64,000 nt of DNA from Sphingobacteriales bacterium (GTDB taxonomy: Bacteria; Bacteroidota; Bacteroidia; Sphingobacteriales; Sphingobacteriaceae). The notes under the pieces are model-generated. The model had not been told where the DNA came from and did no database searches. It saw nothing but the letters and a program-made list of their open reading frames with translations. The translations under genes and the position numbers were made by a program. Shown piece by piece: positions 1 through 64,000 of this stretch; position 1 is the stretch's first letter, and every line of letters starts with the position of its first letter. The stretch is from contig JANXOD010000008.1 of NCBI GenBank assembly GCA_025353765.1, forward strand, positions 62,001 to 126,000, read 5' to 3'.

Positions 1-88
1 AAAAGTGCAATACTAAAATTGCTAGGCTGATAAACCTAGTCATATCCAGAATTTTACTGAGTGCTTGTTCGTTTTCTCCTGTTTGCAT
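1..88 (-). CDS. Type IV coupling protein (MobC/TraG-like), N-terminal fragment
   Basis: Only the first 29 codons are in the window, read on the minus strand from an ATG at 86-88 and running off the left edge. They give a short polar lead with the string GENEQALSKILDMTR followed by a hydrophobic stretch, which matches how Bacteroidetes coupling proteins of the TraG/VirD4 type begin. Such ATPases bring the relaxase-DNA complex to the mating pore. It starts 19 bases after the relaxase stop, in the usual accessory-relaxase-coupling protein order, which supports the call. The catalytic part cannot be checked here. Confidence 0.7.
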   Translation of the reverse strand, partial: MQTGENEQALSKILDMTRFISLAILVLHF

Positions 89-106
89 AGTTTTTACTTT
101 CTAGAA

Positions 107-1387
107 TTAAAGACGTTTAGAAACACGTTTTTTTCTTTTCTTTTTTCCTTTTTTCATTAGCTGATTAGGTACATAATTGGATGCATGTTCCGCATGTAGC
201 AATGTTTCAAGCAAGTCATTCCCATCTTTCTTTTGTAAGGGTTGTGATACTGGCATGTGTCCTTCCGTTGGAAAGGTTTTGGATGTGGATTGTTTAACGA
301 AGTCCTGTTGTTGTGAGGGCGTTTCTCTTACTTCACTACATCTTTCCAGTATGCCTTTCGCACTATACTGTTTCCCCAACATGCTGCCATTAAAAATACA
401 TTTTGTGCGATGATCTATATAGGTAAGTCCGAAGATGATTCCATTGTCATTTTGCCTTAAAACTGTGGCTATGCCTTCTTTTTCAAGTATCTTTATAAGA
501 TTTTGTAATTTTTGTTCAGGCTGCTTTAAGAAGGCAAAATCAATCACATTTTTTACCCTTGCTTTATGTATCTGCCGAGCAACCTCATTGGCTACAAATT
601 TTTCTTCCAGATAGCTAAGTGTTGGCTTGCTATAAAAGTCACTGGCCTTTATTGGAACACCAATTTTATTTCCTTGCTCATCTAATATGCGATAAACTAA
701 TCCACGCTTTTGAAATACTCTTGAATTTTCACTACCCCGATCAGCCATGATATTGTATTGTTTTAGGACAGCATTTAACTCTGGCAGGCTGGCATATTTA
801 TATTCTTTTAGTATGGCATCCAAAACATTGGTAATCGCTCTTTTGGTATCTGAGCGGCCATACTGTACCTTCTGTGCATTAACAGGCTTCAACCTGTATA
901 ATTCCTGCCGAAGGATACTATCTTCTGCTCTCTTTAATCCAAAGGATTGATCGATTTCCTTCCGAGCTTTTTCAGATTGATTTCGTCCGATATTTTGAGT
1001 ATCTATCCGGCTTCCATCAGCCCTTACTTTTACTGATACAATATGAATATGCGGGTGGCCTGCATCAAAATGCTGATAGACCAAATAAGGCTGATTACCG
1101 AATCCAATTTTCTGCATATAGGTATTGGCAATCTCCTGTAAGCGGTCATTTGAAATCTTTTCAGATGGGTCAAAATTTAGTGAAATATGTACGCTATTCC
1201 TGCTTACATTTTCATTTAAAGAGGCCTGTTTAAGTAGCCTGTTTAATTTATTATTGAAGGACAATTGTTCAACATCCATAGGATAGTTAGCGGCTAAAAA
1301 ACATTCTGCCAAGCCTTCTTTCACTTTGTTTTCATTGTAGTTTACAATGCGCTGAATGGAGTGTCCCGTTTTAATTACTGCAACCAT
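107..1387 (-). CDS. Relaxase / mobilization nuclease (MobB-type)
   Basis: This 426-residue protein should nick one strand at oriT and lead it into the recipient. The N-terminal third carries the relaxase fold, including the metal-binding histidine motif HPHIHIVSV near residues 111-119, just after HFDAG. The arrangement is typical of the relaxase/mobilization nuclease family (MOBP-like) of Bacteroidetes elements. The C-terminal part is basic and low in complexity, ending in a Lys/Arg-rich tail (KKGKKKRKKRVSKRL), as expected for a DNA-binding end. The start overlaps the stop of the upstream accessory gene by 13 bases, so the two are translationally coupled. Confidence 0.88.
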   Translation of the reverse strand: MVAVIKTGHSIQRIVNYNENKVKEGLAECFLAANYPMDVEQLSFNNKLNRLLKQASLNENVSRNSVHISLNFDPSEKISNDRLQEIANTYMQKIGFGNQPYLVYQHFDAGHPHIHIVSVKVRADGSRIDTQNIGRNQSEKARKEIDQSFGLKRAEDSILRQELYRLKPVNAQKVQYGRSDTKRAITNVLDAILKEYKYASLPELNAVLKQYNIMADRGSENSRVFQKRGLVYRILDEQGNKIGVPIKASDFYSKPTLSYLEEKFVANEVARQIHKARVKNVIDFAFLKQPEQKLQNLIKILEKEGIATVLRQNDNGIIFGLTYIDHRTKCIFNGSMLGKQYSAKGILERCSEVRETPSQQQDFVKQSTSKTFPTEGHMPVSQPLQKKDGNDLLETLLHAEHASNYVPNQLMKKGKKKRKKRVSKRL

Positions 1388-1767
1388 TTTTCACCAATTT
1401 TTTGGATGTGATTTTTGACTTCATCCACCTTATTCAAAAGAGTTTTTTTCTCTAGTTCATAAGTGATAATCCAATCCCTTAACTCTGAGATTTGACTAAG
1501 CGTATGAAGCTTTTTTACTGCCTGGTTGAAGTTATTACCAATGCCATTTAAGTCATTTCTTAACTTAATAGCTTCTGTCATAAATTCATCCAAAGACTGG
1601 TTACGATATGTAGCAACAATGGGCTTTCCAAAGATTATCCGGCGTATGTAATCGCTTAACTTTCGACAAGTACTTGCTTTCCATTTCTTCTCTACCTGCT
1701 CATATTCTTTAGGAGTAAGCCTTAGCCCGATAATGCGGGTCCTGTTTGAATTTTCCTTTTTCATCAC
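1375..1767 (-). CDS. Mobilization accessory protein (MobA/MobC-like, ribbon-helix-helix)
   Basis: A 130-residue basic protein directly upstream of the relaxase and overlapping it. Its N terminus (RTRIIGLRLTPKEYEQVEKKW) looks like the ribbon-helix-helix DNA-binding motif of relaxosome accessory proteins, followed by helical segments including an MTEAIKLRNDLNGIGNNFNQAVKKL stretch typical of MobC-like families (the LNxIGxNxNQ signature). It most likely binds oriT and helps the relaxase load; the candidate oriT lies just upstream of its start. Confidence 0.8.
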   Translation of the reverse strand: MMKKENSNRTRIIGLRLTPKEYEQVEKKWKASTCRKLSDYIRRIIFGKPIVATYRNQSLDEFMTEAIKLRNDLNGIGNNFNQAVKKLHTLSQISELRDWIITYELEKKTLLNKVDEVKNHIQKIGEKWLQ

Positions 1768-1799
1768 TTATCATTTTCACGTTTTCAAACTTTTTTAGT

Positions 1800-1890
1800 T
1801 TTAAGTTTCTCCGCCCACGACTTCGGAGTAAGGGCGGCCAGATACGGCTGTTTAACAACCGGACATCTGGCCGATTGCTGAAAAGAGGCA
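1800..1890. other. Candidate origin of transfer (oriT)
   Basis: The 236-base gap between the accessory protein and the primase holds nested inverted repeats. An outer pair GGCCAGAT (1836-1843) and ATCTGGCC (1865-1872) encloses a second stem, CGG-TGTT at 1845-1852 against its complement up to 1861. A further pair CCGCCC (1811-1816) and GGGCGG (1832-1837), with CTCCG/CGGAG inside it, lies alongside. Position next to the relaxosome genes plus this symmetry is what an oriT should show. The nick site cannot be assigned from sequence alone. Confidence 0.5.
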
Positions 1891-2003
1891 ATATCACCGC
1901 CTTCCATAAGTCCTGAAAGATTATAGTACTTATAATTGGCATTTTGAATATCCGCAAAAGCATAAAATCATTATTATAATAACTTACAAAAAGCTAATCC
2001 CAT

Positions 2004-2900
2004 TTACAGCCTTTGTTTTAACTGTCTTTTTTGCTGCATCCCTGAATTAACTAACCATTCGTTCAAATCTTTATAATTGTTATATAAACTGCTTTCATCT
2101 TTATATTTTTTGCTTAAAGAAAGAGCGTATTGCCTGTACTTTTGTCCGGTAGTATCCCTATCTAAATAAAGCTTTACAGTTTCATGTTGCTCCATAAAAG
2201 GACGTGCTTTTTCAAAGAAGGAAATAGAATTCAAAATGAGAAAATTGGTATTAATTTTCGGTTTGCTTGGATGAATTGCAATGAAAGAAAGGAAATCAAA
2301 AAAGCCTTCAAAAATTAGAACTTCTTTAGAGTCGTTGTTAAATGTAGTTACATCTTTAGGCGAGCTGCTTGCCTTGAAATAAGGATTTCGGATTTCATAC
2401 CCTCCAGAATCATTTTTAAACCCAATACCGTAATATGTTTTGCCATTAAGATCATATTGAACTTCACGGCAATATTTCGCCGCAATATCTATAGGAATTC
2501 TTCTTTGTTCAAGATATTTGAGTAAGGCAACCGAGCTAATAAAAAAATCCTGAATGATAGTGATTTTATGCTCCGGATCACCTTGCGCTTGCTGATGAAT
2601 GACAGGCTGGTGAAAGAAAAAATCATTATTAATTTTCTGAAGAAAATCACTCACTGAGCAGTGATGGTAGAGGATACCAAAATCTATTAAATTGCCTCCT
2701 TCTCCAAGCCCATGGTCATACCATTTATTCAATTTCTTGTTTACTTTAAAAGAAGATGTTTTTTCATCCCTCAATGGAGATAGATACCAATAGTCGGCAC
2801 TTCTTACTTTTACAGGCTTATATCCCAATTTTGATAGGTAATCTACCATATCCATTTCTTTTATCTCCTCAATTGAATATCCTTTTTTACTGAAATTCAT
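2004..2900 (-). CDS. Toprim-domain DNA primase of the conjugative element
   Basis: A 298-residue protein resembling the primase-type proteins of Bacteroidetes conjugative transposons, which could prime the strand entering a recipient. The N-terminal 100 residues look like the CHC2 zinc-finger domain fold (SPLRDEKTSSFKV, then WYDHGLGEGGNLIDF) but the zinc-ligand cysteines are absent. The C-terminal half has Toprim signatures: VLIFEGFFDFLSF near residues 195-207 with its catalytic Glu, and YLDRDTTG near 245-252 with the Asp-x-Asp pair. It has no overlap with its neighbours and is separated from the accessory gene by the candidate oriT. Confidence 0.8.
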   Translation of the reverse strand: MNFSKKGYSIEEIKEMDMVDYLSKLGYKPVKVRSADYWYLSPLRDEKTSSFKVNKKLNKWYDHGLGEGGNLIDFGILYHHCSVSDFLQKINNDFFFHQPVIHQQAQGDPEHKITIIQDFFISSVALLKYLEQRRIPIDIAAKYCREVQYDLNGKTYYGIGFKNDSGGYEIRNPYFKASSSPKDVTTFNNDSKEVLIFEGFFDFLSFIAIHPSKPKINTNFLILNSISFFEKARPFMEQHETVKLYLDRDTTGQKYRQYALSLSKKYKDESSLYNNYKDLNEWLVNSGMQQKRQLKQRL

Positions 2901-2974
2901 AATTGCACATTTTCAAATTCACTATTAAGTAAGTTGGCAGATACGAAGTTAAACAAGCGGTATGAGTTCAACCT

Positions 2975-3025
2975 ATCCTCACCATATTATGATGAGGATG
3001 TTTTACACTCTTTAAAATAAATTTG
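2975..3025 (+). promoter_or_regulatory. Promoter with imperfect palindromic operator
   Basis: A near-perfect 25-base palindrome at 2975-2999 (arms ATCCTCA and TGAGGAT, inner CAT/ATG) precedes a TAAATTTG box at 3018-3025 that fits the Bacteroidetes -7 consensus TAnnTTTG. No TTG is found at the right distance; the palindrome occupies the -33 region instead, so a bound regulator could replace or block that contact. The gene at 3058 would start about 30 bases after the box. Confidence 0.45.
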
Positions 3026-3057
3026 TGCTATTAAGTTGATAATTAAAATGTGGAGTT

Positions 3058-3348
3058 ATGCTAAATACAAATGATATAGCCAAAGTATATGATACTATAA
3101 TGAGTATCCCTGGCATGAATGAAAAGGTAAAGATTGATATGAAAATCTCACGTAAAAATGTACTATTATTAAATAGTGTTATCAAACGAGGTTTGGATTC
3201 AAAAGATAGCGATAAGTCTTCCAACCTTCTAGGCAACATACCCGAAGAAACTTTGAAGGAACTTAGTGCTTTTGCTGATGAATGCCTAACAAAGGCGGGA
3301 CTGACAGAACTTAGTGAAAAGCTCAATTCTTTAAATACCAGCAAATAG
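3058..3348 (+). CDS. Hypothetical small helical ICE protein
   Basis: A 96-residue, probably cytoplasmic protein with no signal peptide or membrane segment. It is mostly helical with many Lys, Ser and Leu residues (for example SRKNVLLLNSVIKRGLD). I do not recognise a family. It stands alone on the plus strand between two minus-strand genes and has its own TAnnTTTG promoter with a palindrome. The location between mobilisation and cargo suggests an element maintenance or control gene, but that is inference only. Confidence 0.6.
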   Translation: MLNTNDIAKVYDTIMSIPGMNEKVKIDMKISRKNVLLLNSVIKRGLDSKDSDKSSNLLGNIPEETLKELSAFADECLTKAGLTELSEKLNSLNTSK

Positions 3349-3361
3349 CTAAAAATAAAAC

Positions 3362-3568
3362 TTAGGCATTAGTAACCCAGCCGTTTTCATTACGAATATC
3401 TGTTATCTTATTATCTAACAGCCATTGTCGAAATGAATTTTCATCCAATGGAGTATAGTGAATGATTCCTCCATCTTTTAGCATGATGGTGAAGAAATTT
3501 GAAACCGCCAAAAATTTGGAAAGTTCACTGGCTTTATAATCGAAACCTGGATAGCTGGTTCTGGTCAT
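3362..3568 (-). CDS. Hypothetical 68-residue protein behind a structured leader
   Basis: A short acidic/aromatic protein without recognised domain (MTRTSYPGFDYKASELSKF at the start, ending NGWVTNA). It converges with the gene at 3058 (13 bases between stops). Its 5' leader on the minus strand carries the strongly folded element at 3640-3746 and a second hairpin at 3600-3628, so its expression may be under RNA control. The ORF is short, and its coding status rests mainly on the clean start and the leader. Confidence 0.5.
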   Translation of the reverse strand: MTRTSYPGFDYKASELSKFLAVSNFFTIMLKDGGIIHYTPLDENSFRQWLLDNKITDIRNENGWVTNA

Positions 3569-3639
3569 AACATTTACTTTTTAGTATTTTGTTTAGACTG
3601 CCTGCTATTGTAAAAAATAAGCGCAGGCAACAACTTACC

Positions 3640-3746
3640 GCACTGAGGTCTTAGGAAACCCGGTAACAATAAGTGCGCCCACGCCGTAGCATGAGCGTTC
3701 TTCACTTAATGTCCCATTACCTTTGAAAGTTCCTAAGTTTCAGTGC
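3640..3746 (-). ncRNA. Structured RNA candidate, possible cis-regulatory leader
   Basis: The two ends of this 107-base stretch pair through successive helices. P1 is GCACTGA 3640-3646 with 3740-3746; P2 is 3650-3657 with 3730-3737; P3 is GGTAA 3662-3666 with 3717-3721; P4 is TAAGTG 3670-3675 with 3703-3708. The tip, read on the minus strand, is a 9-pair helix CGCUCAUGC / GCGUGGGCG closed by a UACG tetraloop. That tip helix needs two U-G pairs that are allowed only on the minus strand, so the minus strand is the likely RNA. Downstream, CGGUAA (3635-3640) could compete for the 3' arm of P3, hinting at a switch. I do not recognise a named family. Confidence 0.6.
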
Positions 3747-3908
3747 AGGACTTAAAGCAAAAACGCTTCAAGAATATTTGTCTCAAAGATACAATTTTGG
3801 TTAAATATGGTATTAAAAAAGAGTATTTAGTAAATTATCAATAGTTCGTTATGGTTAACATTTAGCAATCAGCTAAAGTATATTACATTAAGTTTTACAG
3901 ATAGTGAA

Positions 3909-3938
3909 TTGCGCTTCCAAAATATTTTACTATTTTTG
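3909..3938 (+). promoter_or_regulatory. Promoter of the metal resistance cluster
   Basis: TTG at 3909-3911 and TATTTTTG at 3931-3938 are separated by 19 bases, matching the Bacteroidetes -33/-7 consensus. Transcription would begin around 3942-3945, almost exactly at the ATG at 3945, so the first message may be nearly leaderless. Confidence 0.55.
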
Positions 3939-3944
3939 CGCCTA

Positions 3945-4259
3945 ATGAAATTTATCACTTTTCTGATGAGCTTTTACATGTTGGCACTCTCCTGTGTGCC
4001 TTGTAACGATGCGAAGGATAGTAATGTTAAAGCAGAGCAAAAGATTTCATGTGCAGCTGCCAATCAAACCCCTCATGAAACTGATATTTGCACACCATTT
4101 TGCACCTGTTCACATTGCCCTTCGTCTGCTTTTTGTCAGGAAATTCCTATATCATCTCTTATAACAATTCCTTTTCACGAACTCAAAAAAGGACTGTACA
4201 ATAATGTTTTCATTTCTTGCACTCTACAGTCTATTTGGCAGCCTCCAAAAGTAGCCTAA
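3945..4259 (+). CDS. DUF6660-family small secreted protein
   Basis: A 104-residue protein starting at ATG 3945 (an upstream in-frame start at 3909 would overlap the promoter box). It has an N-terminal hydrophobic signal or anchor (FITFLMSFYMLALSCVPC), a Cys-rich middle (CTPFCTCSHCPSSAFC) and the C-terminal SIWQPPK motif. These match DUF6660 proteins, which in Bacteroidota sit just ahead of CusA/CzcA-type pumps. The cysteine cluster suggests metal binding outside the cytoplasm, but no function has been shown to my knowledge. It probably leads the pump operon, 96 bases upstream of the RND gene. Confidence 0.75.
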   Translation: MKFITFLMSFYMLALSCVPCNDAKDSNVKAEQKISCAAANQTPHETDICTPFCTCSHCPSSAFCQEIPISSLITIPFHELKKGLYNNVFISCTLQSIWQPPKVA

Positions 4260-4355
4260 TACTTTCCCTTTCCTTTTAATGCAATCTATAGTGCTTATAG
4301 CTCATGGAATTCCTGCATTTATTCATTTTAATATTAACCAAATGGCTACAAATTC

Positions 4356-7300
4356 ATGCTTAACAAAATCATTCATTTCAGTATAAAAAACAAACTCATT
4401 ATCGCGGTAATGACCTTGGCTCTCATTATTTGGGGTTTGTGGAGTGCTTCTAAGTTGCCTGTTGATGCCTTACCCGACGTTACCAATAATCAGGTGCAGG
4501 TAATAACTCGGGCTCCCACATTGGCAGCGCAGGAAGTAGAACAGTTTATCACATTTCCGGTTGAACGGGCTTTATCAAATATCCAGGGAATTGACGAGAT
4601 GCGTTCCTTCTCCCGTTTTGGATTAAGTGTAATAACTATCGTTTTTAAAGAAGATATAGATATATATTTTGCCCGGCAACTTATTGCAGAAAAATTAAAA
4701 ACTGCAGAACAGCAAATTCCTAAGGGCATGGGTACTCCTGAAATGGGCCCCGTTACTACGGGGCTAGGTGAAATCTATCAGTATGTTATTCATCCCAAGA
4801 AAGGAAGTAAACAAAAATATTCTGCAATGGATTTACGTACCATGCAGGATTGGATTGTAGGCCGTCAATTAACTGGTATCCCTGGTGTGGCAGAGGTAAC
4901 GGGTTTTGGTGGCATAAGTAAGCAGTACGAAGTGGCGGTGAATCCGGAAAGGTTAAAGGCTATGAATGTAACCATACCTGAAATTTTTACAGCCCTTGAA
5001 AAAAATAATGAAAATACCGGGGGTGCATACATTGACCGAAAGCCGAATGCCTATTTCATTCGTGGTGTGGGACTGGTAAAATCCTTTGCCGATATTGAAC
5101 AGATTGTTATTAAACAACAAAGTGGTATCCCTGTATTGATAAGGGATGTAGCTACTGTACAATATGGTTCGCCGCCACGCTATGGTGCTATGACCTATAA
5201 TGGCAAAAAAGAAGTGGTAGGTGGTATTGTACTGATGATGAAAGGTGCTAATAGTGCATCTGTTGTAGAGTTGGTAAAAGAAAGAATGATAACGGTTCAA
5301 AAATCATTGCCGGAAGATGTAGAAATAGAAGCATTTTTAGACCGAACTAATCTAATTGACCGGGCTATCAATACAGTAAAAACAAACCTTGTGGAAGGTG
5401 CATTAATTGTAATATTAGTATTGGTCTTATTCTTGGGAAATTTTCGTGCAGGATTAATAGTAGCATCTGCCATTCCTTTGTCTTTATTGTTTGCACTTGC
5501 CTTAATGAATTTATTTGGTGTGAGTGCTAACCTAATGAGTTTAGGAGCAATTGATTTTGGTTTGATTGTGGATGGTGCTGTAATTATTGTAGAAGCAACC
5601 CTGCATTTTTTAGGAACAAAAAAATTGACAGATAAGCTTACGCAACTGCAAATGGATGAAGCGGTAGAAGGAAGTGCGGGGAAAATGATGAGCTCAGCAG
5701 CCTTTGGGCAAATTATTATCCTTATTGTATATCTACCCATTCTTTCTCTGCAAGGTGTTGAAGGGAAAATGTTTCGTCCCATGGCAGAAACAGTAGCTTT
5801 TGCTATTTTAGGCGCATTGATTTTGTCACTCACTTATATTCCCATGATGAGTGCTTTGTTTCTTTCCAAAAATATCAACCAAAAAAGGAATTTTTCAGAC
5901 AGGATAATGGACTTTTTTCAACGTGGATATTCACCGCTTTTAAAAGGAGCTATCAAAATAAAATATGCAGTAGTAGGTATTGCTGTGGGTTTACTAATAA
6001 TCTCCCTCATCATTTTTAAAAATATGGGGGGAGAGTTTATACCTACATTAGAAGAAGGCGATTATGCTGTTGAATTTGTATTGCCCCAAGGGTCATCCTT
6101 GTCACAAACCACAGAAACAGTAATGATGGCAGAACGGATGCTATTGAAATTCCCGGAAGTAAAAATGGTAGTGGGTAAAACAGGAGCTGCGGATATTGCT
6201 ACAGATCCTATGCCGCCCGAAGCTTCAGATTTAATAGTAATACTAAAACCGAAAAAAGAATGGACTACCAATAAAGATTTTTATGCGTTGTCTGATATAA
6301 TAAGGGATAAACTCTCCACTATTCCAGGAGTAATAGCTGAGCCAAGCCAGCCCATACAGATGCATTTTAATGAATTGATGACAGGTATACGGCAGGATGT
6401 GGCCATTAAAATATTTGGCGAAAATCTAGATTCACTTATTGCTTATGCTGATAAAGTGGCCAAAATAATCAGACCTATTGAAGGTATTACTCAACCGCAG
6501 GTAGAAAGAGTAGATGGCCTTCCGCAGATTACCATCGAATACGACAGGGCAAAAATAGCTGGCTACGGGTTGAATATTGAAGATATAAACCATATCATCA
6601 GTACTGCATTTGCAGGAGAGGAAGCTGGTGTCGTTTTTGAAAACGAAAGAAAATTCGATTTAATAGTTCGTCTGGACAGTGCACACCGTACAACTTTAAA
6701 TGATGTAAGAGATCTTTATATACCACTCAGTAACGGCACCCAAATTCCTTTATCACAGGTTGCTAATGTGTCGTTTAAAACGGGTCCGGCACAAATAAGC
6801 CGGGAGTCAGGTAAGCGCAGGATTTATGTAAGTTTTAATGTAACCGGCCGTGATGTGGCAAATGTGGTAAAAGAAGCTCAGCAAAAATTGAATGAAAAGA
6901 TAAAACTGCCTACTGGTTATTACTATACATACGGCGGCACTTTTGAAAATTTACAAAAAGCATCTGCCAGGTTGATGATTGTTGTGCCTCTAGCATTGTT
7001 GCTCATCTTTTTCATGTTGTATATTACTTTTAGTTCTATTAAAAAAGCCGCATTAATTTTTACCGCCATACCAATGAGTGCTATTGGCGGCGTGTTTGCT
7101 TTATTGATAAGAGGTATGCCATTTAGTATATCAGCTGGGGTTGGTTTTATTGCTTTATTTGGAGTAGCAGTACTAAATGGTATTGTATTAATAAGCACAT
7201 TCAATCAATTAGAAAAAGATGGTATGAATAACATTGTGCAACGGGTACTGGAAGGAACAAAAATCCGATTACGACCTGTGCTGATGACTGCTGCTGTTGC

Positions 7301-8675
7301 TTCATTTGGATTTTTACCAATGGCGTTTTCCACTGGTTCAGGTGCTGAAGTACAAAAGCCTTTAGCAACTGTTGTAATTGGAGGATTGATAACGGCAACT
7401 TTTTTAACATTGGTTGTGCTTCCATTGCTCTACATTATTTTTTCATCAAAAAGAAAAAAGAAAATGAAACCTCTTGCAGCTATTGTATCAATTTCTGTTT
7501 TGCTATTATTCTCCGATGTTGTGAATGCACAGCAGACCCCTGTAAAAAGAATAAGTATCAACGAAGCAATTGCATTAACAAGAAGTAACCTGCAATACGA
7601 TATAAATAACCAGCAGATAAATAAAGGCAAGGCTCAGATAAAAACGGCAACAGCATTGCCTAAAACGGGTGTATTTGCAGAGAATGAAGATTTAAGACCA
7701 AGTGATAACAAAGGTCTTTTAAAGATTGGTGTATCGCAAAGTATTGCATGGCCGGGTTTATACAAATCTCAAAAGAATTTGTACAACGAACAGTTGAAAT
7801 ATTACCAGGTTAATGCGGCGGCCATTGATATGAATATTAAAAAAGATGTCCGTACAGTTTATTACCAGCTTTGGTATCTGCAGGATAAACAGCAATTATT
7901 CCATCGCTTAGATAGTATTTATAAATCGCTTAATAATGCAACAAAGTTAAAAGTAAAGACAGGTGATAGTCCAGGATTAGACAGCATTGCTGCTAATGTA
8001 CGGATGAGTGAACTACAGGCATTACTGCAACAAATTGATAAACAGATTCAGATAGAACAGCAATCATTAATGCAATTACTCAATACAACAGAATTAATGT
8101 TGCCTGTATTGCTGCCGCTTGAAAAAATGCCTATGCCAGTGGCTGCCAGTGACAGTACACATCCCTTATTGGCTTTACAATCGCAAAACATAAATATTGC
8201 CAATGCTGGTATTTCAGTAATTAAAAATGAAAATAAGCCCGAGTTCTCAGGCCGCTTCTTCACTCAGCGATTATATGGTGTAAAAGACCCTTTCACTGGT
8301 TTTTCAGTATCGGCAGTTTTTTCGCTTTTTGGTGCCAATGCTTACTCAAATAAAGTAAAAGTAGCACAGGCAGAAATGGCAGTTCAGCAAAAGCAATATG
8401 AATATGATAAACAGGTATTCACTACCCGGCGAATACAATTACAGCAGGAAGTGGAGAAAAACAATAGTCTTTTAGCTTTTTACGAAACAGCAGGATTGAA
8501 GCAGGCTGAAGAAATTATAAAAGCAGCTTCACTTGCATATCGTGCAGGTGAAATAAGCTTTGCTGAGCTTTCTCAGTTTTTAACCCAAGCTATAGAAATT
8601 CAAAAGAATTATTTAGAAAACATGAATGGGTATAATCAATCAGTCATTCAATATTATTATTACATTAATAAATAA
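4356..8675 (+). CDS. CzcA-type RND metal efflux pump fused to a TolC-like outer membrane channel
   Basis: This 1439-residue protein joins two parts of a tripartite efflux system. Residues 1 to about 1030 form a full heavy-metal RND pump with two large periplasmic loops. In TM4 the motif DFGLIVDGAVIIVE places D400, D406 and E413 almost exactly where CzcA has D402, D408 and E415, which favours divalent cations (Co, Zn, Cd, Ni) over Cu/Ag. From about residue 1037 (in-frame ATG at 7464) a second signal-like segment (KPLAAIVSISVLLLFSD, then VNAQQ) leads into a 400-residue outer membrane factor of the CusC/TolC type. Such fusions are known in Bacteroidota. The adaptor gene follows after 6 bases. 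Confidence 0.9.
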   Translation: MLNKIIHFSIKNKLIIAVMTLALIIWGLWSASKLPVDALPDVTNNQVQVITRAPTLAAQEVEQFITFPVERALSNIQGIDEMRSFSRFGLSVITIVFKEDIDIYFARQLIAEKLKTAEQQIPKGMGTPEMGPVTTGLGEIYQYVIHPKKGSKQKYSAMDLRTMQDWIVGRQLTGIPGVAEVTGFGGISKQYEVAVNPERLKAMNVTIPEIFTALEKNNENTGGAYIDRKPNAYFIRGVGLVKSFADIEQIVIKQQSGIPVLIRDVATVQYGSPPRYGAMTYNGKKEVVGGIVLMMKGANSASVVELVKERMITVQKSLPEDVEIEAFLDRTNLIDRAINTVKTNLVEGALIVILVLVLFLGNFRAGLIVASAIPLSLLFALALMNLFGVSANLMSLGAIDFGLIVDGAVIIVEATLHFLGTKKLTDKLTQLQMDEAVEGSAGKMMSSAAFGQIIILIVYLPILSLQGVEGKMFRPMAETVAFAILGALILSLTYIPMMSALFLSKNINQKRNFSDRIMDFFQRGYSPLLKGAIKIKYAVVGIAVGLLIISLIIFKNMGGEFIPTLEEGDYAVEFVLPQGSSLSQTTETVMMAERMLLKFPEVKMVVGKTGAADIATDPMPPEASDLIVILKPKKEWTTNKDFYALSDIIRDKLSTIPGVIAEPSQPIQMHFNELMTGIRQDVAIKIFGENLDSLIAYADKVAKIIRPIEGITQPQVERVDGLPQITIEYDRAKIAGYGLNIEDINHIISTAFAGEEAGVVFENERKFDLIVRLDSAHRTTLNDVRDLYIPLSNGTQIPLSQVANVSFKTGPAQISRESGKRRIYVSFNVTGRDVANVVKEAQQKLNEKIKLPTGYYYTYGGTFENLQKASARLMIVVPLALLLIFFMLYITFSSIKKAALIFTAIPMSAIGGVFALLIRGMPFSISAGVGFIALFGVAVLNGIVLISTFNQLEKDGMNNIVQRVLEGTKIRLRPVLMTAAVASFGFLPMAFSTGSGAEVQKPLATVVIGGLITATFLTLVVLPLLYIIFSSKRKKKMKPLAAIVSISVLLLFSDVVNAQQTPVKRISINEAIALTRSNLQYDINNQQINKGKAQIKTATALPKTGVFAENEDLRPSDNKGLLKIGVSQSIAWPGLYKSQKNLYNEQLKYYQVNAAAIDMNIKKDVRTVYYQLWYLQDKQQLFHRLDSIYKSLNNATKLKVKTGDSPGLDSIAANVRMSELQALLQQIDKQIQIEQQSLMQLLNTTELMLPVLLPLEKMPMPVAASDSTHPLLALQSQNINIANAGISVIKNENKPEFSGRFFTQRLYGVKDPFTGFSVSAVFSLFGANAYSNKVKVAQAEMAVQQKQYEYDKQVFTTRRIQLQQEVEKNNSLLAFYETAGLKQAEEIIKAASLAYRAGEISFAELSQFLTQAIEIQKNYLENMNGYNQSVIQYYYYINK

Positions 8676-8681
8676 AAACAA

Positions 8682-9929
8682 ATGAAGCAATTATTAATAA
8701 TAGCAATTATTTTCGCCAGCCTATTTTCTTTTGTTTCCTGTGGGAACAATGGCAATGCAGAATCTGCTAAAACCGAAGCCATTAAACCAGATGAAAAAAG
8801 TGAAAATGAAAACCCGAATTTAGCTACACTTACAGATGATCAGGTAAAAAGTATAGGTATTGAATTAGATCTCCTTGAAGAAAAACAATTAACAACATCA
8901 CTCAAAACAAATGGTGTGCTGAAAGTGCCTAATCAAAACAAAGCCAGTGTAAACTCTATCTATAATGGTATTGTAAAGTCCCTGCTAGTGCAACCCGGTA
9001 ATACTGTAAGGAGAGGGCAAACGATTGCCACGATTGCCAATCCTGAATTTATACAGGCACAAAGTCAGTATCTCAGTATAAGTGCAAAAATTAGTCTTGC
9101 AGAGCTGGAAGTGAAAAGGCAAAAGGAATTAAATGCAGGTAATGCTGGGGCATTAAAAAATTTACAGTCTGCCGAAACTGAATTAAGAACATTGCGTACA
9201 GCAAAATCTACATTGCAGCAGCAGATACAGTTGATGGGCATCAATCCATCTATGCTCTCAAATGGTAAATTAGTTTCTGTATTATCTGTTGCAAGCCCCA
9301 TCAGCGGTGTGGTTAGTAATGTAATGGTAAAAATGGGTAGTTATGTAGATGTAACCACTGCAATTGCAGAAATAGTTGACAACAGCCAGTTGCACCTTGA
9401 TTTGTTTGTGTATGAAAAAGATTTACCCAAGCTAAAGAATAATCAAACCATTCATTTTACAGTTACCAATAATCCTGGTAAGGAATATGATGCACAGATT
9501 TATTCTTTGGGTTCATCTTTTGAAGGCGAGAGCAAGGCTATTACTGTACATGCAATGGTGAAGGGAGATAAAAAAGACTTGATTGACGGCATGAATGTAA
9601 CTGCTGCTATCAGCTTAAATGAGGCAACGGCACCTGCTGTACCTAACGATGCTATTGTAACAGTAGCCGGAAAGGATTACATTTTTGTTTTGTTAGATGC
9701 TGAGACCAACCATCCAGATAACAAAGACAGTGTAAAGCATAAGACTAATGATAAACAAACGACTGATGAAAAGGAAATGACATTTGAACGGATTGCAGTA
9801 GCAAAAGGAACTAGTGATGTAGGCTTTACAGAAATTACCTTGCTTAAAGAAATTCCTAAGGGGGCAAAGATTGTTACTAAAGGTGCATTCTTTGTTTCAG
9901 CTAAGATGACGAATATTGAAGAAGAATAA
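8682..9929 (+). CDS. Efflux RND periplasmic adaptor subunit (CzcB/CusB-like)
   Basis: A 415-residue membrane fusion protein linking the RND pump to the outer membrane channel. It begins with a lipoprotein signal (hydrophobic run then FVSCGN, lipobox Cys near residue 20). A lipoyl-like/barrel-sandwich half (VNSIYNGIVKSLLVQPGNTVRRGQ), a helical hairpin around residues 120-180, the second barrel half (VLSVASPISGVVSNVMVKMG) and a beta-barrel follow. An acidic/His insert near residues 345-365 (ETNHPDNKDSVKHK) may touch metal. It belongs to one operon with the pump. Confidence 0.9.
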   Translation: MKQLLIIAIIFASLFSFVSCGNNGNAESAKTEAIKPDEKSENENPNLATLTDDQVKSIGIELDLLEEKQLTTSLKTNGVLKVPNQNKASVNSIYNGIVKSLLVQPGNTVRRGQTIATIANPEFIQAQSQYLSISAKISLAELEVKRQKELNAGNAGALKNLQSAETELRTLRTAKSTLQQQIQLMGINPSMLSNGKLVSVLSVASPISGVVSNVMVKMGSYVDVTTAIAEIVDNSQLHLDLFVYEKDLPKLKNNQTIHFTVTNNPGKEYDAQIYSLGSSFEGESKAITVHAMVKGDKKDLIDGMNVTAAISLNEATAPAVPNDAIVTVAGKDYIFVLLDAETNHPDNKDSVKHKTNDKQTTDEKEMTFERIAVAKGTSDVGFTEITLLKEIPKGAKIVTKGAFFVSAKMTNIEEE

Positions 9930-10027
9930 TTATAAAGAAGACGTTATCATTCTTATCCCAAAAATTGTTTTATTCTCTTTAATGCTAGTATATAAATGTT
10001 TATAGAGAGTTCAGATCGGCTTTCGTT

Positions 10028-10264
10028 ATGAATGGTAGTTTAAAAAGCACGTATAAAATGAAAGGTTTAGTAAATGTATATATTGGCATATGCATGTTGG
10101 CTTTAGCTTTAAAGTACATTATCAAGTTTGTACAAACTTTAGTGAACAAAAAAGCTACAGAACACAATCATAAACACGAACATGATATTGCACATGCTAT
10201 AAAATTTATCATTCTAATCATCATAGCTTTATTAATCATATTCGGCGCAAATAATAACAATTAA
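10028..10264 (+). CDS. Hypothetical small membrane protein, His-rich
   Basis: A 78-residue protein with two predicted membrane helices (about residues 14-36 and 53-74) joined by a His-rich loop (TEHNHKHEHDIAH). A second possible start is the Met at residue 11. No family recognised. The His-rich loop and its place between an efflux adaptor and a NicO-like transporter suggest a metal-binding accessory to transport. Confidence 0.6.
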   Translation: MNGSLKSTYKMKGLVNVYIGICMLALALKYIIKFVQTLVNKKATEHNHKHEHDIAHAIKFIILIIIALLIIFGANNNN

Positions 10265-10282
10265 TTTTCCAATAGAGATAGT

Positions 10283-10897
10283 ATGAGTCAAATATTAATA
10301 GGTAGTATTTTATTGAGCTTACTTCATGCAGTGATACCAAGTCACTGGTTACCTATTATTTCTATTGGCAAAAAAGATAATTGGACGATACAGGAAGTTA
10401 CACAAGTAACATTCTTATCAGGTTTGGCACATGCCTTAAGTACAATAATCATAGGAGTTATTTTAGGTTTATTGGGCTTGCAGTTGTCACAAAAAATTCA
10501 ATACTTTACCCATTTTATTGCTCCCACTACACTTATTGTATTGGGCATGTTTTTTATTTATCAACACCACAGACATAAACATTTCCATTTGCACCAAACA
10601 TCCAAGCCATCATTATCAAAACCAAAACTCATAATGGCTTTAGTTGTAGCAATGTTTCTTTCCCCCTGTCTTGAAATTGAAGCCTACTTTTTAATGGCAG
10701 GTACAAAAGGCTGGTGGGCAGTAGCAATTATTGCAAGCTTGTATCTTTTTATATCAGTTACAGGCATGGTAGTATGGGTAAGGCTTGCTTACAAAGGAAT
10801 ATTAAAACTTAACTGGCATTCATTAGAGCATAAGGCAGGCATCATTACAGGGTGGACATTAATTATAACAGGTATCATTTCATTTTTTATTTCATAA
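10283..10897 (+). CDS. NicO/UreH-like membrane transporter, putative metal exporter
   Basis: A 204-residue polytopic protein with about six membrane helices. Near the N terminus it has LLHAVIPSHWLPI in TM1 and LAHALSTIIIGVILG in the next helix. Paired His motifs of this sort recall NicO/RcnA and UreH-type metal transporters, although the exact NicO motif is not present. A His-rich loop (HHRHKHFHLH) near residue 97 faces one side of the membrane. Eight bases before the Zn/Cd-type ATPase gene, it is likely co-transcribed with it. Substrate unknown; Ni, Co or Zn would fit. Confidence 0.6.
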   Translation: MSQILIGSILLSLLHAVIPSHWLPIISIGKKDNWTIQEVTQVTFLSGLAHALSTIIIGVILGLLGLQLSQKIQYFTHFIAPTTLIVLGMFFIYQHHRHKHFHLHQTSKPSLSKPKLIMALVVAMFLSPCLEIEAYFLMAGTKGWWAVAIIASLYLFISVTGMVVWVRLAYKGILKLNWHSLEHKAGIITGWTLIITGIISFFIS

Positions 10898-10904
10898 GAC
10901 AAAC

Positions 10905-12902
10905 ATGAGTAATTTACAAAAAAATAAACACAGAGATTGTTGTAGTACAGATGATAAAAAGCCATTACTACAACATGAAACGCATACGGATAATAACGAC
11001 CATGAGCATAGCGATGATGATGGGCATGATCATGGCAGCGGAGAAGAAGCTGGCTGGAAAAGCCATTGGCCTTTATTACTATCGCTTGTAATATTGACGG
11101 TAATGCTAACGCTGGAATTTGGATTTAAATACAAACCACATTTTCTTATTGATTTAATCATTTTTATTGGTGCTTATTTGTTGGCAGGGTATAATGTATT
11201 GAAGCTTGCTTTCCGAAAAGCCATACGATTTGATTTTTTCAATGAGTTCTTTTTAATGAGTGTAGCAACAATTGGTGCCTTTGCAATTGGTTCCTATAGT
11301 GAGGGGGTAGCAGTAATGGTTTTCTATTCTATTGGCGAATGGTTTCAGGATTCGGCAGTAAGTAAAGCAAAAAGGAGTATTAAAGCACTACTTGATATTA
11401 GGCCTGATGCAGTAACTGTATTAAGAAATGGTGCAGCCACAGTAATTCACCCAAATGAAATTCAAATTGATGAAATAATACAAGTGAAGCCAGGTGAAAA
11501 AGTTGCATTGGATGGAAAACTAAATTCTGATGCAGCCACCTTCAACACGGCAGCACTAACAGGCGAGAGTAAACCCGATACAAAAAGAAAAGGCGAAGCG
11601 GTTTTTGCAGGTATGATTAACCTTGATAAAGTTTCAGAAGTAAAAGTAACATCCTTATTCAAGGATAGTAAATTGAGCAAGATATTAGAAATGGTGCAGG
11701 ATGCTACTGCACGTAAATCTCAAACGCAGTTATTCATTAGCAAATTTGCAAAAATTTATACCCCAATAGTTTTTGTGCTGGCTTTGACAGTTTGTTTAGT
11801 TCCGTATTTTTTTGTTGATAATTATACTTTTAGTACATGGTTTTACAGGGCATTAGTTTTCTTAGTCATTAGCTGCCCTTGTGCATTGGTAGTATCTATC
11901 CCATTAGGATATTTTGGCGGCATTGGTTTAGCATCAAAAAATGGAATATTATTTAAGGGTTCTAACTTTTTAGATGTAGTTACAAAAGTGAACACTATCA
12001 TAATGGATAAAACAGGAACACTTACAAAAGGAGTTTTTAAAGTGCAGGAAATAGTAGCAAAAGATATTGACGAAAAAGAGTTGGTTAAATTAACCGCAGC
12101 TATTGAAAGTCAATCAACTCACCCAATAGCAAAGGCAGTAACTGAATATGCAGGAGATATTATTAAGGGTGTGAAGATTGAAAATGTAGAAGAAGTTTCA
12201 GGACACGGTTTAAAAGGAACGGTAGAGGGAAAGACCCTGATAGTAGGTAATATAAAATTGATGAAGAAATTCAATATTAACTTTCCATTAGAAATAGAAA
12301 ACATTGTAGATACAATAGTGGTCGTGGCAGTAAATGATAAATATGCAGGCTACATAACCATTGCAGATGAAATTAAGGAAGATTCAAAGCAGGCAATTAA
12401 AGAAATGCACAAGCTCAATATCCAAATGGTTATGTTGTCTGGAGATAAACAAGCTGTAGTTGATAAAGTAGCAAAACAATTAGGTATTGATAATGCCTAC
12501 GGCGATTTATTACCTGAAGGCAAGGTAGAAAAAGTGAAGGCTTTAAAAAACCAAGGAAGGTCAATTGCTTTCGTAGGCGATGGCGTAAATGATGCTCCAG
12601 TAGTAGCTTTGGCAGATGCAGGTATTGCGATGGGTGGTTTAGGTAGTGATGCGACAATTGAAACAGCCGATATCGTAATACAAAATGATCAGCCTTCAAA
12701 AATTGTTGCTGCCATTAAGATTGGGAAAATAACAAAAAACATTGTTTGGCAAAATATTATCATGGCGATGATTATAAAAGCAATTGTATTAATACTTGGA
12801 GCAGGTGGTATAGCTACCTTATGGGAGGCTGTGATTGCTGATGTGGGGGTTGCTCTGTTGGCAATTTTGAATGCGGTTAGAATTCAAAAAATAAAAATAT
12901 AG
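10905..12902 (+). CDS. P1B-type heavy metal ATPase, Zn/Cd/Pb class
   Basis: A 665-residue ATP-driven exporter of soft divalent metals in the inner membrane. The N terminus has no HMA domain but a CC pair (RDCCST) and a His/Asp-rich stretch (residues 24-47) that could bind Zn. Typical parts follow in order: actuator TGES near residue 222, membrane motif SCPCALVVS with C324-P325-C326, phosphorylation site DKTGTLTKG with D368, the nucleotide-binding HP in STHPIAKAV, and GDGVNDAPVVALADAGIAMG. CPC together with the general layout fits the ZntA/CadA group. Confidence 0.92.
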   Translation: MSNLQKNKHRDCCSTDDKKPLLQHETHTDNNDHEHSDDDGHDHGSGEEAGWKSHWPLLLSLVILTVMLTLEFGFKYKPHFLIDLIIFIGAYLLAGYNVLKLAFRKAIRFDFFNEFFLMSVATIGAFAIGSYSEGVAVMVFYSIGEWFQDSAVSKAKRSIKALLDIRPDAVTVLRNGAATVIHPNEIQIDEIIQVKPGEKVALDGKLNSDAATFNTAALTGESKPDTKRKGEAVFAGMINLDKVSEVKVTSLFKDSKLSKILEMVQDATARKSQTQLFISKFAKIYTPIVFVLALTVCLVPYFFVDNYTFSTWFYRALVFLVISCPCALVVSIPLGYFGGIGLASKNGILFKGSNFLDVVTKVNTIIMDKTGTLTKGVFKVQEIVAKDIDEKELVKLTAAIESQSTHPIAKAVTEYAGDIIKGVKIENVEEVSGHGLKGTVEGKTLIVGNIKLMKKFNINFPLEIENIVDTIVVVAVNDKYAGYITIADEIKEDSKQAIKEMHKLNIQMVMLSGDKQAVVDKVAKQLGIDNAYGDLLPEGKVEKVKALKNQGRSIAFVGDGVNDAPVVALADAGIAMGGLGSDATIETADIVIQNDQPSKIVAAIKIGKITKNIVWQNIIMAMIIKAIVLILGAGGIATLWEAVIADVGVALLAILNAVRIQKIKI

Positions 12903-13019
12903 CGCAAGAGATCCTTTTATAACTTCCCACTTGATTAACATCCTAGTCAGCTTTTGTTAGAGCATGGATACATAATATTTTAAATAATTGTAGTTAAATA
13001 CTTACAAATATTAATCCGA

Positions 13020-13580
13020 ATGAAATTTTACATAAAAAACATGGTTTGCAGCCGTTGCAAAATGGTGGTAAAAGCAGTCCTTGAAAATCAAAAGCTGCTA
13101 CCCTTATCAATAGAGTTGGGTGAAGTTGAGGTTGAAGGCAGCTTATCAAAAGAACAATTACTGCAATTAGACAATTCATTAAAAGCATTAGGCTTCGAAC
13201 TGATAGACAACAAAAAAAGCCAAACTATTGAAAAAATAAAAAATGCTATTGTAACATTGGTGCATCATTCCGACTATGAAATAAAAACCAGTCTTTCCGC
13301 ATTTATCACTTCACAACTACACCAGGATTATAATTATTTAAGTAACCTTTTTTCAGAAGTGGAAGGCACAACAATTGAAAAATATTTTATTGCACACAAA
13401 ATTGAAAAAGTAAAAGAGTTGCTAGTGTACAATGAATTGACATTATCAGAAATTGCCAATCAATTAGGGTACAGTAGTGTAGCCTACCTCTCCAATCAGT
13501 TTAAGAAAATAACCGGACTTACACCATCCCATTTTAAGTCGCTGAGAGAACACAAACGTAAGAACATAGAAGAACTGTAA
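13020..13580 (+). CDS. AraC-family regulator with HMA-like N-terminal domain
   Basis: A 186-residue protein with an AraC-type helix-turn-helix at the C terminus (LTLSEIANQLGYSSVAYLSNQFKKITGLTPS, here seen near residues 139-170). Residues 1-65 look like a heavy-metal-associated ferredoxin fold: KNMVCSRCKMVV carries the CxxC ligand pair and LKALGFEL matches its end. This makes a compact one-component metal sensor. It lies just upstream of an HMA membrane protein whose promoter has an inverted repeat in place of the -33 box, which would suit an activator. The metal (Cu, Zn or other) is not settled. Confidence 0.82.
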   Translation: MKFYIKNMVCSRCKMVVKAVLENQKLLPLSIELGEVEVEGSLSKEQLLQLDNSLKALGFELIDNKKSQTIEKIKNAIVTLVHHSDYEIKTSLSAFITSQLHQDYNYLSNLFSEVEGTTIEKYFIAHKIEKVKELLVYNELTLSEIANQLGYSSVAYLSNQFKKITGLTPSHFKSLREHKRKNIEEL

Positions 13581-13617
13581 ATCTTACAAATGATATCTAA
13601 AATTCTATAACAAGTAG

Positions 13618-13640
13618 GGGTGGCACCCAAACTATCTTTG
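13618..13640 (+). promoter_or_regulatory. Activator-type promoter with GGGTGGCACCC operator
   Basis: A TATCTTTG box at 13633-13640 matches the -7 consensus, but no TTG stands at -33. Instead the palindrome GGGTGGCACCC (13618-13628) ends 4 bases before the box. This looks like a site for an activator, most simply the AraC-HMA protein encoded just upstream. The target gene starts at 13657. Confidence 0.5.
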
Positions 13641-13656
13641 TGTCAAAGAAAATACA

Positions 13657-14370
13657 ATGACACATACATATAAAGTTACCGGAATGACTTGTGGCGGTTG
13701 TGAAGCAAAAGTAAAAAGCAGTTTGCTTATGCTACCAAATGTTACTAACGTAGAAGTTTCCAAAGATAGCAACACAGCCACTATTACTATGGATAAGCAT
13801 ATTCCCCTTTCTACCTTTCAAAATGCGTTAGATAAAAAATATTTAATTATTGCAGAAGAACATAACGAAACAGCAGAGCAGGCAAAAAGTTGGTTAGGTA
13901 CATACAAACCCATTCTATTGATTTTTGGCTACGTCACGACCATTGCCATTATTGCGGCTACAAGGCATAGTACTGTTGATTGGATGCACGGAATGAATGT
14001 TTTTATGGCAGGCTTCTTTCTCACTTTTTCATTCTTTAAAATGCTTGACTTAAAAGGCTTTGCTGATAGTTATGCTATGTATGATATTGTGGCAAAAAAA
14101 GTAAAGGCATGGGGTTATATTTATGCCCTTATAGAGTTGGCTTTAGGAATAGCCTATGCAACTGGCTTTCAGCCCTTGCTTACTAATATGGTAACATTTA
14201 TAGTAATGACCATCAGCATTACAGGTGTATTGCAAAGTGTATTTAACAAGCGTAAAATACAGTGTGCTTGTTTAGGAGCAGTTTTCAACTTGCCTATGAG
14301 TACTGTTACCATTATAGAAGATGCACTAATGATAACAATGAGTGCAGGTATGATATTTGCCATAACTTAA
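13657..14370 (+). CDS. HMA domain protein with MauE/DoxX-like membrane region
   Basis: A 237-residue protein. Residues 1-65 are a classical heavy-metal-associated domain with MTCGGCEAKV (CxxC near residues 11-14). Residues 88-235 form about four membrane helices resembling the MauE/DoxX family, including MHGMNVFMAGFFLTFSFFKMLDLKGFADSYAMYD. A Cys pair in RKIQCACLGAVFNLP near residue 205 may form part of the metal path. Likely a membrane metal acceptor or carrier induced by the upstream regulator. Confidence 0.8.
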   Translation: MTHTYKVTGMTCGGCEAKVKSSLLMLPNVTNVEVSKDSNTATITMDKHIPLSTFQNALDKKYLIIAEEHNETAEQAKSWLGTYKPILLIFGYVTTIAIIAATRHSTVDWMHGMNVFMAGFFLTFSFFKMLDLKGFADSYAMYDIVAKKVKAWGYIYALIELALGIAYATGFQPLLTNMVTFIVMTISITGVLQSVFNKRKIQCACLGAVFNLPMSTVTIIEDALMITMSAGMIFAIT

Positions 14371-14419
14371 GCATGTAGTTCTAGTATTTTTTAATAATTG
14401 TATATTTACAACACCATAA

Positions 14420-14866
14420 ATGAGTAAAGCAATTTCCATACAACTAAAAGCAGCCTCTCTGCTCATCATATTCAGTCTGAATATGTTTATCGGTTTTGCA
14501 TGTATTTTAGGTGTGGATATGGGCTTTAACACACAGCAGCATCACGAAGAAGAAGCAACAGAAATGCATGTTCATGCCAATGGCAAAAAGCACCATCACA
14601 AAAAAGCAGAACACAAGCATCCGGATGAGGATAAGAAAGGCGATTGTTGCAATGATAAAGTGATAAAAATTTCACAAGCCGATAAAGCCATTCCACAGAT
14701 AACCAAACGCATAATTCCCATTTTTTTTACCGCATTTGTTGCAACATACTATAACATCAATATTTTTTGTCCTTCACAGGCAAGTACTTCAAATAAATAC
14801 TTTGTCCGTGGACATCATCCACCCATTCCCGACATCCGCATAGCTATCCAGAGTTTTCAGATATGA
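14420..14866 (+). CDS. His-rich exported metal-binding protein (HYC_CC_PP-like)
   Basis: A 148-residue protein with an N-terminal hydrophobic signal or anchor (ASLLIIFSLNMFIGFACILG) and a long His/Glu/Lys-rich stretch (residues 40-75). A CC motif follows in KKGDCCNDKV, and the C-terminal region contains HHPPIPD. This combination resembles the small family named for its His-Tyr-Cys, Cys-Cys and Pro-Pro motifs, found near copper genes in Bacteroidota. It is probably a periplasmic metal buffer; the family assignment is tentative. Confidence 0.6.
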   Translation: MSKAISIQLKAASLLIIFSLNMFIGFACILGVDMGFNTQQHHEEEATEMHVHANGKKHHHKKAEHKHPDEDKKGDCCNDKVIKISQADKAIPQITKRIIPIFFTAFVATYYNINIFCPSQASTSNKYFVRGHHPPIPDIRIAIQSFQI

Positions 14867-14941
14867 TTTGATTTTATGTTTTCAGCGTGAAGGGTATTAC
14901 TATGCCCATAACTATTGTATTCAACATAAAAATTAAATAAG

Positions 14942-15415
14942 ATGAAAAAAATATTTTTAATGCTTGCGTTATTCGCAACAGCATTCGTTCAAAACAGCTT
15001 TGCACAGGATAGTACAAAAACGCAACCTGCACAATTACTCAACACTTACTATAAACTCAAAGATGCTTTAGTAAGCAGCAACGCAATATCGGCTGCAGTC
15101 CATGCAGAAGAATTAGTAAAAATCATTAACGGCACAGATAAAGAAACCATAAATGATGACGCTAAGGCAAACTTGATAAAAGATGCAGGTGCTATTTGCC
15201 AATCAAAAGACATTAAACTTCAAAGGGAAAAGTTTGCAACCTTATCAAACAATATGTTTGAATTGGCTAAAACCATAAAGCTCTCTGCCAACCCCATTTA
15301 CCAGCAATATTGTCCCATGAAAAAAGCATCATGGTTAAGCAATGATAAGGCAATCAAAAATCCGTATTACGGAAGTATGATGCTTACTTGTGGTAGTGTA
15401 AAAACAACTTTATAA
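14942..15415 (+). CDS. DUF3347 periplasmic protein
   Basis: A 157-residue exported protein with a cleavable signal peptide (ending SFAQD near residue 22) and one DUF3347 domain. The domain core shows LLNTYYKLKDAL at the start and QYCPM, WLS and IKNPYYGSMMLTCG towards the end. Conserved Cys and Met in those motifs are thought to bind Cu or other soft metals; the same domain occurs fused to CusB-like adaptors. It is followed by a second, lipid-anchored DUF3347 gene. Confidence 0.82.
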   Translation: MKKIFLMLALFATAFVQNSFAQDSTKTQPAQLLNTYYKLKDALVSSNAISAAVHAEELVKIINGTDKETINDDAKANLIKDAGAICQSKDIKLQREKFATLSNNMFELAKTIKLSANPIYQQYCPMKKASWLSNDKAIKNPYYGSMMLTCGSVKTTL

Positions 15416-15483
15416 TTTATTCACTTGCTTACAGCCCTTTTATTTTATGAAGGGCTAATGGCATTATTTTAAACAAACTGAAA

Positions 15484-16089
15484 ATGAAAAATATAATCGT
15501 TGGCTTTGCAATAGCAGCCACAACTTTAGCAGCCTGCAATAGCAGCAATAACAAAACCATAGATGCAAAACAAAGTGATGTTACTCATGATACATCAATG
15601 GCAACAAATAATACAGTTGGTACACAAGCTACAGCAGCAGCAACTAGTACTGCATTTCCTGCCAAAGAAATAATTGCGGGATACCTTCAATTAAAAAATT
15701 CTTTGGCAAAAGACAATGGCAAAGATGCAGCCACCGCAGGTAATACGATAGTAGCAATTTTAGAGAAAGTAAATAAAGCATCTCTGTCTGCCAACCAAAT
15801 GAAAACCTATGCAGATTTGCAAGATGACATAAAAGAACATGCAGAACACATAGGGGCAAATGCAGATAAGATAGAACACCAGCGGGAACATTTTGAAATG
15901 CTAAGCAAAGACATGGCAGACCTTATAAAAACCTTTGGTAATGGCGGGCAAACTTTGTACAAAGATTTTTGCCCAATGGTAGGTGATGGCAAAGGTGCAA
16001 TATGGATCAGCGAAGTAAAGGAAATTAAAAATCCTTATTTGGGTAGCAAAATGCCTGATTGCGGTACTGTAAAAGAAACAATGAAATAG
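15484..16089 (+). CDS. DUF3347 lipoprotein
   Basis: A 201-residue paralogue of the preceding gene with a lipoprotein signal (TTLAACNSS, Cys near residue 18), then a Thr/Ala-rich linker to about residue 58 and the DUF3347 domain. Motifs GYLQLKNSLAKDNG, DFCPMVGDGKGAIWISE and KNPYLGSKMPDCGTV repeat the first copy, including the CPM and CG ligands. Membrane-tethered and soluble copies side by side suggest a relay or two-level buffering of periplasmic metal. Confidence 0.82.
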   Translation: MKNIIVGFAIAATTLAACNSSNNKTIDAKQSDVTHDTSMATNNTVGTQATAAATSTAFPAKEIIAGYLQLKNSLAKDNGKDAATAGNTIVAILEKVNKASLSANQMKTYADLQDDIKEHAEHIGANADKIEHQREHFEMLSKDMADLIKTFGNGGQTLYKDFCPMVGDGKGAIWISEVKEIKNPYLGSKMPDCGTVKETMK

Positions 16090-16091
16090 GC

Positions 16092-16556
16092 ATGAACCGG
16101 ACTAAGAAAATATTATTGGTTTTGCTGTTTGTTTTCATTGCAATTCAATTTATACAACCTGCTCACAATAAAAGTGGGCAGCTGTTACCAACAGAATTTG
16201 CAAAGGTTTATTCAGTGCCAAATAATGTACTATCCATTTTACAAAGCGCATGTTATGATTGCCATAGCAATAATACAAGATACCCGTGGTATTCAAATAT
16301 TCAACCAATGGCATGGATGATGGCAAGGCATATAAAGAACGGTAAAGACAAATTGAATTTTAGTGAGTTTGGCAGTTATTCAGTGCGTAGGCAAATGAGC
16401 AAGTTGAAGGGTATTGCAAATCAAATTAAAGATGACGAAATGCCTTTATCTTCTTACAAAATAATGCACAAAAATGCAAGGCTATCGAAGACTGATAAAC
16501 TTTTAATAATAGATTGGATGCAAAAAACAGCAGATGGGCTTGCATCAGGAAATTAA
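16092..16556 (+). CDS. Haem-binding domain (CxxCH) protein
   Basis: A 154-residue protein that starts best at ATG 16092, two bases after the previous stop; an earlier in-frame start would overlap it. One N-terminal membrane helix (LLVLLFVFIAIQFI) anchors a periplasmic domain with a c-type haem motif, ACYDCHSNNTRYPWYSNIQP (CxxCH near residues 54-58). A Met in PMAWMM and DDEMPL could be the sixth ligand. This is the 'haem_bd' family common in Bacteroidota. Placed among copper genes it may serve redox chemistry linked to the multicopper oxidase. Confidence 0.82.
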   Translation: MNRTKKILLVLLFVFIAIQFIQPAHNKSGQLLPTEFAKVYSVPNNVLSILQSACYDCHSNNTRYPWYSNIQPMAWMMARHIKNGKDKLNFSEFGSYSVRRQMSKLKGIANQIKDDEMPLSSYKIMHKNARLSKTDKLLIIDWMQKTADGLASGN

Positions 16557-16562
16557 AAATCA

Positions 16563-16637
16563 ATGCGTAAAATAAAACAAATATTACAAAGCATTTTTAA
16601 AGCAATCTTTATTCGCAAAAAGGATTGTTGCAAATAA
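16563..16637 (+). CDS. Micro-ORF ending in Cys-Cys-Lys
   Basis: A 24-codon frame starts 6 bases after the haem protein stop and ends 10 bases before the CPH ATPase start, so it fills the gap in operon fashion. The peptide is basic and amphipathic (QILQSIFKAIFIRKK) with a terminal DCCK. It could be a small Cu(I)-binding peptide or a leader. Coding is suggested only by position and the vicinal cysteines. Confidence 0.35.
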   Translation: MRKIKQILQSIFKAIFIRKKDCCK

Positions 16638-16647
16638 AATTATTTAT

Positions 16648-18687
16648 ATGGAACATCAACATACAGTAAATAAAGAAAACCATGCAGCACATGATATGAG
16701 CAATATGCAGCATGGGACAAACCCTTCAATGGGTATGGCAGGGCATAATCATCATGCCATGATGATTGCCGATTTTAAAAAGCGGTTTTATGTAGTGCTT
16801 ATGCTTACCATTCCAATTATGTTGCTATCTACCATGATACAACATTTCATGAAAGTTAATTGGCAATTTGCAAGTTCGCAATACATCCTATTTGCACTGT
16901 CAACCGTTGTATTTTTTTATGGCGGATGGCCATTTTTGAAGGGGTTGGTAGATGAAGTAAAAGCAAAGAACCCCGGGATGATGTTTTTGATTGGCTTTGC
17001 CATAACCGTTGCATACATCTATAGTGTGGCAATAGTTTTTGGTTTGCAGGGTATGGATTTCTTTTGGGAACTGACCACCCTTATTCTCATCATGCTTTTG
17101 GGGCATTGGATAGAAATGAAATCTGTTGCCGGGGCATCAAAAGAATTGGAATTGCTAGTGCAGTTAATGCCAGCCGATGCACACATGGTAATGCCAAACA
17201 TGGTACATGATGTAAAAACCGATACCCTAAAAGAAAATGATATTATCCTTGTAAAGCCAGGCGAAAAAGTGGCGGCAGACGGTATAATACTAGAAGGCGA
17301 AAGCTACCTCAATGAAAGTATGCTTACAGGCGAATCAAAGCCAGTACAAAAATTAAAAGGCGATAAAGTAATTGCAGGTGCAATCAACGGTAATGGTTCT
17401 ATAAAAGTTACCGTTTCCCATGCTGCAAAAGATTCTTATTTATCACAGGTCATAAAGTTGGTAGATGATGCACAGAAATCAAAATCCAAAACACAGTTGT
17501 TAGCAGATAAAGCAGCAAGATGGCTAACCATTATTGCACTGGTTTCAGGCATAGCTACATTTCTATATTGGTATCTCACAGGGCAATCATTAGCCTTTGC
17601 AATGGAAAGAATGGTAACCGTAATTGTTATTTGTTGCCCTCACGCTTTGGGTTTAGCAGTTCCTTTGGTAGTTGCAAAATCAACAGCCATATCAGCTAAA
17701 AATGGTTTGCTAATTAAGAACCGGACAGCATTTGAAAATGCAAGAAAAATAACAACCATTGTTTTTGATAAAACAGGAACATTGACCGTAGGGAAGTTTG
17801 AAGTATCAAAAATTGTATCACTGCAAAAAGAGTTAAATGAAAATGAAATTATTCGCCTTGCATCAGCACTAGAACAAAAATCAGAACATCCAATTGCAAC
17901 AGGCATTCTGCAAAAAGTGAAAGACTTAGTTATCACTATTCCGGCAACAGAAAATTTTAATGCTATCACAGGCAAAGGTGTTGAAGCCACAGTAGAAGGC
18001 AAAAAAGTATTGGTGGTTAGTCCGGGATATTTAAAAGAAAATAATTTAGCTATTCCCGAAGGCTTTACCGCCAATGATACAGAGACAGTCGTATTTGTAA
18101 TTATCAATAATCAATTAGCAGGATACATTGCTTTGTCGGATGAAATAAGACCTGAATCAGCAGAAGCAATCAAGACCTTAAAAGAAAACAATATCAAATC
18201 CATATTGCTTACAGGCGATAATAGCAAAGTAGCAAAAAGCGTAAGTGAAACATTGGGGATGGATAGTTTTATTGCCGAAGTATTACCACATCAAAAATTA
18301 GAAAAAATAAAAGAATTGCAAAGCAAAGGAGAGTTTGTAGCCATGACAGGAGACGGTGTAAATGATGCACCAGCTTTGGCAATAGCAGATGTTGGTATTG
18401 CTGTTGGTAGTGGTAGTAATATTGCTGCAGAAACAGCCGGGATTGTTTTAGTAAACAGCAATCCAAAAGATATTGTAAGTCTCATTTTATTTGGCAAAGC
18501 CACTTACCGTAAAATGATACAGAATTTAGTTTGGGCAACAGGTTATAATGTAATTGCCTTGCCATTAGCCGCAGGTATTTTGTACAAGCAGGGTATTTTA
18601 TTAAGCCCAGCAGCAGGTGCAGTCTTAATGACGGTAAGCACAATTGTTGTTGCTATCAATGCAAGTTTTTTAAAAGTAAAAAAATAA
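16648..18687 (+). CDS. P1B-type copper ATPase with CPH motif (CopB-like)
   Basis: A 679-residue copper exporter in the inner membrane. The first 45 residues are rich in His and Met (HDMSNMQHG, MAGHNHHAMM) and replace the HMA domains of CopA. Next come the actuator TGES, the membrane metal site CCPHALGLAVPLV (C330-P331-H332), DKTGTLTVG with phosphorylated D374, HP in SEHPIATGIL, and MTGDGVNDAPALAIADVGIAVG. CPH defines the P1B-3 group, for which Cu(II) or Cu(I) transport is described. The 3' end abuts a 24-base tandem repeat. Confidence 0.92.
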   Translation: MEHQHTVNKENHAAHDMSNMQHGTNPSMGMAGHNHHAMMIADFKKRFYVVLMLTIPIMLLSTMIQHFMKVNWQFASSQYILFALSTVVFFYGGWPFLKGLVDEVKAKNPGMMFLIGFAITVAYIYSVAIVFGLQGMDFFWELTTLILIMLLGHWIEMKSVAGASKELELLVQLMPADAHMVMPNMVHDVKTDTLKENDIILVKPGEKVAADGIILEGESYLNESMLTGESKPVQKLKGDKVIAGAINGNGSIKVTVSHAAKDSYLSQVIKLVDDAQKSKSKTQLLADKAARWLTIIALVSGIATFLYWYLTGQSLAFAMERMVTVIVICCPHALGLAVPLVVAKSTAISAKNGLLIKNRTAFENARKITTIVFDKTGTLTVGKFEVSKIVSLQKELNENEIIRLASALEQKSEHPIATGILQKVKDLVITIPATENFNAITGKGVEATVEGKKVLVVSPGYLKENNLAIPEGFTANDTETVVFVIINNQLAGYIALSDEIRPESAEAIKTLKENNIKSILLTGDNSKVAKSVSETLGMDSFIAEVLPHQKLEKIKELQSKGEFVAMTGDGVNDAPALAIADVGIAVGSGSNIAAETAGIVLVNSNPKDIVSLILFGKATYRKMIQNLVWATGYNVIALPLAAGILYKQGILLSPAAGAVLMTVSTIVVAINASFLKVKK

Positions 18688-18695
18688 AAGTAAAT

Positions 18696-18767
18696 CGGGC
18701 AACAGCGAAACTGAAGAACCGGTCAACAGCGGTACTGAAGAGCCGGGCAACAGCGGTACTGAAGAAA
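18696..18767 (+). repeat. Three tandem copies of a 24-base unit
   Basis: Units at 18696-18719, 18720-18743 and 18744-18767 follow the ATPase stop after 8 bases; copies 2 and 3 differ at only 2-3 positions. The unit length is a multiple of three, and two of the three plus frames stay open across all copies: one gives an acidic repeat (NSGTEEPG), the other a basic one (RATAVLKS). A run of seven A lies at 18678-18684, just before the ATPase stop, so a slip or indel there would join the repeat to the ATPase. Confidence 0.75.
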
Positions 18768-18782
18768 TAGAATATAATTATT

Positions 18783-19220
18783 ATGAAAGTTCAAAAATTG
18801 TTTTTAGCAGAAATAGCTTCTTTCTTAGTCTTATTTTTAATGGTCATTTCGTTTAACGTCAATGCACAAACCCACAAGCATTCATCTAAAATGAAACATT
18901 CTACAATGATGAAAGATTGTTGTATGATGAAAGATGGCAAAATGATGATGATGAAAGACGGCAAAACGATGCCCATGGAAAAAGACATGGTTATGAAAAA
19001 TGGCACTACATGCATGACCAATGGTGAATGCAAAATGAAAGATGGTAAAAAAATGATGATGAAAGACGGGGATTGTATGGACATGAGCGGAAAAATGTGT
19101 ACCGACAAAATGAAAAACATGTCGGCAACTATGTATAGTTGTCCCATGCATCCGGAAGTTACAAGTGCTAAGCCAGGCAAATGCTCGAAATGTAGTATGG
19201 CAATGGTAAAAAAATCATGA
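18783..19220 (+). CDS. Met/Lys-rich exported protein with heavy-metal-binding domain
   Basis: A 145-residue secreted protein. A signal peptide (to about NVNAQ, residue 29) is followed by repeats of MKDGKMMM type that carry many Met plus scattered Cys (residues 35-105). The C terminus has the short heavy-metal-binding domain YSCPMHPEV...KPGKCSKCSMAMVK. The Met clusters suit Cu(I) binding in the periplasm. It resembles the N-terminal modules of the neighbouring oxidase and may feed it. Composition is strongly biased, so similarity searches will give many weak hits. Confidence 0.78.
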   Translation: MKVQKLFLAEIASFLVLFLMVISFNVNAQTHKHSSKMKHSTMMKDCCMMKDGKMMMMKDGKTMPMEKDMVMKNGTTCMTNGECKMKDGKKMMMKDGDCMDMSGKMCTDKMKNMSATMYSCPMHPEVTSAKPGKCSKCSMAMVKKS

Positions 19221-19230
19221 GGATAAAATC

Positions 19231-19335
19231 ATGAACAAAAAATTAATCATTGTTTTTACTATTAAAGATTGGTTTTTCAAAGGAATTATCATCAATTTAT
19301 TTTTATTGGTGGTAATTTCTTTTTTCAAAAAATAA
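19231..19335 (+). CDS. Possible 34-residue membrane peptide
   Basis: A short frame starts 10 bases after the Met-rich gene and 55 bases before the oxidase. It encodes one hydrophobic helix (GIIINLFLLVVISFF) with basic ends (MNKK and FKK), the profile of a small membrane peptide. There is no further support for translation, so treat it as a candidate. Confidence 0.3.
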   Translation: MNKKLIIVFTIKDWFFKGIIINLFLLVVISFFKK

Positions 19336-19390
19336 GAAAAAATACATTCTGATTCTATGAATTTAGAATAGAAGTTACAAATATTCAAAA

Positions 19391-22126
19391 ATGAAAAAAA
19401 TAACATTAATACTATTCATCCTTACCATCTATTCCTTTGCACAAGCACAGAACATGAAAGGTATGGATATGGATAAAAAAGAAATAAAGCAACAGCAGGT
19501 AACTTACACTTGTCTAATGCACCCAGAAATACATGCCACCAAACCAGGTAACTGCCCAAAATGTGGTATGAAGCTTATAAAAGAGAAGCCTAAAGCGGTG
19601 CCAAAATCTACAGCTAAAAAGCCAGCTAAAGTCCAGATATCTAAAGATACTTCAAAACCAAAATTGATGGATATAGGCAAAAAAGACACTTTGGAAATGG
19701 GCAATATGGAAATGATCCCAAATAACAGTCAATCGGAACCTGCAACTTATACCTGTGTCATGCATCCTGAAATTCATTCTATCAAGCCAGGGAACTGTCC
19801 AAAGTGCGGCATGAAACTGATAAAGGAAATACCAAAGCAAGTAAAGCAAGAACCTATGCAAAAGCATGATGAAATGTCCAAAGCAAACTTAGGAACTATA
19901 AAAACCATTGTAAACAACACCCCGCCAAGAACTGTTCGTTACGACTTATATATAGCTGATACAACAGTAACTTTCGGTAAAAAATCAAAAAAAGCCATTG
20001 CAGTAAACGGTCAAATACCAATGCCCACACTCACCTTTACCGAAGGCGATACTGCAGAGATCTATGTACACAATAATTTGAATGAAGAAACCTCACTGCA
20101 CTGGCACGGTTTATTTTTACCAAATAGTATGGACGGAGTGCCATTCCTTACACAGATGCCAATAAAACCACATACTACTTACTTATATAAATTCCCTATT
20201 ATACAGCAGGGCACGCATTGGTACCATAGCCATACCGAATTACAAGAACAAATAGGCATGTATGGTGTTATGGTTTTAAATAAGAGAAGAGAGTTAGCCA
20301 TACCAACCATACCTATTGTATTAAGTGAGTGGATTGATATGAAACCTGAAGAAGTACACCGTAACTTGCACAATGCGACAGATTGGTTTGCCATAAAAAA
20401 AGGCACAACACAAAGTTATTCTGAAGCCATTAAAAGCGGTAACCTTAAAACCAAACTTAGCAACGAATGGAAGCGGATGAATGCAATGGATGTAAGTGAT
20501 GTAGCTTATGATAAGTTTTTAATTAATGGTAAAAATGTAACTCAGCTATCTCAATATAAAGCTGGTAATAAAGTTAGGTTACGCATAGCTAATGGAGGAG
20601 CCTCCTCTTACTTTTGGCTTACCTATTCTGGTGGAAAAATTACAGTAGTAGCTAATGATGGCAATGATGTAGAACCCGTGGAAGTGGACAGATTAATTAT
20701 TGCTGTATCCGAAACGTATGATGTTATTATAACTATCCCCAATAATAAGCAATACGAATTTTTAGTTACACCGGAAGATCGCACCAAATCGGCTTCTTTA
20801 TGGTTGGGTAGTGGAGAGAAAGTAGCAGCAAAACAATTACCTAAACTAAAATATTTTGCAGGAATGCAAATGATGAATAAAATGATGGCAATGGATGGAA
20901 ATTTGAAACCGATGGAAGGTATGGAAATGAGCAACCAAATTATGGATATGAACACTGTCATGTATCCGGAAATTACAGGCGAAGAAAAACCTAAAAAAGC
21001 CATGACAAAAGAGGACGTGCAGGAGCATTCAACCCATAATATGCAAATGCCAAATAATAATAGCATGCAGGGCATGAACATGGAAAGCAACTCCTCCGAT
21101 ATTGTTACGTTGAATTACACCATGTTGCGTGCCACTGAAAAAACCACTTTGCCAGAAGCTCCCATAAAAGAGTTGCACTTTGAATTAACAGGCAACATGA
21201 ACCGCTATGTATGGAGCCTGGATAATAAAGTAGTTTCAGAAGCAGATAAAATTTTAATAAAAAAGGGTGAAAATGTAAGGATTGTTTTGTACAACAATTC
21301 AATGATGCGTCACCCTATGCACTTGCATGGACATGATTTCAGGGTAATCAACGGTCAAGGGGATTATGCCCCTTTAAAAAATGTGTTAGATATTATGCCA
21401 ATGGAAAGGGATACCATAGAATTTGCTGCTACAGAAAGTGGTGACTGGTTTTTTCATTGCCACATTTTATATCATATGATGAGTGGAATGGGTAGGGTAT
21501 TTAGTTATGAAAACTCACCAGCTAATCCTGAAATACCAAATCCCATATTGGCACAGCGCAAATTATTTGCTGATGACAGGATGCCACATTTTATGGCAAA
21601 AATTGGCTTAGAAAGCAATGGTAGTGATGGTGAAGCCATGTTTTCAAATACTCGTTGGAAAGCAAGCACTTTATGGCATTTGGGCTACCACGATATGCAT
21701 GGCTACGAAAGTGAAACGGTGATTGGAAGATACTTGGACAAAATGCAATGGTTGTATCCTTATGTAGGGTTCGATTATCATTACAAAGTAGAAGGCGGAC
21801 CCAAAAACGTATTTGGGAATGAAGAAAAAAATTGGTTTGGACAAATAAGTAACAAAAATAATCGCCATACTGTAGTAGCAGGTATTGCATACACTTTACC
21901 AACTTTAACAATTGCCGATTTAAGAATTGATGGCAATGGAAAACTTCGTTTCCAATTATCAAGAGAGGATATATCCATTACCCCACGCCTTCGTTTTGCT
22001 TGGATGATAAATACTGATAAAGAATACATGGCAGGGTTCAGATACATTGCTACAAAATATCTTTCTTTATCAACGCATTATGATAGTGACATGGGGTTGG
22101 GAGCAGGAATTACTATCACTTATTAA
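19391..22126 (+). CDS. Multicopper oxidase fused to metal-binding and CopB-like barrel domains
   Basis: A 911-residue exported protein with three parts. After a signal peptide (ending FAQAQN) come two heavy-metal-binding modules (TCLMHPEI...NCPKCGMKL near residues 36-66 and TCVMHPEI...NCPKCGMKL near 119-149). A CopA/PcoA-type multicopper oxidase follows, with copper sites HWHG (237-240), HWYHSH (near 276-281), HPMHLHGHDF (641-650) and HCHILYHMMSGM (689-700), and a Met-rich insert around 495-570 (MMNKMMAMDG). The last 190 residues resemble the CopB/PcoB outer membrane protein. It probably oxidises Cu(I) at the cell surface. CopA and CopB are usually separate genes. Confidence 0.88.
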   Translation: MKKITLILFILTIYSFAQAQNMKGMDMDKKEIKQQQVTYTCLMHPEIHATKPGNCPKCGMKLIKEKPKAVPKSTAKKPAKVQISKDTSKPKLMDIGKKDTLEMGNMEMIPNNSQSEPATYTCVMHPEIHSIKPGNCPKCGMKLIKEIPKQVKQEPMQKHDEMSKANLGTIKTIVNNTPPRTVRYDLYIADTTVTFGKKSKKAIAVNGQIPMPTLTFTEGDTAEIYVHNNLNEETSLHWHGLFLPNSMDGVPFLTQMPIKPHTTYLYKFPIIQQGTHWYHSHTELQEQIGMYGVMVLNKRRELAIPTIPIVLSEWIDMKPEEVHRNLHNATDWFAIKKGTTQSYSEAIKSGNLKTKLSNEWKRMNAMDVSDVAYDKFLINGKNVTQLSQYKAGNKVRLRIANGGASSYFWLTYSGGKITVVANDGNDVEPVEVDRLIIAVSETYDVIITIPNNKQYEFLVTPEDRTKSASLWLGSGEKVAAKQLPKLKYFAGMQMMNKMMAMDGNLKPMEGMEMSNQIMDMNTVMYPEITGEEKPKKAMTKEDVQEHSTHNMQMPNNNSMQGMNMESNSSDIVTLNYTMLRATEKTTLPEAPIKELHFELTGNMNRYVWSLDNKVVSEADKILIKKGENVRIVLYNNSMMRHPMHLHGHDFRVINGQGDYAPLKNVLDIMPMERDTIEFAATESGDWFFHCHILYHMMSGMGRVFSYENSPANPEIPNPILAQRKLFADDRMPHFMAKIGLESNGSDGEAMFSNTRWKASTLWHLGYHDMHGYESETVIGRYLDKMQWLYPYVGFDYHYKVEGGPKNVFGNEEKNWFGQISNKNNRHTVVAGIAYTLPTLTIADLRIDGNGKLRFQLSREDISITPRLRFAWMINTDKEYMAGFRYIATKYLSLSTHYDSDMGLGAGITITY

Positions 22127-22151
22127 TTTAATTATTTCAATGGTATAGTAA

Positions 22152-22170
22152 AACCATATTAATAATGGTT
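22152..22170. promoter_or_regulatory. Inverted repeat AACCAT-N7-ATGGTT, candidate operator
   Basis: A 19-base palindrome with an all-A/T spacer stands 112 bases before the GNAT gene. The same design, with the same 7-base spacing, occurs at 25094-25112 ahead of the orphan gene. Shared operators suggest a common regulator, most simply the LuxR-type output of the kinase encoded between them. Confidence 0.5.
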
Positions 22171-22281
22171 ATAAGATATTGTATTGACTTTGCTGCTAGG
22201 GATTATTACTTTATGAAAAACTGTAATTGTGAATATGTGGCATGGAATTTTAATTATCAATTATAACTAATTAATTAACTC

Positions 22282-22863
22282 ATGAAAAATGCCGAGTATA
22301 ACGACAAAAGCTTAATAGTAAATATACTTACTAAATCATTTGACACTAACCAAAGCGTTAATTACATAGTAAAGCAAGATCAAAAAAGAGAAGAGCGTAT
22401 CAGAGCGCTTATTGATTATTCCTTTGAAATTTGTCATTTATTCGGAAATGTATTTTTATCTAATGATAAAGAAGCATGTGCATTAGTATTATATCCTGAT
22501 AAAAAGAAAACAACGTTCAAATCAATATTATTGGATGTAAAATTGATTCTTAATTGTGTCGGCTTAAAAAATATTAAAAAAGTTCTTGCCAGAGAATCTG
22601 CAATAAAAAAGTTGCAACCAAAGGAATTAATGTCTTACTTATGGTTTATAGGTGTTAATCCAGAATCTCAAAATACTGGACTCGGAAGCATATTTATTAA
22701 TGAAATTATTAAAGATAGTGACCTGAAAAAGAGGCCTATTTATTTGGAAACATCAACACTGAAAAATCTACCATGGTACAAGAAATTTGGATTTCAGATA
22801 TACAATGAACTTGATTTAAATTATAAATTATTTTTTCTAAAGAGGGAACTCAATAAACAATAA
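22282..22863 (+). CDS. GNAT family N-acetyltransferase
   Basis: A 193-residue enzyme expected to move an acetyl group from acetyl-CoA to an amine of unknown substrate. The acetyl-CoA motif A region reads LWFIGVNPESQNTGLGSIFINEI near residues 128-150, with the usual strand, Q/R-x-x-G-x-G/A loop (QNTGLGS) and helix; motif B follows with PIYLETSTLKNLPWYKKFGFQIY. It lies 4 bases before the hybrid kinase gene, so the two form one operon. Its role in signalling or resistance is unknown. Confidence 0.8.
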   Translation: MKNAEYNDKSLIVNILTKSFDTNQSVNYIVKQDQKREERIRALIDYSFEICHLFGNVFLSNDKEACALVLYPDKKKTTFKSILLDVKLILNCVGLKNIKKVLARESAIKKLQPKELMSYLWFIGVNPESQNTGLGSIFINEIIKDSDLKKRPIYLETSTLKNLPWYKKFGFQIYNELDLNYKLFFLKRELNKQ

Positions 22864-22867
22864 TGCA

Positions 22868-25072
22868 ATGTTGGTATTTGGAACACAAATGCACATCGTT
22901 ACATTTATTTTTGTTAGCATAGAAATAGTTATATTTTTCTATCTCATTATTTATCGCTTAGCCAGACCTGATGATAAAATTGCATCATTAAACATAATTC
23001 TCATCTTTTTATTACTCATTTATAATGTGGCTGGCGGTTTGTTACCTGATCCGAAAATGCCGGGTTCCTTTTTTACTCAAGAGGCTATAGCATATGCTAT
23101 GGGATTTATTACTCCATGCTATTTTCCATATTACGTCTATAAAGCTTTTGGATTAGAGAAGATGAAATTCCATGCTTATAAAGGAGTTTACTTTTTCTTA
23201 ATTATACCTTATTTTCTTTTTGTAATTGTATTTGCAATATCTGATAATTTAAAGACTGCCCAAAATTTACTAATCCTTCCAGTAATATATGCTGTATGGG
23301 TTATATTTTCCTTGTTTAAGGCTGTTCAATTTAAATATCAAAAAGATTTTAAAAGCAAAGAATCAATGGAAGAAATAGCTGTACTCTTTTTAAGTATAAC
23401 TCCTTGGATTGGTTTACCTTTTATTTCTTACTTCAACTTAGAACAAGCAACTGAAGCTACAGTTACTAATTTAGGCTTTTTGCTTTTATTTGGATTGCAG
23501 GTAAACAGACATATAAAACAAACAAGAATAGAACATCAAAAACTTATGAATTCGGAACAGCGTCTTTTGAACTGGAATACAAATTTGCAGCAGGAGGTAG
23601 ATAAGCGAACGAAAGAATTGAAAAGAATGAATGATCAAAAGACCAATAATTTTATTAATCTGGTACATGAAACAAAAACACCTCTTACACTGATAAAAAA
23701 TTACCTTGAAGAATACATCAATAAATATGGGTCAGCAGAAGAGTTGGATATAATAAAAGGTGGCGTGGATAAGCTTACATCTGATGTAATTAATTTATTT
23801 GATATAGAGAGATTTACTAAGGGAATTGATGTTTATCGTCATAATCAAATATCAGACTTCACGAGGATATTAAAGAATAGTTTATCACTATTTGAATACT
23901 ATTGTCAGAAACAGACTATTGTCTTTAATAATTCAATAGAGAACAATGTTTTTATTAAAGCAGATCCCAATTCCATGAGTCGGATAGTGAATAACATTAT
24001 AGAAAATGCGATAAAGTTTTCTGATACCGGCGGGAATATAGAAATTTCATTAAAAACAATTGATGTCAAAATTATTTTTTCCGTAACTGATACAGGTACC
24101 GGAATAGCACCACAACACCAAGAGAAAGTATTTGAACCATACTATCAGATAAGCCATAAAACAACAAGTCTTCAAGGTATGGGCCTCGGATTACCTATAG
24201 TAAAAAAAGTGATAGATGGTTTAGGAGGAGAAATCCATATTGAAAGTGATCCGGCCAAAACGCTAGGAACAAAAGTGATTGTTATACTTAATAAACACAT
24301 TTTACAAAATGGCGATAATCCAACTCAGAATTCAATTGAATCTAACCCCTCTATTTACAATTTTATAAATTACGAAGTCCCTGATAGCCGATTTTTACCA
24401 GAAAGACAATCTATATTACTTATTGAGGATAACAAGATTATGATCAATTTTCTTTTCAATAAGCTGGATATTAAATTCAATGTGTTTTGCGCCTTGAATG
24501 GGGTGGAAGCGTTAAAGGCACTACATAACTTGCCAGTTATACCTGATCTTATTCTTTCAGATATTATGATGGATAAAATGGATGGCTTTGCTTTTGCAAA
24601 AGTTATTTCAGAGCAAAATAAATACAACCATATCCCTATAATATTTTTAACAGCCAAATCAACCCCAACGGACAGGCTAAAGGGTTTAAGATTAGGTGCC
24701 ATTGATTTTATATCAAAACCATTCTCATTTGAGGAACTAAGCCAGAAAATTGAAACCGTGCTCGAAAATATTCTTAAGCAACAAAAAGCCATTTTAAACT
24801 CGTCTATTTTAAATCTTAAAACTTTAACAAAGACCCAAATCGAACCTATAGCTGTTGATTTTTTATCAAAATTTACAGAAAAGTGTAACCTGTTTAACCT
24901 TACCAACCGGGAGATTGAAATTGTTAAACTTATTATTAAAGGCGTTAAATATAAAATGATAGCCCAAACTCTATTTATTTCTGAAAGAACGGTTAATACA
25001 CATATACAGAATATTTTTGAAAAAGCAGAGGTCTCTAATAAAGTTGAATTAATTAACAAGCTTACTCAATAA
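22868..25072 (+). CDS. Hybrid 7TM sensor kinase / response regulator with LuxR HTH
   Basis: A 734-residue one-protein signalling chain. About seven membrane helices span residues 8-215, then a coiled coil leads to the kinase core: H-box LVHETKTPLTLIKN (His near 266), N-box NNIIENAIKFSD, DTGTGI and GMGLGLPIV. A receiver domain follows with LLIEDN, phospho-accepting Asp in LSDIMM (near 562), and KPF. A LuxR-type helix-turn-helix ends the protein (LTNREIEIVKLIIKG, SERTVNTHIQNIFEK). Membrane sensing and DNA binding in one chain imply that the DNA site acts at the membrane or that the protein is processed. An in-frame ATG at 22889 is an alternative start. Confidence 0.88.
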   Translation: MLVFGTQMHIVTFIFVSIEIVIFFYLIIYRLARPDDKIASLNIILIFLLLIYNVAGGLLPDPKMPGSFFTQEAIAYAMGFITPCYFPYYVYKAFGLEKMKFHAYKGVYFFLIIPYFLFVIVFAISDNLKTAQNLLILPVIYAVWVIFSLFKAVQFKYQKDFKSKESMEEIAVLFLSITPWIGLPFISYFNLEQATEATVTNLGFLLLFGLQVNRHIKQTRIEHQKLMNSEQRLLNWNTNLQQEVDKRTKELKRMNDQKTNNFINLVHETKTPLTLIKNYLEEYINKYGSAEELDIIKGGVDKLTSDVINLFDIERFTKGIDVYRHNQISDFTRILKNSLSLFEYYCQKQTIVFNNSIENNVFIKADPNSMSRIVNNIIENAIKFSDTGGNIEISLKTIDVKIIFSVTDTGTGIAPQHQEKVFEPYYQISHKTTSLQGMGLGLPIVKKVIDGLGGEIHIESDPAKTLGTKVIVILNKHILQNGDNPTQNSIESNPSIYNFINYEVPDSRFLPERQSILLIEDNKIMINFLFNKLDIKFNVFCALNGVEALKALHNLPVIPDLILSDIMMDKMDGFAFAKVISEQNKYNHIPIIFLTAKSTPTDRLKGLRLGAIDFISKPFSFEELSQKIETVLENILKQQKAILNSSILNLKTLTKTQIEPIAVDFLSKFTEKCNLFNLTNREIEIVKLIIKGVKYKMIAQTLFISERTVNTHIQNIFEKAEVSNKVELINKLTQ

Positions 25073-25093
25073 AATACTCATTTCTTTAAGTAT

Positions 25094-25112
25094 AACCATT
25101 AATATAATGGTA
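25094..25112. promoter_or_regulatory. Inverted repeat AACCAT-N7-ATGGTA, candidate operator
   Basis: This palindrome matches the one at 22152-22170 in arms, spacing and A/T-only spacer. It starts 21 bases after the kinase stop and ends 62 bases before the next gene. A TTG at 25114-25116 lies right beside it, so a protein bound here would touch the -33 region. Confidence 0.5.
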
Positions 25113-25174
25113 ATTGCATAGGAAATTGGTAGAAATTACGTATTCTTTTTTAGAAGTTTAAGGCTGAAATTTGT

Positions 25175-26410
25175 ATGTGGAAGTTGTTTGCCATATTCAA
25201 TCGAAGAGTTATGTGTGGAGGATATACTTTGGAGTGGTTGGATTTTTTAATTACTGTTTCACTTAATCCAGCGAATAGTAAAATTGATGCAATTCTGCCA
25301 GAGCATTTAATAAAACTGAAACAACAAATTATAGAAGAAAAAATTAAGGTTGAAAACTTCCTAAGAAATAAAGTTTTTAGTTTGTTGGATGAAAAGAAAA
25401 TTCAATTGCTAATCACCCAATATCATTCGGGCTTAATAATCTTACTTGATCAAGCTCTTGAAAATCATATAAAATGTCCTGCTAAAAATACAAATCTTAA
25501 ACAGCTTACTAATGAGATAATTACCTGTCTCGATCAATTGCTTTCTTATATAGAACTGCGTTTTTCAAAATACTTAAGCTTGAATGAACGTGTACCATCA
25601 ACTTATCTTACTGTTACAAAGAAAGAATTAAAGCAAAAACTTGACAAGCTAAAAACTGGTTTATTGCGTCAAATCCAAGATTCTACTGTTGGAGATATTG
25701 TTTTGCATGTCCTTTATACTTTCATTAGTCCCACAAAAGATGAGCATTCCTTTGTTTTTCAAGAAATATTCTATGTAAAAGAGCTATGCATACAACTTGA
25801 GCAGTTAGAGGATACTATAAATATAGGAGGCTCTTATTCATCTTTAGATCAATTGTTGATTTATATGAATTTCAACAGCAAGCGTTATATGGACAATTTT
25901 ACCCAAAGACTCGCTGAAAAAATAAATACATGTGAAAATATTTCAGACAAAATGGAAAAGCTATTGTTCTACTTTAAAGAATTCAAACAAGTACAACGTA
26001 AACCCGGCGCTATGTTCGATCCTAAATATAGAGATCTGCATATAGAAATAGGCAATTGGTTTACACAAGAAATATTTTATCTGGAGAAAAAATTGCATTA
26101 TGAAATTGTACCAATACAAGGAATTTCTGAAAAGAAAGCTACAAAAGATCAGGGGGAACAAAAAGTATTATGTATCCTATCAGTAGATCAAATGGCACTT
26201 CTTTTACGTTCCGTAGATGATCTTAAAATTGTAATGGCTCGCTCATTGAATGCAGTATTTAAAAGTATAGTCCCTTTTTTATCTACCCCTTATCAGGAAA
26301 ATATCTCTTACGATAGTATGCGGAGTAAATCTTATTCTGCTGAAACAAGGGATAAAGAAATTGTAATTCAGACACTGGAAAAAATGATAAAAAAAATCAA
26401 AGAATATTAA
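25175..26410 (+). CDS. Uncharacterised 411-residue helical protein (possibly RteC-like)
   Basis: I do not firmly recognise this protein. It is soluble and mostly helical, with Gln/Leu/Lys-rich segments and no signal peptide. The middle part (EIFYVKELCIQLEQL, later DQLLIYMNFNSKRYMDNF) reads like the helical regulators of Bacteroidetes conjugative transposons such as RteC, but the likeness is too weak for a name. Position after a kinase/response regulator gene parallels rteA-rteB-rteC. It has its own candidate operator and may be a target of the kinase. Confidence 0.5.
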   Translation: MWKLFAIFNRRVMCGGYTLEWLDFLITVSLNPANSKIDAILPEHLIKLKQQIIEEKIKVENFLRNKVFSLLDEKKIQLLITQYHSGLIILLDQALENHIKCPAKNTNLKQLTNEIITCLDQLLSYIELRFSKYLSLNERVPSTYLTVTKKELKQKLDKLKTGLLRQIQDSTVGDIVLHVLYTFISPTKDEHSFVFQEIFYVKELCIQLEQLEDTINIGGSYSSLDQLLIYMNFNSKRYMDNFTQRLAEKINTCENISDKMEKLLFYFKEFKQVQRKPGAMFDPKYRDLHIEIGNWFTQEIFYLEKKLHYEIVPIQGISEKKATKDQGEQKVLCILSVDQMALLLRSVDDLKIVMARSLNAVFKSIVPFLSTPYQENISYDSMRSKSYSAETRDKEIVIQTLEKMIKKIKEY

Positions 26411-26475
26411 TACTATTTTGCAAATACTGTCTTTTAGATATGATATAATTAATGTGATATTAAAACTCAAATATT

Positions 26476-27051
26476 ATGAAAAGGAAATCAGTGATTTTAT
26501 TGGCAACAGGCATTATAATAGCATGTTCCGGCTGTGGTTCTAAAGAATTAGACAAACAAACTGCTTTCAAAGTCATCAAAAACGAACTGGCTTATCCAAG
26601 GGTTTTAGATTATGACGTTTATTGCAGTGATCCTGCCTATATCCGCAAAATTATAAATGCGGGTTTAGAAAAAGAAAATCTAGTTGTTATACAACATACT
26701 CAAAAACTAACGGATATCGGTAAGCCCTTAATTCAATTTACTGATAAGGCTAAGCCATATCTATTACCTACGCTGGAAAAAGATAAAACACTTAATGTGC
26801 AAAAAGTAAAATTGGCAAATGAAGATTTAACCGCAATAACTGATATTAAAAACAGTAAAAATGGAGAGATTGCAACTATTGAATATGTTACTGCTTATAA
26901 AGATATTACACCATTTTCAGTATTACTTATGCCGGAGTTTAAGGAGCAAAAAAAACATAAAACTATCTTTTCATTACAGGATGATGGTTGGCACATAGAA
27001 AAAAAATCAGCTACTGAACTTATGAAATTGGATAATAAAGGTTTTTACTAG
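26476..27051 (+). CDS. Hypothetical lipoprotein
   Basis: A 191-residue protein with a clear lipoprotein signal (LLATGIIIACSGCGS; lipobox Cys near residue 17 or 20). The mature part alternates charged and aliphatic residues and contains no domain that I know. It is 65 bases downstream of the 411-residue gene and may share its transcript. It closes the signalling cassette before the tra control region. Confidence 0.6.
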   Translation: MKRKSVILLATGIIIACSGCGSKELDKQTAFKVIKNELAYPRVLDYDVYCSDPAYIRKIINAGLEKENLVVIQHTQKLTDIGKPLIQFTDKAKPYLLPTLEKDKTLNVQKVKLANEDLTAITDIKNSKNGEIATIEYVTAYKDITPFSVLLMPEFKEQKKHKTIFSLQDDGWHIEKKSATELMKLDNKGFY

Positions 27052-27445
27052 TGTCTTATACAAAAGCGTCCGGTCGAATTGATGAATGGCATGAAAGTAT
27101 GGAATGACATGAAGAAATGAGACGGGACGCAAGCATTAGCAGCATACCGGCTGCAAGCCTTTTAAAGCTTTAGAATAATGGTATTGCAGGGGGTATGCTG
27201 AGGCTGTAAAACATTCCATTATCTGCACATCATTTTTTCTCTCAATATTGCAATCATTCTTTCCCTATCAATATCTATAGTAAGGATAACAATACGTAAT
27301 CTGCAAGGGAATACGAGCAAGGACTTGAAGTAAGTAGCCCGCCTTGAAAATATACCTCCAACTACTATTTACTCTAATATTTTTACAGCCTCACTTTGGA
27401 ATTTTTTTTTAAATTTTTTAGTTTTTTTCTTCCTGATTATCAATA

Positions 27446-27473
27446 GGGTACAATGGGTACAGATAAGGGTACA
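27446..27473 (+). repeat. Three GGGTACA direct repeats
   Basis: Copies at 27446-27452, 27455-27461 and 27467-27473, starting 9 and 12 bases apart, lie just upstream of the presumed tra promoter. Short direct repeats in such a place usually bind a regulator. No other copies were noticed in the window. Confidence 0.55.
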
Positions 27474-27486
27474 CCAAAAGTTGGAC

Positions 27487-27518
27487 TTGATAAGGGGTAT
27501 TAAACAAGCGTTTCTTTG
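27487..27518 (+). promoter_or_regulatory. Possible tra operon promoter
   Basis: TTG at 27487-27489 and TTTCTTTG at 27511-27518 are 21 bases apart. The second box differs at one position from TAnnTTTG. Transcription would begin about 80 bases before the first gene at 27602. Confidence 0.35.
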
Positions 27519-27601
27519 TGTAGAAATTATAAACAACCCGGTTATCATATTAAACGAACAATGATTGGATTGATTAGTGAAAACGAAAAAAACGAAACTA
27601 T

Positions 27602-28102
27602 ATGTTTACAAATATCTCCTGGGCAACCTACATGGGTTTTGTAGTAATCCTTTTAATTACTTGGTATCTCATCGTTGGCTTGAGATTTTATTTTAAAGAT
27701 CTGCAAATGCTTCTTTCTAGTGAAAGAAAAATTATTTTTCGTAAGGCAGGTAATGAAACGGAATTTATGCAACAGGATGAAACCGAAGTCTCAGGATTAA
27801 AAACAGAACAAACTGAAGCCCCCGGCATGCTCAATAAAGAAGAAATTGATAACCTTTTATATGAAGTCGAGGCATTAACTGTAAAAATAAAAAATGCCGT
27901 TTCAGATGCCGCTGCTAAAAATTATAATAAAGAGGAATTTTCTTTTTTGCTTCAATTAACGCTAAAAGAATATCCCTCATTGAAAGGTACTCTTTTTCAA
28001 CTTCCTATAAATAACCTCATTGTTTCCGAATGCGAGAAACAAGGCTTCATCCGCCTCAGTGCTGTAGAGTTGGAGATGTTGTGGGTAGAGGTCAAGCGAT
28101 GA
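27602..28102 (+). CDS. Hypothetical single-pass membrane protein, first gene of the tra operon
   Basis: A 166-residue protein with one N-terminal membrane helix (YMGFVVILLITWYLIVGL) and an acidic, Glu/Gln-rich cytoplasmic or periplasmic part. I know no domain for it. It precedes TraE by 87 bases and a hairpin. Genes at this spot in Bacteroidetes elements (TraA-TraD region) are poorly conserved; this one may be an unnamed transfer protein. Confidence 0.6.
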   Translation: MFTNISWATYMGFVVILLITWYLIVGLRFYFKDLQMLLSSERKIIFRKAGNETEFMQQDETEVSGLKTEQTEAPGMLNKEEIDNLLYEVEALTVKIKNAVSDAAAKNYNKEEFSFLLQLTLKEYPSLKGTLFQLPINNLIVSECEKQGFIRLSAVELEMLWVEVKR

Positions 28103-28115
28103 AGCCGCTTTCCTT

Positions 28116-28143
28116 ACTCTCCGCCATGAGGCGGAGAGTTTTA
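28116..28143 (+). terminator. Hairpin between first tra gene and traE
   Basis: A perfect 10-base stem, ACTCTCCGCC (28116-28125) and GGCGGAGAGT (28130-28139), with an ATGA loop is followed by only four T. It may partly terminate transcription or protect the message end, setting a different level for the TraE pilin-like gene. Confidence 0.5.
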
Positions 28144-28189
28144 GGGAAGTAAAGCAGTAAAAAAATATTCAACTTTTAAATAATGTAGT

Positions 28190-28528
28190 ATGAAAATGTG
28201 TAAGTGGAAATTTAAAAGCCGTTCCTTCAAATTAGGATTAACAATTGTGGCCATGCTTATGCTTGCCGCTGTTCATATTGCTGCATTCGCACAGGATGGG
28301 AATGCAGGTATCAATGAAGCCAACACAAAAGTGCGCAGTTATTTTAATTCAGGTACTAACCTGATGTATGCAGTAGGTGCTTTACTTGGGTTAATCGGAG
28401 CGGTGAAGGTTTACCAGAAATGGAATGCAGGTGATCCTGATACAGGGAAAGTGGCAGCCGCTTGGTTTGGCAGTTGTGTTTTTCTTGTTATCGTAGCGAC
28501 TGTGATCAAATCTTTCTTTGGCGTATAA
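28190..28528 (+). CDS. traE: Conjugal transfer protein TraE (DUF4134)
   Basis: A 112-residue protein with a signal peptide (cleavage near AFAQDG) and two membrane helices in the mature chain. The string SGTNLMYAVGALLGLIGAVKVYQKWNAGD is typical of DUF4134/TraE, the likely pilin-like (VirB2-equivalent) subunit of Bacteroidetes conjugation systems. It opens the conserved E-F-G order. Confidence 0.88.
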   Translation: MKMCKWKFKSRSFKLGLTIVAMLMLAAVHIAAFAQDGNAGINEANTKVRSYFNSGTNLMYAVGALLGLIGAVKVYQKWNAGDPDTGKVAAAWFGSCVFLVIVATVIKSFFGV

Positions 28529-28598
28529 CACTAGTAATAAAAGAACATCATGCAAAGCAATAGGCATACGAACAATTAAGACTTTAAATGGAAGTATT

Positions 28599-28922
28599 AT
28601 GGGCAACAGTGTTTATCTGGTTAATAAAGGCATCAATAAAAGTATTGAGTTCAAAGGATTGAAAGCACAGTATATCTGGTATTTCGGAGGTGGTATTACT
28701 GTACTGTTGATTGTATTTGCCATCATGTATATTATCGGCATCAATTCTTTGATCTGTATTGCTATCATACTAATAGCAGGAACCATATTAGTAATCAAGC
28801 TCTATGCACTGAGCAATACTTATGGTGAATATGGAATGATGAAAAAGCTAGCCAGACGTAGTGTACCTAAAGTCATTAAATCAAAAAGTAGGTCTGCATT
28901 TTTTACAAAAATAAAGATGTAG
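28599..28922 (+). CDS. traF: Conjugal transfer protein TraF (DUF4133)
   Basis: A 107-residue inner membrane protein starting at ATG 28599; a longer frame from 28518 overlaps traE and adds an unlikely tail. The start YLVNKGINKSIEFKGLKAQYIW and two membrane helices (about residues 24-70) are characteristic of DUF4133/TraF, thought to correspond to VirB3. It lies directly before the TraG ATPase, as VirB3 does before VirB4. Confidence 0.88.
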   Translation: MGNSVYLVNKGINKSIEFKGLKAQYIWYFGGGITVLLIVFAIMYIIGINSLICIAIILIAGTILVIKLYALSNTYGEYGMMKKLARRSVPKVIKSKSRSAFFTKIKM

Positions 28923-28956
28923 ATAAAATATCTATAACAAGGTAAATAAAGTGAAA

Positions 28957-31434
28957 ATGGAAAAGCAGTTGGAAGATATTTTACCACTCTTAGGTGTAGA
29001 ACATGATTGTATTCTCTCCAAACAGGGAGATATAACACTTGTTTTCAAGACAGAGCTTCCTGAAATATTTACACTATCTGATCAGGAATACGAAGCCTTT
29101 CACCAAGCATGGATAAAAGCCATCAAAGTATTACCTAAATTATCTGTCTTTCATAAACAAGACTGGTTTATAGATAGCAGGTATAAGCCTGAATTTACAA
29201 ATGATGATAACAGTTTTCTTTCCCTTAGCAGCGAACGTTTTTTTAATGAACGTCCTTTCTTAGATCATAGCTGTTATATACTACTTACTAAAAAGCCAAC
29301 TGGAAGAAAACCTGCAACTTCCTTATTTTCCAACCTGCTGCGCAGCTCTATTGCACCTGAACAAACTTTAAAACCCCAATTGTTACAGGACTTTCTTGAT
29401 AGTGCCGGGCAGTTCAAAAGAATATTGGAAGATAGTGGCTTTGTACAGCTTACCCGATTGAAAAATGAGGAATTACAAAGCCATGGTCGTAAAATGGGTT
29501 TAATAGAACGCTATTGCTTTTTATCAGGAAAAGAAGATGAATTATTTATAAAAGATATCACCTTGCAGGAAAACTTGCAGATAGGTGATCAATTCTGCCA
29601 GCTATATACTTTAGGGGATGCAGCAGATCTTCCCACTTTCTGCGGTTCAAGAATTAATTATGATAGGTATTCCACCGATAAAACAAAATTTAGTATTGGC
29701 TTTGCCTCTACACTCGGACAGCTTTTACCTTGCAATCATATATACAATCAATATATTTTTATTGAGGATGCTCAAAAAACCCTTCAAAAATTAGAGCGTA
29801 AGCGTTTAAGGCTGCAATCTCTATCAGCTTATTCCCGTGAAAATACTATAGCAAGGGATGCCACCAATGATTTTTTGAATGAAGCGATCAGTCAGCAACG
29901 GCTTCCAGTAAAAGCTCATTTCAATTTACAAGTTTGGACAACAAATAAGGAAGAGCTGAAGGATCTCAAAAACCTTGTTACTTCTGCAATTGCACAAATG
30001 GATGCAGTGGCCAAGCAGGAAACGGTAGGCGCTCCTCAAATATTTTGGGCAGGTATTCCAGGTAATGAGGCAGATTTCCCAATGAATGACACTTTCGACG
30101 CATTCGCAGAACAGGCAGTCTGCTTCCTTAATCTTGAAACTAATTACCGTTCTTCTTTAAGTCCTGTAGGTTTAAGGCTTGGCGACAGGCTTACGGGGAA
30201 ACCTGTACATGTAGATATATCAGATGAGCCCATCAAAAAGGGAATATGCACAAACCGCAATAAGTTTATTTTAGGTCCAAGCGGCAGCGGAAAATCCTTT
30301 TTTACGAACCACATGGTTAGGAGTTATTATGAGCAGGGAACTCATATTGTACTGGTAGATGTGGGACATAGTTACAAGGGATTATGCGATATGCTGAAAG
30401 GATACTATTTCACCTATGATGAAAAAAATCCTATCCGTTTTAACCCATTCTATATTAGTGAAGGTGATAGTCTCGATACGGAGAAAAAAGAGAGCCTTAA
30501 AACCCTGCTATTAGCACTTTGGAAAAAAGACAATGAAACCTTTAACCGCTCAGAATATGTAGCATTGTCTAATGCCCTACAGCTCTACTATGAAAAACTT
30601 GACAAGGATGCTCATTTAATACCTTGTTTCAATACCTTCTATGATTTCTTGCGGGATGAGTTCGTCAAAGTACTGGCTAATGACAAGGTTAAAGAGAAAG
30701 ACTTTGATGTAAGCAATTTCCTATATGTACTGCGTCCTTATTATAAGGATGGCGAATTTGATTACCTGCTGAATGCAACAGAAAATTTGGAGTTGCTTAC
30801 AGAACGCTTTATTGTTTTTGAATTAGACAATATTAAAGACCATCCCATTCTATTTCCTGTTGTTACCATCATTATTATGGAGGTATTTATCTCCAAAATG
30901 CGGAAGCTGAAAGGTGTAAGAAAAATGATTCTTATTGAAGAAGCTTGGAAAGCTATTGCCAAAGAAGGTATGGCTGAATACATTAAATATTTGTTCAAAA
31001 CTGTACGTAAATTTTTCGGTGAAGCGATTGTAGTAACTCAGGAGGTAGAGGATATTATAAGCTCGCCAGTGGTAAAACAAGCCATTATCAATAATAGTGA
31101 TTGCAAAATACTTTTAGACCAATCAAAGTACCAAAACAAATTTGAGCAGATACAAGATCTTTTGGGATTAACAGAAAAGGAAAAAGCTTTAATACTATCT
31201 GTAAATAAAGCGAACGATCCTATAAGAAAATATAAAGAAGTCTTTATATCACTTGGTGGGATGCTTTCCAAAGTATACCGGACAGAGGTATCACCAGAGG
31301 AATATTTTGCTTATACCACAGAGGAAACCGAGAAGGTAAAAGTACATCAGTATACCCGTAAATATGGCGATGTAAAGAAAGGTATTGCTGCACTTGTGAT
31401 GGACATGAGGATGGCAAATGCCGGTAATTTATAA
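28957..31434 (+). CDS. traG: Conjugation system ATPase TraG (VirB4-like)
   Basis: An 825-residue ATPase that powers assembly of the mating pore and substrate transfer. The C-terminal half carries Walker [11 protein letters not shown] (near residues 440-449) and Walker B MILIEEAW (near 657-664), with ETN-terminal helical regions typical of VirB4/TraG of Bacteroidetes. A GTG at 28951 is an alternative start; ATG 28957 is preferred because it gives the usual MEKQLEDILPLLG beginning. Confidence 0.92.
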   Translation: MEKQLEDILPLLGVEHDCILSKQGDITLVFKTELPEIFTLSDQEYEAFHQAWIKAIKVLPKLSVFHKQDWFIDSRYKPEFTNDDNSFLSLSSERFFNERPFLDHSCYILLTKKPTGRKPATSLFSNLLRSSIAPEQTLKPQLLQDFLDSAGQFKRILEDSGFVQLTRLKNEELQSHGRKMGLIERYCFLSGKEDELFIKDITLQENLQIGDQFCQLYTLGDAADLPTFCGSRINYDRYSTDKTKFSIGFASTLGQLLPCNHIYNQYIFIEDAQKTLQKLERKRLRLQSLSAYSRENTIARDATNDFLNEAISQQRLPVKAHFNLQVWTTNKEELKDLKNLVTSAIAQMDAVAKQETVGAPQIFWAGIPGNEADFPMNDTFDAFAEQAVCFLNLETNYRSSLSPVGLRLGDRLTGKPVHVDISDEPIKKGICTNRNKFILGPSGSGKSFFTNHMVRSYYEQGTHIVLVDVGHSYKGLCDMLKGYYFTYDEKNPIRFNPFYISEGDSLDTEKKESLKTLLLALWKKDNETFNRSEYVALSNALQLYYEKLDKDAHLIPCFNTFYDFLRDEFVKVLANDKVKEKDFDVSNFLYVLRPYYKDGEFDYLLNATENLELLTERFIVFELDNIKDHPILFPVVTIIIMEVFISKMRKLKGVRKMILIEEAWKAIAKEGMAEYIKYLFKTVRKFFGEAIVVTQEVEDIISSPVVKQAIINNSDCKILLDQSKYQNKFEQIQDLLGLTEKEKALILSVNKANDPIRKYKEVFISLGGMLSKVYRTEVSPEEYFAYTTEETEKVKVHQYTRKYGDVKKGIAALVMDMRMANAGNL

Positions 31435-31445
31435 ATATAATGATC

Positions 31446-32123
31446 ATGAAGAAGCTATTAATCATACTGTTATTTTTAGTAATGGGGAATATTTCCCCAT
31501 TGGGGAAAGCACAGGCTCAAATACCCGCTGTGGGCATTATTAAAGGTGCTATTAAGAAAGCCATTAAAGCAATTGACTTACAGATTCAACGTCAGCAAAA
31601 TAAAGTTATATGGCTACAGAATGCCCAAAAGACACTGGAGAACGCCATGTCAAAAACAAAGCTTAGTGATATCGCCGGCTGGGTGGATAAACAAAAAAAA
31701 CTTTATCAAAATTATTATGACGAGTTGAAGCAAGTAAAAGCGATCATTTCCTATTACAGGCGTATTAAAGAAATAACTGAAAAGCAGGTACACCTAGTTG
31801 ACGAATACAAACGAGCACGGGGACTTTTTAAACAGGATAAGCATTTCACTGCTGATGAAATCTCATACATGGATAAGGTGTATTCAGGCATAATTGCTGA
31901 AAGTGTAAAAAACATCGACCAGATATTCTTAGTGATTAATTCCTTTCAAACACAAATGAGCGATGCTAAGAGGCTTGACATTATCAATGCGGTTGCTAAC
32001 CGGATGGATGAGAATTACAATAACCTTAAAGAATTTAACCAGCAAGGCATAATGCTTAGCCTTCAAAGAGCTAAAGCGCAAAATGATGTAGATGTCGTGA
32101 GAAAACTATATGGTCTTCAATAA
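31446..32123 (+). CDS. Exported tra protein, TraI-like, first of three paralogues
   Basis: A 225-residue secreted protein with signal peptide (ending KAQAQ) and long amphipathic helices. The C-terminal motif LSLQRAKAQNDVDVVRKLYG and the central FTADEISYMDKVYSG recur in the next two genes. In Bacteroidetes elements this position is called TraI; the coiled-coil, exported form resembles VirB5-type minor pilus components by inference only. An in-frame ATG at 31440 is an alternative start. Its stop lies 22 bases before the ATG of the next gene. Confidence 0.75.
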   Translation: MKKLLIILLFLVMGNISPLGKAQAQIPAVGIIKGAIKKAIKAIDLQIQRQQNKVIWLQNAQKTLENAMSKTKLSDIAGWVDKQKKLYQNYYDELKQVKAIISYYRRIKEITEKQVHLVDEYKRARGLFKQDKHFTADEISYMDKVYSGIIAESVKNIDQIFLVINSFQTQMSDAKRLDIINAVANRMDENYNNLKEFNQQGIMLSLQRAKAQNDVDVVRKLYGLQ

Positions 32124-32145
32124 CATAAATAATAAAGTAAAAGTT

Positions 32146-32790
32146 ATGAAAAAGTTGTTCACTATCCTACTTCTGGCCTTAATATCAACAGGCATAAAAG
32201 CACAAACGTTTGGCGAATGGTTTCACCAAAAATCAAAACAAAAAAAATATCTTTTGCAACAGATAGCGGCTTTACAGGCATATACCGGTTATGTTCATAA
32301 AGGATATTCTATTGCAAAAAACGGTCTAAATACCATCAGCAACATTAAGCATGGGGAGTTTAATCTGCATACAGATTACTTTAATTCATTAAAAACTGTC
32401 AACCCAAAAATTAAGAACTATGCAAAAGTTGCAGAAATTATTGCCTTACAAGTACGGATAATAAAAGTATATAAGAATACAGCTAGTCAAATCAGGAAAA
32501 GCAGTGCATTCAATAATAATGAAGTCCACTATCTGGATGGAGTTTTTCAGAGACTGTTGGATGACTGCACAAAAACGATAGATGAACTGATAGCGGTTAT
32601 AACTTCAGGACAACTGGATATGCAGGATGATGAGCGCATGAAACGTATTGACAATCTTTATAGTGATATGCAAGACAAATACACTTTCGTTCAAGCATTT
32701 TCGGGTGAAGCTAGATCACTTGCAGCTGCACGCATAAAAGATCAAACTGATATTAAAATCAAGCGTGCTATTAATGGTATTAAAAAATAA
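32146..32790 (+). CDS. Exported tra protein, second paralogue
   Basis: A 214-residue exported protein starting at ATG 32146 (MKKLFTILLLALISTGIKAQ is its signal; a longer frame from 32110 overlaps the previous stop). The helical core contains KHGEFNLHTDYFNSLKTVNPKIKNY and DDERMKRIDNLYSDMQDKYTFV, shared with the next gene almost position for position. Some databases label such proteins TerB-like, but no tellurite link is apparent here. Confidence 0.75.
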   Translation: MKKLFTILLLALISTGIKAQTFGEWFHQKSKQKKYLLQQIAALQAYTGYVHKGYSIAKNGLNTISNIKHGEFNLHTDYFNSLKTVNPKIKNYAKVAEIIALQVRIIKVYKNTASQIRKSSAFNNNEVHYLDGVFQRLLDDCTKTIDELIAVITSGQLDMQDDERMKRIDNLYSDMQDKYTFVQAFSGEARSLAAARIKDQTDIKIKRAINGIKK

Positions 32791-32795
32791 TAGTT

Positions 32796-33428
32796 ATGAA
32801 AAAGATAATCATTCTCCTCTTAGTACTTAGTACTACCACTACTAATAAAGTAGCTGCTCAGAGACAAGAAACAGAGCAATTAACACTTAATATAGAAAAG
32901 CTAGCCCAATTCAAACAGATACTCAGGGATATGAAAAAAGGCTATCACATTGTCAGTAAAGGTTATTCAACTATTAAGGATTTATCACAGGGTAATTTCA
33001 ATCTTCATAAAACTTTTCTTGATGGCCTAATGGTCGTTAGTCCAACAGTTAAGAAATACAAGAAGGTTGCCGATATTATCAATAGTCAAATCATGTTGGT
33101 TAAAGAATATAAGGTAGCCTTCAAACGCTATAGGCGGGATGGGAATTTTAACACTGGTGAAATCGACTATCTCAGCAAAGTGTATAACAACCTTTTCAAT
33201 AAGAGCTTAAATGACCTTGACGAACTGACTATGATAATGACAGACAGTAAACTTAGAATGTCAGATGATGAACGGCTAGAAGCTGTAGACCGCATTTATA
33301 ATAATATGCAGGATAAGCTTCTTTTTCTACGGCACTTTAATAATAACACAACGGTACTGGCTGTACAAAGAGCTAAAGAAAGAAATGATGTAATAACGCT
33401 TAGAAAAGTATACGGTATAATAAATTAA
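32796..33428 (+). CDS. Exported tra protein, third paralogue
   Basis: A 210-residue exported protein, signal peptide ending near KVAAQR. Shared segments include KGYHIVSKGYSTIKDLSQGNFNLH, NTGEIDYLSKVYNN and DDERLEAVDRIYNNMQDKLLFL; the ending QRAKERNDVITLRKVYG links it back to the first copy. Five bases separate it from the second. Triplication within the tra operon suggests a multi-subunit extracytoplasmic structure. Confidence 0.75.
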   Translation: MKKIIILLLVLSTTTTNKVAAQRQETEQLTLNIEKLAQFKQILRDMKKGYHIVSKGYSTIKDLSQGNFNLHKTFLDGLMVVSPTVKKYKKVADIINSQIMLVKEYKVAFKRYRRDGNFNTGEIDYLSKVYNNLFNKSLNDLDELTMIMTDSKLRMSDDERLEAVDRIYNNMQDKLLFLRHFNNNTTVLAVQRAKERNDVITLRKVYGIIN

Positions 33429-33438
33429 ATATATTAAA

Positions 33439-34641
33439 ATGGCAAAGTGGGAAAGAGTTGCTTTTATAGCAATAGTGATAATGAGTTTGCCGCAGTTTTC
33501 GCAGGCACAAGGTCTAGCCAATGAAATGAATAGTCTTCATGGCGTATTGGATAAGCTATATGATGAGATGATACCATTGTGTAGCAAGTTGATTGGTGTA
33601 GGCCAAGGTATAGCAGGATTTGCTGCCACGTGGTACATAGCAAGCCGGGTATGGCGGCATATTGCCAATGCAGAACCAATTGACTTCTATCCTTTGTTCC
33701 GTCCATTCGTGATAGGTTTTGCAGTCATGATCTTTCCCTCTGTTTTAGCTATAATCAATGGCGTAATGGAGCCCACAGTAACAGCTACAGCCGAATTAGT
33801 AAAAGATTCAGACAAAGCAATTTCAGAATTACTTAAACAAAAAGAAGAAGCCATAAAGAAAACAGAAGCATGGCAGATGTATGTAGGCGAATCAGGTAGT
33901 GGCGACAGAGACAAATGGTATAAATATACACATCCTGATGATCCTAAAGGAAATGATGAAGGCATGTTTGAAAGTGTTGGCAATGATATCAAGTTTGCTA
34001 TGTCTAAAGCATCTTACAATTTTCGTAACTCCATAAAGGAATGGATGAGCGAAGTATTGAGAGTGTTGTATGAAGCGGCAGCACTTTGCATCAACACACT
34101 AAGGACATTCAATTTAGTAGTGCTTGCAATATTAGGACCTTTTGTATTTGGAATAGCTGTCTTTGACGGTTTTCAACATACGCTTACTATATGGATAGCT
34201 CGCTACATTAATATTTTCCTATGGCTGCCTATTGCTAATATATTCGGTTCTATCATTGGGAAGATACAGGAAAAAATGCTTCAACTAGACATTAACCAAG
34301 TGCAGGCTTCGGGTGACTCTTTTTTCAGTTCAACTGATGCAGCCTACCTCATTTTTATGATTATTGGCATTGTAGGATACTTTACCGTTCCTTCTGTAGC
34401 TAATTATATCGTTAATGCAGGCAGTGGTGGTGCAATGGTGCAAAAAGTCACTAGTCTGTTTAACTCTTCCTCTCGGGCTACAGTAAATACTATGTACGGA
34501 GGTGCTGGTATGGCTGCGGATGTGATGGGTAATGCGGCAGGAAGAATGAGTGGCAGCATGGATAACTCTGGTACTAATTCGAAGTATTTTAATGAAGCAA
34601 ACTCGGGATATAAGCAGGATAAAATCTCCGGCAAATCTTAA
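33439..34641 (+). CDS. traJ: Conjugal transfer protein TraJ (VirB6-like)
   Basis: A 400-residue polytopic membrane protein with signal-like N terminus (to QAQG) and about five further helices. The signatures LCSKLIGVGQGIAGFAATWYIASRVW and FHHLL-like helix pairs (FNLVVLAILGPFVFGIAVFDGF, WLPIANIFGSIIG) are typical of TraJ, the inner membrane channel part of the system. The Ser/Gly/Asn-rich tail after residue 345 is probably disordered. Confidence 0.88.
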   Translation: MAKWERVAFIAIVIMSLPQFSQAQGLANEMNSLHGVLDKLYDEMIPLCSKLIGVGQGIAGFAATWYIASRVWRHIANAEPIDFYPLFRPFVIGFAVMIFPSVLAIINGVMEPTVTATAELVKDSDKAISELLKQKEEAIKKTEAWQMYVGESGSGDRDKWYKYTHPDDPKGNDEGMFESVGNDIKFAMSKASYNFRNSIKEWMSEVLRVLYEAAALCINTLRTFNLVVLAILGPFVFGIAVFDGFQHTLTIWIARYINIFLWLPIANIFGSIIGKIQEKMLQLDINQVQASGDSFFSSTDAAYLIFMIIGIVGYFTVPSVANYIVNAGSGGAMVQKVTSLFNSSSRATVNTMYGGAGMAADVMGNAAGRMSGSMDNSGTNSKYFNEANSGYKQDKISGKS

Positions 34642-34685
34642 TCCTTTAGTCTACTCAAGATTAATTTAAAATAACACTATTAATT

Positions 34686-35303
34686 ATGTTTAAGAAAATG
34701 CAAAATATAGATACTGCTTTTCGGCATATCCGCATATTTACCTTTGTAGTTGTCATATGCTGTACGGTCATATGTTGTTTTGCCCTTTATAAGAGTTTCA
34801 GGCTAGTATATGAGATGCAGAGCAAAGTGTATGTACTTGCCAACGGTAAAGCATTAGAAGCTTATGCTTCTGATCATAAGGATAACATACCTGTAGAAGC
34901 AAGGGATCATGTCAAAAATTTTCACCAGTTTTTTTTCACCCTCGACCCGGATGATAAAGTTATTCAGGCAAATATTACCAAAGCACTATACCTCGCAGAT
35001 GCATCTGCAATGAGGGAATATGACAATCTAAAAGAGAATGGTTATTACTCTAATATCATAGCTGGTAATATCAGCCAAAAAATTAAAGTAGACAGTGTAT
35101 TTGTAAACATTCATACATATCCTTATTATTTTCTTTGCTACGCCACCCAAAACATCATTCGTACTACCAGTACTGTTTCCAGAAGCCTCATAACAGAAGG
35201 ATATTTACGTAATGTAAGCCGCTCAGATAATAATCCGCATGGGTTTCTGATTGAACACTGGACAACTATTGAGAATAAGGATTTGAAAATTGAAAATCGT
35301 TGA
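34686..35303 (+). CDS. traK: Conjugal transfer protein TraK (VirB8-like)
   Basis: A 205-residue bitopic membrane protein: short cytoplasmic N terminus (FKKMQNIDTAFRHIR), one membrane helix (residues 18-38) and a periplasmic domain with KVYVLANGKALEAYA and RDHVKNFHQFFFTLDPDD, strongly typical of TraK. It corresponds to VirB8, an assembly scaffold of the pore. The next gene follows after 3 bases. Confidence 0.9.
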   Translation: MFKKMQNIDTAFRHIRIFTFVVVICCTVICCFALYKSFRLVYEMQSKVYVLANGKALEAYASDHKDNIPVEARDHVKNFHQFFFTLDPDDKVIQANITKALYLADASAMREYDNLKENGYYSNIIAGNISQKIKVDSVFVNIHTYPYYFLCYATQNIIRTTSTVSRSLITEGYLRNVSRSDNNPHGFLIEHWTTIENKDLKIENR

Positions 35304-35306
35304 GTT

Positions 35307-35798
35307 ATGTTATCTCTATTCGAAAATAAGAAACAAAGGCCTGTACAAAAAAATTCCCGTGAGGACAGAATTGCTAGTAACATCTTTACAAGATGTATCC
35401 GGCTACAACAAAATTGGGCAGCATTTATGCAAAGGAAAACGGAACGGCTTTCCGAGAATGGTAAACTCATTGTATTCTTATTGTTCTGCTTTTCCGCAAG
35501 CTGCCTCAACATTTACCTCATTGCCAGTAAACTGATAGGCGACCCATCTGTATCAATTTCAATATCACGAATTAAAACTCCTTCATATAGCATGAAGACA
35601 GGGGATGAAAATACTCAATCTGCGGCTACGATTACAAAACAGGAATATCAACGAATAGAATATTTCAGACATTGTATGGATAGCCTTGCTAGAAGCCCTT
35701 CTGGAAAAGCTATATACGACAGTATTTTAAACCAACATGCTGGTATAATGGATAGTGTCGCCTTTCTTGAAAAAATTTATCAATCACAAACTAAATAA
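35307..35798 (+). CDS. TraL-position membrane protein
   Basis: A 163-residue protein with a basic N terminus, one membrane helix (LIVFLLFCFSASCLNIYLIAS, residues 54-74) and a periplasmic tail. Its place between TraK and TraM is that of TraL in Bacteroidetes elements, but sequence resemblance to the usual TraL is not obvious to me. Probably a small structural part of the pore. It ends 7 bases before the traM start. Confidence 0.6.
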   Translation: MLSLFENKKQRPVQKNSREDRIASNIFTRCIRLQQNWAAFMQRKTERLSENGKLIVFLLFCFSASCLNIYLIASKLIGDPSVSISISRIKTPSYSMKTGDENTQSAATITKQEYQRIEYFRHCMDSLARSPSGKAIYDSILNQHAGIMDSVAFLEKIYQSQTK

Positions 35799-35805
35799 TA
35801 TAATT

Positions 35806-37140
35806 ATGGAACAGAAAGCAAATTCTCAGAAATTTTTGCGGCAGCGTAAATTCTTTACAGTTTTGCCGCTATTGGTATTGCCCTTTATGACTCTTTTATT
35901 TTGGTCATTGGGTGGCGGAAGTGTAGATCAAACAAATGCACAAAATGCAAAAAAAGGTTTAAATGTACAATTGCCTGGCGCTAACTTAAAAGATGACAAG
36001 TCGCTCGATAAGCTGAGTTATTATGAAAAAGCAGCATCGGATTCTCTTAAGCTGCAAGATCTGATCAAAAATGATCCCTATTACAAAATTCATAAAGAAA
36101 CTGATACAGCTGCCAGTGAATTTGCAGATACTTCTGTTTCCAGTACTAACTATAGTGGTGCAGGATTTAGCAGTACGAGAAAGAAGATTAATGTAAATGC
36201 AACAGGTTATAGTGATCCTAATGAAGCAAAAGTTTATAACAAGTTGGCACAACTTAATGATGCCATGAACAGATCAACTGTTCCACAAACAAACTCAGAA
36301 GACCAAAAAGGAACATATAACCGAACACCTAATTCGTCTGTGAGTAGTAGCGATGTAGACAGGTTAGAACAAATGATGAATACTATGAATCAGAAAGATG
36401 GGTCTGATCCAGAAATGCAACAGTTAAACGGTATGCTTGAAAAAATACTTGATATCCAGCATCCGGATAGGGTACAAGAACGTATCCGGCAAAATTCTGA
36501 ATTAAAAAAAGGTCAGGTTTTTCCTGTTGCTATAAACCATCAGGACAATCTTATTTCCTTGTTAGATAATCGTGCTGGGGCTATTCAACAATTCTCTGAT
36601 ACTGGAGCATTTCCAGGCATCAATCAAAACGGTTTTTATTCACTAGATGACGTAACAGATTTAAGCAATGAAAACGCTATAGAAGCAGTCATTCATGAAA
36701 CACAAACTTTAGTGAATGGCTCAACTGTAAAATTGAGGCTGGTTACTGATGTTTACATTAATGGCATACTGATTCCTAAAAATAATTTCATATATGGAAC
36801 AGCACAGCTTAATGGAGAAAGATTAAGTATTAAGATCAATAGTGTACGTTACCGAAATTCACTTTTCCCTGTAGAACTATCAGTATATGATATGGATGGA
36901 ATGGATGGTATTTACATTCCTGGAGCGATTACCCGTGACGTAGCTAAAGAGTCGGCAAATCGTTCGTTACAGGAAATTGAACTTTCTAATACTGATCCTT
37001 CTATAGGCGCTCAAGCTGCCAGCGCAGGGATTGAAGCTATTAAAGCTCTCCTCAGTAAAAAAGTAAAACTCGTTAAGGTAACTGTGAAAGCAGGGTATCA
37101 GGTATTGCTACGTGATGAAAAACAGCGACAGAATAATTGA
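35806..37140 (+). CDS. traM: Conjugal transfer protein TraM (VirB10-like)
   Basis: A 444-residue protein starting at ATG 35806; a longer frame from 35755 overlaps the previous gene. One membrane helix near residues 16-36 (TVLPLLVLPFMTLLFWSLGGG) precedes a long, Ser/Asn/Gln-rich periplasmic linker. The C-terminal domain (AVIHETQTLVNGSTVKLRLVTDVYINGILIPKNNFIYGTAQL) is diagnostic for TraM. It should span from the inner membrane to the outer membrane complex together with TraN. Confidence 0.92.
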   Translation: MEQKANSQKFLRQRKFFTVLPLLVLPFMTLLFWSLGGGSVDQTNAQNAKKGLNVQLPGANLKDDKSLDKLSYYEKAASDSLKLQDLIKNDPYYKIHKETDTAASEFADTSVSSTNYSGAGFSSTRKKINVNATGYSDPNEAKVYNKLAQLNDAMNRSTVPQTNSEDQKGTYNRTPNSSVSSSDVDRLEQMMNTMNQKDGSDPEMQQLNGMLEKILDIQHPDRVQERIRQNSELKKGQVFPVAINHQDNLISLLDNRAGAIQQFSDTGAFPGINQNGFYSLDDVTDLSNENAIEAVIHETQTLVNGSTVKLRLVTDVYINGILIPKNNFIYGTAQLNGERLSIKINSVRYRNSLFPVELSVYDMDGMDGIYIPGAITRDVAKESANRSLQEIELSNTDPSIGAQAASAGIEAIKALLSKKVKLVKVTVKAGYQVLLRDEKQRQNN

Positions 37141-37199
37141 TTTTTTCAAAACCAATCTTCTTATAATAATTAATCATTTCATTTAAAATTTCTAAAACT

Positions 37200-38051
37200 A
37201 TGAAAAAGATACATGCAGTAATAATAACAGGGATTGTTGTTGTTCTGATGAACATGCAGGCATTCGCACAAATGGCAATGCATATAGGTAAAGATTCAGT
37301 AATTGAGCCTTATCATATATCAATCACTTACAACAAGACCACTAACTTGGTCTTCCCTTATGCAATTAAAAGTGTGGATAGAGGAAGTAAAGATATTCTT
37401 GCCCAAAAAGTAAAGGGTATTGAAAATATTCTTCAGGTAAAAGCAAGTAAAAGGGGTTTTGATGAAACTAATCTTACCGTCATCACTGCTAACGGTAAAC
37501 TCTATTCCTATATTCTGAACTATGTTGATATTCCATCTGCCTTGAATATAAGTTTCACTAATAAACCACAATGGAACACTGAAGCCTTCTTTTCTATACC
37601 CGGAATTAATGAGGCCCAAGTTCAGGCTGATGCAATAAAACTTGCTACAGCCGATAGAACAATACGCGGTATAAAAGATAAGTCATATGGCATCAAATTA
37701 CAGTTGGATGGAATTTACATAAACGAGGAGGTGATGTACTTCCGCATTAGAGTGAATAATGAATCCAATATTAACTATGACATTAATCAGCTTCGTTTTT
37801 TTATAAGGGATCAAAAGAAATCCACACGTACCGCGACACAAGAATTAGAGATATACCCATTGCATATATACAATAACACTTTGGTTGTAGCAGGGCAATC
37901 AGAACAGGTATTTGTTTTTGCTGTGCCTAAATTTACTATACCTGATAAAAAATATCTGGCGATACAGCTCATGGAAAAGGGAGGAGGAAGAAATCTAGAA
38001 CTATCAGTAAATAACAAAACGATAGTAAAAGCAAGGCCGGTAAGCAACTAA
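37200..38051 (+). CDS. traN: Conjugal transfer protein TraN (VirB9-like)
   Basis: A 283-residue exported protein, signal peptide ending MQAFAQM. The line IEPYHISITYNKTTNLVFPYAIKSVDRGS is the hallmark of TraN (DUF4138), and the C-terminal region is rich in beta strands. It corresponds to VirB9 in the outer membrane core complex and follows TraM as usual. Confidence 0.9.
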   Translation: MKKIHAVIITGIVVVLMNMQAFAQMAMHIGKDSVIEPYHISITYNKTTNLVFPYAIKSVDRGSKDILAQKVKGIENILQVKASKRGFDETNLTVITANGKLYSYILNYVDIPSALNISFTNKPQWNTEAFFSIPGINEAQVQADAIKLATADRTIRGIKDKSYGIKLQLDGIYINEEVMYFRIRVNNESNINYDINQLRFFIRDQKKSTRTATQELEIYPLHIYNNTLVVAGQSEQVFVFAVPKFTIPDKKYLAIQLMEKGGGRNLELSVNNKTIVKARPVSN

Positions 38052-38090
38052 CAGGAAGTACCTTTTTATAATATTTTTAAATATTAAGTT

Positions 38091-38903
38091 ATGAATCATA
38101 ATAATTTTGAATACCTGAGAACTCAGGTAAAGTTCACCGGTTTCGGAGAGGGGCTGGAGAATGAAATGAAGGAGAAAATGCAAAAGCAGACGCCTGATTT
38201 TTATATCGCACATAAAACCAAGTTGGGGAATGATGTTGTTTCATCAATTCTTTATTTTAAAAAATCAGCCCAGACAGATATGTATTTTTTCAATCACTAT
38301 GAAATTTCATTAAAGCCAGAGCAGTCAAAAGATGAAATAGTGCAGGCATTCTATATTAATAAGGGGAATAATATTACCCTCAAAGAGGCTTATAATTTGA
38401 TGAACGGGCGGGCAGTAAATAAGAATCTGCTCAACAAGGAAGATCAGGTATATAATGCTTGGATGCAACTGGACTTTAAACAAACCGATGCACATGGTAA
38501 TTACAAAATGAAACAATTCCATGAGAAATATGGATATGATCTCAATACTGCACTGGAAAAATATCCCATTAAAGAATTGGCCAATGAGCAGGATAAATCG
38601 AGGTTATTTGAATCCCTGCAAAAGGGAAATCGTCAGTCCGTAACATTCTTGCAAAACTGTAGTGAACAAAAGCATTTTATTGAAGCTAACCCACAATTTA
38701 AAACCATCAACATTTATGACAGCCATATCCAGCGGCTTAACAATAAAAAAAGCCAGTATGAGAGGCAGGAGCAAAGTGAATCACAGACAACAAAAAAAAA
38801 TGCTAAGAATGTAAGACAACAGCAAGGTAATGCAGATGATAGTTTTGAAGTGCTTAAGGCATCGAATAAAAAAAAGAAGAAGCAAAGCAATTCTTCCAGT
38901 TAA
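38091..38903 (+). CDS. DUF3945 protein of conjugative elements
   Basis: A 270-residue cytoplasmic protein. The middle section, LMNGRAVNKNLLNKEDQVYNAWMQLDFKQTD, then YGYDLNTALEKYPIKEL and LQKGNRQSVTFLQN, matches DUF3945, widespread in Bacteroidetes ICEs and sometimes attached to topoisomerase or helicase genes. The C terminus is basic and Ser/Lys-rich. Role in DNA processing is possible but unproven. Confidence 0.8.
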   Translation: MNHNNFEYLRTQVKFTGFGEGLENEMKEKMQKQTPDFYIAHKTKLGNDVVSSILYFKKSAQTDMYFFNHYEISLKPEQSKDEIVQAFYINKGNNITLKEAYNLMNGRAVNKNLLNKEDQVYNAWMQLDFKQTDAHGNYKMKQFHEKYGYDLNTALEKYPIKELANEQDKSRLFESLQKGNRQSVTFLQNCSEQKHFIEANPQFKTINIYDSHIQRLNNKKSQYERQEQSESQTTKKNAKNVRQQQGNADDSFEVLKASNKKKKKQSNSSS

Positions 38904-38961
38904 GGAGAGGTAACGCTAGGATATGCCATAATTCTGTATAACATTTTATAAGCAGTTAAAA

Positions 38962-39270
38962 ATGAATCAGCTAAATCATTTGTCAGACTTTTTTATAGCT
39001 ATTGATAAAGATCCCCGTATCAGTATTACGCATATTGGTATTTACGCAGCTTTATTGCAATACTGGAGTGCACATCATTTCGAAAACCCCATTTGTGTTT
39101 TTAGTTATGAGATAATGAAAATAGCTAAAATTTCGGCAAGCGCAACATATCATAAAAGCATCCGGGATCTGAGTAGTTATGGCTATATAAGGTATGAACC
39201 TTCTTATAAACGAAACAGAGGAAGTAAAGTATATTTTAATAATAGAATAAATGGTATTAATGAAATTTGA
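38962..39270 (+). CDS. Winged-helix DNA-binding protein
   Basis: A 102-residue protein whose second half reads as a winged helix (FSYEIMKIAKISASATYHKSIRDLSSYGYIRYEPS, then KVYF). Similar small proteins in Bacteroidetes mobile elements are taken to be transcription or replication factors. It is followed by a terminator, so it may end the tra transcript. Confidence 0.65.
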   Translation: MNQLNHLSDFFIAIDKDPRISITHIGIYAALLQYWSAHHFENPICVFSYEIMKIAKISASATYHKSIRDLSSYGYIRYEPSYKRNRGSKVYFNNRINGINEI

Positions 39271-39280
39271 AACATAGCAT

Positions 39281-39300
39281 AAAGCCCTAAAAGGGCTTTT
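39281..39300 (+). terminator. Rho-independent terminator
   Basis: Arms AAAGCCCT and AGGGCTTT with a short A-rich loop, ending in TTTT. It lies 11 bases after the winged-helix stop and probably separates the tra transcript from the integration genes. Confidence 0.65.
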
Positions 39301-39324
39301 GCTGTATATAAAAGGAGGTGCGTA

Positions 39325-39486
39325 ATGGAAACAAGTGAAAATGATAAAATCACTCCTGAAGAAGCAGTCGAAATACTTAAAAAAAGAGGATTGGAAGTAA
39401 CAATTGAACAAGCTAAACTAATACTTGACTTTTTATGCAAATTAGCTGATATTACTATAGCTCAATATATAGTTAAGCCACCTTAG
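39325..39486 (+). CDS. Small 53-residue ICE protein with strong ribosome site
   Basis: The frame from ATG 39325 encodes a helical, acidic-to-neutral peptide with ITPEEAVEILKKRGLEVTIEQ and LILDFLCKLADITIAQY. It has an unusually strong AAAGGAGG ribosome site at 39311-39318, rare in this phylum, which supports real translation. Short helical proteins of this type precede recombinases or mobilisation genes in many Bacteroidetes elements; the role is unknown. Confidence 0.65.
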   Translation: METSENDKITPEEAVEILKKRGLEVTIEQAKLILDFLCKLADITIAQYIVKPP

Positions 39487-39549
39487 TTTCATAAATTTGT
39501 TATATTAAAGAAGAAGTAATTTTTGTGTTTAACAACTAACCAGAAGGGT

Positions 39550-41193
39550 ATGAAAGTAGCTGATTTATATATACGGGTAAGTACAGACGAACAGGCCGAT
39601 AAAGGATATTCCCAGCGCAGTCAGGAAGAACTATTACGTAAATATTGCGATATCAATAAAATTTCCATAAGAAAAGTAATGTTTGAAGATCATTCAGCTA
39701 AAACCTTTTTGCGTCCTGAATGGAAAGAATATTTGTTAGGGCTCAGAAAGAATAAAGGTAAAAGTGATCTGGTCTTATTTTTAAAATGGGATCGTTTTAG
39801 CCGTAATGCGGGGGATGCTTACCAGATGATAAATACCTTACGTAAGTTAGGTGTAGAGCCTCAAGCCATAGAACAGCCGTTGGATTTATCTATCCCAGAG
39901 AATAAAATGATGCTGGCCTTTTATTTAGCAGCTCCGGAAGTAGAAAATGACAGACGTGCTTTGAATGTTATTCATGGTATGCGTAGGGCAAGGAAAGAAG
40001 GTCGTTACATGGGTTTGGCCCCTATCGGTTATATAAATAAAATAGATGAAGCTGGGAGAAAATACATTGGTATCCAAGAACCACAGGCTGGTATATTAAG
40101 TTGGGCGTTTGAGGAAATTTCAAATGGAATCTATAATACCGAGCAGATTTATCATATGGCAAAAGAAAAAGGATTTAAGGGTGCTAAAAGCCTTTTCTGG
40201 TTTGCTATTCGTAATCCTGTTTATTGTGGGAAAATATTTATACCAAAATACAAAGAAGATGAAAGCCGTTTCGTAAAAGGCTCACATGAACCCTTGATAT
40301 CTGAAGATTTATATTATCAAGTACAGGATGTATTAGACGGAAGAAAAAGACATTATCGTCTTAAAATTGCATCTAATGCTACCTTGCCATTAAGAGGCTT
40401 CCTCCTCTGCCCTAAATGCGGAAAAATACTAACAGGCAGTGTATCCAAAGGACGCAATAAACATTATTCTTATTATCACTGCTTCTCTGGTTGTAATTTT
40501 CGACATAGAGCCGATGACCTTAACCAACAATTTACTCATGAATTGAAAAGATATTTGCCTCGGCCTGAAATGGCGGAGCTGTATAAAATAGTATTGCAGA
40601 AAGCTTGGCATAGTCAAACTTCTCATTTGCAGGATGATCGTAAACAACTGTTAAAGCAAATTAAGGAGCTGGAAGATAAATTAGCCTATATAAGAGACCT
40701 TCTTTCCTCAAAACAAATTGAACCGGAAGATTTCCGGGAAATGAAGTCTGTTTATAGTCTCAGAGTTGAAAAGTTGGAAGCAAAACTAAGCACTAATAAT
40801 GATGATAATATAAATATCAAAAGCCTTTTAGATAAAGGGATAGACACTCTTTTAAAGTTGGCATATATTTATGAAAATGCAGATATAGATAAGAAACGGG
40901 AAGTTATTGGTTCGATGTTCCCTGAAAAATTGCATTTTATAAATAGTTCACTTCGAACCGGCAGGGTAAATGAAGCTGTAAAGTATATTTACATGTTAGA
41001 CAGTACATTAGGCGGAAATAAAAAAGGACAAAATGGATCTGATTCCATTTTGTCCTCTGAAGTCGGGGTGGCAGGATTCGAACCTACGACCTCCTGGTCC
41101 CAAACCAGGCGCGATACCGGGCTACGCTACACCCCGAACTTTAATAAACTGAAGGTGCCGCAGCACCCTAGCCTTATCGGACTGCAAAGATAG
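39550..41193 (+). CDS. Large serine recombinase (integrase), frame runs through tRNA-Pro
   Basis: The site-specific recombinase that should insert and excise the element. The start at ATG 39550 gives ADLYIRVSTDEQADKGYSQ with the catalytic Ser about residue 10. The resolvase domain reaches about residue 150, the recombinase domain follows, then a zinc ribbon (LCPKCGKIL, later HCFSGC) and a coiled coil around residues 370-430. The core ends near 40,990. After that the frame stays open through the tRNA terminator and the whole antisense tRNA-Pro (giving GFEPTTSWSQTR, a well-known tRNA artefact) to 41,193, so the C terminus here is not the native one or is set by the junction. Confidence 0.9.
   Translation: MKVADLYIRVSTDEQADKGYSQRSQEELLRKYCDINKISIRKVMFEDHSAKTFLRPEWKEYLLGLRKNKGKSDLVLFLKWDRFSRNAGDAYQMINTLRKLGVEPQAIEQPLDLSIPENKMMLAFYLAAPEVENDRRALNVIHGMRRARKEGRYMGLAPIGYINKIDEAGRKYIGIQEPQAGILSWAFEEISNGIYNTEQIYHMAKEKGFKGAKSLFWFAIRNPVYCGKIFIPKYKEDESRFVKGSHEPLISEDLYYQVQDVLDGRKRHYRLKIASNATLPLRGFLLCPKCGKILTGSVSKGRNKHYSYYHCFSGCNFRHRADDLNQQFTHELKRYLPRPEMAELYKIVLQKAWHSQTSHLQDDRKQLLKQIKELEDKLAYIRDLLSSKQIEPEDFREMKSVYSLRVEKLEAKLSTNNDDNINIKSLLDKGIDTLLKLAYIYENADIDKKREVIGSMFPEKLHFINSSLRTGRVNEAVKYIYMLDSTLGGNKKGQNGSDSILSSEVGVAGFEPTTSWSQTRRDTGLRYTPNFNKLKVPQHPSLIGLQR
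41016..41055 (-). terminator. Intrinsic terminator of tRNA-Pro
   Basis: A perfect 12-base stem, GGACAAAATGGA (41026-41037) with its complement (41044-41055), has a 6-base loop and, on the minus strand, the tail TTTTTTATTT. It is 7 bases past the tRNA 3' end. It overlaps the end of the recombinase frame. Confidence 0.8.
41063..41136 (-). tRNA. tRNA-Pro (TGG)
   Basis: A 74-base cloverleaf on the minus strand: acceptor CGGGGTG/CACCCCG with discriminator A, anticodon stem CCTGG/CCAGG around loop TTTGGGA (anticodon TGG), and T arm GTTCGAATCC. CCA is not encoded. The 3' end faces the ICE, which makes it the likely integration target. Confidence 0.95.
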
Positions 41194-41214
41194 AATTTTT
41201 GCAGTAACCGACAA
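41185..41214 (-). promoter_or_regulatory. Promoter of tRNA-Pro
   Basis: On the minus strand, TTG (41212-41214) and TATCTTTG (41185-41192) are 19 bases apart, an exact fit to the Bacteroidetes consensus. A GGTGC-CGCA-GCACC hairpin (41154-41167) lies between it and the tRNA. The tRNA therefore keeps its own transcription unit after the insertion. Confidence 0.7.
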
Positions 41215-41244
41215 CTATTTTTAAAAATAGTTATATTTAATTTA

Positions 41245-41334
41245 TGGCGGAGAGAGAGGGATTCGAACCCTCGGTACCGTTGCCAGTACGACAGTTTAGC
41301 AAACTGTTCCTTTCGGCCACTCAGGCATCTCTCC
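41245..41334 (-). tRNA. tRNA-Ser (GCT)
   Basis: A 90-base class II tRNA on the minus strand with acceptor GGAGAGA/TCTCTCC, anticodon stem ACAGT/ACTGT around loop TTGCTAA (anticodon GCT), a long variable arm and encoded GCCA at the 3' end. It lies upstream of tRNA-Pro on the same strand. Confidence 0.95.
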
Positions 41335-41401
41335 TTAACTAAATAATTTCTCGTTAAGGTTTGCAAATATAGTAATTCGAGGATGCCTTCAAAAAATAAT
41401 T

Positions 41402-43483
41402 TCACTTATGTAAATTGTATTCTATACGAACATGATAAATGCCCATTAGCATAGTTTTAAAGATCAATTTTATGGTTTCAATATCTTTTAAGGTAATGTT
41501 ACTGTCGGTTAACTGATTCTGATCTAATTTGTAGTTAATTATCCGATCTACTAGATCGCTAATATTTTGTACATCCGGCTCTTTTAAACTTCTGGATGCA
41601 GCTTCAACAGAATCAGCAAGCATCAAAACAGCTGTTTCTTTGGAAAAAGGAATAGGGCCGGGATAACGGAAAATATTTTCATCCACAAACTTTTCTGGAA
41701 AATTTTTTAAAAATGACTGATAAAAATAATCTACTCGGGTATTGCCATGATGTGTTCGTATAAAATCAATTAATATTTCAGGTATTTGATAGCGGCGTGC
41801 CATTTCAACTCCTTTATTTACGTGTTGAATAATTATTTGTGCACTTTGTTCATAGGATAAAGTATCATGAGGATTGGTGCCTTTATTTTGATTTTCTATA
41901 AAATATTGAGGATTATCCATCTTGCCAATATCATGGTATAAAGCGCCTGCTCTTATTAGTAATGAATTACCACCTATTTTAAAAATAGCTGCTTCGGCCA
42001 GATTAGCAACCTGAAGAGAGTGTTGAAACGTTCCAGGAGCTTTAAATGCAAGATCTCTAAGTAGTTTAGTATTGGTATTACTGAGCTCCATCAGGGTTAC
42101 TTCGGATGTAATCCCAAATAATCTTTCAAACAAATAAATTAAAGGGTATGCCAGTAGAGAAAGTAACACGCTAAATATAAAAGGGACAAAATTTAACCAA
42201 TCAATATCATTTATTGAACCATTTCGGATAAGTGAAATACCCAGAAAAGCTACCAGGTAATTGCCCAAAATAAGCAATGCTGAAATAAGAAACTGTTCTC
42301 GCTTTACCAGATTTTTAATGCTATAAATGGCAACCATACCTGCTGTTACCTGCAAAAAAGCGAATTCGAAACTATTGGGGATAAAGAAACCTGCAATTAA
42401 AACTACCAGTAAATGAATATTGAGTGCTAAACGAGTATCAAATAATATTCTGATAATAATTGGAACAATACAATAGGGGATGTAATAGAGACTGGGAATT
42501 TTTACTTTTATAGCCCATGAAAGGCCTACCAGCATCCCTGTAATTATTAAAAGAATAAGAGATAATTGTCTGTTGTCATAATAAATATCTTTACGGAAAA
42601 GATATAAGAAAACAATAAGCAAAGAAATTACTAATCCTACCAATAAAAATTGGCCAAAAAGTACCAGATTACTATTGCCAACCACACGGGCATCTTCTTC
42701 ATAAGCAGAGCGTAGCGATTCTAATTTCTGATAAATTTCTTCGCTGACATTTGTTCCCCTGGCTACAATAAGTTCTCCCTTTTGCACCATTCCCTGAGTT
42801 GTGGAAATGCTGTTTAAAGCATCATTTTCTAATTTAGTGGTGAGGCGTTCATCATACACATAATTAGGCTGTAAATGATCATTACTGAGTTTTAGCAGCC
42901 AATTCTTATTTTTAATATCGGGAATTAAACTTATTTGATTCTCTGCATATTTTAAAGCATTTTCTAATGTGAATACATCTGCTGTATTTAATTGCCTTGC
43001 AATATTATTTGTAATAAGACTGAAATTATAATTTGAATTAGCATGCTCATATTTTTTGATTGGTGTAATTATCCCTCGTTCATAAATTTCTTTTAGAATA
43101 CGATCACCAAGCAATGAATACTTTTTTTTCAAGCCATCTTTTATCTCTGAGTTCTTCCACCTGGTATCAAAATCCTGATTAAAGGATTCTAAAGATTTTT
43201 GAACAGTCTCTTCATTATTTTGATAAATGGGCAATACGGATTTTAATATCTCTTGCTTATCCTTTTCTATTTCCTGATTTGTTTTTTTAATTGCAAAGCT
43301 GTAAGGGGATACCAAATCTTTTTGCATCCAAATTTTGCCTTTTTCATATTCAAATCTAAATCGTACTTGTTTGGGTAATACTAATGTGATTATTGCTACA
43401 CATAAACCCATCATCACAAACTTTAGATTTTTGGCATATTTACGATAAATAATAAGGTGGGAGTTTCTTTTGAGTCTGGCCAA
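41402..43483 (-). CDS. 7TM-HD family phosphohydrolase (PgpH-like)
   Basis: A 693-residue inner membrane enzyme, probably a cyclic di-AMP phosphodiesterase. After an N-terminal helix (residues 20-40) comes a large extracytoplasmic 7TMR-HDED domain to about 270, then seven membrane helices (about 275-460). The HD domain has LYHDIGKMDNPQYF (near 517-530), with the catalytic His-Asp, and IRTHHGNTRVDYFY. The length and layout equal PgpH from other phyla. It is the first chromosomal coding gene beyond the tRNAs. Confidence 0.88.
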   Translation of the reverse strand: MARLKRNSHLIIYRKYAKNLKFVMMGLCVAIITLVLPKQVRFRFEYEKGKIWMQKDLVSPYSFAIKKTNQEIEKDKQEILKSVLPIYQNNEETVQKSLESFNQDFDTRWKNSEIKDGLKKKYSLLGDRILKEIYERGIITPIKKYEHANSNYNFSLITNNIARQLNTADVFTLENALKYAENQISLIPDIKNKNWLLKLSNDHLQPNYVYDERLTTKLENDALNSISTTQGMVQKGELIVARGTNVSEEIYQKLESLRSAYEEDARVVGNSNLVLFGQFLLVGLVISLLIVFLYLFRKDIYYDNRQLSLILLIITGMLVGLSWAIKVKIPSLYYIPYCIVPIIIRILFDTRLALNIHLLVVLIAGFFIPNSFEFAFLQVTAGMVAIYSIKNLVKREQFLISALLILGNYLVAFLGISLIRNGSINDIDWLNFVPFIFSVLLSLLAYPLIYLFERLFGITSEVTLMELSNTNTKLLRDLAFKAPGTFQHSLQVANLAEAAIFKIGGNSLLIRAGALYHDIGKMDNPQYFIENQNKGTNPHDTLSYEQSAQIIIQHVNKGVEMARRYQIPEILIDFIRTHHGNTRVDYFYQSFLKNFPEKFVDENIFRYPGPIPFSKETAVLMLADSVEAASRSLKEPDVQNISDLVDRIINYKLDQNQLTDSNITLKDIETIKLIFKTMLMGIYHVRIEYNLHK

Positions 43484-43548
43484 AATGCGATTTGTTTAAT
43501 TCAAATTTAGTAAACATATTGCATTATTGAATCTGGCTTTGATATCTT

Positions 43549-44136
43549 TCATCTATATAAATTCTCTTTATTAATGCTAGCATATATAACTTTTGCTGAA
43601 TCTAGGTGAGCTTTTAAAAGAGATAGTTTTTTTGATGCAAATTTATTAACATCAGGATCACGATTGCGGCTTGCTCGTTTAAAGGCTTCAATATCTTGCT
43701 GATGCATTTCTACCATCACTTTTATATAATAATGATCAAACTCTGCCCCGCTTAATTTTTTCATTTCCCCTACATACTGCTCATTATGATTTATTGCAGG
43801 TGGCCGGGGCATAGTAAAAAGTAGAATTTTTTTTTGAGAAGCTAGTTTTTTGAGTTCATTATTAATTTGGGTATGATCTGTAACCATCATCTTACTAAAA
43901 GCTTTAATCTTATCATTTTGTGTTTGTTGCTGTGCCAGTTTCCCCAACTCTACTTCTGTAATTCCATTCCTTGCGGCATTTTTTATAAAAAATGAACCAT
44001 CATCATCTACATCTGTCTCCTTGTTAAGTACATCAGAATTATTAAGTTCTGTGTTGGTTTTATTTTTTTCATTATTGCATGAACAATATGCAATTGTCAT
44101 CAATAGAATTATTAAATATATAACTGTGCTCTTCAT
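43549..44136 (-). CDS. DUF4142 lipoprotein
   Basis: A 195-residue protein starting at 44136 (eight extra codons upstream would spoil the signal). It has a lipoprotein signal (ILLMTIAYCSCNNE) and a four-helix domain typical of DUF4142, ferritin-like in shape: NAARNGITEVELGKLAQQQ, KMMVTDHTQINNEL and YIKVMVEMHQQDIEAF. Function unknown; such proteins are common in envelope and stress settings. Confidence 0.82.
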   Translation of the reverse strand: MKSTVIYLIILLMTIAYCSCNNEKNKTNTELNNSDVLNKETDVDDDGSFFIKNAARNGITEVELGKLAQQQTQNDKIKAFSKMMVTDHTQINNELKKLASQKKILLFTMPRPPAINHNEQYVGEMKKLSGAEFDHYYIKVMVEMHQQDIEAFKRASRNRDPDVNKFASKKLSLLKAHLDSAKVIYASINKENLYR

Positions 44137-44221
44137 AATCTTAGGAGATATTATAAACAAAACGCAGTATTCTAATTAGAGTTTTAACGGAGAATAAAGA
44201 ATTATTTAGAAGCGTTGAAAT

Positions 44222-44962
44222 TTAGGTATTAAGATACCTTAATACTTTTTTTATATCATCAGGTGTATCAACTGCCTGACTTTCTTTATCAGTTATAGCT
44301 ACCTGGATTTCAAATCCATTTTCAATCCAACGCAATTGTTCCAGCGCTTCTGCTTTTTCGAGACTGGAGACCGGGAGTTGAGTAATCGCAGTTAGTGTTT
44401 CTGATCGATATCCATAAATACCAATATGTTTATAATATTGATGCCCATTAACCCAGTTGTTATTTTTACTTTCTCTTAAATAGGGGATAGGAGTTCGACT
44501 AAAATAGATAGCCTGATCATTTTTATTCAGAATAACTTTAGGAGTATTGGAATTATTTAATTCATCTTCTGTATCGATCTTTTTAACTAATGTGGCTATT
44601 TGCACATCCGGTTTACCAAAACAATTACATAACAGATCGATTTGCTGGGGATCAATAAGAGGTTCATCTCCCTGGATATTTATTAAAATATCAAACTCCG
44701 GATATTTTTTTGCTACTTCTTCACAACGATCTGTACCGCTTTGATGCTGGTTGGAGGTTATCATCGCATTGCCACCAAAATTTAGAACGTGATCAAGTAT
44801 TCGCTGATCATCAGTGGCAACAATTACTTTATTAAGACTTTCGGCCTTACCAGCTTGTTCATATACACGTTGGATCATACTCTTACCTGAAATATCTACC
44901 AAGGGCTTACCAGGAAAACGGGTAGATGCAAAACGTGCCGGAATGATGCCTAAAATCTTCAT
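44222..44962 (-). CDS. kdsB: 3-deoxy-manno-octulosonate cytidylyltransferase KdsB
   Basis: A 246-residue cytosolic enzyme that activates KDO with CTP for lipid A-core synthesis. Signatures: IIPARFASTRFPGKPL at the N terminus (nucleotide binding), VVIVATDD-like VNKVIVATDDQRI, SGTDRCEE, and INIQGDEPLI. Length equals other KdsB proteins. The start overlaps the end of the small upstream gene by one base, indicating translational coupling. Confidence 0.95.
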   Translation of the reverse strand: MKILGIIPARFASTRFPGKPLVDISGKSMIQRVYEQAGKAESLNKVIVATDDQRILDHVLNFGGNAMITSNQHQSGTDRCEEVAKKYPEFDILINIQGDEPLIDPQQIDLLCNCFGKPDVQIATLVKKIDTEDELNNSNTPKVILNKNDQAIYFSRTPIPYLRESKNNNWVNGHQYYKHIGIYGYRSETLTAITQLPVSSLEKAEALEQLRWIENGFEIQVAITDKESQAVDTPDDIKKVLRYLNT

Positions 44963-45159
44963 TACAACATAAATATGCTATAAAATAGTAATGCAGTAAA
45001 TATAAGTATAGCCACCCAGCATATCGGATTGGCAAAGTTTAAAGTCCTGCCTAAACTTTCTATTTTTTTAGGTACGATCAATCGATGATCATTACGATTA
45101 AAATAAAAAACGCCGTATTTCCAGTTTTCAAAGTTGTCTTTATTGAAGTCTTGTTCCAT
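44962..45159 (-). CDS. DUF5808 small membrane protein
   Basis: A 65-residue protein with NWKYGVFYFNRNDHRLIVPKK and LGRTLNFANP, the DUF5808 pattern, then one C-terminal membrane helix (WVAILIFTALLFYSIFML). Role unknown. It is transcribed with kdsB, overlapping it by one base. Confidence 0.75.
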   Translation of the reverse strand: MEQDFNKDNFENWKYGVFYFNRNDHRLIVPKKIESLGRTLNFANPICWVAILIFTALLFYSIFML

Positions 45160-45188
45160 AAGAGTATAATATAGCTTGGAGTATTGTG

Positions 45189-45803
45189 TTAAAACAGTCC
45201 GTGTATTTCACGTTCAATGCTTTGAATCACAAAACCCAGGTCTTCGGGCTTATTGGCAAAGTCGAGGTTATCTTTATCTAAAACCAGCAATTTACCTTGG
45301 GTGTAATTATCTATCCAATTTTTGTACTTGTCATTTAATTTTGATAAATAATCCAGCCGGATACCAGCTTCATATTCTCTTCCTCTGCGCTGAATATTGT
45401 TTACTAAAGTTGGAACGGAAGCTCTTAGATAGACTAACAAATCTGGAGGCTTAATGAAAGAAGTAATATTATCAAAAATTGAACGATAATTTTCATAATC
45501 TCGGGAGGTCATGAGCCCCATATCATGCAGATTTTCTGCAAAAATGTAAGCATCTTCATAAATAGTACGATCCTGGATAATATTTTTGTTATTTACCTGG
45601 ATCTCCATAATTTGTTGGAAACGACTATTTAAAAAATAAATCTGCAGATTAAAGCTCCAGCGCTTCATATCGCTGTAAAAATCTTCCAGATATGGATTGT
45701 GATCCACTGCCTCAAACTGCGGATCATAGCCCAAGTGTTTAGCCAATAATTCTGTTAGCGTCGTTTTTCCGGCGCCGATGTTTCCAACGATAGCAATATG
45801 CAT
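45189..45803 (-). CDS. Deoxynucleoside kinase
   Basis: A 204-residue enzyme of the dAK/dGK-like family that phosphorylates deoxynucleosides for nucleotide salvage. It has P-loop IVGNIGAGKTTL (residues 4-15), the sugar-binding DRTIYEDAYIFA and the lid motif with RGREYEAGIRLDYL. Full length. It is followed by the DUF5808-kdsB pair on the same strand. Confidence 0.9.
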   Translation of the reverse strand: MHIAIVGNIGAGKTTLTELLAKHLGYDPQFEAVDHNPYLEDFYSDMKRWSFNLQIYFLNSRFQQIMEIQVNNKNIIQDRTIYEDAYIFAENLHDMGLMTSRDYENYRSIFDNITSFIKPPDLLVYLRASVPTLVNNIQRRGREYEAGIRLDYLSKLNDKYKNWIDNYTQGKLLVLDKDNLDFANKPEDLGFVIQSIEREIHGLF

Positions 45804-45918
45804 GTTATTTGATTAAGCTCACCAGCGCAAGGCGCATAGCGTGTTTGAAAATACGAATTGTTTTTTGATTACAAGTTAAAAACGTTTTAAACCCTAAACT
45901 CTTTTGCAATACCACATA

Positions 45919-46914
45919 TTAAAAACTCCTGAAACCTATAATTTCCCGAATTTCTTTCATTGTTTTAGCTGCACTTTCGTGGGCTTTCAGAGCGCCATAA
46001 TGGGCAATTTTACGTAGATAAGGCTCATTATTTGATATTTCATTAATCTTTTCACGCATGGGGGCAGTTGCGATGATCATATCTTCTCCTAGTTGTTTTT
46101 TAAAATCACCATAACGGATCTGACATTTGCTATAAAGATCTTCAAAATGCTCGTACGTATCTGCTGAAGAAACTACTTTCATTAAATCAAAAAGATTTTG
46201 AATAGCATCTGGTTTGGGTTGGTTTTCTTCTGTTGGACCGCTATCTGTTACTGCCCGCATTACTTTTTTGCGAATTACCTCGGGTTCGTCAGAAAGGTAT
46301 ACTGCATTTGCTTCACCTTCAGATTTTCCCATTTTCCCTTTCCCATCTAAACCCGGGATTTTTACCAGTTTCTTCGTAAAATTAAAGGCATAAGGTTCGG
46401 GGAAATAAGCAGTTTTATATAGGGTGTTAAAACGGTTTCCAAATGTTCTGGCCATTTCCAGGTGCTGTTCCTGATCTTTACCGACTGGCACTTTGGTAGC
46501 TTTATGAATTAATATGTCTGCAGCCATTAAAACCGGATAAGTGAGTAAGCCCGCATTCACATTATCCGGATGCGCCCGAACCTTATCTTTAAAAGATGTA
46601 CTACGTTGTAGTTCGCCCATATAGGCATTCATGTTTAAATACAAGTATAATTCTGAAATTTCAGGAACGTCCGATTGCACATAAATAGTTGATTTTTCGG
46701 GATCAATTCCGGCGGCCAAATATTCTACTAATACTTGTTTTACATTTCCATGCAGATCTTGCGGAGTAGGATGGGTGGTTAAAGAATGGTAATCAGCGAT
46801 AAAGAAAAAACATTTATAATCATGCTGCATCTGCACAAAATTCTTAACCGCACCATAATAATTGCCTAAATGTAATTTCCCGGTACTCCTTATACCACTA
46901 ACAACAGTTTCCAT
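45919..46914 (-). CDS. trpS: Tryptophanyl-tRNA synthetase
   Basis: A 331-residue class I synthetase charging tRNA-Trp. The HIGH-like motif is GKLHLGNYYGA (residues 12-22), the tryptophan/ATP region contains PVLMAADILIHKA and VGKDQEQHLEM, and the KMSKS loop reads GKMGKSEG, with Gly in place of the first Ser. Length is usual for bacterial TrpS. Confidence 0.95.
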   Translation of the reverse strand: METVVSGIRSTGKLHLGNYYGAVKNFVQMQHDYKCFFFIADYHSLTTHPTPQDLHGNVKQVLVEYLAAGIDPEKSTIYVQSDVPEISELYLYLNMNAYMGELQRSTSFKDKVRAHPDNVNAGLLTYPVLMAADILIHKATKVPVGKDQEQHLEMARTFGNRFNTLYKTAYFPEPYAFNFTKKLVKIPGLDGKGKMGKSEGEANAVYLSDEPEVIRKKVMRAVTDSGPTEENQPKPDAIQNLFDLMKVVSSADTYEHFEDLYSKCQIRYGDFKKQLGEDMIIATAPMREKINEISNNEPYLRKIAHYGALKAHESAAKTMKEIREIIGFRSF

Positions 46915-46939
46915 AAGCAGCGAAAGTAAGTAATTTTTC

Positions 46940-46947
46940 TATTTTTG
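46940..46947 (+). promoter_or_regulatory. Probable -7 box ahead of the acyltransferase
   Basis: TATTTTTG matches TAnnTTTG and ends 5 bases before the ATG at 46952; no TTG is in the -33 position. If used, the message would be practically leaderless. Confidence 0.35.
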
Positions 46948-46951
46948 ACAG

Positions 46952-47695
46952 ATGAAAAGACTTTTGAAAAGCATTCACCGATATTATTACCTTGGTTGTT
47001 TGGGGTTTTTCTTTGTCTTATACTATCCCTTTTTGCATTTCTATTCACGTAAGCCTGTTAAATTTAATGGGATGAACCGTATCCGGTGGTATGTGTCTTT
47101 GTTTAGTTCATCTTTTGCAGGTATTTTTCACCGATTTGATTTTGAGGAACGGATAGACTGGAGCAGGCCCTATATTATTTGCCCAAATCATACATCAAAT
47201 TTAGATATAACAACAATTATACTTCTTGCTAAGCGCAATTTGGTTTTTTTAGGTAAGGATGAACTTCTTGAAAATTTTATAACAAAAATCTTTTTTGAAA
47301 CTATAGATATCCCATTAAATCGTGATAGCAAGATGTCTGCATTCCGTGCTTTTAAAAAAGTAGAAGAATCCTTACAAAAGGGTATCAGTGTAGTTATTTT
47401 CCCGGAAGGATTAATTGCAGGTGATTATCCTCCTGTTTTGTATCCCTTTAAAAACGGCCCTTTCCGGCTGGCTATTGAGCAAAAAATACCAATCATACCT
47501 ATTACTATTTGCAATAACTGGAAAATAATGTGGGATGATGGAAAAAAATATGGAAGCAGGCCAGGAATTTGCGATATTCGTGTACATAAACCCATTGAAA
47601 CTCATCATTTGGACGTAGAAGATGAGGATAGTTTAAAAGAAGAGGTATATAATACCATTCATCAGGAACTAAAAAAGTATGAAAGTAGACCTTAA
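46952..47695 (+). CDS. 1-acyl-sn-glycerol-3-phosphate acyltransferase (PlsC family)
   Basis: A 247-residue membrane-bound lysophospholipid acyltransferase for phospholipid synthesis. Catalytic motif CPNHTSNLDITT (HX4D near residues 80-85) and FPEGLIAGDYPP (near 150-161) with the Gly-rich substrate loop are both present. One N-terminal membrane helix (residues 13-30). It overlaps gatC by 17 bases at its end. Confidence 0.9.
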   Translation: MKRLLKSIHRYYYLGCLGFFFVLYYPFLHFYSRKPVKFNGMNRIRWYVSLFSSSFAGIFHRFDFEERIDWSRPYIICPNHTSNLDITTIILLAKRNLVFLGKDELLENFITKIFFETIDIPLNRDSKMSAFRAFKKVEESLQKGISVVIFPEGLIAGDYPPVLYPFKNGPFRLAIEQKIPIIPITICNNWKIMWDDGKKYGSRPGICDIRVHKPIETHHLDVEDEDSLKEEVYNTIHQELKKYESRP

Positions 47696-47966
47696 TACCA
47701 TAGATAAAATTGCACATTTGGCAAGGCTTGAAATTACAGAGGCGGATAAGAAAGTACTTGTGGACGATATGAACAAGATTTTAAGTTTTATGAATAAGCT
47801 GAATGAAATAAATACAGATGGTGTTGAACCACTCATTTACATGACAGATGAAGTCAACGTTTTAAGGAATGATGAAATAAAGCGTGATCTAACCACTCAA
47901 CAAGCATTACAAAATGCGCCTAAACAAGATGGGAAATATTTTAGAGTGGCGAAAGTGATTAAATAA
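47679..47966 (+). CDS. gatC: Asp/Glu-tRNA amidotransferase subunit GatC
   Basis: A 95-residue subunit that stabilises GatA in the GatCAB amidotransferase, which makes Gln-tRNA(Gln) and possibly Asn-tRNA(Asn). The pattern IDKIAHLARLEITEADKKVLVDDMNKILSF, followed by GVEPLIYMTDEVNVLRND, is typical. Start overlaps the acyltransferase end; partner genes gatA and gatB are not in the window. Confidence 0.93.
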   Translation: MKVDLNTIDKIAHLARLEITEADKKVLVDDMNKILSFMNKLNEINTDGVEPLIYMTDEVNVLRNDEIKRDLTTQQALQNAPKQDGKYFRVAKVIK

Positions 47967-48031
47967 CATGAAGATTAAAGTAATCCTGTAACAAAGCGGG
48001 TATTTATATGGTCTAAAAACAAAAATAAAAG

Positions 48032-48793
48032 ATGACGCAACAGCCTCTTATTACCCTAAATGACATCGGCAGAAAGTACGTAATTGGTGCCGAAACCATT
48101 CACGCGTTAAAATCTGTTACTCTTGCCATTAATAAAGGCGAATTTGTAGCTCTTATGGGCCCTTCAGGATCCGGTAAATCAACATTAATGAATATTTTAG
48201 GTTGTTTAGATACGCCAACAAAAGGTGATTATATTCTAAACGGCATCCATGTAAGTAAAATGACGGATAGTGAATTAGCCGAAGTGCGTAATAAAGAAAT
48301 TGGTTTTGTGTTTCAAACATTCAATCTGTTACCCCGTTCTTCCTCTTTAGATAATGTGGCTTTGCCTTTAGTTTATGCAGGAATAAGCCGTTCAGAACGG
48401 GAAGAACGTGCTACAAAAACCCTGGAAAGTGTAGGGTTAGGTAATCGGGTAGATCATAAGCCAAATGAACTATCCGGTGGTCAGCGGCAGCGTGTGGCGG
48501 TTGCAAGAGCTTTAATTAATAATCCATCTATTATATTAGCCGATGAGCCAACAGGTAATCTGGATACCAAAACCTCTGTAGAAATTATGGGTTTGCTCGA
48601 AGAAATTCACTCTAAAGGAAACACTATTATTTTAGTTACCCATGAAGAAGATATTGCCATGCACGCACACCGTATTGTACGAATGCGTGATGGGTTAATA
48701 GAAAACGATTATCAAAATGAGAATATAAAAACAGTATCTCCCCGTTTAGCAGAAATGAAGCAAAAAGGCGTTGATTTTGAGCAAATTCAATAA
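48032..48793 (+). CDS. ABC transporter ATP-binding protein (MacB/LolD type)
   Basis: A 253-residue ATPase with Walker [10 protein letters not shown] (near 44-52), Q-loop in [14 protein letters not shown], signature [15 protein letters not shown], Walker [13 protein letters not shown] and the H-loop VTHE. The subfamily drives MacB or LolCDE mechanotransmission transporters. A MacB-like permease is encoded at 53431, 4.6 kb downstream on the same strand, and may be its partner. Confidence 0.92.
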
Positions 48794-48803
48794 ATTGAGA
48801 ATT

Positions 48804-48830
48804 TGTCCTTAGACTCTGCTCAGGATGACA
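48804..48830 (+). repeat. Degenerate dispersed extragenic repeat
   Basis: The string CCTTAGACTCTGCTCAGGAT, with flanking TGT and GACA, resembles a repeat scattered between genes in many bacteria (CTTCGACTCCGCTCAGG type). Its ends TGTC and GACA form a short palindrome. Only one copy is in the window. Confidence 0.4.
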
Positions 48831-48917
48831 AATTTAATTTGAGAATTTTAAATGCGTTAATTTAAAAATGAATATAGAATTTCCTCTCTCTTGGAGAGGG
48901 TTAGGCTAAACAAATCC

Positions 48918-49466
48918 ATGAAAATTTATACCAAAACAGGCGATAAGGGTTTAACTTCTCTAATTGGTGGCACACGCGTACCAAAGCATCATTTACGTAT
49001 TGAAAGTTATGGTACGGTAGATGAACTGAATTCCTATATCGGTATGATCCGCGATCAGGATATAAGTGAGGATCAAAAAAATATTCTCAAGGAAATCCAA
49101 GACCGTTTATTTACTATTGGCTCAGCTCTGGCTTCAGATCCTGAAAAATCTAAAATGAAAATTCCTGATCTCCATCTTCAGGATATCGAATTGCTGGAAC
49201 AGAAGATGGATGAAATGAATGAAAAGCTACCGGAACTGAAACATTTTATTTTACCGGGCGGTAATACCGTAGTTTCTTTTTGTCATATAGCTCGCTGTAT
49301 TTGCCGGAGAGCGGAGCGTATTACCGTTCATTTAGCAGAAGAAAGTTTTGTGGATGAGAAAGTAATTATTTATTTAAATCGCCTTAGCGACTATCTGTTT
49401 GTATTGGCAAGACAGTTGTGTTTAGATAATGGATGTACTGAAAATGAATGGTTTCCACGGATTTAA
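48918..49466 (+). CDS. Cob(I)yrinic acid a,c-diamide adenosyltransferase (PduO type)
   Basis: A 182-residue ATP:corrinoid adenosyltransferase completing adenosylcobalamin. The start ATG 48918 gives KIYTKTGDKGLTSLIGG, the ATP-binding motif of the PduO family; YGTVDELNSYIG, HFILPGGN and CRRAERI follow. A longer frame from 48891 adds nine unlikely residues. Confidence 0.93.
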   Translation: MKIYTKTGDKGLTSLIGGTRVPKHHLRIESYGTVDELNSYIGMIRDQDISEDQKNILKEIQDRLFTIGSALASDPEKSKMKIPDLHLQDIELLEQKMDEMNEKLPELKHFILPGGNTVVSFCHIARCICRRAERITVHLAEESFVDEKVIIYLNRLSDYLFVLARQLCLDNGCTENEWFPRI

Positions 49467-49544
49467 TGCATTTATTAAAAAATAGTTATAATCTTATTTA
49501 ATTTATTATATTTTTGCCGAAAATTAAAATTAAATTCTAAGAAT

Positions 49545-49766
49545 ATGTATTGGACATTAGAATTGGCATCACACTTGGAAGATGCACCATGGCCCGCTAC
49601 CAAAGACGAACTAATTGATTATGCTATTCGTTCCGGAGCGCCGGTTGAAGTAATTGAAAATCTCCAGGCATTAGAAGATGATGGAGAGCCTTATGAAAAT
49701 ATTGAAGAAATTTGGCCGGATTACCCCACAAAAGATGACTTCTTCTTTAATGAAGATGAATATTAA
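49545..49766 (+). CDS. DUF2795 protein
   Basis: A 73-residue acidic protein; WPATKDELIDYAIRSGAPVEVIENLQ is the DUF2795 pattern. It is followed at once by a strong terminator, so it ends a transcript. Function unknown; the family is widely conserved in Bacteroidota. Confidence 0.85.
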   Translation: MYWTLELASHLEDAPWPATKDELIDYAIRSGAPVEVIENLQALEDDGEPYENIEEIWPDYPTKDDFFFNEDEY

Positions 49767-49795
49767 AAAAAGCCCTGAAAGTCAGGGCTTTTTTT
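49765..49795 (+). terminator. Strong intrinsic terminator
   Basis: Stem AGCCCTGA (49771-49778) and TCAGGGCT (49782-49789), loop AAG, with seven A before and seven T after; it can act on both strands. It begins inside the stop of the DUF2795 gene. Confidence 0.88.
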
Positions 49796-49924
49796 AATGC
49801 ATTTATACTTTTCTGAAAAGTCAAGTTTATTGCCCCTTTAATAATTTTTACATTTTTCAAACAAATGGTATGGTTTTGGTATTTATCTTTTAAATTATAT
49901 TTCATTTAACTTAAAAATAAAATT

Positions 49925-50080
49925 ATGGGCAATTTACTTTATGTGATCGCAGTTATTTTGATAATTGTTTGGATCTTTGGCGCATTTGTTTCTCCGTTTG
50001 GAGGTAACCTTATTCACACATTGCTTGTGATTGCAATCATTGCTATATTGCTGCGAGTTATTCGTGGAGGTTCAGTATAA
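49925..50080 (+). CDS. Lmo0937-family small membrane protein (DUF5670)
   Basis: A 51-residue protein from ATG 49925 with two membrane helices: LLYVIAVILIIVWIFGAFV and TLLVIAIIAILLRVI joined by SPFGGNLIH. This is the lmo0937 family of tiny membrane proteins. It has a terminator immediately after it. Confidence 0.85.
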   Translation: MGNLLYVIAVILIIVWIFGAFVSPFGGNLIHTLLVIAIIAILLRVIRGGSV

Positions 50081-50094
50081 TTAAAAAGAATTTG

Positions 50095-50134
50095 TCCGTA
50101 TTGATTTTTGAATAAATTAATACGGATTTTTTTT
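50095..50134 (+). terminator. Intrinsic terminator
   Basis: Arms TCCGTATT (50095-50102) and AATACGGA (50119-50126) with eight T behind. It ends the small membrane protein transcript and overlaps the last codons of the convergent ispD gene. Confidence 0.75.
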
Positions 50135-50803
50135 GTGCAATGTCGATTGATAGAATTCGGCCAATACTAAATCTTCCGAATAGGTAATTTTAATATTTTT
50201 AGGATCTCCAGCAATAAGTTCTATTGAAGTTCCATTTTTTTCTGCCACAGATGCATCATCTGTAAATTCTATTCGGTAAGGCTGCTCGTATGCTTTTTTG
50301 ATCACATCACTTTTAAAGGTTTGCGGTGTTTGAACCAGGTATATTTCATCCCGGTTTAAAGCAACAGAGGCTTTACCATTTAGCTTTCTTATAGAATCTG
50401 TAGCCTTTATTGCAGAAATAGCATTCCCATACAATTCTGCATGGTTAAAAGATGTTGTGATTAACTTATTGCTTATTAGTGGACGGACTCCATCGTGGAT
50501 AGCTACAACAGCAGTTCCTTTTATTATTCTTAATCCGTTTTTTACTGAATAAAATCGCTGGTTTCCTCCCTTTACCAAAGTATAAGGAATATTGAAATTA
50601 TGGTCTATACATAATTGCTCCCAGGAAGAATAATAATCTATATTTAATACAAGTATAAGTTCAGGCTTTAGATCAGAATGATAGAAAGCTTCAAGGGTAT
50701 GCATGATAACCGGTTTCCCGTTAAGCAATAAAAACTGCTTTGGAGTATCACATTTCATCCGGCTGCCAGAACCACCACCAATAATAATAGCATAATATTT
50801 CAT
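50117..50803 (-). CDS. ispD: 2-C-methyl-D-erythritol 4-phosphate cytidylyltransferase IspD
   Basis: A 228-residue enzyme of the MEP isoprenoid pathway that couples CTP to methylerythritol phosphate. Signatures: IIGGGSGSRMKCDTPKQFLLLNGKPV at the start, IHDGVRPLI near residue 100 and FTDDASVAEKNG near 188. Length is normal. It stands alone, converging on a terminator. Confidence 0.95.
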   Translation of the reverse strand: MKYYAIIIGGGSGSRMKCDTPKQFLLLNGKPVIMHTLEAFYHSDLKPELILVLNIDYYSSWEQLCIDHNFNIPYTLVKGGNQRFYSVKNGLRIIKGTAVVAIHDGVRPLISNKLITTSFNHAELYGNAISAIKATDSIRKLNGKASVALNRDEIYLVQTPQTFKSDVIKKAYEQPYRIEFTDDASVAEKNGTSIELIAGDPKNIKITYSEDLVLAEFYQSTLHKKNPY

Positions 50804-50966
50804 AATGAGATATGCATAATGAGTATTGCGATGCGAATTTAGAAATTTTAATTTAGCTGAGTTATTAATCTAAATAAGCATATCTCTCTCTAACTTGAAA
50901 TGGCAGATTGAATACTAATTTTTATGCAAAATGCATACTTCATAAATAAGTATACATTTATAATTA

Positions 50967-52100
50967 TTAGGGTGCCTGCCAAAATGAATTTGAATTGTTT
51001 GTTTTGTAAAAAACAAATGTTGTTTTATTTTCTTTCTCTGTCAGCTCTGCTTTGTCGGGCTTTTGCTTAAAATAATTTAATGGTAAAAGTTGAGCATAAG
51101 CTATTTGTTTTCCATTTTTTCTTGTTTCAGTATCATATTCACTACTTAAAGGGCATTCAAAGCGATATAAATTTTTAGCCATATATGTATAAAGGTAATT
51201 CGCTTTCTCTGTCGATGATTTATGATTCCAATTGGCATCAGGATTTAGTATTAAAGGTTTATTATTAATTAAACGTTCTCTCACTTCTTCAATACTCAAT
51301 AATTCTCCTTTTTCATTCATCACATAAGCATCATGTGTTGGGTCTATCCACAACCACTTTTTTAAGTCATTTGAATAAACCATATTTATAACATGACATT
51401 CTGTATCAGTAGAATCTTTGGGTAAGCAAGTGATAAACCTTGACTTTATACCCAAAGACAAATAACACTCATTTAAAGCCGTTGATAAACCCCTACAATT
51501 CAAGCCGCGATTATCTTTTTTACAAACAGAAACCATACTCATCGCATTTCTTATTTCTGGATTCTCGTGTTGTCCATCATGAGGAATAAGGTTATGTATC
51601 CAATGTAAAAGATTAAGAATTTTTGAAATTTCGTTTCCTGTTCCTGCAATTGAGTCTAAATTAAATCCCTTTCTTAGAGACACTAAATGCAGATTATCTT
51701 GTTGCTGGTATGTGAATTTAGGAATTTCTCTTTTGTCTAAAAGGTTGAATTTATTAGCACTTTTTAGTGTTTCCAAAAAACTTGGAACATACTTAATTTG
51801 CGTTAAAGCTTTTGTTGAATCATTTAGTAAAATGATAAAATTAAATTTTGTGGTTTGTGTTATTTTTATCGAAATAAAATCTTTATCGGTATAAAAAGTA
51901 ATTTTTTTACCTTTTGAAGATGTTGTATATACATCTGGTTTCAATTCGGGCGAAATTATCCAACTCCCTTTGTAAAAATTTACGCCATCACGAATATCTA
52001 CTGTTTTTGAAGTAGCTTTTATTGTGGGCATTTTTTCTTGTGCAAATAATAATTGACTAAAAAGGATAGATGCAATTATAAAACTTGATTTCTTTGTCAT
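50967..52100 (-). CDS. Exported transglutaminase-like protein
   Basis: A 377-residue protein with a signal peptide (FIIASILFSQLLFAQEK), best started at 52100; the longer frame to 52226 would hide that signal. The C-terminal half holds a transglutaminase-like core: catalytic Cys in LNCRGLSTALNECY, His in CHVINMVY and Asp in WIDPTHDAYV. It may act as a peptidase or cross-linker in the periplasm; specificity is unknown. Confidence 0.8.
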   Translation of the reverse strand: MTKKSSFIIASILFSQLLFAQEKMPTIKATSKTVDIRDGVNFYKGSWIISPELKPDVYTTSSKGKKITFYTDKDFISIKITQTTKFNFIILLNDSTKALTQIKYVPSFLETLKSANKFNLLDKREIPKFTYQQQDNLHLVSLRKGFNLDSIAGTGNEISKILNLLHWIHNLIPHDGQHENPEIRNAMSMVSVCKKDNRGLNCRGLSTALNECYLSLGIKSRFITCLPKDSTDTECHVINMVYSNDLKKWLWIDPTHDAYVMNEKGELLSIEEVRERLINNKPLILNPDANWNHKSSTEKANYLYTYMAKNLYRFECPLSSEYDTETRKNGKQIAYAQLLPLNYFKQKPDKAELTEKENKTTFVFYKTNNSNSFWQAP

Positions 52101-52242
52101 AATTTTATTTTTAATAAGCGTTTGAATTTTAATAAAGACGCTTAACTTATGACAAAGGTTGCACATGGCAAAGAAGTTTGCATAGGATGATGCATTTCTT
52201 AATACTATTGCTGTCTCAATATGCAATACACATATCTCAATA

Positions 52243-53292
52243 CTATATAATCAGCATGGCATCACCATAACTGTAGAAATGATATTTCTCTTTTATAGCA
52301 ACTTCATAGGCATGCATTACATTCTCATAACCACCAAAAGCAGCAACCATCATTAATAAAGTAGATTCTGGAGTATGAAAATTAGTAATCATAGAATTTG
52401 CAATGCTAAATTCATACGGTGGAAAAATGAATTTGCTTGTCCAGTCGTTAGCCGCTTTTAATTCTCTACCTGCAGAGACGGCGGATTCAATAGCACGCAT
52501 TGAAGTTGTTCCAACTGCACAAATTCTTCGTTTTTCTTCAAGTGCCTTATTTACACGATCAACAGCTTTTTGTTCAATAATGAATTGCTCCGAATCCATT
52601 TTATGTTTGGTTAGATCCTCAACTTCTACAGACCTGAAAGTGCCTAAACCTACATGGAGCGTTACTTCTGCAAAGTCTACGCCCTTTAATTCCAGCCGTT
52701 TCATTAATTCGCGACTAAAATGTAAACCAGCAGTTGGAGCTGCTACAGCACCTTCTTTTGTGGCAAATATAGTTTGATAACGATCTTTATCTTCTGCGGT
52801 TGCTTTACGCTTGATATATTTTGGGAGTGGTGTTTCACCTAAAATTTCAATATTACGACGAAATTCTTCATTTGTGCCATCAAATAAGAAACGGATAGTA
52901 CGGCCCCGAGATGTTGTATTATCAACTACTTCTGCAACTAACAGGTCGTTCTCCCCAAAATACAATTTATTTCCAACACGTATTTTACGAGCCGGATCAA
53001 CTAAAACATCCCAAAGACGGAGCTCTTTATTCAATTCACGTAGTAAAAAAACTTCGATGGTAGCACCTGTTTTTTCTTTATTGCCATATAAACGAGCCGG
53101 GAAGACCTTTGTATTATTTAAAATCATCACATCTTTCTCTTCAAAATATCCTAAAACATCCTTAAAGATTTTATGCTCAATCGCCCCTGTCTTTTTGTCT
53201 AAAACCATTAGACGTGCTTCATCTCGGTTTGGTGAAGGGTTATGAGCTATTAAAGATTCGGGTAAATTAAACTTGAATTGAGATAATTTCAT
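52243..53292 (-). CDS. queA: tRNA preQ1(34) S-adenosylmethionine ribosyltransferase-isomerase QueA
   Basis: A 349-residue enzyme that moves the ribosyl part of AdoMet to preQ1 in tRNA on the way to queuosine. Signatures include [24 protein letters not shown] at the N terminus, [22 protein letters not shown] and [24 protein letters not shown]. Full length. Confidence 0.96.
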
Positions 53293-53430
53293 AATTGAAT
53301 TAATGTGGATTTAAGGGCGCAAATTTAGATAAATATTTCATAATTATATTGAATTCGTATAGATAATATAATTACATGAAAGCATTATATAGCTGTAACG
53401 TTTTTAATTACATTTGGTCTAAGCATTAAT

Positions 53431-54678
53431 ATGATATTTTTCAAACTATTAAAAGAAAGCTTCAATTTTGCTTTTGAAGCACTTCGGCAAAATAAATTGC
53501 GCACCACCTTGTCATTGTTAGGTATCACTATTGGTATTATGACGATTATTGGAGTTTTTTCTGCGGTGGATACCTTAAGAAATAATCTACAGAGTAGTGT
53601 TGATAAATTAGGAAGCAATACCATCTATATTCAAAAATGGCCCTGGGTTGGTGGACCGGATTTTCCATGGTGGAAATATATGAACAGGCCAAATCCCACT
53701 ATAAAGGATTATGAGAAATTGACTGATCGTTTGGGGAGTGCCGAAGGAATTTCTTATGAGATAGGAATGGGAAATCGTACTATTAAATATAAAAATAATA
53801 GCATAGAGGGTGTTCAAATGGCCGCAGCATCTCATGATTATTATAAAGTTTGGAAGTTTGATTTTGAAGCAGGACGATATTTTACAGAATCTGAATCTAA
53901 GGGCGGAAGTCCGATTACTATATTGGGATATACCGTTGCCCAAGGACTATTTCCTAATGAAGATCCGATAGGGAAGGTAATTAGTGTTTTAGGACGGAAA
54001 GTAACTATTATAGGTGTTTTTAAAGAAGAAGGTGAGGATATGCTGGGTATATCAGCAGATAAAACGGTGTTATTACCTCTTAATTTTGCAAGAGGAGTTA
54101 TTGATGTACAAGATGACCGGTATGGACCACAGATTACAATAAAAGGTAAGGAAAATGTATCTGTTGCTGAATTGGAAAGCGAACTTAAGGGAACAATGAG
54201 ATCAATTCATAGGCTTAGTCCTCAGGAGGATGATGATTTCTCATTAAATAAAACAACCATTCTTACTGCCCAGCTCGATCAATTATTTGGTATTGTAAAC
54301 TTTGCAGGTGCATTTATAGGTGGCTTTTCAATTCTTGTAGGTGGTTTTGGGATAGCAAATATTATGTTTGTATCGGTAAAAGAACGTACTAATATTATAG
54401 GTATCCAAAAATCATTGGGGGCTAAGAATTATTTTATCCTACTTCAATTTTTAATTGAATCGGTTTTGTTATGCCTAATGGGTGGAATTGTAGGCCTTGC
54501 TATCGTTTATTTACTCGCTTATGTATCAAAAGCAGCATTTGATTTAAAGATTGTAGTAGATTTAGGAAAAGTAATTTTAACAGTAATTCTTTCTACAGCT
54601 ATTGGTTTAATATCTGGTTTTATACCTGCATTTATGGCATCACGATTAGATCCGGTGGAGGCGATAAGGAGTAAGTAG
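53431..54678 (+). CDS. MacB/FtsX-like ABC transporter permease
   Basis: A 415-residue inner membrane protein with the classic four-helix MacB layout: helix 1 at about 22-45, a large periplasmic domain (about 50-280), then three helices (about 285-400). FGIANIMFVSVKERTNIIGIQKSLGA and FMASRLDPVEAIRS at the end are typical. It probably works with an ATPase such as the one at 48032 in export or lipoprotein handling. Confidence 0.9.
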   Translation: MIFFKLLKESFNFAFEALRQNKLRTTLSLLGITIGIMTIIGVFSAVDTLRNNLQSSVDKLGSNTIYIQKWPWVGGPDFPWWKYMNRPNPTIKDYEKLTDRLGSAEGISYEIGMGNRTIKYKNNSIEGVQMAAASHDYYKVWKFDFEAGRYFTESESKGGSPITILGYTVAQGLFPNEDPIGKVISVLGRKVTIIGVFKEEGEDMLGISADKTVLLPLNFARGVIDVQDDRYGPQITIKGKENVSVAELESELKGTMRSIHRLSPQEDDDFSLNKTTILTAQLDQLFGIVNFAGAFIGGFSILVGGFGIANIMFVSVKERTNIIGIQKSLGAKNYFILLQFLIESVLLCLMGGIVGLAIVYLLAYVSKAAFDLKIVVDLGKVILTVILSTAIGLISGFIPAFMASRLDPVEAIRSK

Positions 54679-54707
54679 CTATAAATTTTTTATACGTACA
54701 ATGAGAA

Positions 54708-55436
54708 TTAGAAAGACCTAACTGCACGTCCAGCAAATAAATTAGCATAAGCAGTGCTAAAGCTGTTACCACTAATAAAAGTTATAGCATTTGCTTCAGT
54801 TCCATTATTATCAGTACCCCAATAAGATGTATTGGAATCAAAGCCACCAATAGCAACACGATTTGTGTATAAATAATTAAGTTCAACTGGATTTGGTAAA
54901 CGCCAATCAGCATAAACAACTCCATTCACTATGATTGAATAATTATCACATTTATCATCAGCTATATACCATGTCGTACTTGTACTTTGATCTTGTGCTG
55001 CAGCTATAAGACCGTGTTTTCCTGTACCATCAATATAAGCTATTTTGCCTCCCTGGTAGTCTTGGCCTATGACAAGGGGAGTAACCGTTGTAAATTGAAC
55101 TTCATTGCCATAAGCAGTACCGCCACTATTAATAGCATACGCTCTTGCATAATAAGTTGTAGAAGCTATTAAATTTGCAAGATTTACAGTAAAAGTACCT
55201 GTTCCTGAAGCATTGCTTGGTACTTTAATATCTTTTGTACTCGGATTGACATTGATACTATAGCAAATACCTCTTTCTGTTACAGCAGAGCCACCGTCAT
55301 TGGTAATTTCACCACCACCTATAGCTGTCGTAGCCTCAATAGAGGAAACAGCTGTAGTACTTAGAGTTGATAAGGAGGGTAAGTTTGGTGTTATTTTCTT
55401 GTCTTTAGTACAAGCTAAAAATAATGTGGCTCCCAA
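54708..55436 (-). CDS. Fibronectin-type/DUF1566-like surface lipoprotein, start codon unclear
   Basis: A 242-residue protein as called from a TTG. It has an FN3-like repeat (residues 25-115) and a C-terminal Fibrobacter-type Lcl/DUF1566 domain (residues 130-242: GKHGLIAAAQDQSTSTTWYIA, DWRLPNPVELNYLY). In frame upstream are codons for IKKLILLG before LGATLFLACTKD, together a perfect lipoprotein signal, but the codon where Met is expected (55458-55460) is ATA rather than ATG. A non-standard start or a decayed gene are both possible. Confidence 0.7.
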   Translation of the reverse strand: MGATLFLACTKDKKITPNLPSLSTLSTTAVSSIEATTAIGGGEITNDGGSAVTERGICYSINVNPSTKDIKVPSNASGTGTFTVNLANLIASTTYYARAYAINSGGTAYGNEVQFTTVTPLVIGQDYQGGKIAYIDGTGKHGLIAAAQDQSTSTTWYIADDKCDNYSIIVNGVVYADWRLPNPVELNYLYTNRVAIGGFDSNTSYWGTDNNGTEANAITFISGNSFSTAYANLFAGRAVRSF

Positions 55437-55677
55437 GCCTAATAAAATTAATTTTTTTATGGTTTCTAAATTTTTAGAATTTTAATTATTTATTATTTAA
55501 TTATTTAAAAACTTTCAAATGTCATGCCATTTGTATATTAATTTATTTATATATTAATTTTTACTAAATTTATATATAAATAAGCACTTTTATTCACGAA
55601 AAATAAAAGAGGTCGTTATATAAAAGAAATGTATATAGTCTAGTTTTAGGACAGGTTAATAAGAAATAAATAGAAAA

Positions 55678-56673
55678 CTAATTAGTTTTTAGTACAGATG
55701 AAAGTTTAAAGAGGTTTTCCTGTAATTGTGCTTTATTAATGGCTACAACACCCACATATTCACACACTAATCCCCCAGCTAAATTAGCAATGGTTGCAGT
55801 TTGTTGTGCATTTAATCCTGCTGCCAGACATAAAGCTGCAGTTGCAATAACGGTATCGCCCGCACCGGAAACATCTGCAATAATACGAACATGAGCAGGA
55901 ATAAGCATTTTATCTTTTTTAGAATTGATATAAACACCTTTTTCTGATAATGTGATCATTACCTGTCCAATATTTAGCTGCTTTTGTAAAACAGCTACAG
56001 CTTTTTCAAGCTGATCTTGATCATTAGGGTCAATATCTATTTTTAAACCTTCTCTAAGTTCTTTCAGATTGGGTTTAAATAGACTTACATTTTTATAAAA
56101 AAGAAAATTTCTTTTTTTAGGATCAACAACAGTAATGATCTGCTTTGCATTAGCTAAAAGAACAACTTCTTCTATTAATTCTTTTGTGATTAGGCCTTTA
56201 TCATAATCTTCAAAGATTATAGCATGTATGGTTTTTGCTGCAATAATCTTGTTTATTTTATGGAGAAGTAGTTTTGTAGTTTCTGATGATATGTTTTCAT
56301 CCATTTCTTCATCAACACGGACTATTTGTTGTGAATGAGCTATAATACGGGTTTTAACCGTTGTAGGACGGGTTTTAATACGTAAAATTCCCTCATCAGA
56401 AAGCCGCTGTTTTTTAAGAAGACTTAAAAATTCATTGCCTTCTATATCTTCACCAATAACAGAACAAATGATTGGTTTTGCTCCTAATGATTGAATATTT
56501 AATGCAACGTTTGCAGCTCCACCGAGCCGATTTTCTTTTTTTGTGACAGATACAATCGGAACGGGCGCTTCTGGTGAAATGCGATCCACATTACCCCATA
56601 AATAGGTATCAATCATTACATCACCAACAATAAGAATATTAAAGGAATTAAACTTTTCGAATAGTTCTTTCAT
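55678..56673 (-). CDS. D-glycero-beta-D-manno-heptose-7-phosphate kinase (HldE/RfaE1 kinase domain)
   Basis: A 331-residue PfkB-type sugar kinase. The N terminus ILIVGDVMIDTYLWGNVDRISPEAPVPIV, RLGGAANVALNIQSLGA and the catalytic DVSGAGDTVIATAALCLAAG match heptose-7-phosphate kinases for lipopolysaccharide core; the nucleotidyltransferase half of bifunctional HldE is absent. It follows the aminotransferase gene with a single base between. Confidence 0.9.
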   Translation of the reverse strand: MKELFEKFNSFNILIVGDVMIDTYLWGNVDRISPEAPVPIVSVTKKENRLGGAANVALNIQSLGAKPIICSVIGEDIEGNEFLSLLKKQRLSDEGILRIKTRPTTVKTRIIAHSQQIVRVDEEMDENISSETTKLLLHKINKIIAAKTIHAIIFEDYDKGLITKELIEEVVLLANAKQIITVVDPKKRNFLFYKNVSLFKPNLKELREGLKIDIDPNDQDQLEKAVAVLQKQLNIGQVMITLSEKGVYINSKKDKMLIPAHVRIIADVSGAGDTVIATAALCLAAGLNAQQTATIANLAGGLVCEYVGVVAINKAQLQENLFKLSSVLKTN

Positions 56674-56674
56674 T

Positions 56675-57868
56675 TTAATTAAGTTGCGATAATGCTGTTT
56701 TAATACGTTTCATTGCTTCTGTTAACCTTTCTTCAGAAGCAGCGTAAGAAATTCGGATACAGTTGGGATCTCCAAAAGCTTCACCTGTTACTATGGCTAC
56801 ATGTGCTCTATTTAAAAGATAAGTACACAGATCAGAAGCATTTTTTATTACTTCGTCATTATCTGATTTACCGAAATACGAGCTTGCATCTGGAAAAAAA
56901 TAAAAAGCACCGTGTGGTAAATTAGTTCTTAATCCAGGAATCCCCTTCATTAATTCATAGACCAAATTGCGACGGTTCAGGAAAGCTTTCTTCATTTCTA
57001 AAACACTTTCTAATCCGCCTTCATAAGCTGCTAAACCGGCACGTTGAGTTATAGAACAGGTTGCTGAGGTAATTTGCCCCTGCATTTTATCACAGGCTAC
57101 TGCAATTTCTTTACTGGCGGCCAAATAACCAATTCGCCAGCCGGTCATCGCATAAGCTTTAGAAAACCCGTTAATAACTACCACACGTTCTTTTATGCTT
57201 TCAAACTGTGCAATAGATTCATGTTGATCTACAAAATTAATATGTTCGTAAATTTCATCAGAAATAATATATAAATGAGGGTATTTTTCAAAAATTTTTG
57301 CTAAGCCTGCTAATTCTTCTTTACTATAAACACTGCCTGTAGGATTACATGGAGAAGAAAATATAAAGAGTTTTGTTTTAGGTGTAATTGCAGCTTCTAA
57401 TTGTTCAGGAGTTATTTTAAAATCCTGTTCAAAAGTGCCCTTAACAAAAACAGACTTTCCTTCTGCAAGTTTGATCAGTTCCGAATATGAAACCCAATAA
57501 GGCGTGGGTATAATCACTTCATCATCCGGATTAACTAAGCACATTACTGCATTTGCAATAGCTTGTTTAGCGCCTGTACCTACTACAATCTGATCAAAAT
57601 CATAATCCAGATTATTTTCACGTTTAAGCTTTCCTGCAATTGCTTTACGTAATTCTGGATAACCTGGTACAGGAGTGTAATAAGTAAAATTTTCATCCAG
57701 AGCTTGCTTTGCAGCCTCTTTTATATAAGAAGGTGTATGAAAATCTGGTTCCCCAAAACTAAGGTTAATTACATCTACCCCCTTTGCTGCTAATTCTCTT
57801 CCCATTTTAGCCATTCTAATGGTTTGAGATTCTTTAAGCTTGTTTATTCTATCAGATAATATGTTCAT
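56675..57868 (-). CDS. PLP-dependent aminotransferase (aspartate aminotransferase family)
   Basis: A 397-residue class I aminotransferase. VINLSFGEPDFHTP, the cofactor loop GTGAKQAIANAVM, FSSPCNPTGSVYS, SDEIYEHINF and the PLP-binding Lys in NGFSKAYAMTGWRIGYLA are all present, as is the terminal Arg motif CIRISYAASEE. Aspartate or a related amino acid is the likely substrate. Same strand as the heptose kinase, upstream of it. Confidence 0.92.
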   Translation of the reverse strand: MNILSDRINKLKESQTIRMAKMGRELAAKGVDVINLSFGEPDFHTPSYIKEAAKQALDENFTYYTPVPGYPELRKAIAGKLKRENNLDYDFDQIVVGTGAKQAIANAVMCLVNPDDEVIIPTPYWVSYSELIKLAEGKSVFVKGTFEQDFKITPEQLEAAITPKTKLFIFSSPCNPTGSVYSKEELAGLAKIFEKYPHLYIISDEIYEHINFVDQHESIAQFESIKERVVVINGFSKAYAMTGWRIGYLAASKEIAVACDKMQGQITSATCSITQRAGLAAYEGGLESVLEMKKAFLNRRNLVYELMKGIPGLRTNLPHGAFYFFPDASSYFGKSDNDEVIKNASDLCTYLLNRAHVAIVTGEAFGDPNCIRISYAASEERLTEAMKRIKTALSQLN

Positions 57869-57974
57869 AGTAATTGTTAAAGAGCAAAGATATAAACCTG
57901 ATGCTAAAGGTTAGAGATAATTTAGAGTAAATGCTTTCAAAACTTAAATGTTTTTAAAATACTCGGGTATTGTA

Positions 57975-57982
57975 TAAATTTG
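57975..57982 (+). promoter_or_regulatory. Probable -7 box of the cation exporter gene
   Basis: TAAATTTG fits TAnnTTTG and lies inside the extended reading frame that begins at TTG 57970, so it argues for the later start at 58000. A clear -33 TTG is missing. Confidence 0.4.
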
Positions 57983-57999
57983 CGCTCTTATCATATTAC

Positions 58000-58974
58000 G
58001 TGCAGCCTCAAAAAAAATTAATTCTGCTATCCCTTGGCATTGGCATTTTACTTATGCTGGCAAAGTTTGCAGCCTATTTTGTAACCTCATCAAATGCTAT
58101 TTTAACAGATGCTGCAGAAAGTATTGTAAACGTTTTAGCCAGTTCGTTTGCATTTTACAGTATTTACTTGGCTGCACAGCCGCGAGATTTAAACCATCCT
58201 TACGGGCATGGGAAGGTTGAATTTTTCTCTGTATTTGTTGAAGGTTGCTTGATTTTACTTTCAGGTATTTTAATTGGTTTCAAATCAGCTTATAATCTTT
58301 TTTATCCCCATGAAATTAGATTCTTACTTAATGGTGCATTAGTTATTGGTATTACCGGTATCATTAACTTTATAATGGGGCAGTACTTGATACGAGAGAG
58401 TAAAAAGCTGAATTCTCTTACTTTATTTGCCGATGGAAAGCATTTGCAAACCGACGCATATACAAGTGTCGGCCTGGTTGCAGGATTACTTTTAATTTAC
58501 TATACAAAACTGATTTATATGGATAGTATTTTATCCATTGTAATTGGTTTTTACATCATTTACAATGGATATAAATTGGTACGAAAGTCAGTTTCTGGTT
58601 TGATGGATGAATCTGATTTTGAAATTATAGAGGAAGTGATTTCCAATTTAAATAATAGCAGAAAAGAATCATGGATTGATGTTCATAACTTGCGGGCACA
58701 GCGTTATGGAACCGAACTTCATATTGATTGCCATTTAACTTTGCCTTATTATTTCGATTTAAATCAGGTTCATGAAGAAGTTTCATCAGTAGATAAATTG
58801 GTTAATCATAAAGCACAGGTTCGCACAGAGTTTTTTATTCATGCCGATCCATGTTTGCCAGAATGCTGTCATTACTGCCGAATGCCTAATTGTCCCGTAA
58901 GAAGTGAGCCTAAAAGGGTAGATATAGCCTGGACAACGGACAATGTAACCCGTAACCAAAAACATTTTCTATAA
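58000..58974 (+). CDS. Cation diffusion facilitator family transporter
   Basis: A 324-residue membrane exporter of divalent metals (FieF/ZitB type). It starts best at GTG 58000, 18 bases after a -7 box; a TTG at 57970 gives a longer form. Metal site in helix 2, LTDAAESIVNVLAS, and in helix 5, FADGKHLQTDAYTSVG (HxxxD type), are clear. After the six helices a cytoplasmic domain ends with a Cys/His cluster (DPCLPECCHYCRMPNCP) that may bind a further metal ion. Confidence 0.9.
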   Translation: MQPQKKLILLSLGIGILLMLAKFAAYFVTSSNAILTDAAESIVNVLASSFAFYSIYLAAQPRDLNHPYGHGKVEFFSVFVEGCLILLSGILIGFKSAYNLFYPHEIRFLLNGALVIGITGIINFIMGQYLIRESKKLNSLTLFADGKHLQTDAYTSVGLVAGLLLIYYTKLIYMDSILSIVIGFYIIYNGYKLVRKSVSGLMDESDFEIIEEVISNLNNSRKESWIDVHNLRAQRYGTELHIDCHLTLPYYFDLNQVHEEVSSVDKLVNHKAQVRTEFFIHADPCLPECCHYCRMPNCPVRSEPKRVDIAWTTDNVTRNQKHFL

Positions 58975-59417
58975 TGTATCCTTTTAATGTTCGTGTTTAT
59001 GGGCTTCTAATTAATGATTTGCAACAAATATTATTAAGTGATGAAGAAGAATATGGTTTTAGGTTTAGTAAATTTCCTGGCGGAGGATTAGAATATGGCG
59101 AAGGATTGATTGATGGTTTAAAGCGGGAGTTTTTAGAAGAATGCAATGCTGATATTGAGGTTTTAGAGCATTTTTACACCACAGATTTTTTTATAAAATC
59201 AGCTTTTAATGATAGCCAGATCATTAGTGCATATTACATGGTGAAACCAACAGAAGAACTTCAGTTAAATTTTAAGAATTCTGTGTTTGATTTTGATGAA
59301 GAAGGAGATATACGCCAGGCTTTCAGATGGAGGAATATGGCTGAATTAAATATGGATGATGTCACATTTCCCACAGATAAAAAAGTAATTGAATTATTGA
59401 AAGCTAAAAAAGCATAA
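58974..59417 (+). CDS. NUDIX hydrolase
   Basis: A 147-residue hydrolase of nucleoside-diphosphate-linked compounds. The NUDIX box is GGGLEYGEGLIDGLKREFLEEC (positions about 36-57), with key residues G, E, REF-EEC; the rest is short and typical. It overlaps the transporter stop by one base. Confidence 0.88.
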   Translation: MYPFNVRVYGLLINDLQQILLSDEEEYGFRFSKFPGGGLEYGEGLIDGLKREFLEECNADIEVLEHFYTTDFFIKSAFNDSQIISAYYMVKPTEELQLNFKNSVFDFDEEGDIRQAFRWRNMAELNMDDVTFPTDKKVIELLKAKKA

Positions 59418-59485
59418 TCTCATTGAAAATTTATAAATAGTTGTCCTTGTGTTTTAGGGATGTTTTTATACTTTTGTGCTTTAAT

Positions 59486-59559
59486 GCACCCATAGCTCAG
59501 CTGGATAGAGCAACGGTTTTCTAAACCGTAGGTCATAGGTTCGAATCCTATTGGGTGTA
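59486..59559 (+). tRNA. tRNA-Arg (TCT)
   Basis: A 74-base cloverleaf with acceptor GCACCCA/TGGGTGT and discriminator A, anticodon stem ACGGT/ACCGT around loop TTTCTAA (anticodon TCT) and T arm ATAGG-TTCGAAT-CCTAT. CCA is not encoded. Confidence 0.95.
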
Positions 59560-59565
59560 CATATT

Positions 59566-59598
59566 AGTCGTTAACTTTTCTTAGTTAACGACTTTTTT
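59566..59598 (+). terminator. Intrinsic terminator of tRNA-Arg
   Basis: A 10-base stem AGTCGTTAAC (59566-59575) and GTTAACGACT (59584-59593) with six T at the end, 7 bases past the tRNA. Confidence 0.88.
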
Positions 59599-59739
59599 AC
59601 GTTTATACCTTGTGATTTTATTCTAGTGATATTTTTTTATTTTAACAATTAGTATATGCGGAATGGATTTTGTTATTAGATTTAACAGTAATATTAAATT
59701 TTTTATAATACTTGAATCACAAATAATTAAACTTAAAAC

Positions 59740-60054
59740 ATGAAAAAGAAAATTTACTTTTTAGCTACAGCAATTATGTTGATGTTAGCTACTTCTTCAG
59801 TTATGGCAAAAGATGCAAAATCTTCAGCTAGAACTGAAATGACGGATCAGCAAAAGACTCGCATCGAGCAGATCACTCGCAGGGTGGAAGAGATAAAAAG
59901 CATGGATAAATCTACGCTTAGCCGTCAAGAACGCAAAGATCTTCGTCAGGAATTATCATCCATGAAAAAAGAGGCTAAAGCTATGGGTGGAGGTGTTTAC
60001 CTTTCAACCGCTGCAATTATCATCATTATCCTAATATTGATATTGATTTTATAA
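59740..60054 (+). CDS. Hypothetical exported protein with C-terminal membrane tail
   Basis: A 104-residue protein with signal peptide (to VMAKD), a charged helical middle (TDQQKTRIEQITRRVEEIK, then LSRQERKDLRQELSSMKKEAK) and a C-terminal hydrophobic end (AAIIIIILILILIL). Similar small tail-anchored, exported proteins are frequent in Bacteroidota; function unknown. It stands alone between tRNA-Arg and a terminator. Confidence 0.75.
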   Translation: MKKKIYFLATAIMLMLATSSVMAKDAKSSARTEMTDQQKTRIEQITRRVEEIKSMDKSTLSRQERKDLRQELSSMKKEAKAMGGGVYLSTAAIIIIILILILIL

Positions 60055-60084
60055 GAGGCTGTTATATAAAAATCAAATTTTTTT

Positions 60085-60111
60085 GGCCGGCTTAATTAGC
60101 CGGCCTTTTTT
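60085..60111 (+). terminator. Intrinsic terminator
   Basis: GC-rich arms GGCCGGCT (60085-60092) and AGCCGGCC (60098-60105) with six T behind, about 30 bases after the exported protein stop. Confidence 0.88.
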
Positions 60112-60266
60112 ATTTATAATTTGCTTGTATTTGGCATTCAATAAATAATAATATCCTAATAATAATACAATCATTTCATAGCATTCACTTTTTAACTTTA
60201 TTTACAAAAAGTAGATGTAGTTTTGGCTCTAATATTGCCTAAGCTTCCATTTTATAAGAAACTCTA

Positions 60267-61283
60267 ATGAAGATACTTTATGCTATTCAAGGAACGGGTA
60301 ATGGTCATTTAAGTCGTGCTATGGATGTAATTCCATGTTTAAAATTGCATGGAGATGTAGATATTTTAATCAGCGGTACTCAGGCTGATCTTATTTTGCC
60401 TTTTCCGGTAAAGTATAAAATGCGGGGTTTGAGTTTTATTTTTGGCAAATCAGGAGGTGTTAATCTCTGGAAAACGTTTGTTAAATCTAATATTCGCAAA
60501 CTGTCAAAAGAAATAAATGCTTTACCGGTAGAAAAATATGATCTGGTCATCAATGATTTTGAACCCGTTTCTGCCTGGTCCTGTTATTTTAAAGATATTC
60601 CATGTATTGGTCTGAGCCATCAAGCCGCTGTAATGGCAGAAAAATCACCAAAAACAGAGAACGTAGATATGATGGGCAAACTGATACTTAAAAATTACGC
60701 ACCCAATACTTCACAATATGGTTTTCACTTCGAACCTTATGATAAAAATATCTATACTCCCGTTATTCGTAATCAGGTACGTGATCAAGAAGTAGAAAAT
60801 GGGGATCATTACACTGTTTATTTACCTTCATATGATGATAAACGACTAATTTCGAAGTTAAGCCAATTTAAAGATATAAAATGGGATGTGTTTTCCAAGC
60901 ACAATAAAAAGATTTTTCGCACTAAAAATATAACCATACAACCCATAAATAATGAACGTTTTGTAAAGAGTATGGCTCAATCTGCCGGAGTATTATGCGG
61001 TGCCGGCTTTGAAACTCCTGCAGAAGCTTTGTATATGAAAAAGAAGCTTCTGGTCATTCCGATGAGAAATCAATATGAACAGCATTTAAATGCGGCTGCA
61101 TTAAAATTGATGGGTGTACAGGTTATCAAAAATTTAAAACCAAAAAACGATATGATTATTCGTAATTGGCTTGAGAATGGGAAAATAGTAGAAGTAAATT
61201 ATCCGAATAATACCCAACACATCATTGATCAGCTAATTGAAACATATATTAGTAAAAATTACCTTTTATCATTACCCGGATAA
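60267..61283 (+). CDS. Glycosyltransferase of the MurG/GT28-like family
   Basis: A 338-residue cytosolic protein with a GT-B look: MKILYAIQGTGNGHLSRAMDVIP at the N terminus (Gly-rich loop), DLVINDFEPVSAWSC, and a C-terminal nucleotide-sugar binding part with CGAGFETPAEALYMKKKLLVIPM, close to GT28/undecaprenyl-linked enzymes. Donor and acceptor are not known. It is a single gene with its own leader. Confidence 0.8.
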   Translation: MKILYAIQGTGNGHLSRAMDVIPCLKLHGDVDILISGTQADLILPFPVKYKMRGLSFIFGKSGGVNLWKTFVKSNIRKLSKEINALPVEKYDLVINDFEPVSAWSCYFKDIPCIGLSHQAAVMAEKSPKTENVDMMGKLILKNYAPNTSQYGFHFEPYDKNIYTPVIRNQVRDQEVENGDHYTVYLPSYDDKRLISKLSQFKDIKWDVFSKHNKKIFRTKNITIQPINNERFVKSMAQSAGVLCGAGFETPAEALYMKKKLLVIPMRNQYEQHLNAAALKLMGVQVIKNLKPKNDMIIRNWLENGKIVEVNYPNNTQHIIDQLIETYISKNYLLSLPG

Positions 61284-61330
61284 CTTTATCTTCAGTGATC
61301 TTTTTATTTGATACTTTGAATTAATTTAAT

Positions 61331-61738
61331 ATGAACCATTGGCTAGTAAAATCAGAACCACATAAATATAGTTGGGATAAATTTAATCAGGATAAGCGTA
61401 CTTTTTGGGATGGTGTGCGTAATTACCAGGCACGCAATAATTTAAAGGATATGAGAGAAGGTGATCTGGTTTTATTTTATCATAGCAATGAAGGTAAAGA
61501 AGTTGTAGGAATTGCCAAAGTTGTAAAAGAAGCTTATCAGGATCCCACAACGGAAGATAAAAACTGGGTAGTAGTTGATCTTGTTCCGATTGAATCCTTA
61601 AAGCATCCGGTAACCTTAGAACAGATAAAAGCAGATGAACGTTTAATAGATATAGGCTTGGTTAAACAGGGAAGGTTATCTGTAATGCCCTTAAAAACAG
61701 AAGAGTTTGACCGTATTATTGAATTAGGATCAAATTAG
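61331..61738 (+). CDS. EVE domain protein
   Basis: A 135-residue protein; MNHWLVKSEPHKYSWDKF, FWDGVRNYQARNNL and GDLVLFYHSN are the EVE hallmarks, a PUA-like fold that binds modified bases. Full length. It ends overlapping the convergent thioesterase gene by 4 bases. Confidence 0.92.
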   Translation: MNHWLVKSEPHKYSWDKFNQDKRTFWDGVRNYQARNNLKDMREGDLVLFYHSNEGKEVVGIAKVVKEAYQDPTTEDKNWVVVDLVPIESLKHPVTLEQIKADERLIDIGLVKQGRLSVMPLKTEEFDRIIELGSN

Positions 61739-62262
61739 TCAGATTCCTTAAAAAATAACGCCTTCAATTCTGTTGCATCATCAGGTTGCATTTTCCCACT
61801 CAATATAAGGCGTAATTGGCGGCGACGTAAAGCTCCATCAAATAGCTTTTGTTCATCTTCCGTTTCTGGTTTTAACTCGGGTACAGGAATTGTTTTTCCA
61901 TTTTGATCAAGCGCTACAAAGGTGTAATAAGCTTCATTAGATTTTAAACGTGAACCGGAGGGTATATTTTCTGCCCAAACATCCAGCCGTACTTCTACCG
62001 AAGTTTTAAAAGCCCGGCTTACTTTTGCTTCAATAGTTACCACATCACCTAATTTAATGGCAGATTTAAAAGAAACATTATCAACTGAAGCCGTTACTAC
62101 AATACGATTACAGTGTTTTTGAGCTGAAATAGCTGCTGCAATATCCATCCAATGTAATAAACGTCCACCCATTAAATTATTTAAGGTATTGGTATCATTT
62201 GGAAGGACTAATTCATTCATTATGGTAAATGAATCTTTAGGCTTTTTGGAGATTAAAGTCAT
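61735..62262 (-). CDS. Acyl-CoA thioesterase (hotdog fold, YciA-like)
   Basis: A 175-residue thioesterase that frees CoA from acyl-CoA. The motif NLMGGRLLHWMDIAAAISAQKHCN (about 28-51) with the catalytic Asp and the strand VTASVDNVSF are typical. A charged C-terminal extension (RRRQLRLILSG) is short and of unknown use. Confidence 0.88.
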   Translation of the reverse strand: MTLISKKPKDSFTIMNELVLPNDTNTLNNLMGGRLLHWMDIAAAISAQKHCNRIVVTASVDNVSFKSAIKLGDVVTIEAKVSRAFKTSVEVRLDVWAENIPSGSRLKSNEAYYTFVALDQNGKTIPVPELKPETEDEQKLFDGALRRRQLRLILSGKMQPDDATELKALFFKESD

Positions 62263-62282
62263 ATTCTTCCAAAGATAGTGGA

Positions 62283-63218
62283 TTATTTCAATTCAGGGAT
62301 TCCATTTTTCCATTCATTCCAGTTGTTAATAATATAATGAGTTACAGTACTTCCAACTCGGTAAGCATTTTCAATTGATAATGAAAATCCAGAATTATTT
62401 TGATGAATTGATTGTTGTGCAGACTGGTTTACACTTTGCTGGTCAAAATCACTAGCGGTACGTAACACCATAATTCGATCAAAAGAAATACGGTCACAGT
62501 CAGATAAGCGTTTGAGAGCTGTCAAAGTACCACTATCTTCCATGTTAGTCATGTAATATGTGCCTGCATTATTAGTCCATTGTTTAACCCACCAGCTTGC
62601 CCATTCACTAGCTAACTTTCCCTGCCAATATGTACTGCCTGATATGTCATCACCTTTTGTAACAAAAGGTACTTGTCGGGCTGGTAAATTTTTCGGAAAC
62701 GTGTTTCTAAATTCTTGTGCTTCTTTACTATCAAAAAGCTTTACATTTTTTGACAATTTATATGACCATTCGGTTAGAATAGAATTAAGATGAAAAACTT
62801 CAGTTCCAATTTTAAAGCCCTTACACCAGGGCTCGTTGCATCCCAGATGAAAGCGAGAGAAATTCCAATTAGATGAAATTTCACGCCCATCAATTTCATG
62901 ACATAGATCTCCATCTACAACCCATTCTGCCCATGCAGCAGAACCAATAGTGCACACATTGGGAGATGTTCCTGCAATACCGGCAATAATAAAATAGGTA
63001 TGATGTAAATTTATATTAGGATTAAGGCCAATTGCCATAAGTGATGCTGCAGCATTAGAAACTCCTACACCTGTTACAATTAAACCTTCTCCTTTGTCAT
63101 TATAATAAAGGGGAGAATAAGCACCCGGTATATTCATTGTATGGATCATGTTTTCCCTTTCAACCCAAAGTTGTGCTTCTCCGGCTTTATCACCCTTAAT
63201 TTCACCTATTTCATACAT
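62283..63218 (-). CDS. Purine nucleoside permease family protein (NUP)
   Basis: A 311-residue protein as called from ATG 63218, similar to NUP-type nucleoside permeases: MYEIGEIKGDKAGEAQLWVERE, ILIAGIAGTSPNV-like FIIAGIAGTSPNVCTIGSAAWA, and MEDSGTLTALKRLSD. The same frame stays open upstream and encodes RKIVLLYVSIALLLSSC, a lipoprotein signal, up to a TAA at 63333-63335, with no ATG (an ATA lies at 63324-63326). The mature protein is probably a lipoprotein with a start that is non-standard, misread or decayed. Confidence 0.8.
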   Translation of the reverse strand: MYEIGEIKGDKAGEAQLWVERENMIHTMNIPGAYSPLYYNDKGEGLIVTGVGVSNAAASLMAIGLNPNINLHHTYFIIAGIAGTSPNVCTIGSAAWAEWVVDGDLCHEIDGREISSNWNFSRFHLGCNEPWCKGFKIGTEVFHLNSILTEWSYKLSKNVKLFDSKEAQEFRNTFPKNLPARQVPFVTKGDDISGSTYWQGKLASEWASWWVKQWTNNAGTYYMTNMEDSGTLTALKRLSDCDRISFDRIMVLRTASDFDQQSVNQSAQQSIHQNNSGFSLSIENAYRVGSTVTHYIINNWNEWKNGIPELK

Positions 63219-63454
63219 AGCTATGGTGAGTGTTTTAAGAGGAAAGGGGTGTATTTTAGAATTTATAGATGGTTTAAATACACAAGAAGATAGTAATAGG
63301 GCTATTGAAACATAAAGTAAAACTATCTTTCGTTATTTAAGAAGTAAAATATACATTGTAAGTCATTTATTAGATAGACTTATATTACAATAATCTATCT
63401 ATAATGTTTGTTACACATTACAATTGTAGGGTAATTCATGGATTACTTCTATGG

Positions 63455-64000
63455 TTATTTCTTTAACGAATTAATCTGCGTAAAACCAACTAACTCATCC
63501 CAACGAGAGCCTGGCCTATGGTAATAAAACAAAATTTGATAGTTATTTTCTGTTTCGAAATGTGAACCGTCAAAAACTGTATCATCAATAGATTTATCCT
63601 TATCAACCCAGACGTAATGATAATCATAGAGGCCCTGTTTTATAAAAATAGAACCATCAAAACGGTTTCGGTGACTATCATACGTTAATTTATAGTCATT
63701 GCTTAGGCGATAATCATTAAACTGCCCTACTAAATAAGCATCACCTGAGCTAGAAGGCTGCATGGCTGCCAGCGAAAAATAAACAGATGCATAATCTGCC
63801 TCTATACGGTTATCGCTACCATCCGTATTTCGGACAAAAAAGGCTCCATCCTCATCGTAATTAAATGTATAGCTTGATTGGTCTTCCAATGGATCAGTTA
63901 ATAAAACAACGGTATTAATGCTGTCTTTATAAATTTTTGAAATCCGTTCTGAATTAAAGCGTAGACTGCGCAGATCAAAACGGCGAAATTCATTTCCTCC
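63455..64000 (-). CDS. DUF5103 protein (type IX secretion-associated), C-terminal part
   Basis: The frame runs off the right edge of the window, so only the C-terminal 181 codons are present. The line GGNEFRRFDLRSLRF at the left of the fragment is a signature of DUF5103, whose N-terminal part is linked to type IX secretion in Bacteroidota. The remaining part shows repeated beta-strand units (YLVGQFNDY, GSIFIKQGLYDYHYVW). Confidence 0.85.
   Translation of the reverse strand, partial: GGNEFRRFDLRSLRFNSERISKIYKDSINTVVLLTDPLEDQSSYTFNYDEDGAFFVRNTDGSDNRIEADYASVYFSLAAMQPSSSGDAYLVGQFNDYRLSNDYKLTYDSHRNRFDGSIFIKQGLYDYHYVWVDKDKSIDDTVFDGSHFETENNYQILFYYHRPGSRWDELVGFTQINSLKK

Follow-up and report, generated by a model that had tools for sequence, protein, structure and literature searches.

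The window, that is, the whole stretch of 64,000 nucleotides that was analysed, carries on its minus strand a gene for a protein of 68 amino acids (3362–3568) behind a predicted structured leader. Beyond this gene, on the same strand and past a convergent open reading frame for 96 amino acids, lie genes for a primase, a MobC-like protein and a MobB-like protein, the latter scoring under its curated cut-off, and genes for Bac_Flav TraG and TraJ are found farther along in the window. The 96-amino-acid frame (3058–3348, plus strand) has no family match above cut-off and has a homologue in the same arrangement at L005 2059–2352. Neither the window nor the 62 kb before it on the same contig (C6 1–126000) encodes a tyrosine integrase (PF00589), and we therefore withhold the label 'complete ICE'; the genome's four matches to this family lie at C6:471958, on the window's contig, and on C29, C37 and C38. 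The plus strand of the window also encodes a protein of 1439 amino acids in which an RND efflux pump (ACR_tran) and an outer-membrane efflux domain (OEP) share a single frame (4356–8675), an AraC-type regulator whose beginning matches HMA below threshold (13020–13580) and, after it, a protein with HMA and MauE domains, both above cut-off (13657–14370).

The 68-amino-acid protein gave nothing above cut-off against Pfam and NCBIfam, and homologues were found neither by peptide patterns in the genome contigs nor by tblastn in plasmids. A structure model (two sequences, mean pLDDT 83) gave weak matches in the PDB, the best being the FtsH N-domain at E 0.028 and none reaching E ≤ 0.001. Relatives of the gene stand behind the same kind of RNA in seven other loci of its cluster.

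A predicted structured leader on the minus strand

The five stacked helices, P1 to P5, that the earlier note had seen joining both ends of a 107-base stretch (3640–3746) were found at the ends claimed, together with a tip helix that carries a C(UACG)G loop and two U–G pairs beneath it. The structure of this interval stands; its boundaries are too narrow, as the element extends from a further hairpin, P0 (3772–3751), through a U-tract (3620–3612). The whole leader covers about 3612–3783 on the minus strand and consists of P0, the long hairpin P1–P5, a terminator strand and the U-tract, with a match to TAnnTTTG, the Bacteroidota consensus of the −7 promoter box, upstream. When the window sequence was used as a DNA query against 200 related genomes, 33 of them had a match at E ≤ 0.1. 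The 16 loci judged clear, window included, are referred to as close members, and each of the 16 shows the box, P0 and the long hairpin, followed by a 3′ strand ahead of a U-run. Two arrangements are predicted for the leader: state A, with P0 and P1–P5, and state B, in which strand 1 pairs with strand 2 and strand 3 with strand 4. The features are as follows (window coordinates).

3784–3791, minus: TATCTTTG, match to the TAnnTTTG −7 box, 19–20 or 28–29 nt before P0 in 16/16 close members
3751–3772, minus: P0 hairpin of state A, predicted fold, kept in close members
3747–3770, minus: strand 1 of helix B1 in state B (3770–3755 with 3707–3692; 3751–3747 with 3715–3711)
3748–3740 with 3646–3638, minus: P1, predicted fold
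3737–3727 with 3661–3650, minus: P2, predicted fold
3721–3718 with 3665–3662, minus: P3, predicted fold
3712–3703 with 3675–3666, minus: P4, predicted fold
3697–3689 with 3684–3676, minus: P5, the 2:3 pairing (predicted antiterminator), UACG loop 3688–3685
3692–3715, minus: strand 2, pairing with strand 3 in state A and with strand 1 in state B
3666–3685, minus: strand 3, 3′ arms of P5/P4 and 5′ half of the predicted terminator helix
3620–3641, minus: strand 4, 3′ half of the predicted terminator helix (20 bp with 3685–3666)
3612–3620, minus: U-tract TTATTTTTT
3362–3568, minus: gene for the 68-amino-acid protein, ATG 43 nt past the U-tract

Read on the minus strand, 3640–3746 has a predicted folding energy of −44.9 kcal/mol (z −6.21), which none of 200 shuffles equalled; the plus strand is structured too, less than the minus strand (−36.1 kcal/mol, z −4.35). 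The strand can indeed be deduced as had been claimed, because the U–G pairs of the tip would be A–C on the opposite strand. One of these pairs is U–G in 16/16 close members and, in a broader alignment with 43 distinct rows, in 41, evidence in favour of the minus strand; the letters of the UACG loop vary among relatives. A further proposal, that CGGUAA displaces P3, did not hold: the motif is present (3640–3635), but relatives, inspected by eye, do not conserve the pairing with P3, and the stretch sits instead in the 20-bp terminator helix formed by 3685–3666 and 3641–3620.

The earlier note did not recognise the family, in agreement with Rfam 15: at gathering score, three tRNAs and nothing else were matched in the whole window and there were no matches in 16 homologous loci, and a permissive scan of 3500–3850 gave as its best hit snoR17, not a credible match at 24.6 bits where 60 are required.

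Distribution, promoter and gene orientation

A covariance model built from the 16 close members (R1) had matches in 46 of the 395 Bacteroidota genomes searched and, within the host's family, in 127 of 301 sampled genomes, and a broader covariance model (R2) matched 60 of the 395, the last few weakly; these tallies count the window's own genome and the other genomes that supplied model sequences, and the E-values are rough (short calibration). The window's own genome contains one copy at E ≤ 1, and other genomes contain as many as six each. A scan of named genomes with the sequence pattern of P2 retrieved at least 119 stretches, the matches listed including Flavobacterium, Chryseobacterium, Elizabethkingia, Pedobacter, Mucilaginibacter, Bacteroides, Parabacteroides and Prevotella as well as, by the pattern match alone, Ignavibacteria. 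The model also matches two metagenome bins labelled Lentisphaerae (L119) and Pelotomaculum (L162). When 80 of the pattern loci (L104–L183) were given to the model, all 80 matched; conservation of the P2 letters in these loci is by construction, and strands 1–4 lie outside the pattern. Removal of identical cores and of matches close to locus ends reduced 171 model matches to 160 unique members, a set that leaves out pattern loci L184–L222 and the loci from the R1 family search (301 genomes) and the R2 search (395 genomes).

Mobile DNA yielded a few further observations. Six contigs of a viral collection (L223–L228) contain the P2 pattern, and the model matches five of the six. By nucleotide similarity to plasmids and phages, a Flavobacterium-type member found a single plasmid locus, on the mobilizable plasmid NZ_CP044017.1 of Rhizosphaericola mali (L263 4001–4124; 72.7% match to 64% of the member), where it precedes a gene annotated as encoding a hypothetical protein; an ICE-type member found no match in the same collections, and the window sequence gave four weak matches to plasmids.

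A TAnnTTTG box lies 15–35 nt before P0 in 108 of the 160 members, as compared with 3.2 expected from shuffles and a single case (of at most 160) in a stretch 300 nt further upstream; 52 members have no box at the expected place. The U-tract ends the element at the equivalent place in 127/160 members against a control-window mean of 18.4 and is absent in 33. A simple script for gene calling placed the next gene on the strand of the RNA in 138 of 154 loci and the previous gene in 59 of 159. Where the gap before the gene is at most 100 nt, a further TAnnTTTG box occurs in none of 51 cases (2.4 expected), and where it exceeds 100 nt, in 5 of 73 (9.5 expected). As judged from these sequence features, the element is a promoter-proximal 5′ leader on the strand of the gene that follows. 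Its own box and U-tract, the presence of up to six copies per genome and the diversity of the following genes would also suit a free-standing, trans-acting small RNA that carries both promoter and terminator, next to which the neighbouring gene would be incidental or sometimes co-transcribed. Gene orientation speaks against such an RNA, as does the lack of a second box in short gaps, though only 2.4 were expected there, and a free RNA would have no need for the two covarying, mutually exclusive folds described below, so that we consider this explanation unlikely.

Two predicted, mutually exclusive folds

The earlier note had looked to compensatory changes in P1–P5 for support of the structure. 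They were found for P1, P2 and P3; P5 is nearly invariant and P4 was not counted as a separate helix. Among 45 aligned members (43 distinct rows), changes on both sides occur in 6/6 counted pairs of P1, 5/7 of P2 and 3/3 of P3, in an alignment that was fitted to the model's state A, so that pair counts lean that way. In the same alignment, 94.8% of cells pair (structure including a GUCC/GGGAC helix), as compared with 32–41% when partners were slid and 80.7% when partners were dealt anew. An alignment of the 16 close members that was not fitted to the structure still has changes on both sides in 10 of 38 pairs. P1–P3 are thus a conserved, covarying domain of predicted aptamer-like character. 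For the 2:3 pairing itself there is little covariation (p 0.045 to 0.84), and it is conservation that speaks for the predicted antiterminator.

Constrained folding of 113 members revealed the second arrangement, state B, which consists of 1:2, formed by the P0 region and the 5′ arms of P4/P5, plus 3:4. Strand tests were carried out with members that have a recognisable P5 motif and mostly a U-tract too (111, 113 or 117 of the 160), and the models R1 and R2 by which the members had been found did not include the 1:2 or 3:4 pairings. In alignment-free comparisons, strand 1 pairs better with its own strand 2 than with swapped partners in 116/117 members (−19.6 versus −14.2), and still in 90/99 when the GUCC/GGGAC part is omitted. 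This part had been considered as a pseudoknot of state A; in constrained folds it forms, at least in part, the base of the longer B1 helix. For strand 3, the own strand 4 is the better partner in 96/113 members, a modest preference (−21.3 versus −19.3) in which a median of 28% of the swaps are as good. Kinship inflates cell counts, and the swap test among representatives therefore carries most weight: below 75% identity, the own partner is better in 24/24 cases for 1:2 and in 21/24 for 3:4, and below 70% identity in 15/15 and 14/15, respectively, with no own-partner preference for the combinations 1:3, 1:4 and 2:4. The helices of the predicted state B thus covary as well. The terminator pairing is also better than that with shuffled tails in 109 of 111 members.

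For the leader in the window, state A is predicted at −60.8 and state B at −51.7; in 98/113 members, the fold of lowest energy is state A, the means being −58.4 for state A and −51.2 for state B. As state A is energetically favoured in most members, termination would need kinetics or a factor. As the transcript grows, its predicted minimum-energy fold contains the 1:2 helix in 111/113 members after strand 2 has been made and, up to the point where strand 4 appears, the 2:3 helix in 113/113; with strand 4 included, 95/113 retain P5 and 18/113 show the terminator. Both an intrinsic terminator and a competing antiterminator, as expected of an attenuator, are present in the predicted folds. Taken together with the promoter box, the compensatory changes in P1–P3 and the position of the gene on the same strand, this competing terminator bears out the idea that the gene at 3362–3568 has a structured leader on the minus strand.

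The layout of 1:2 plus 3:4 against 2:3 is shared with the attenuators of trp operons, in which 1:2 and 3:4, the terminator before a U-tract, compete with the antiterminator 2:3. Such a likeness raises the question of whether ribosomes translating a leader peptide could run the switch. Within the first 40 nt, 110 of 160 members have a short frame starting with ATG, GTG or TTG, and ATG frames overlap strand 2 in 97 of 160. However, ATG frames of 5–40 codons in the first 40 nt, that is, a possible leader peptide over strand 1 as in trp, occur in just 4 of 160; the GTG and TTG cases stem from conserved letters of P0, with frame and peptide varying (by eye), and the leader of an ICE member (L015) contains no ATG. 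In addition, strands 2 and 3 are held here by the long conserved hairpin P1–P3, and we know of no trp leader with a comparable hairpin. We regard control by a leader peptide as improbable.

Following genes and the proposed switch

The genes following the RNA are diverse and have no common pathway. Among the 160 members, they encode a SusC-type receptor in 43 cases, the most frequent class across the wider family, a response-regulator receiver in 12, an ECF sigma factor in 9, the 68-amino-acid ICE family in 8, an unassigned cluster in 8, RibD/DHFR-like proteins in 7, TlpA-like proteins in 4, RteC in 2, an unassigned family of 104 amino acids in 2, other small clusters in 5 and singletons in 38; the next gene is on the opposite strand in 16 cases, and in 6 there is no gene in the sequence at hand. 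These classes are sequence clusters, each named from few members. Matches to Pfam above cut-off comprise two RteC, one ECF sigma factor, one RibD, one TonB plug and two receivers, a third receiver being weak; the names SusC, SusD and TlpA were given by recognition. SusD is the second gene in 10 loci. In two Mucilaginibacter loci (L126 and L148), the RNA stands directly before rteC-type genes (Pfam RteC, E 1.3e-43 and 2.5e-65); RteC is a regulator of excision in CTnDOT-type elements.

In the window, the element lies about 1.8 kb from the MobC-like gene with the MobB-like relaxase beyond, and single-stranded DNA also tolerates G–T pairs, so that one may think of a DNA element folded as a single strand, such as an origin of transfer, a single-strand origin or a recombination hairpin. 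Nevertheless, the commonest following gene in the wider family encodes a SusC-type receptor, the orientation is fixed, and the box, the U-tract and the distance to the start codon all belong to transcription; we regard a DNA element as very improbable.

We propose, with a probability of roughly 0.7, that the element is a cis-acting, two-state transcription attenuator of a riboswitch-like class that is absent from Rfam. Minus-strand transcription would begin immediately 5′ of P0, and the first pairing, helix B1, would join strand 1 (the P0 region) to strand 2 (the 5′ arms of P4/P5). Should B1 persist, strand 3 would be free for strand 4 beside the U-tract and the polymerase would stop before the gene for the 68-amino-acid protein. 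Should P1–P5 zip up instead, strands 2 and 3 would pair, P0 would close on itself, no terminator would form and the polymerase would read through. The choice may be set by a ligand or an RNA-binding protein that stabilises one of the folds, or by the speed of transcription, and the internal loops of P1/P2 or P0 could perhaps be an effector site. Comparison of sequences shows the promoter box, the U-tract, the compensatory changes in P1–P3 and in both helices of state B, and the position before genes of the same strand; we infer that the RNA is made, that the outcome is a stop or read-through, in what order the helices form and that a signal is sensed.

Riboswitches that control transcription combine a conserved structured domain in the 5′ leader with a mutually exclusive terminator, and both are predicted here; the following genes without a shared pathway and the absence of an Rfam match set the element apart from them.

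In the literature searched, with most subscription papers, preprints and supplements outside its scope, no description of the element was found. Other RNAs have been described in Bacteroidetes (PMC9723704, PMC2864571, PMC8040213, PMC7366714), and term searches of PMC11109978, PMC8632094 and PMC6429828 yielded no relevant passage. Among the RNAs from Bacteroides, RteR is a trans-encoded RNA of 90 nt and DonS a cis-antisense RNA; they are RNA regulators tied to conjugative-transposon tra genes or susC genes (PMC7366714), as the element described here would be; it differs from both in that it is a sense-strand leader with a predicted competing terminator. The Bacteroidetes candidates HMP2_1032 (106 bp) and HMP_4078 (109 bp) are described as palindromic on both strands, one being a predicted terminator near TonB and one lying near phage integrase domains (PMC8040213); they are of similar length and from Bacteroidetes, and as the comparison is by description only, identity with the element may hold.

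A wider reading, which we regard as possible although somewhat doubtful, is that the element is a new Bacteroidota riboswitch class with a small-molecule or protein effector, whose bistable fold would tie genes of conjugative elements (small ICE proteins, RteC and response regulators) to the very cellular signal by which SusC/TonB nutrient uptake and ECF sigma factors of the chromosome are controlled. If the proposed attenuator is right, a widespread and apparently undescribed RNA switch stands before outer-membrane uptake systems and mobile-element genes, and its effector, if found, could reveal a signal common to nutrient uptake and horizontal gene transfer in Bacteroidota.
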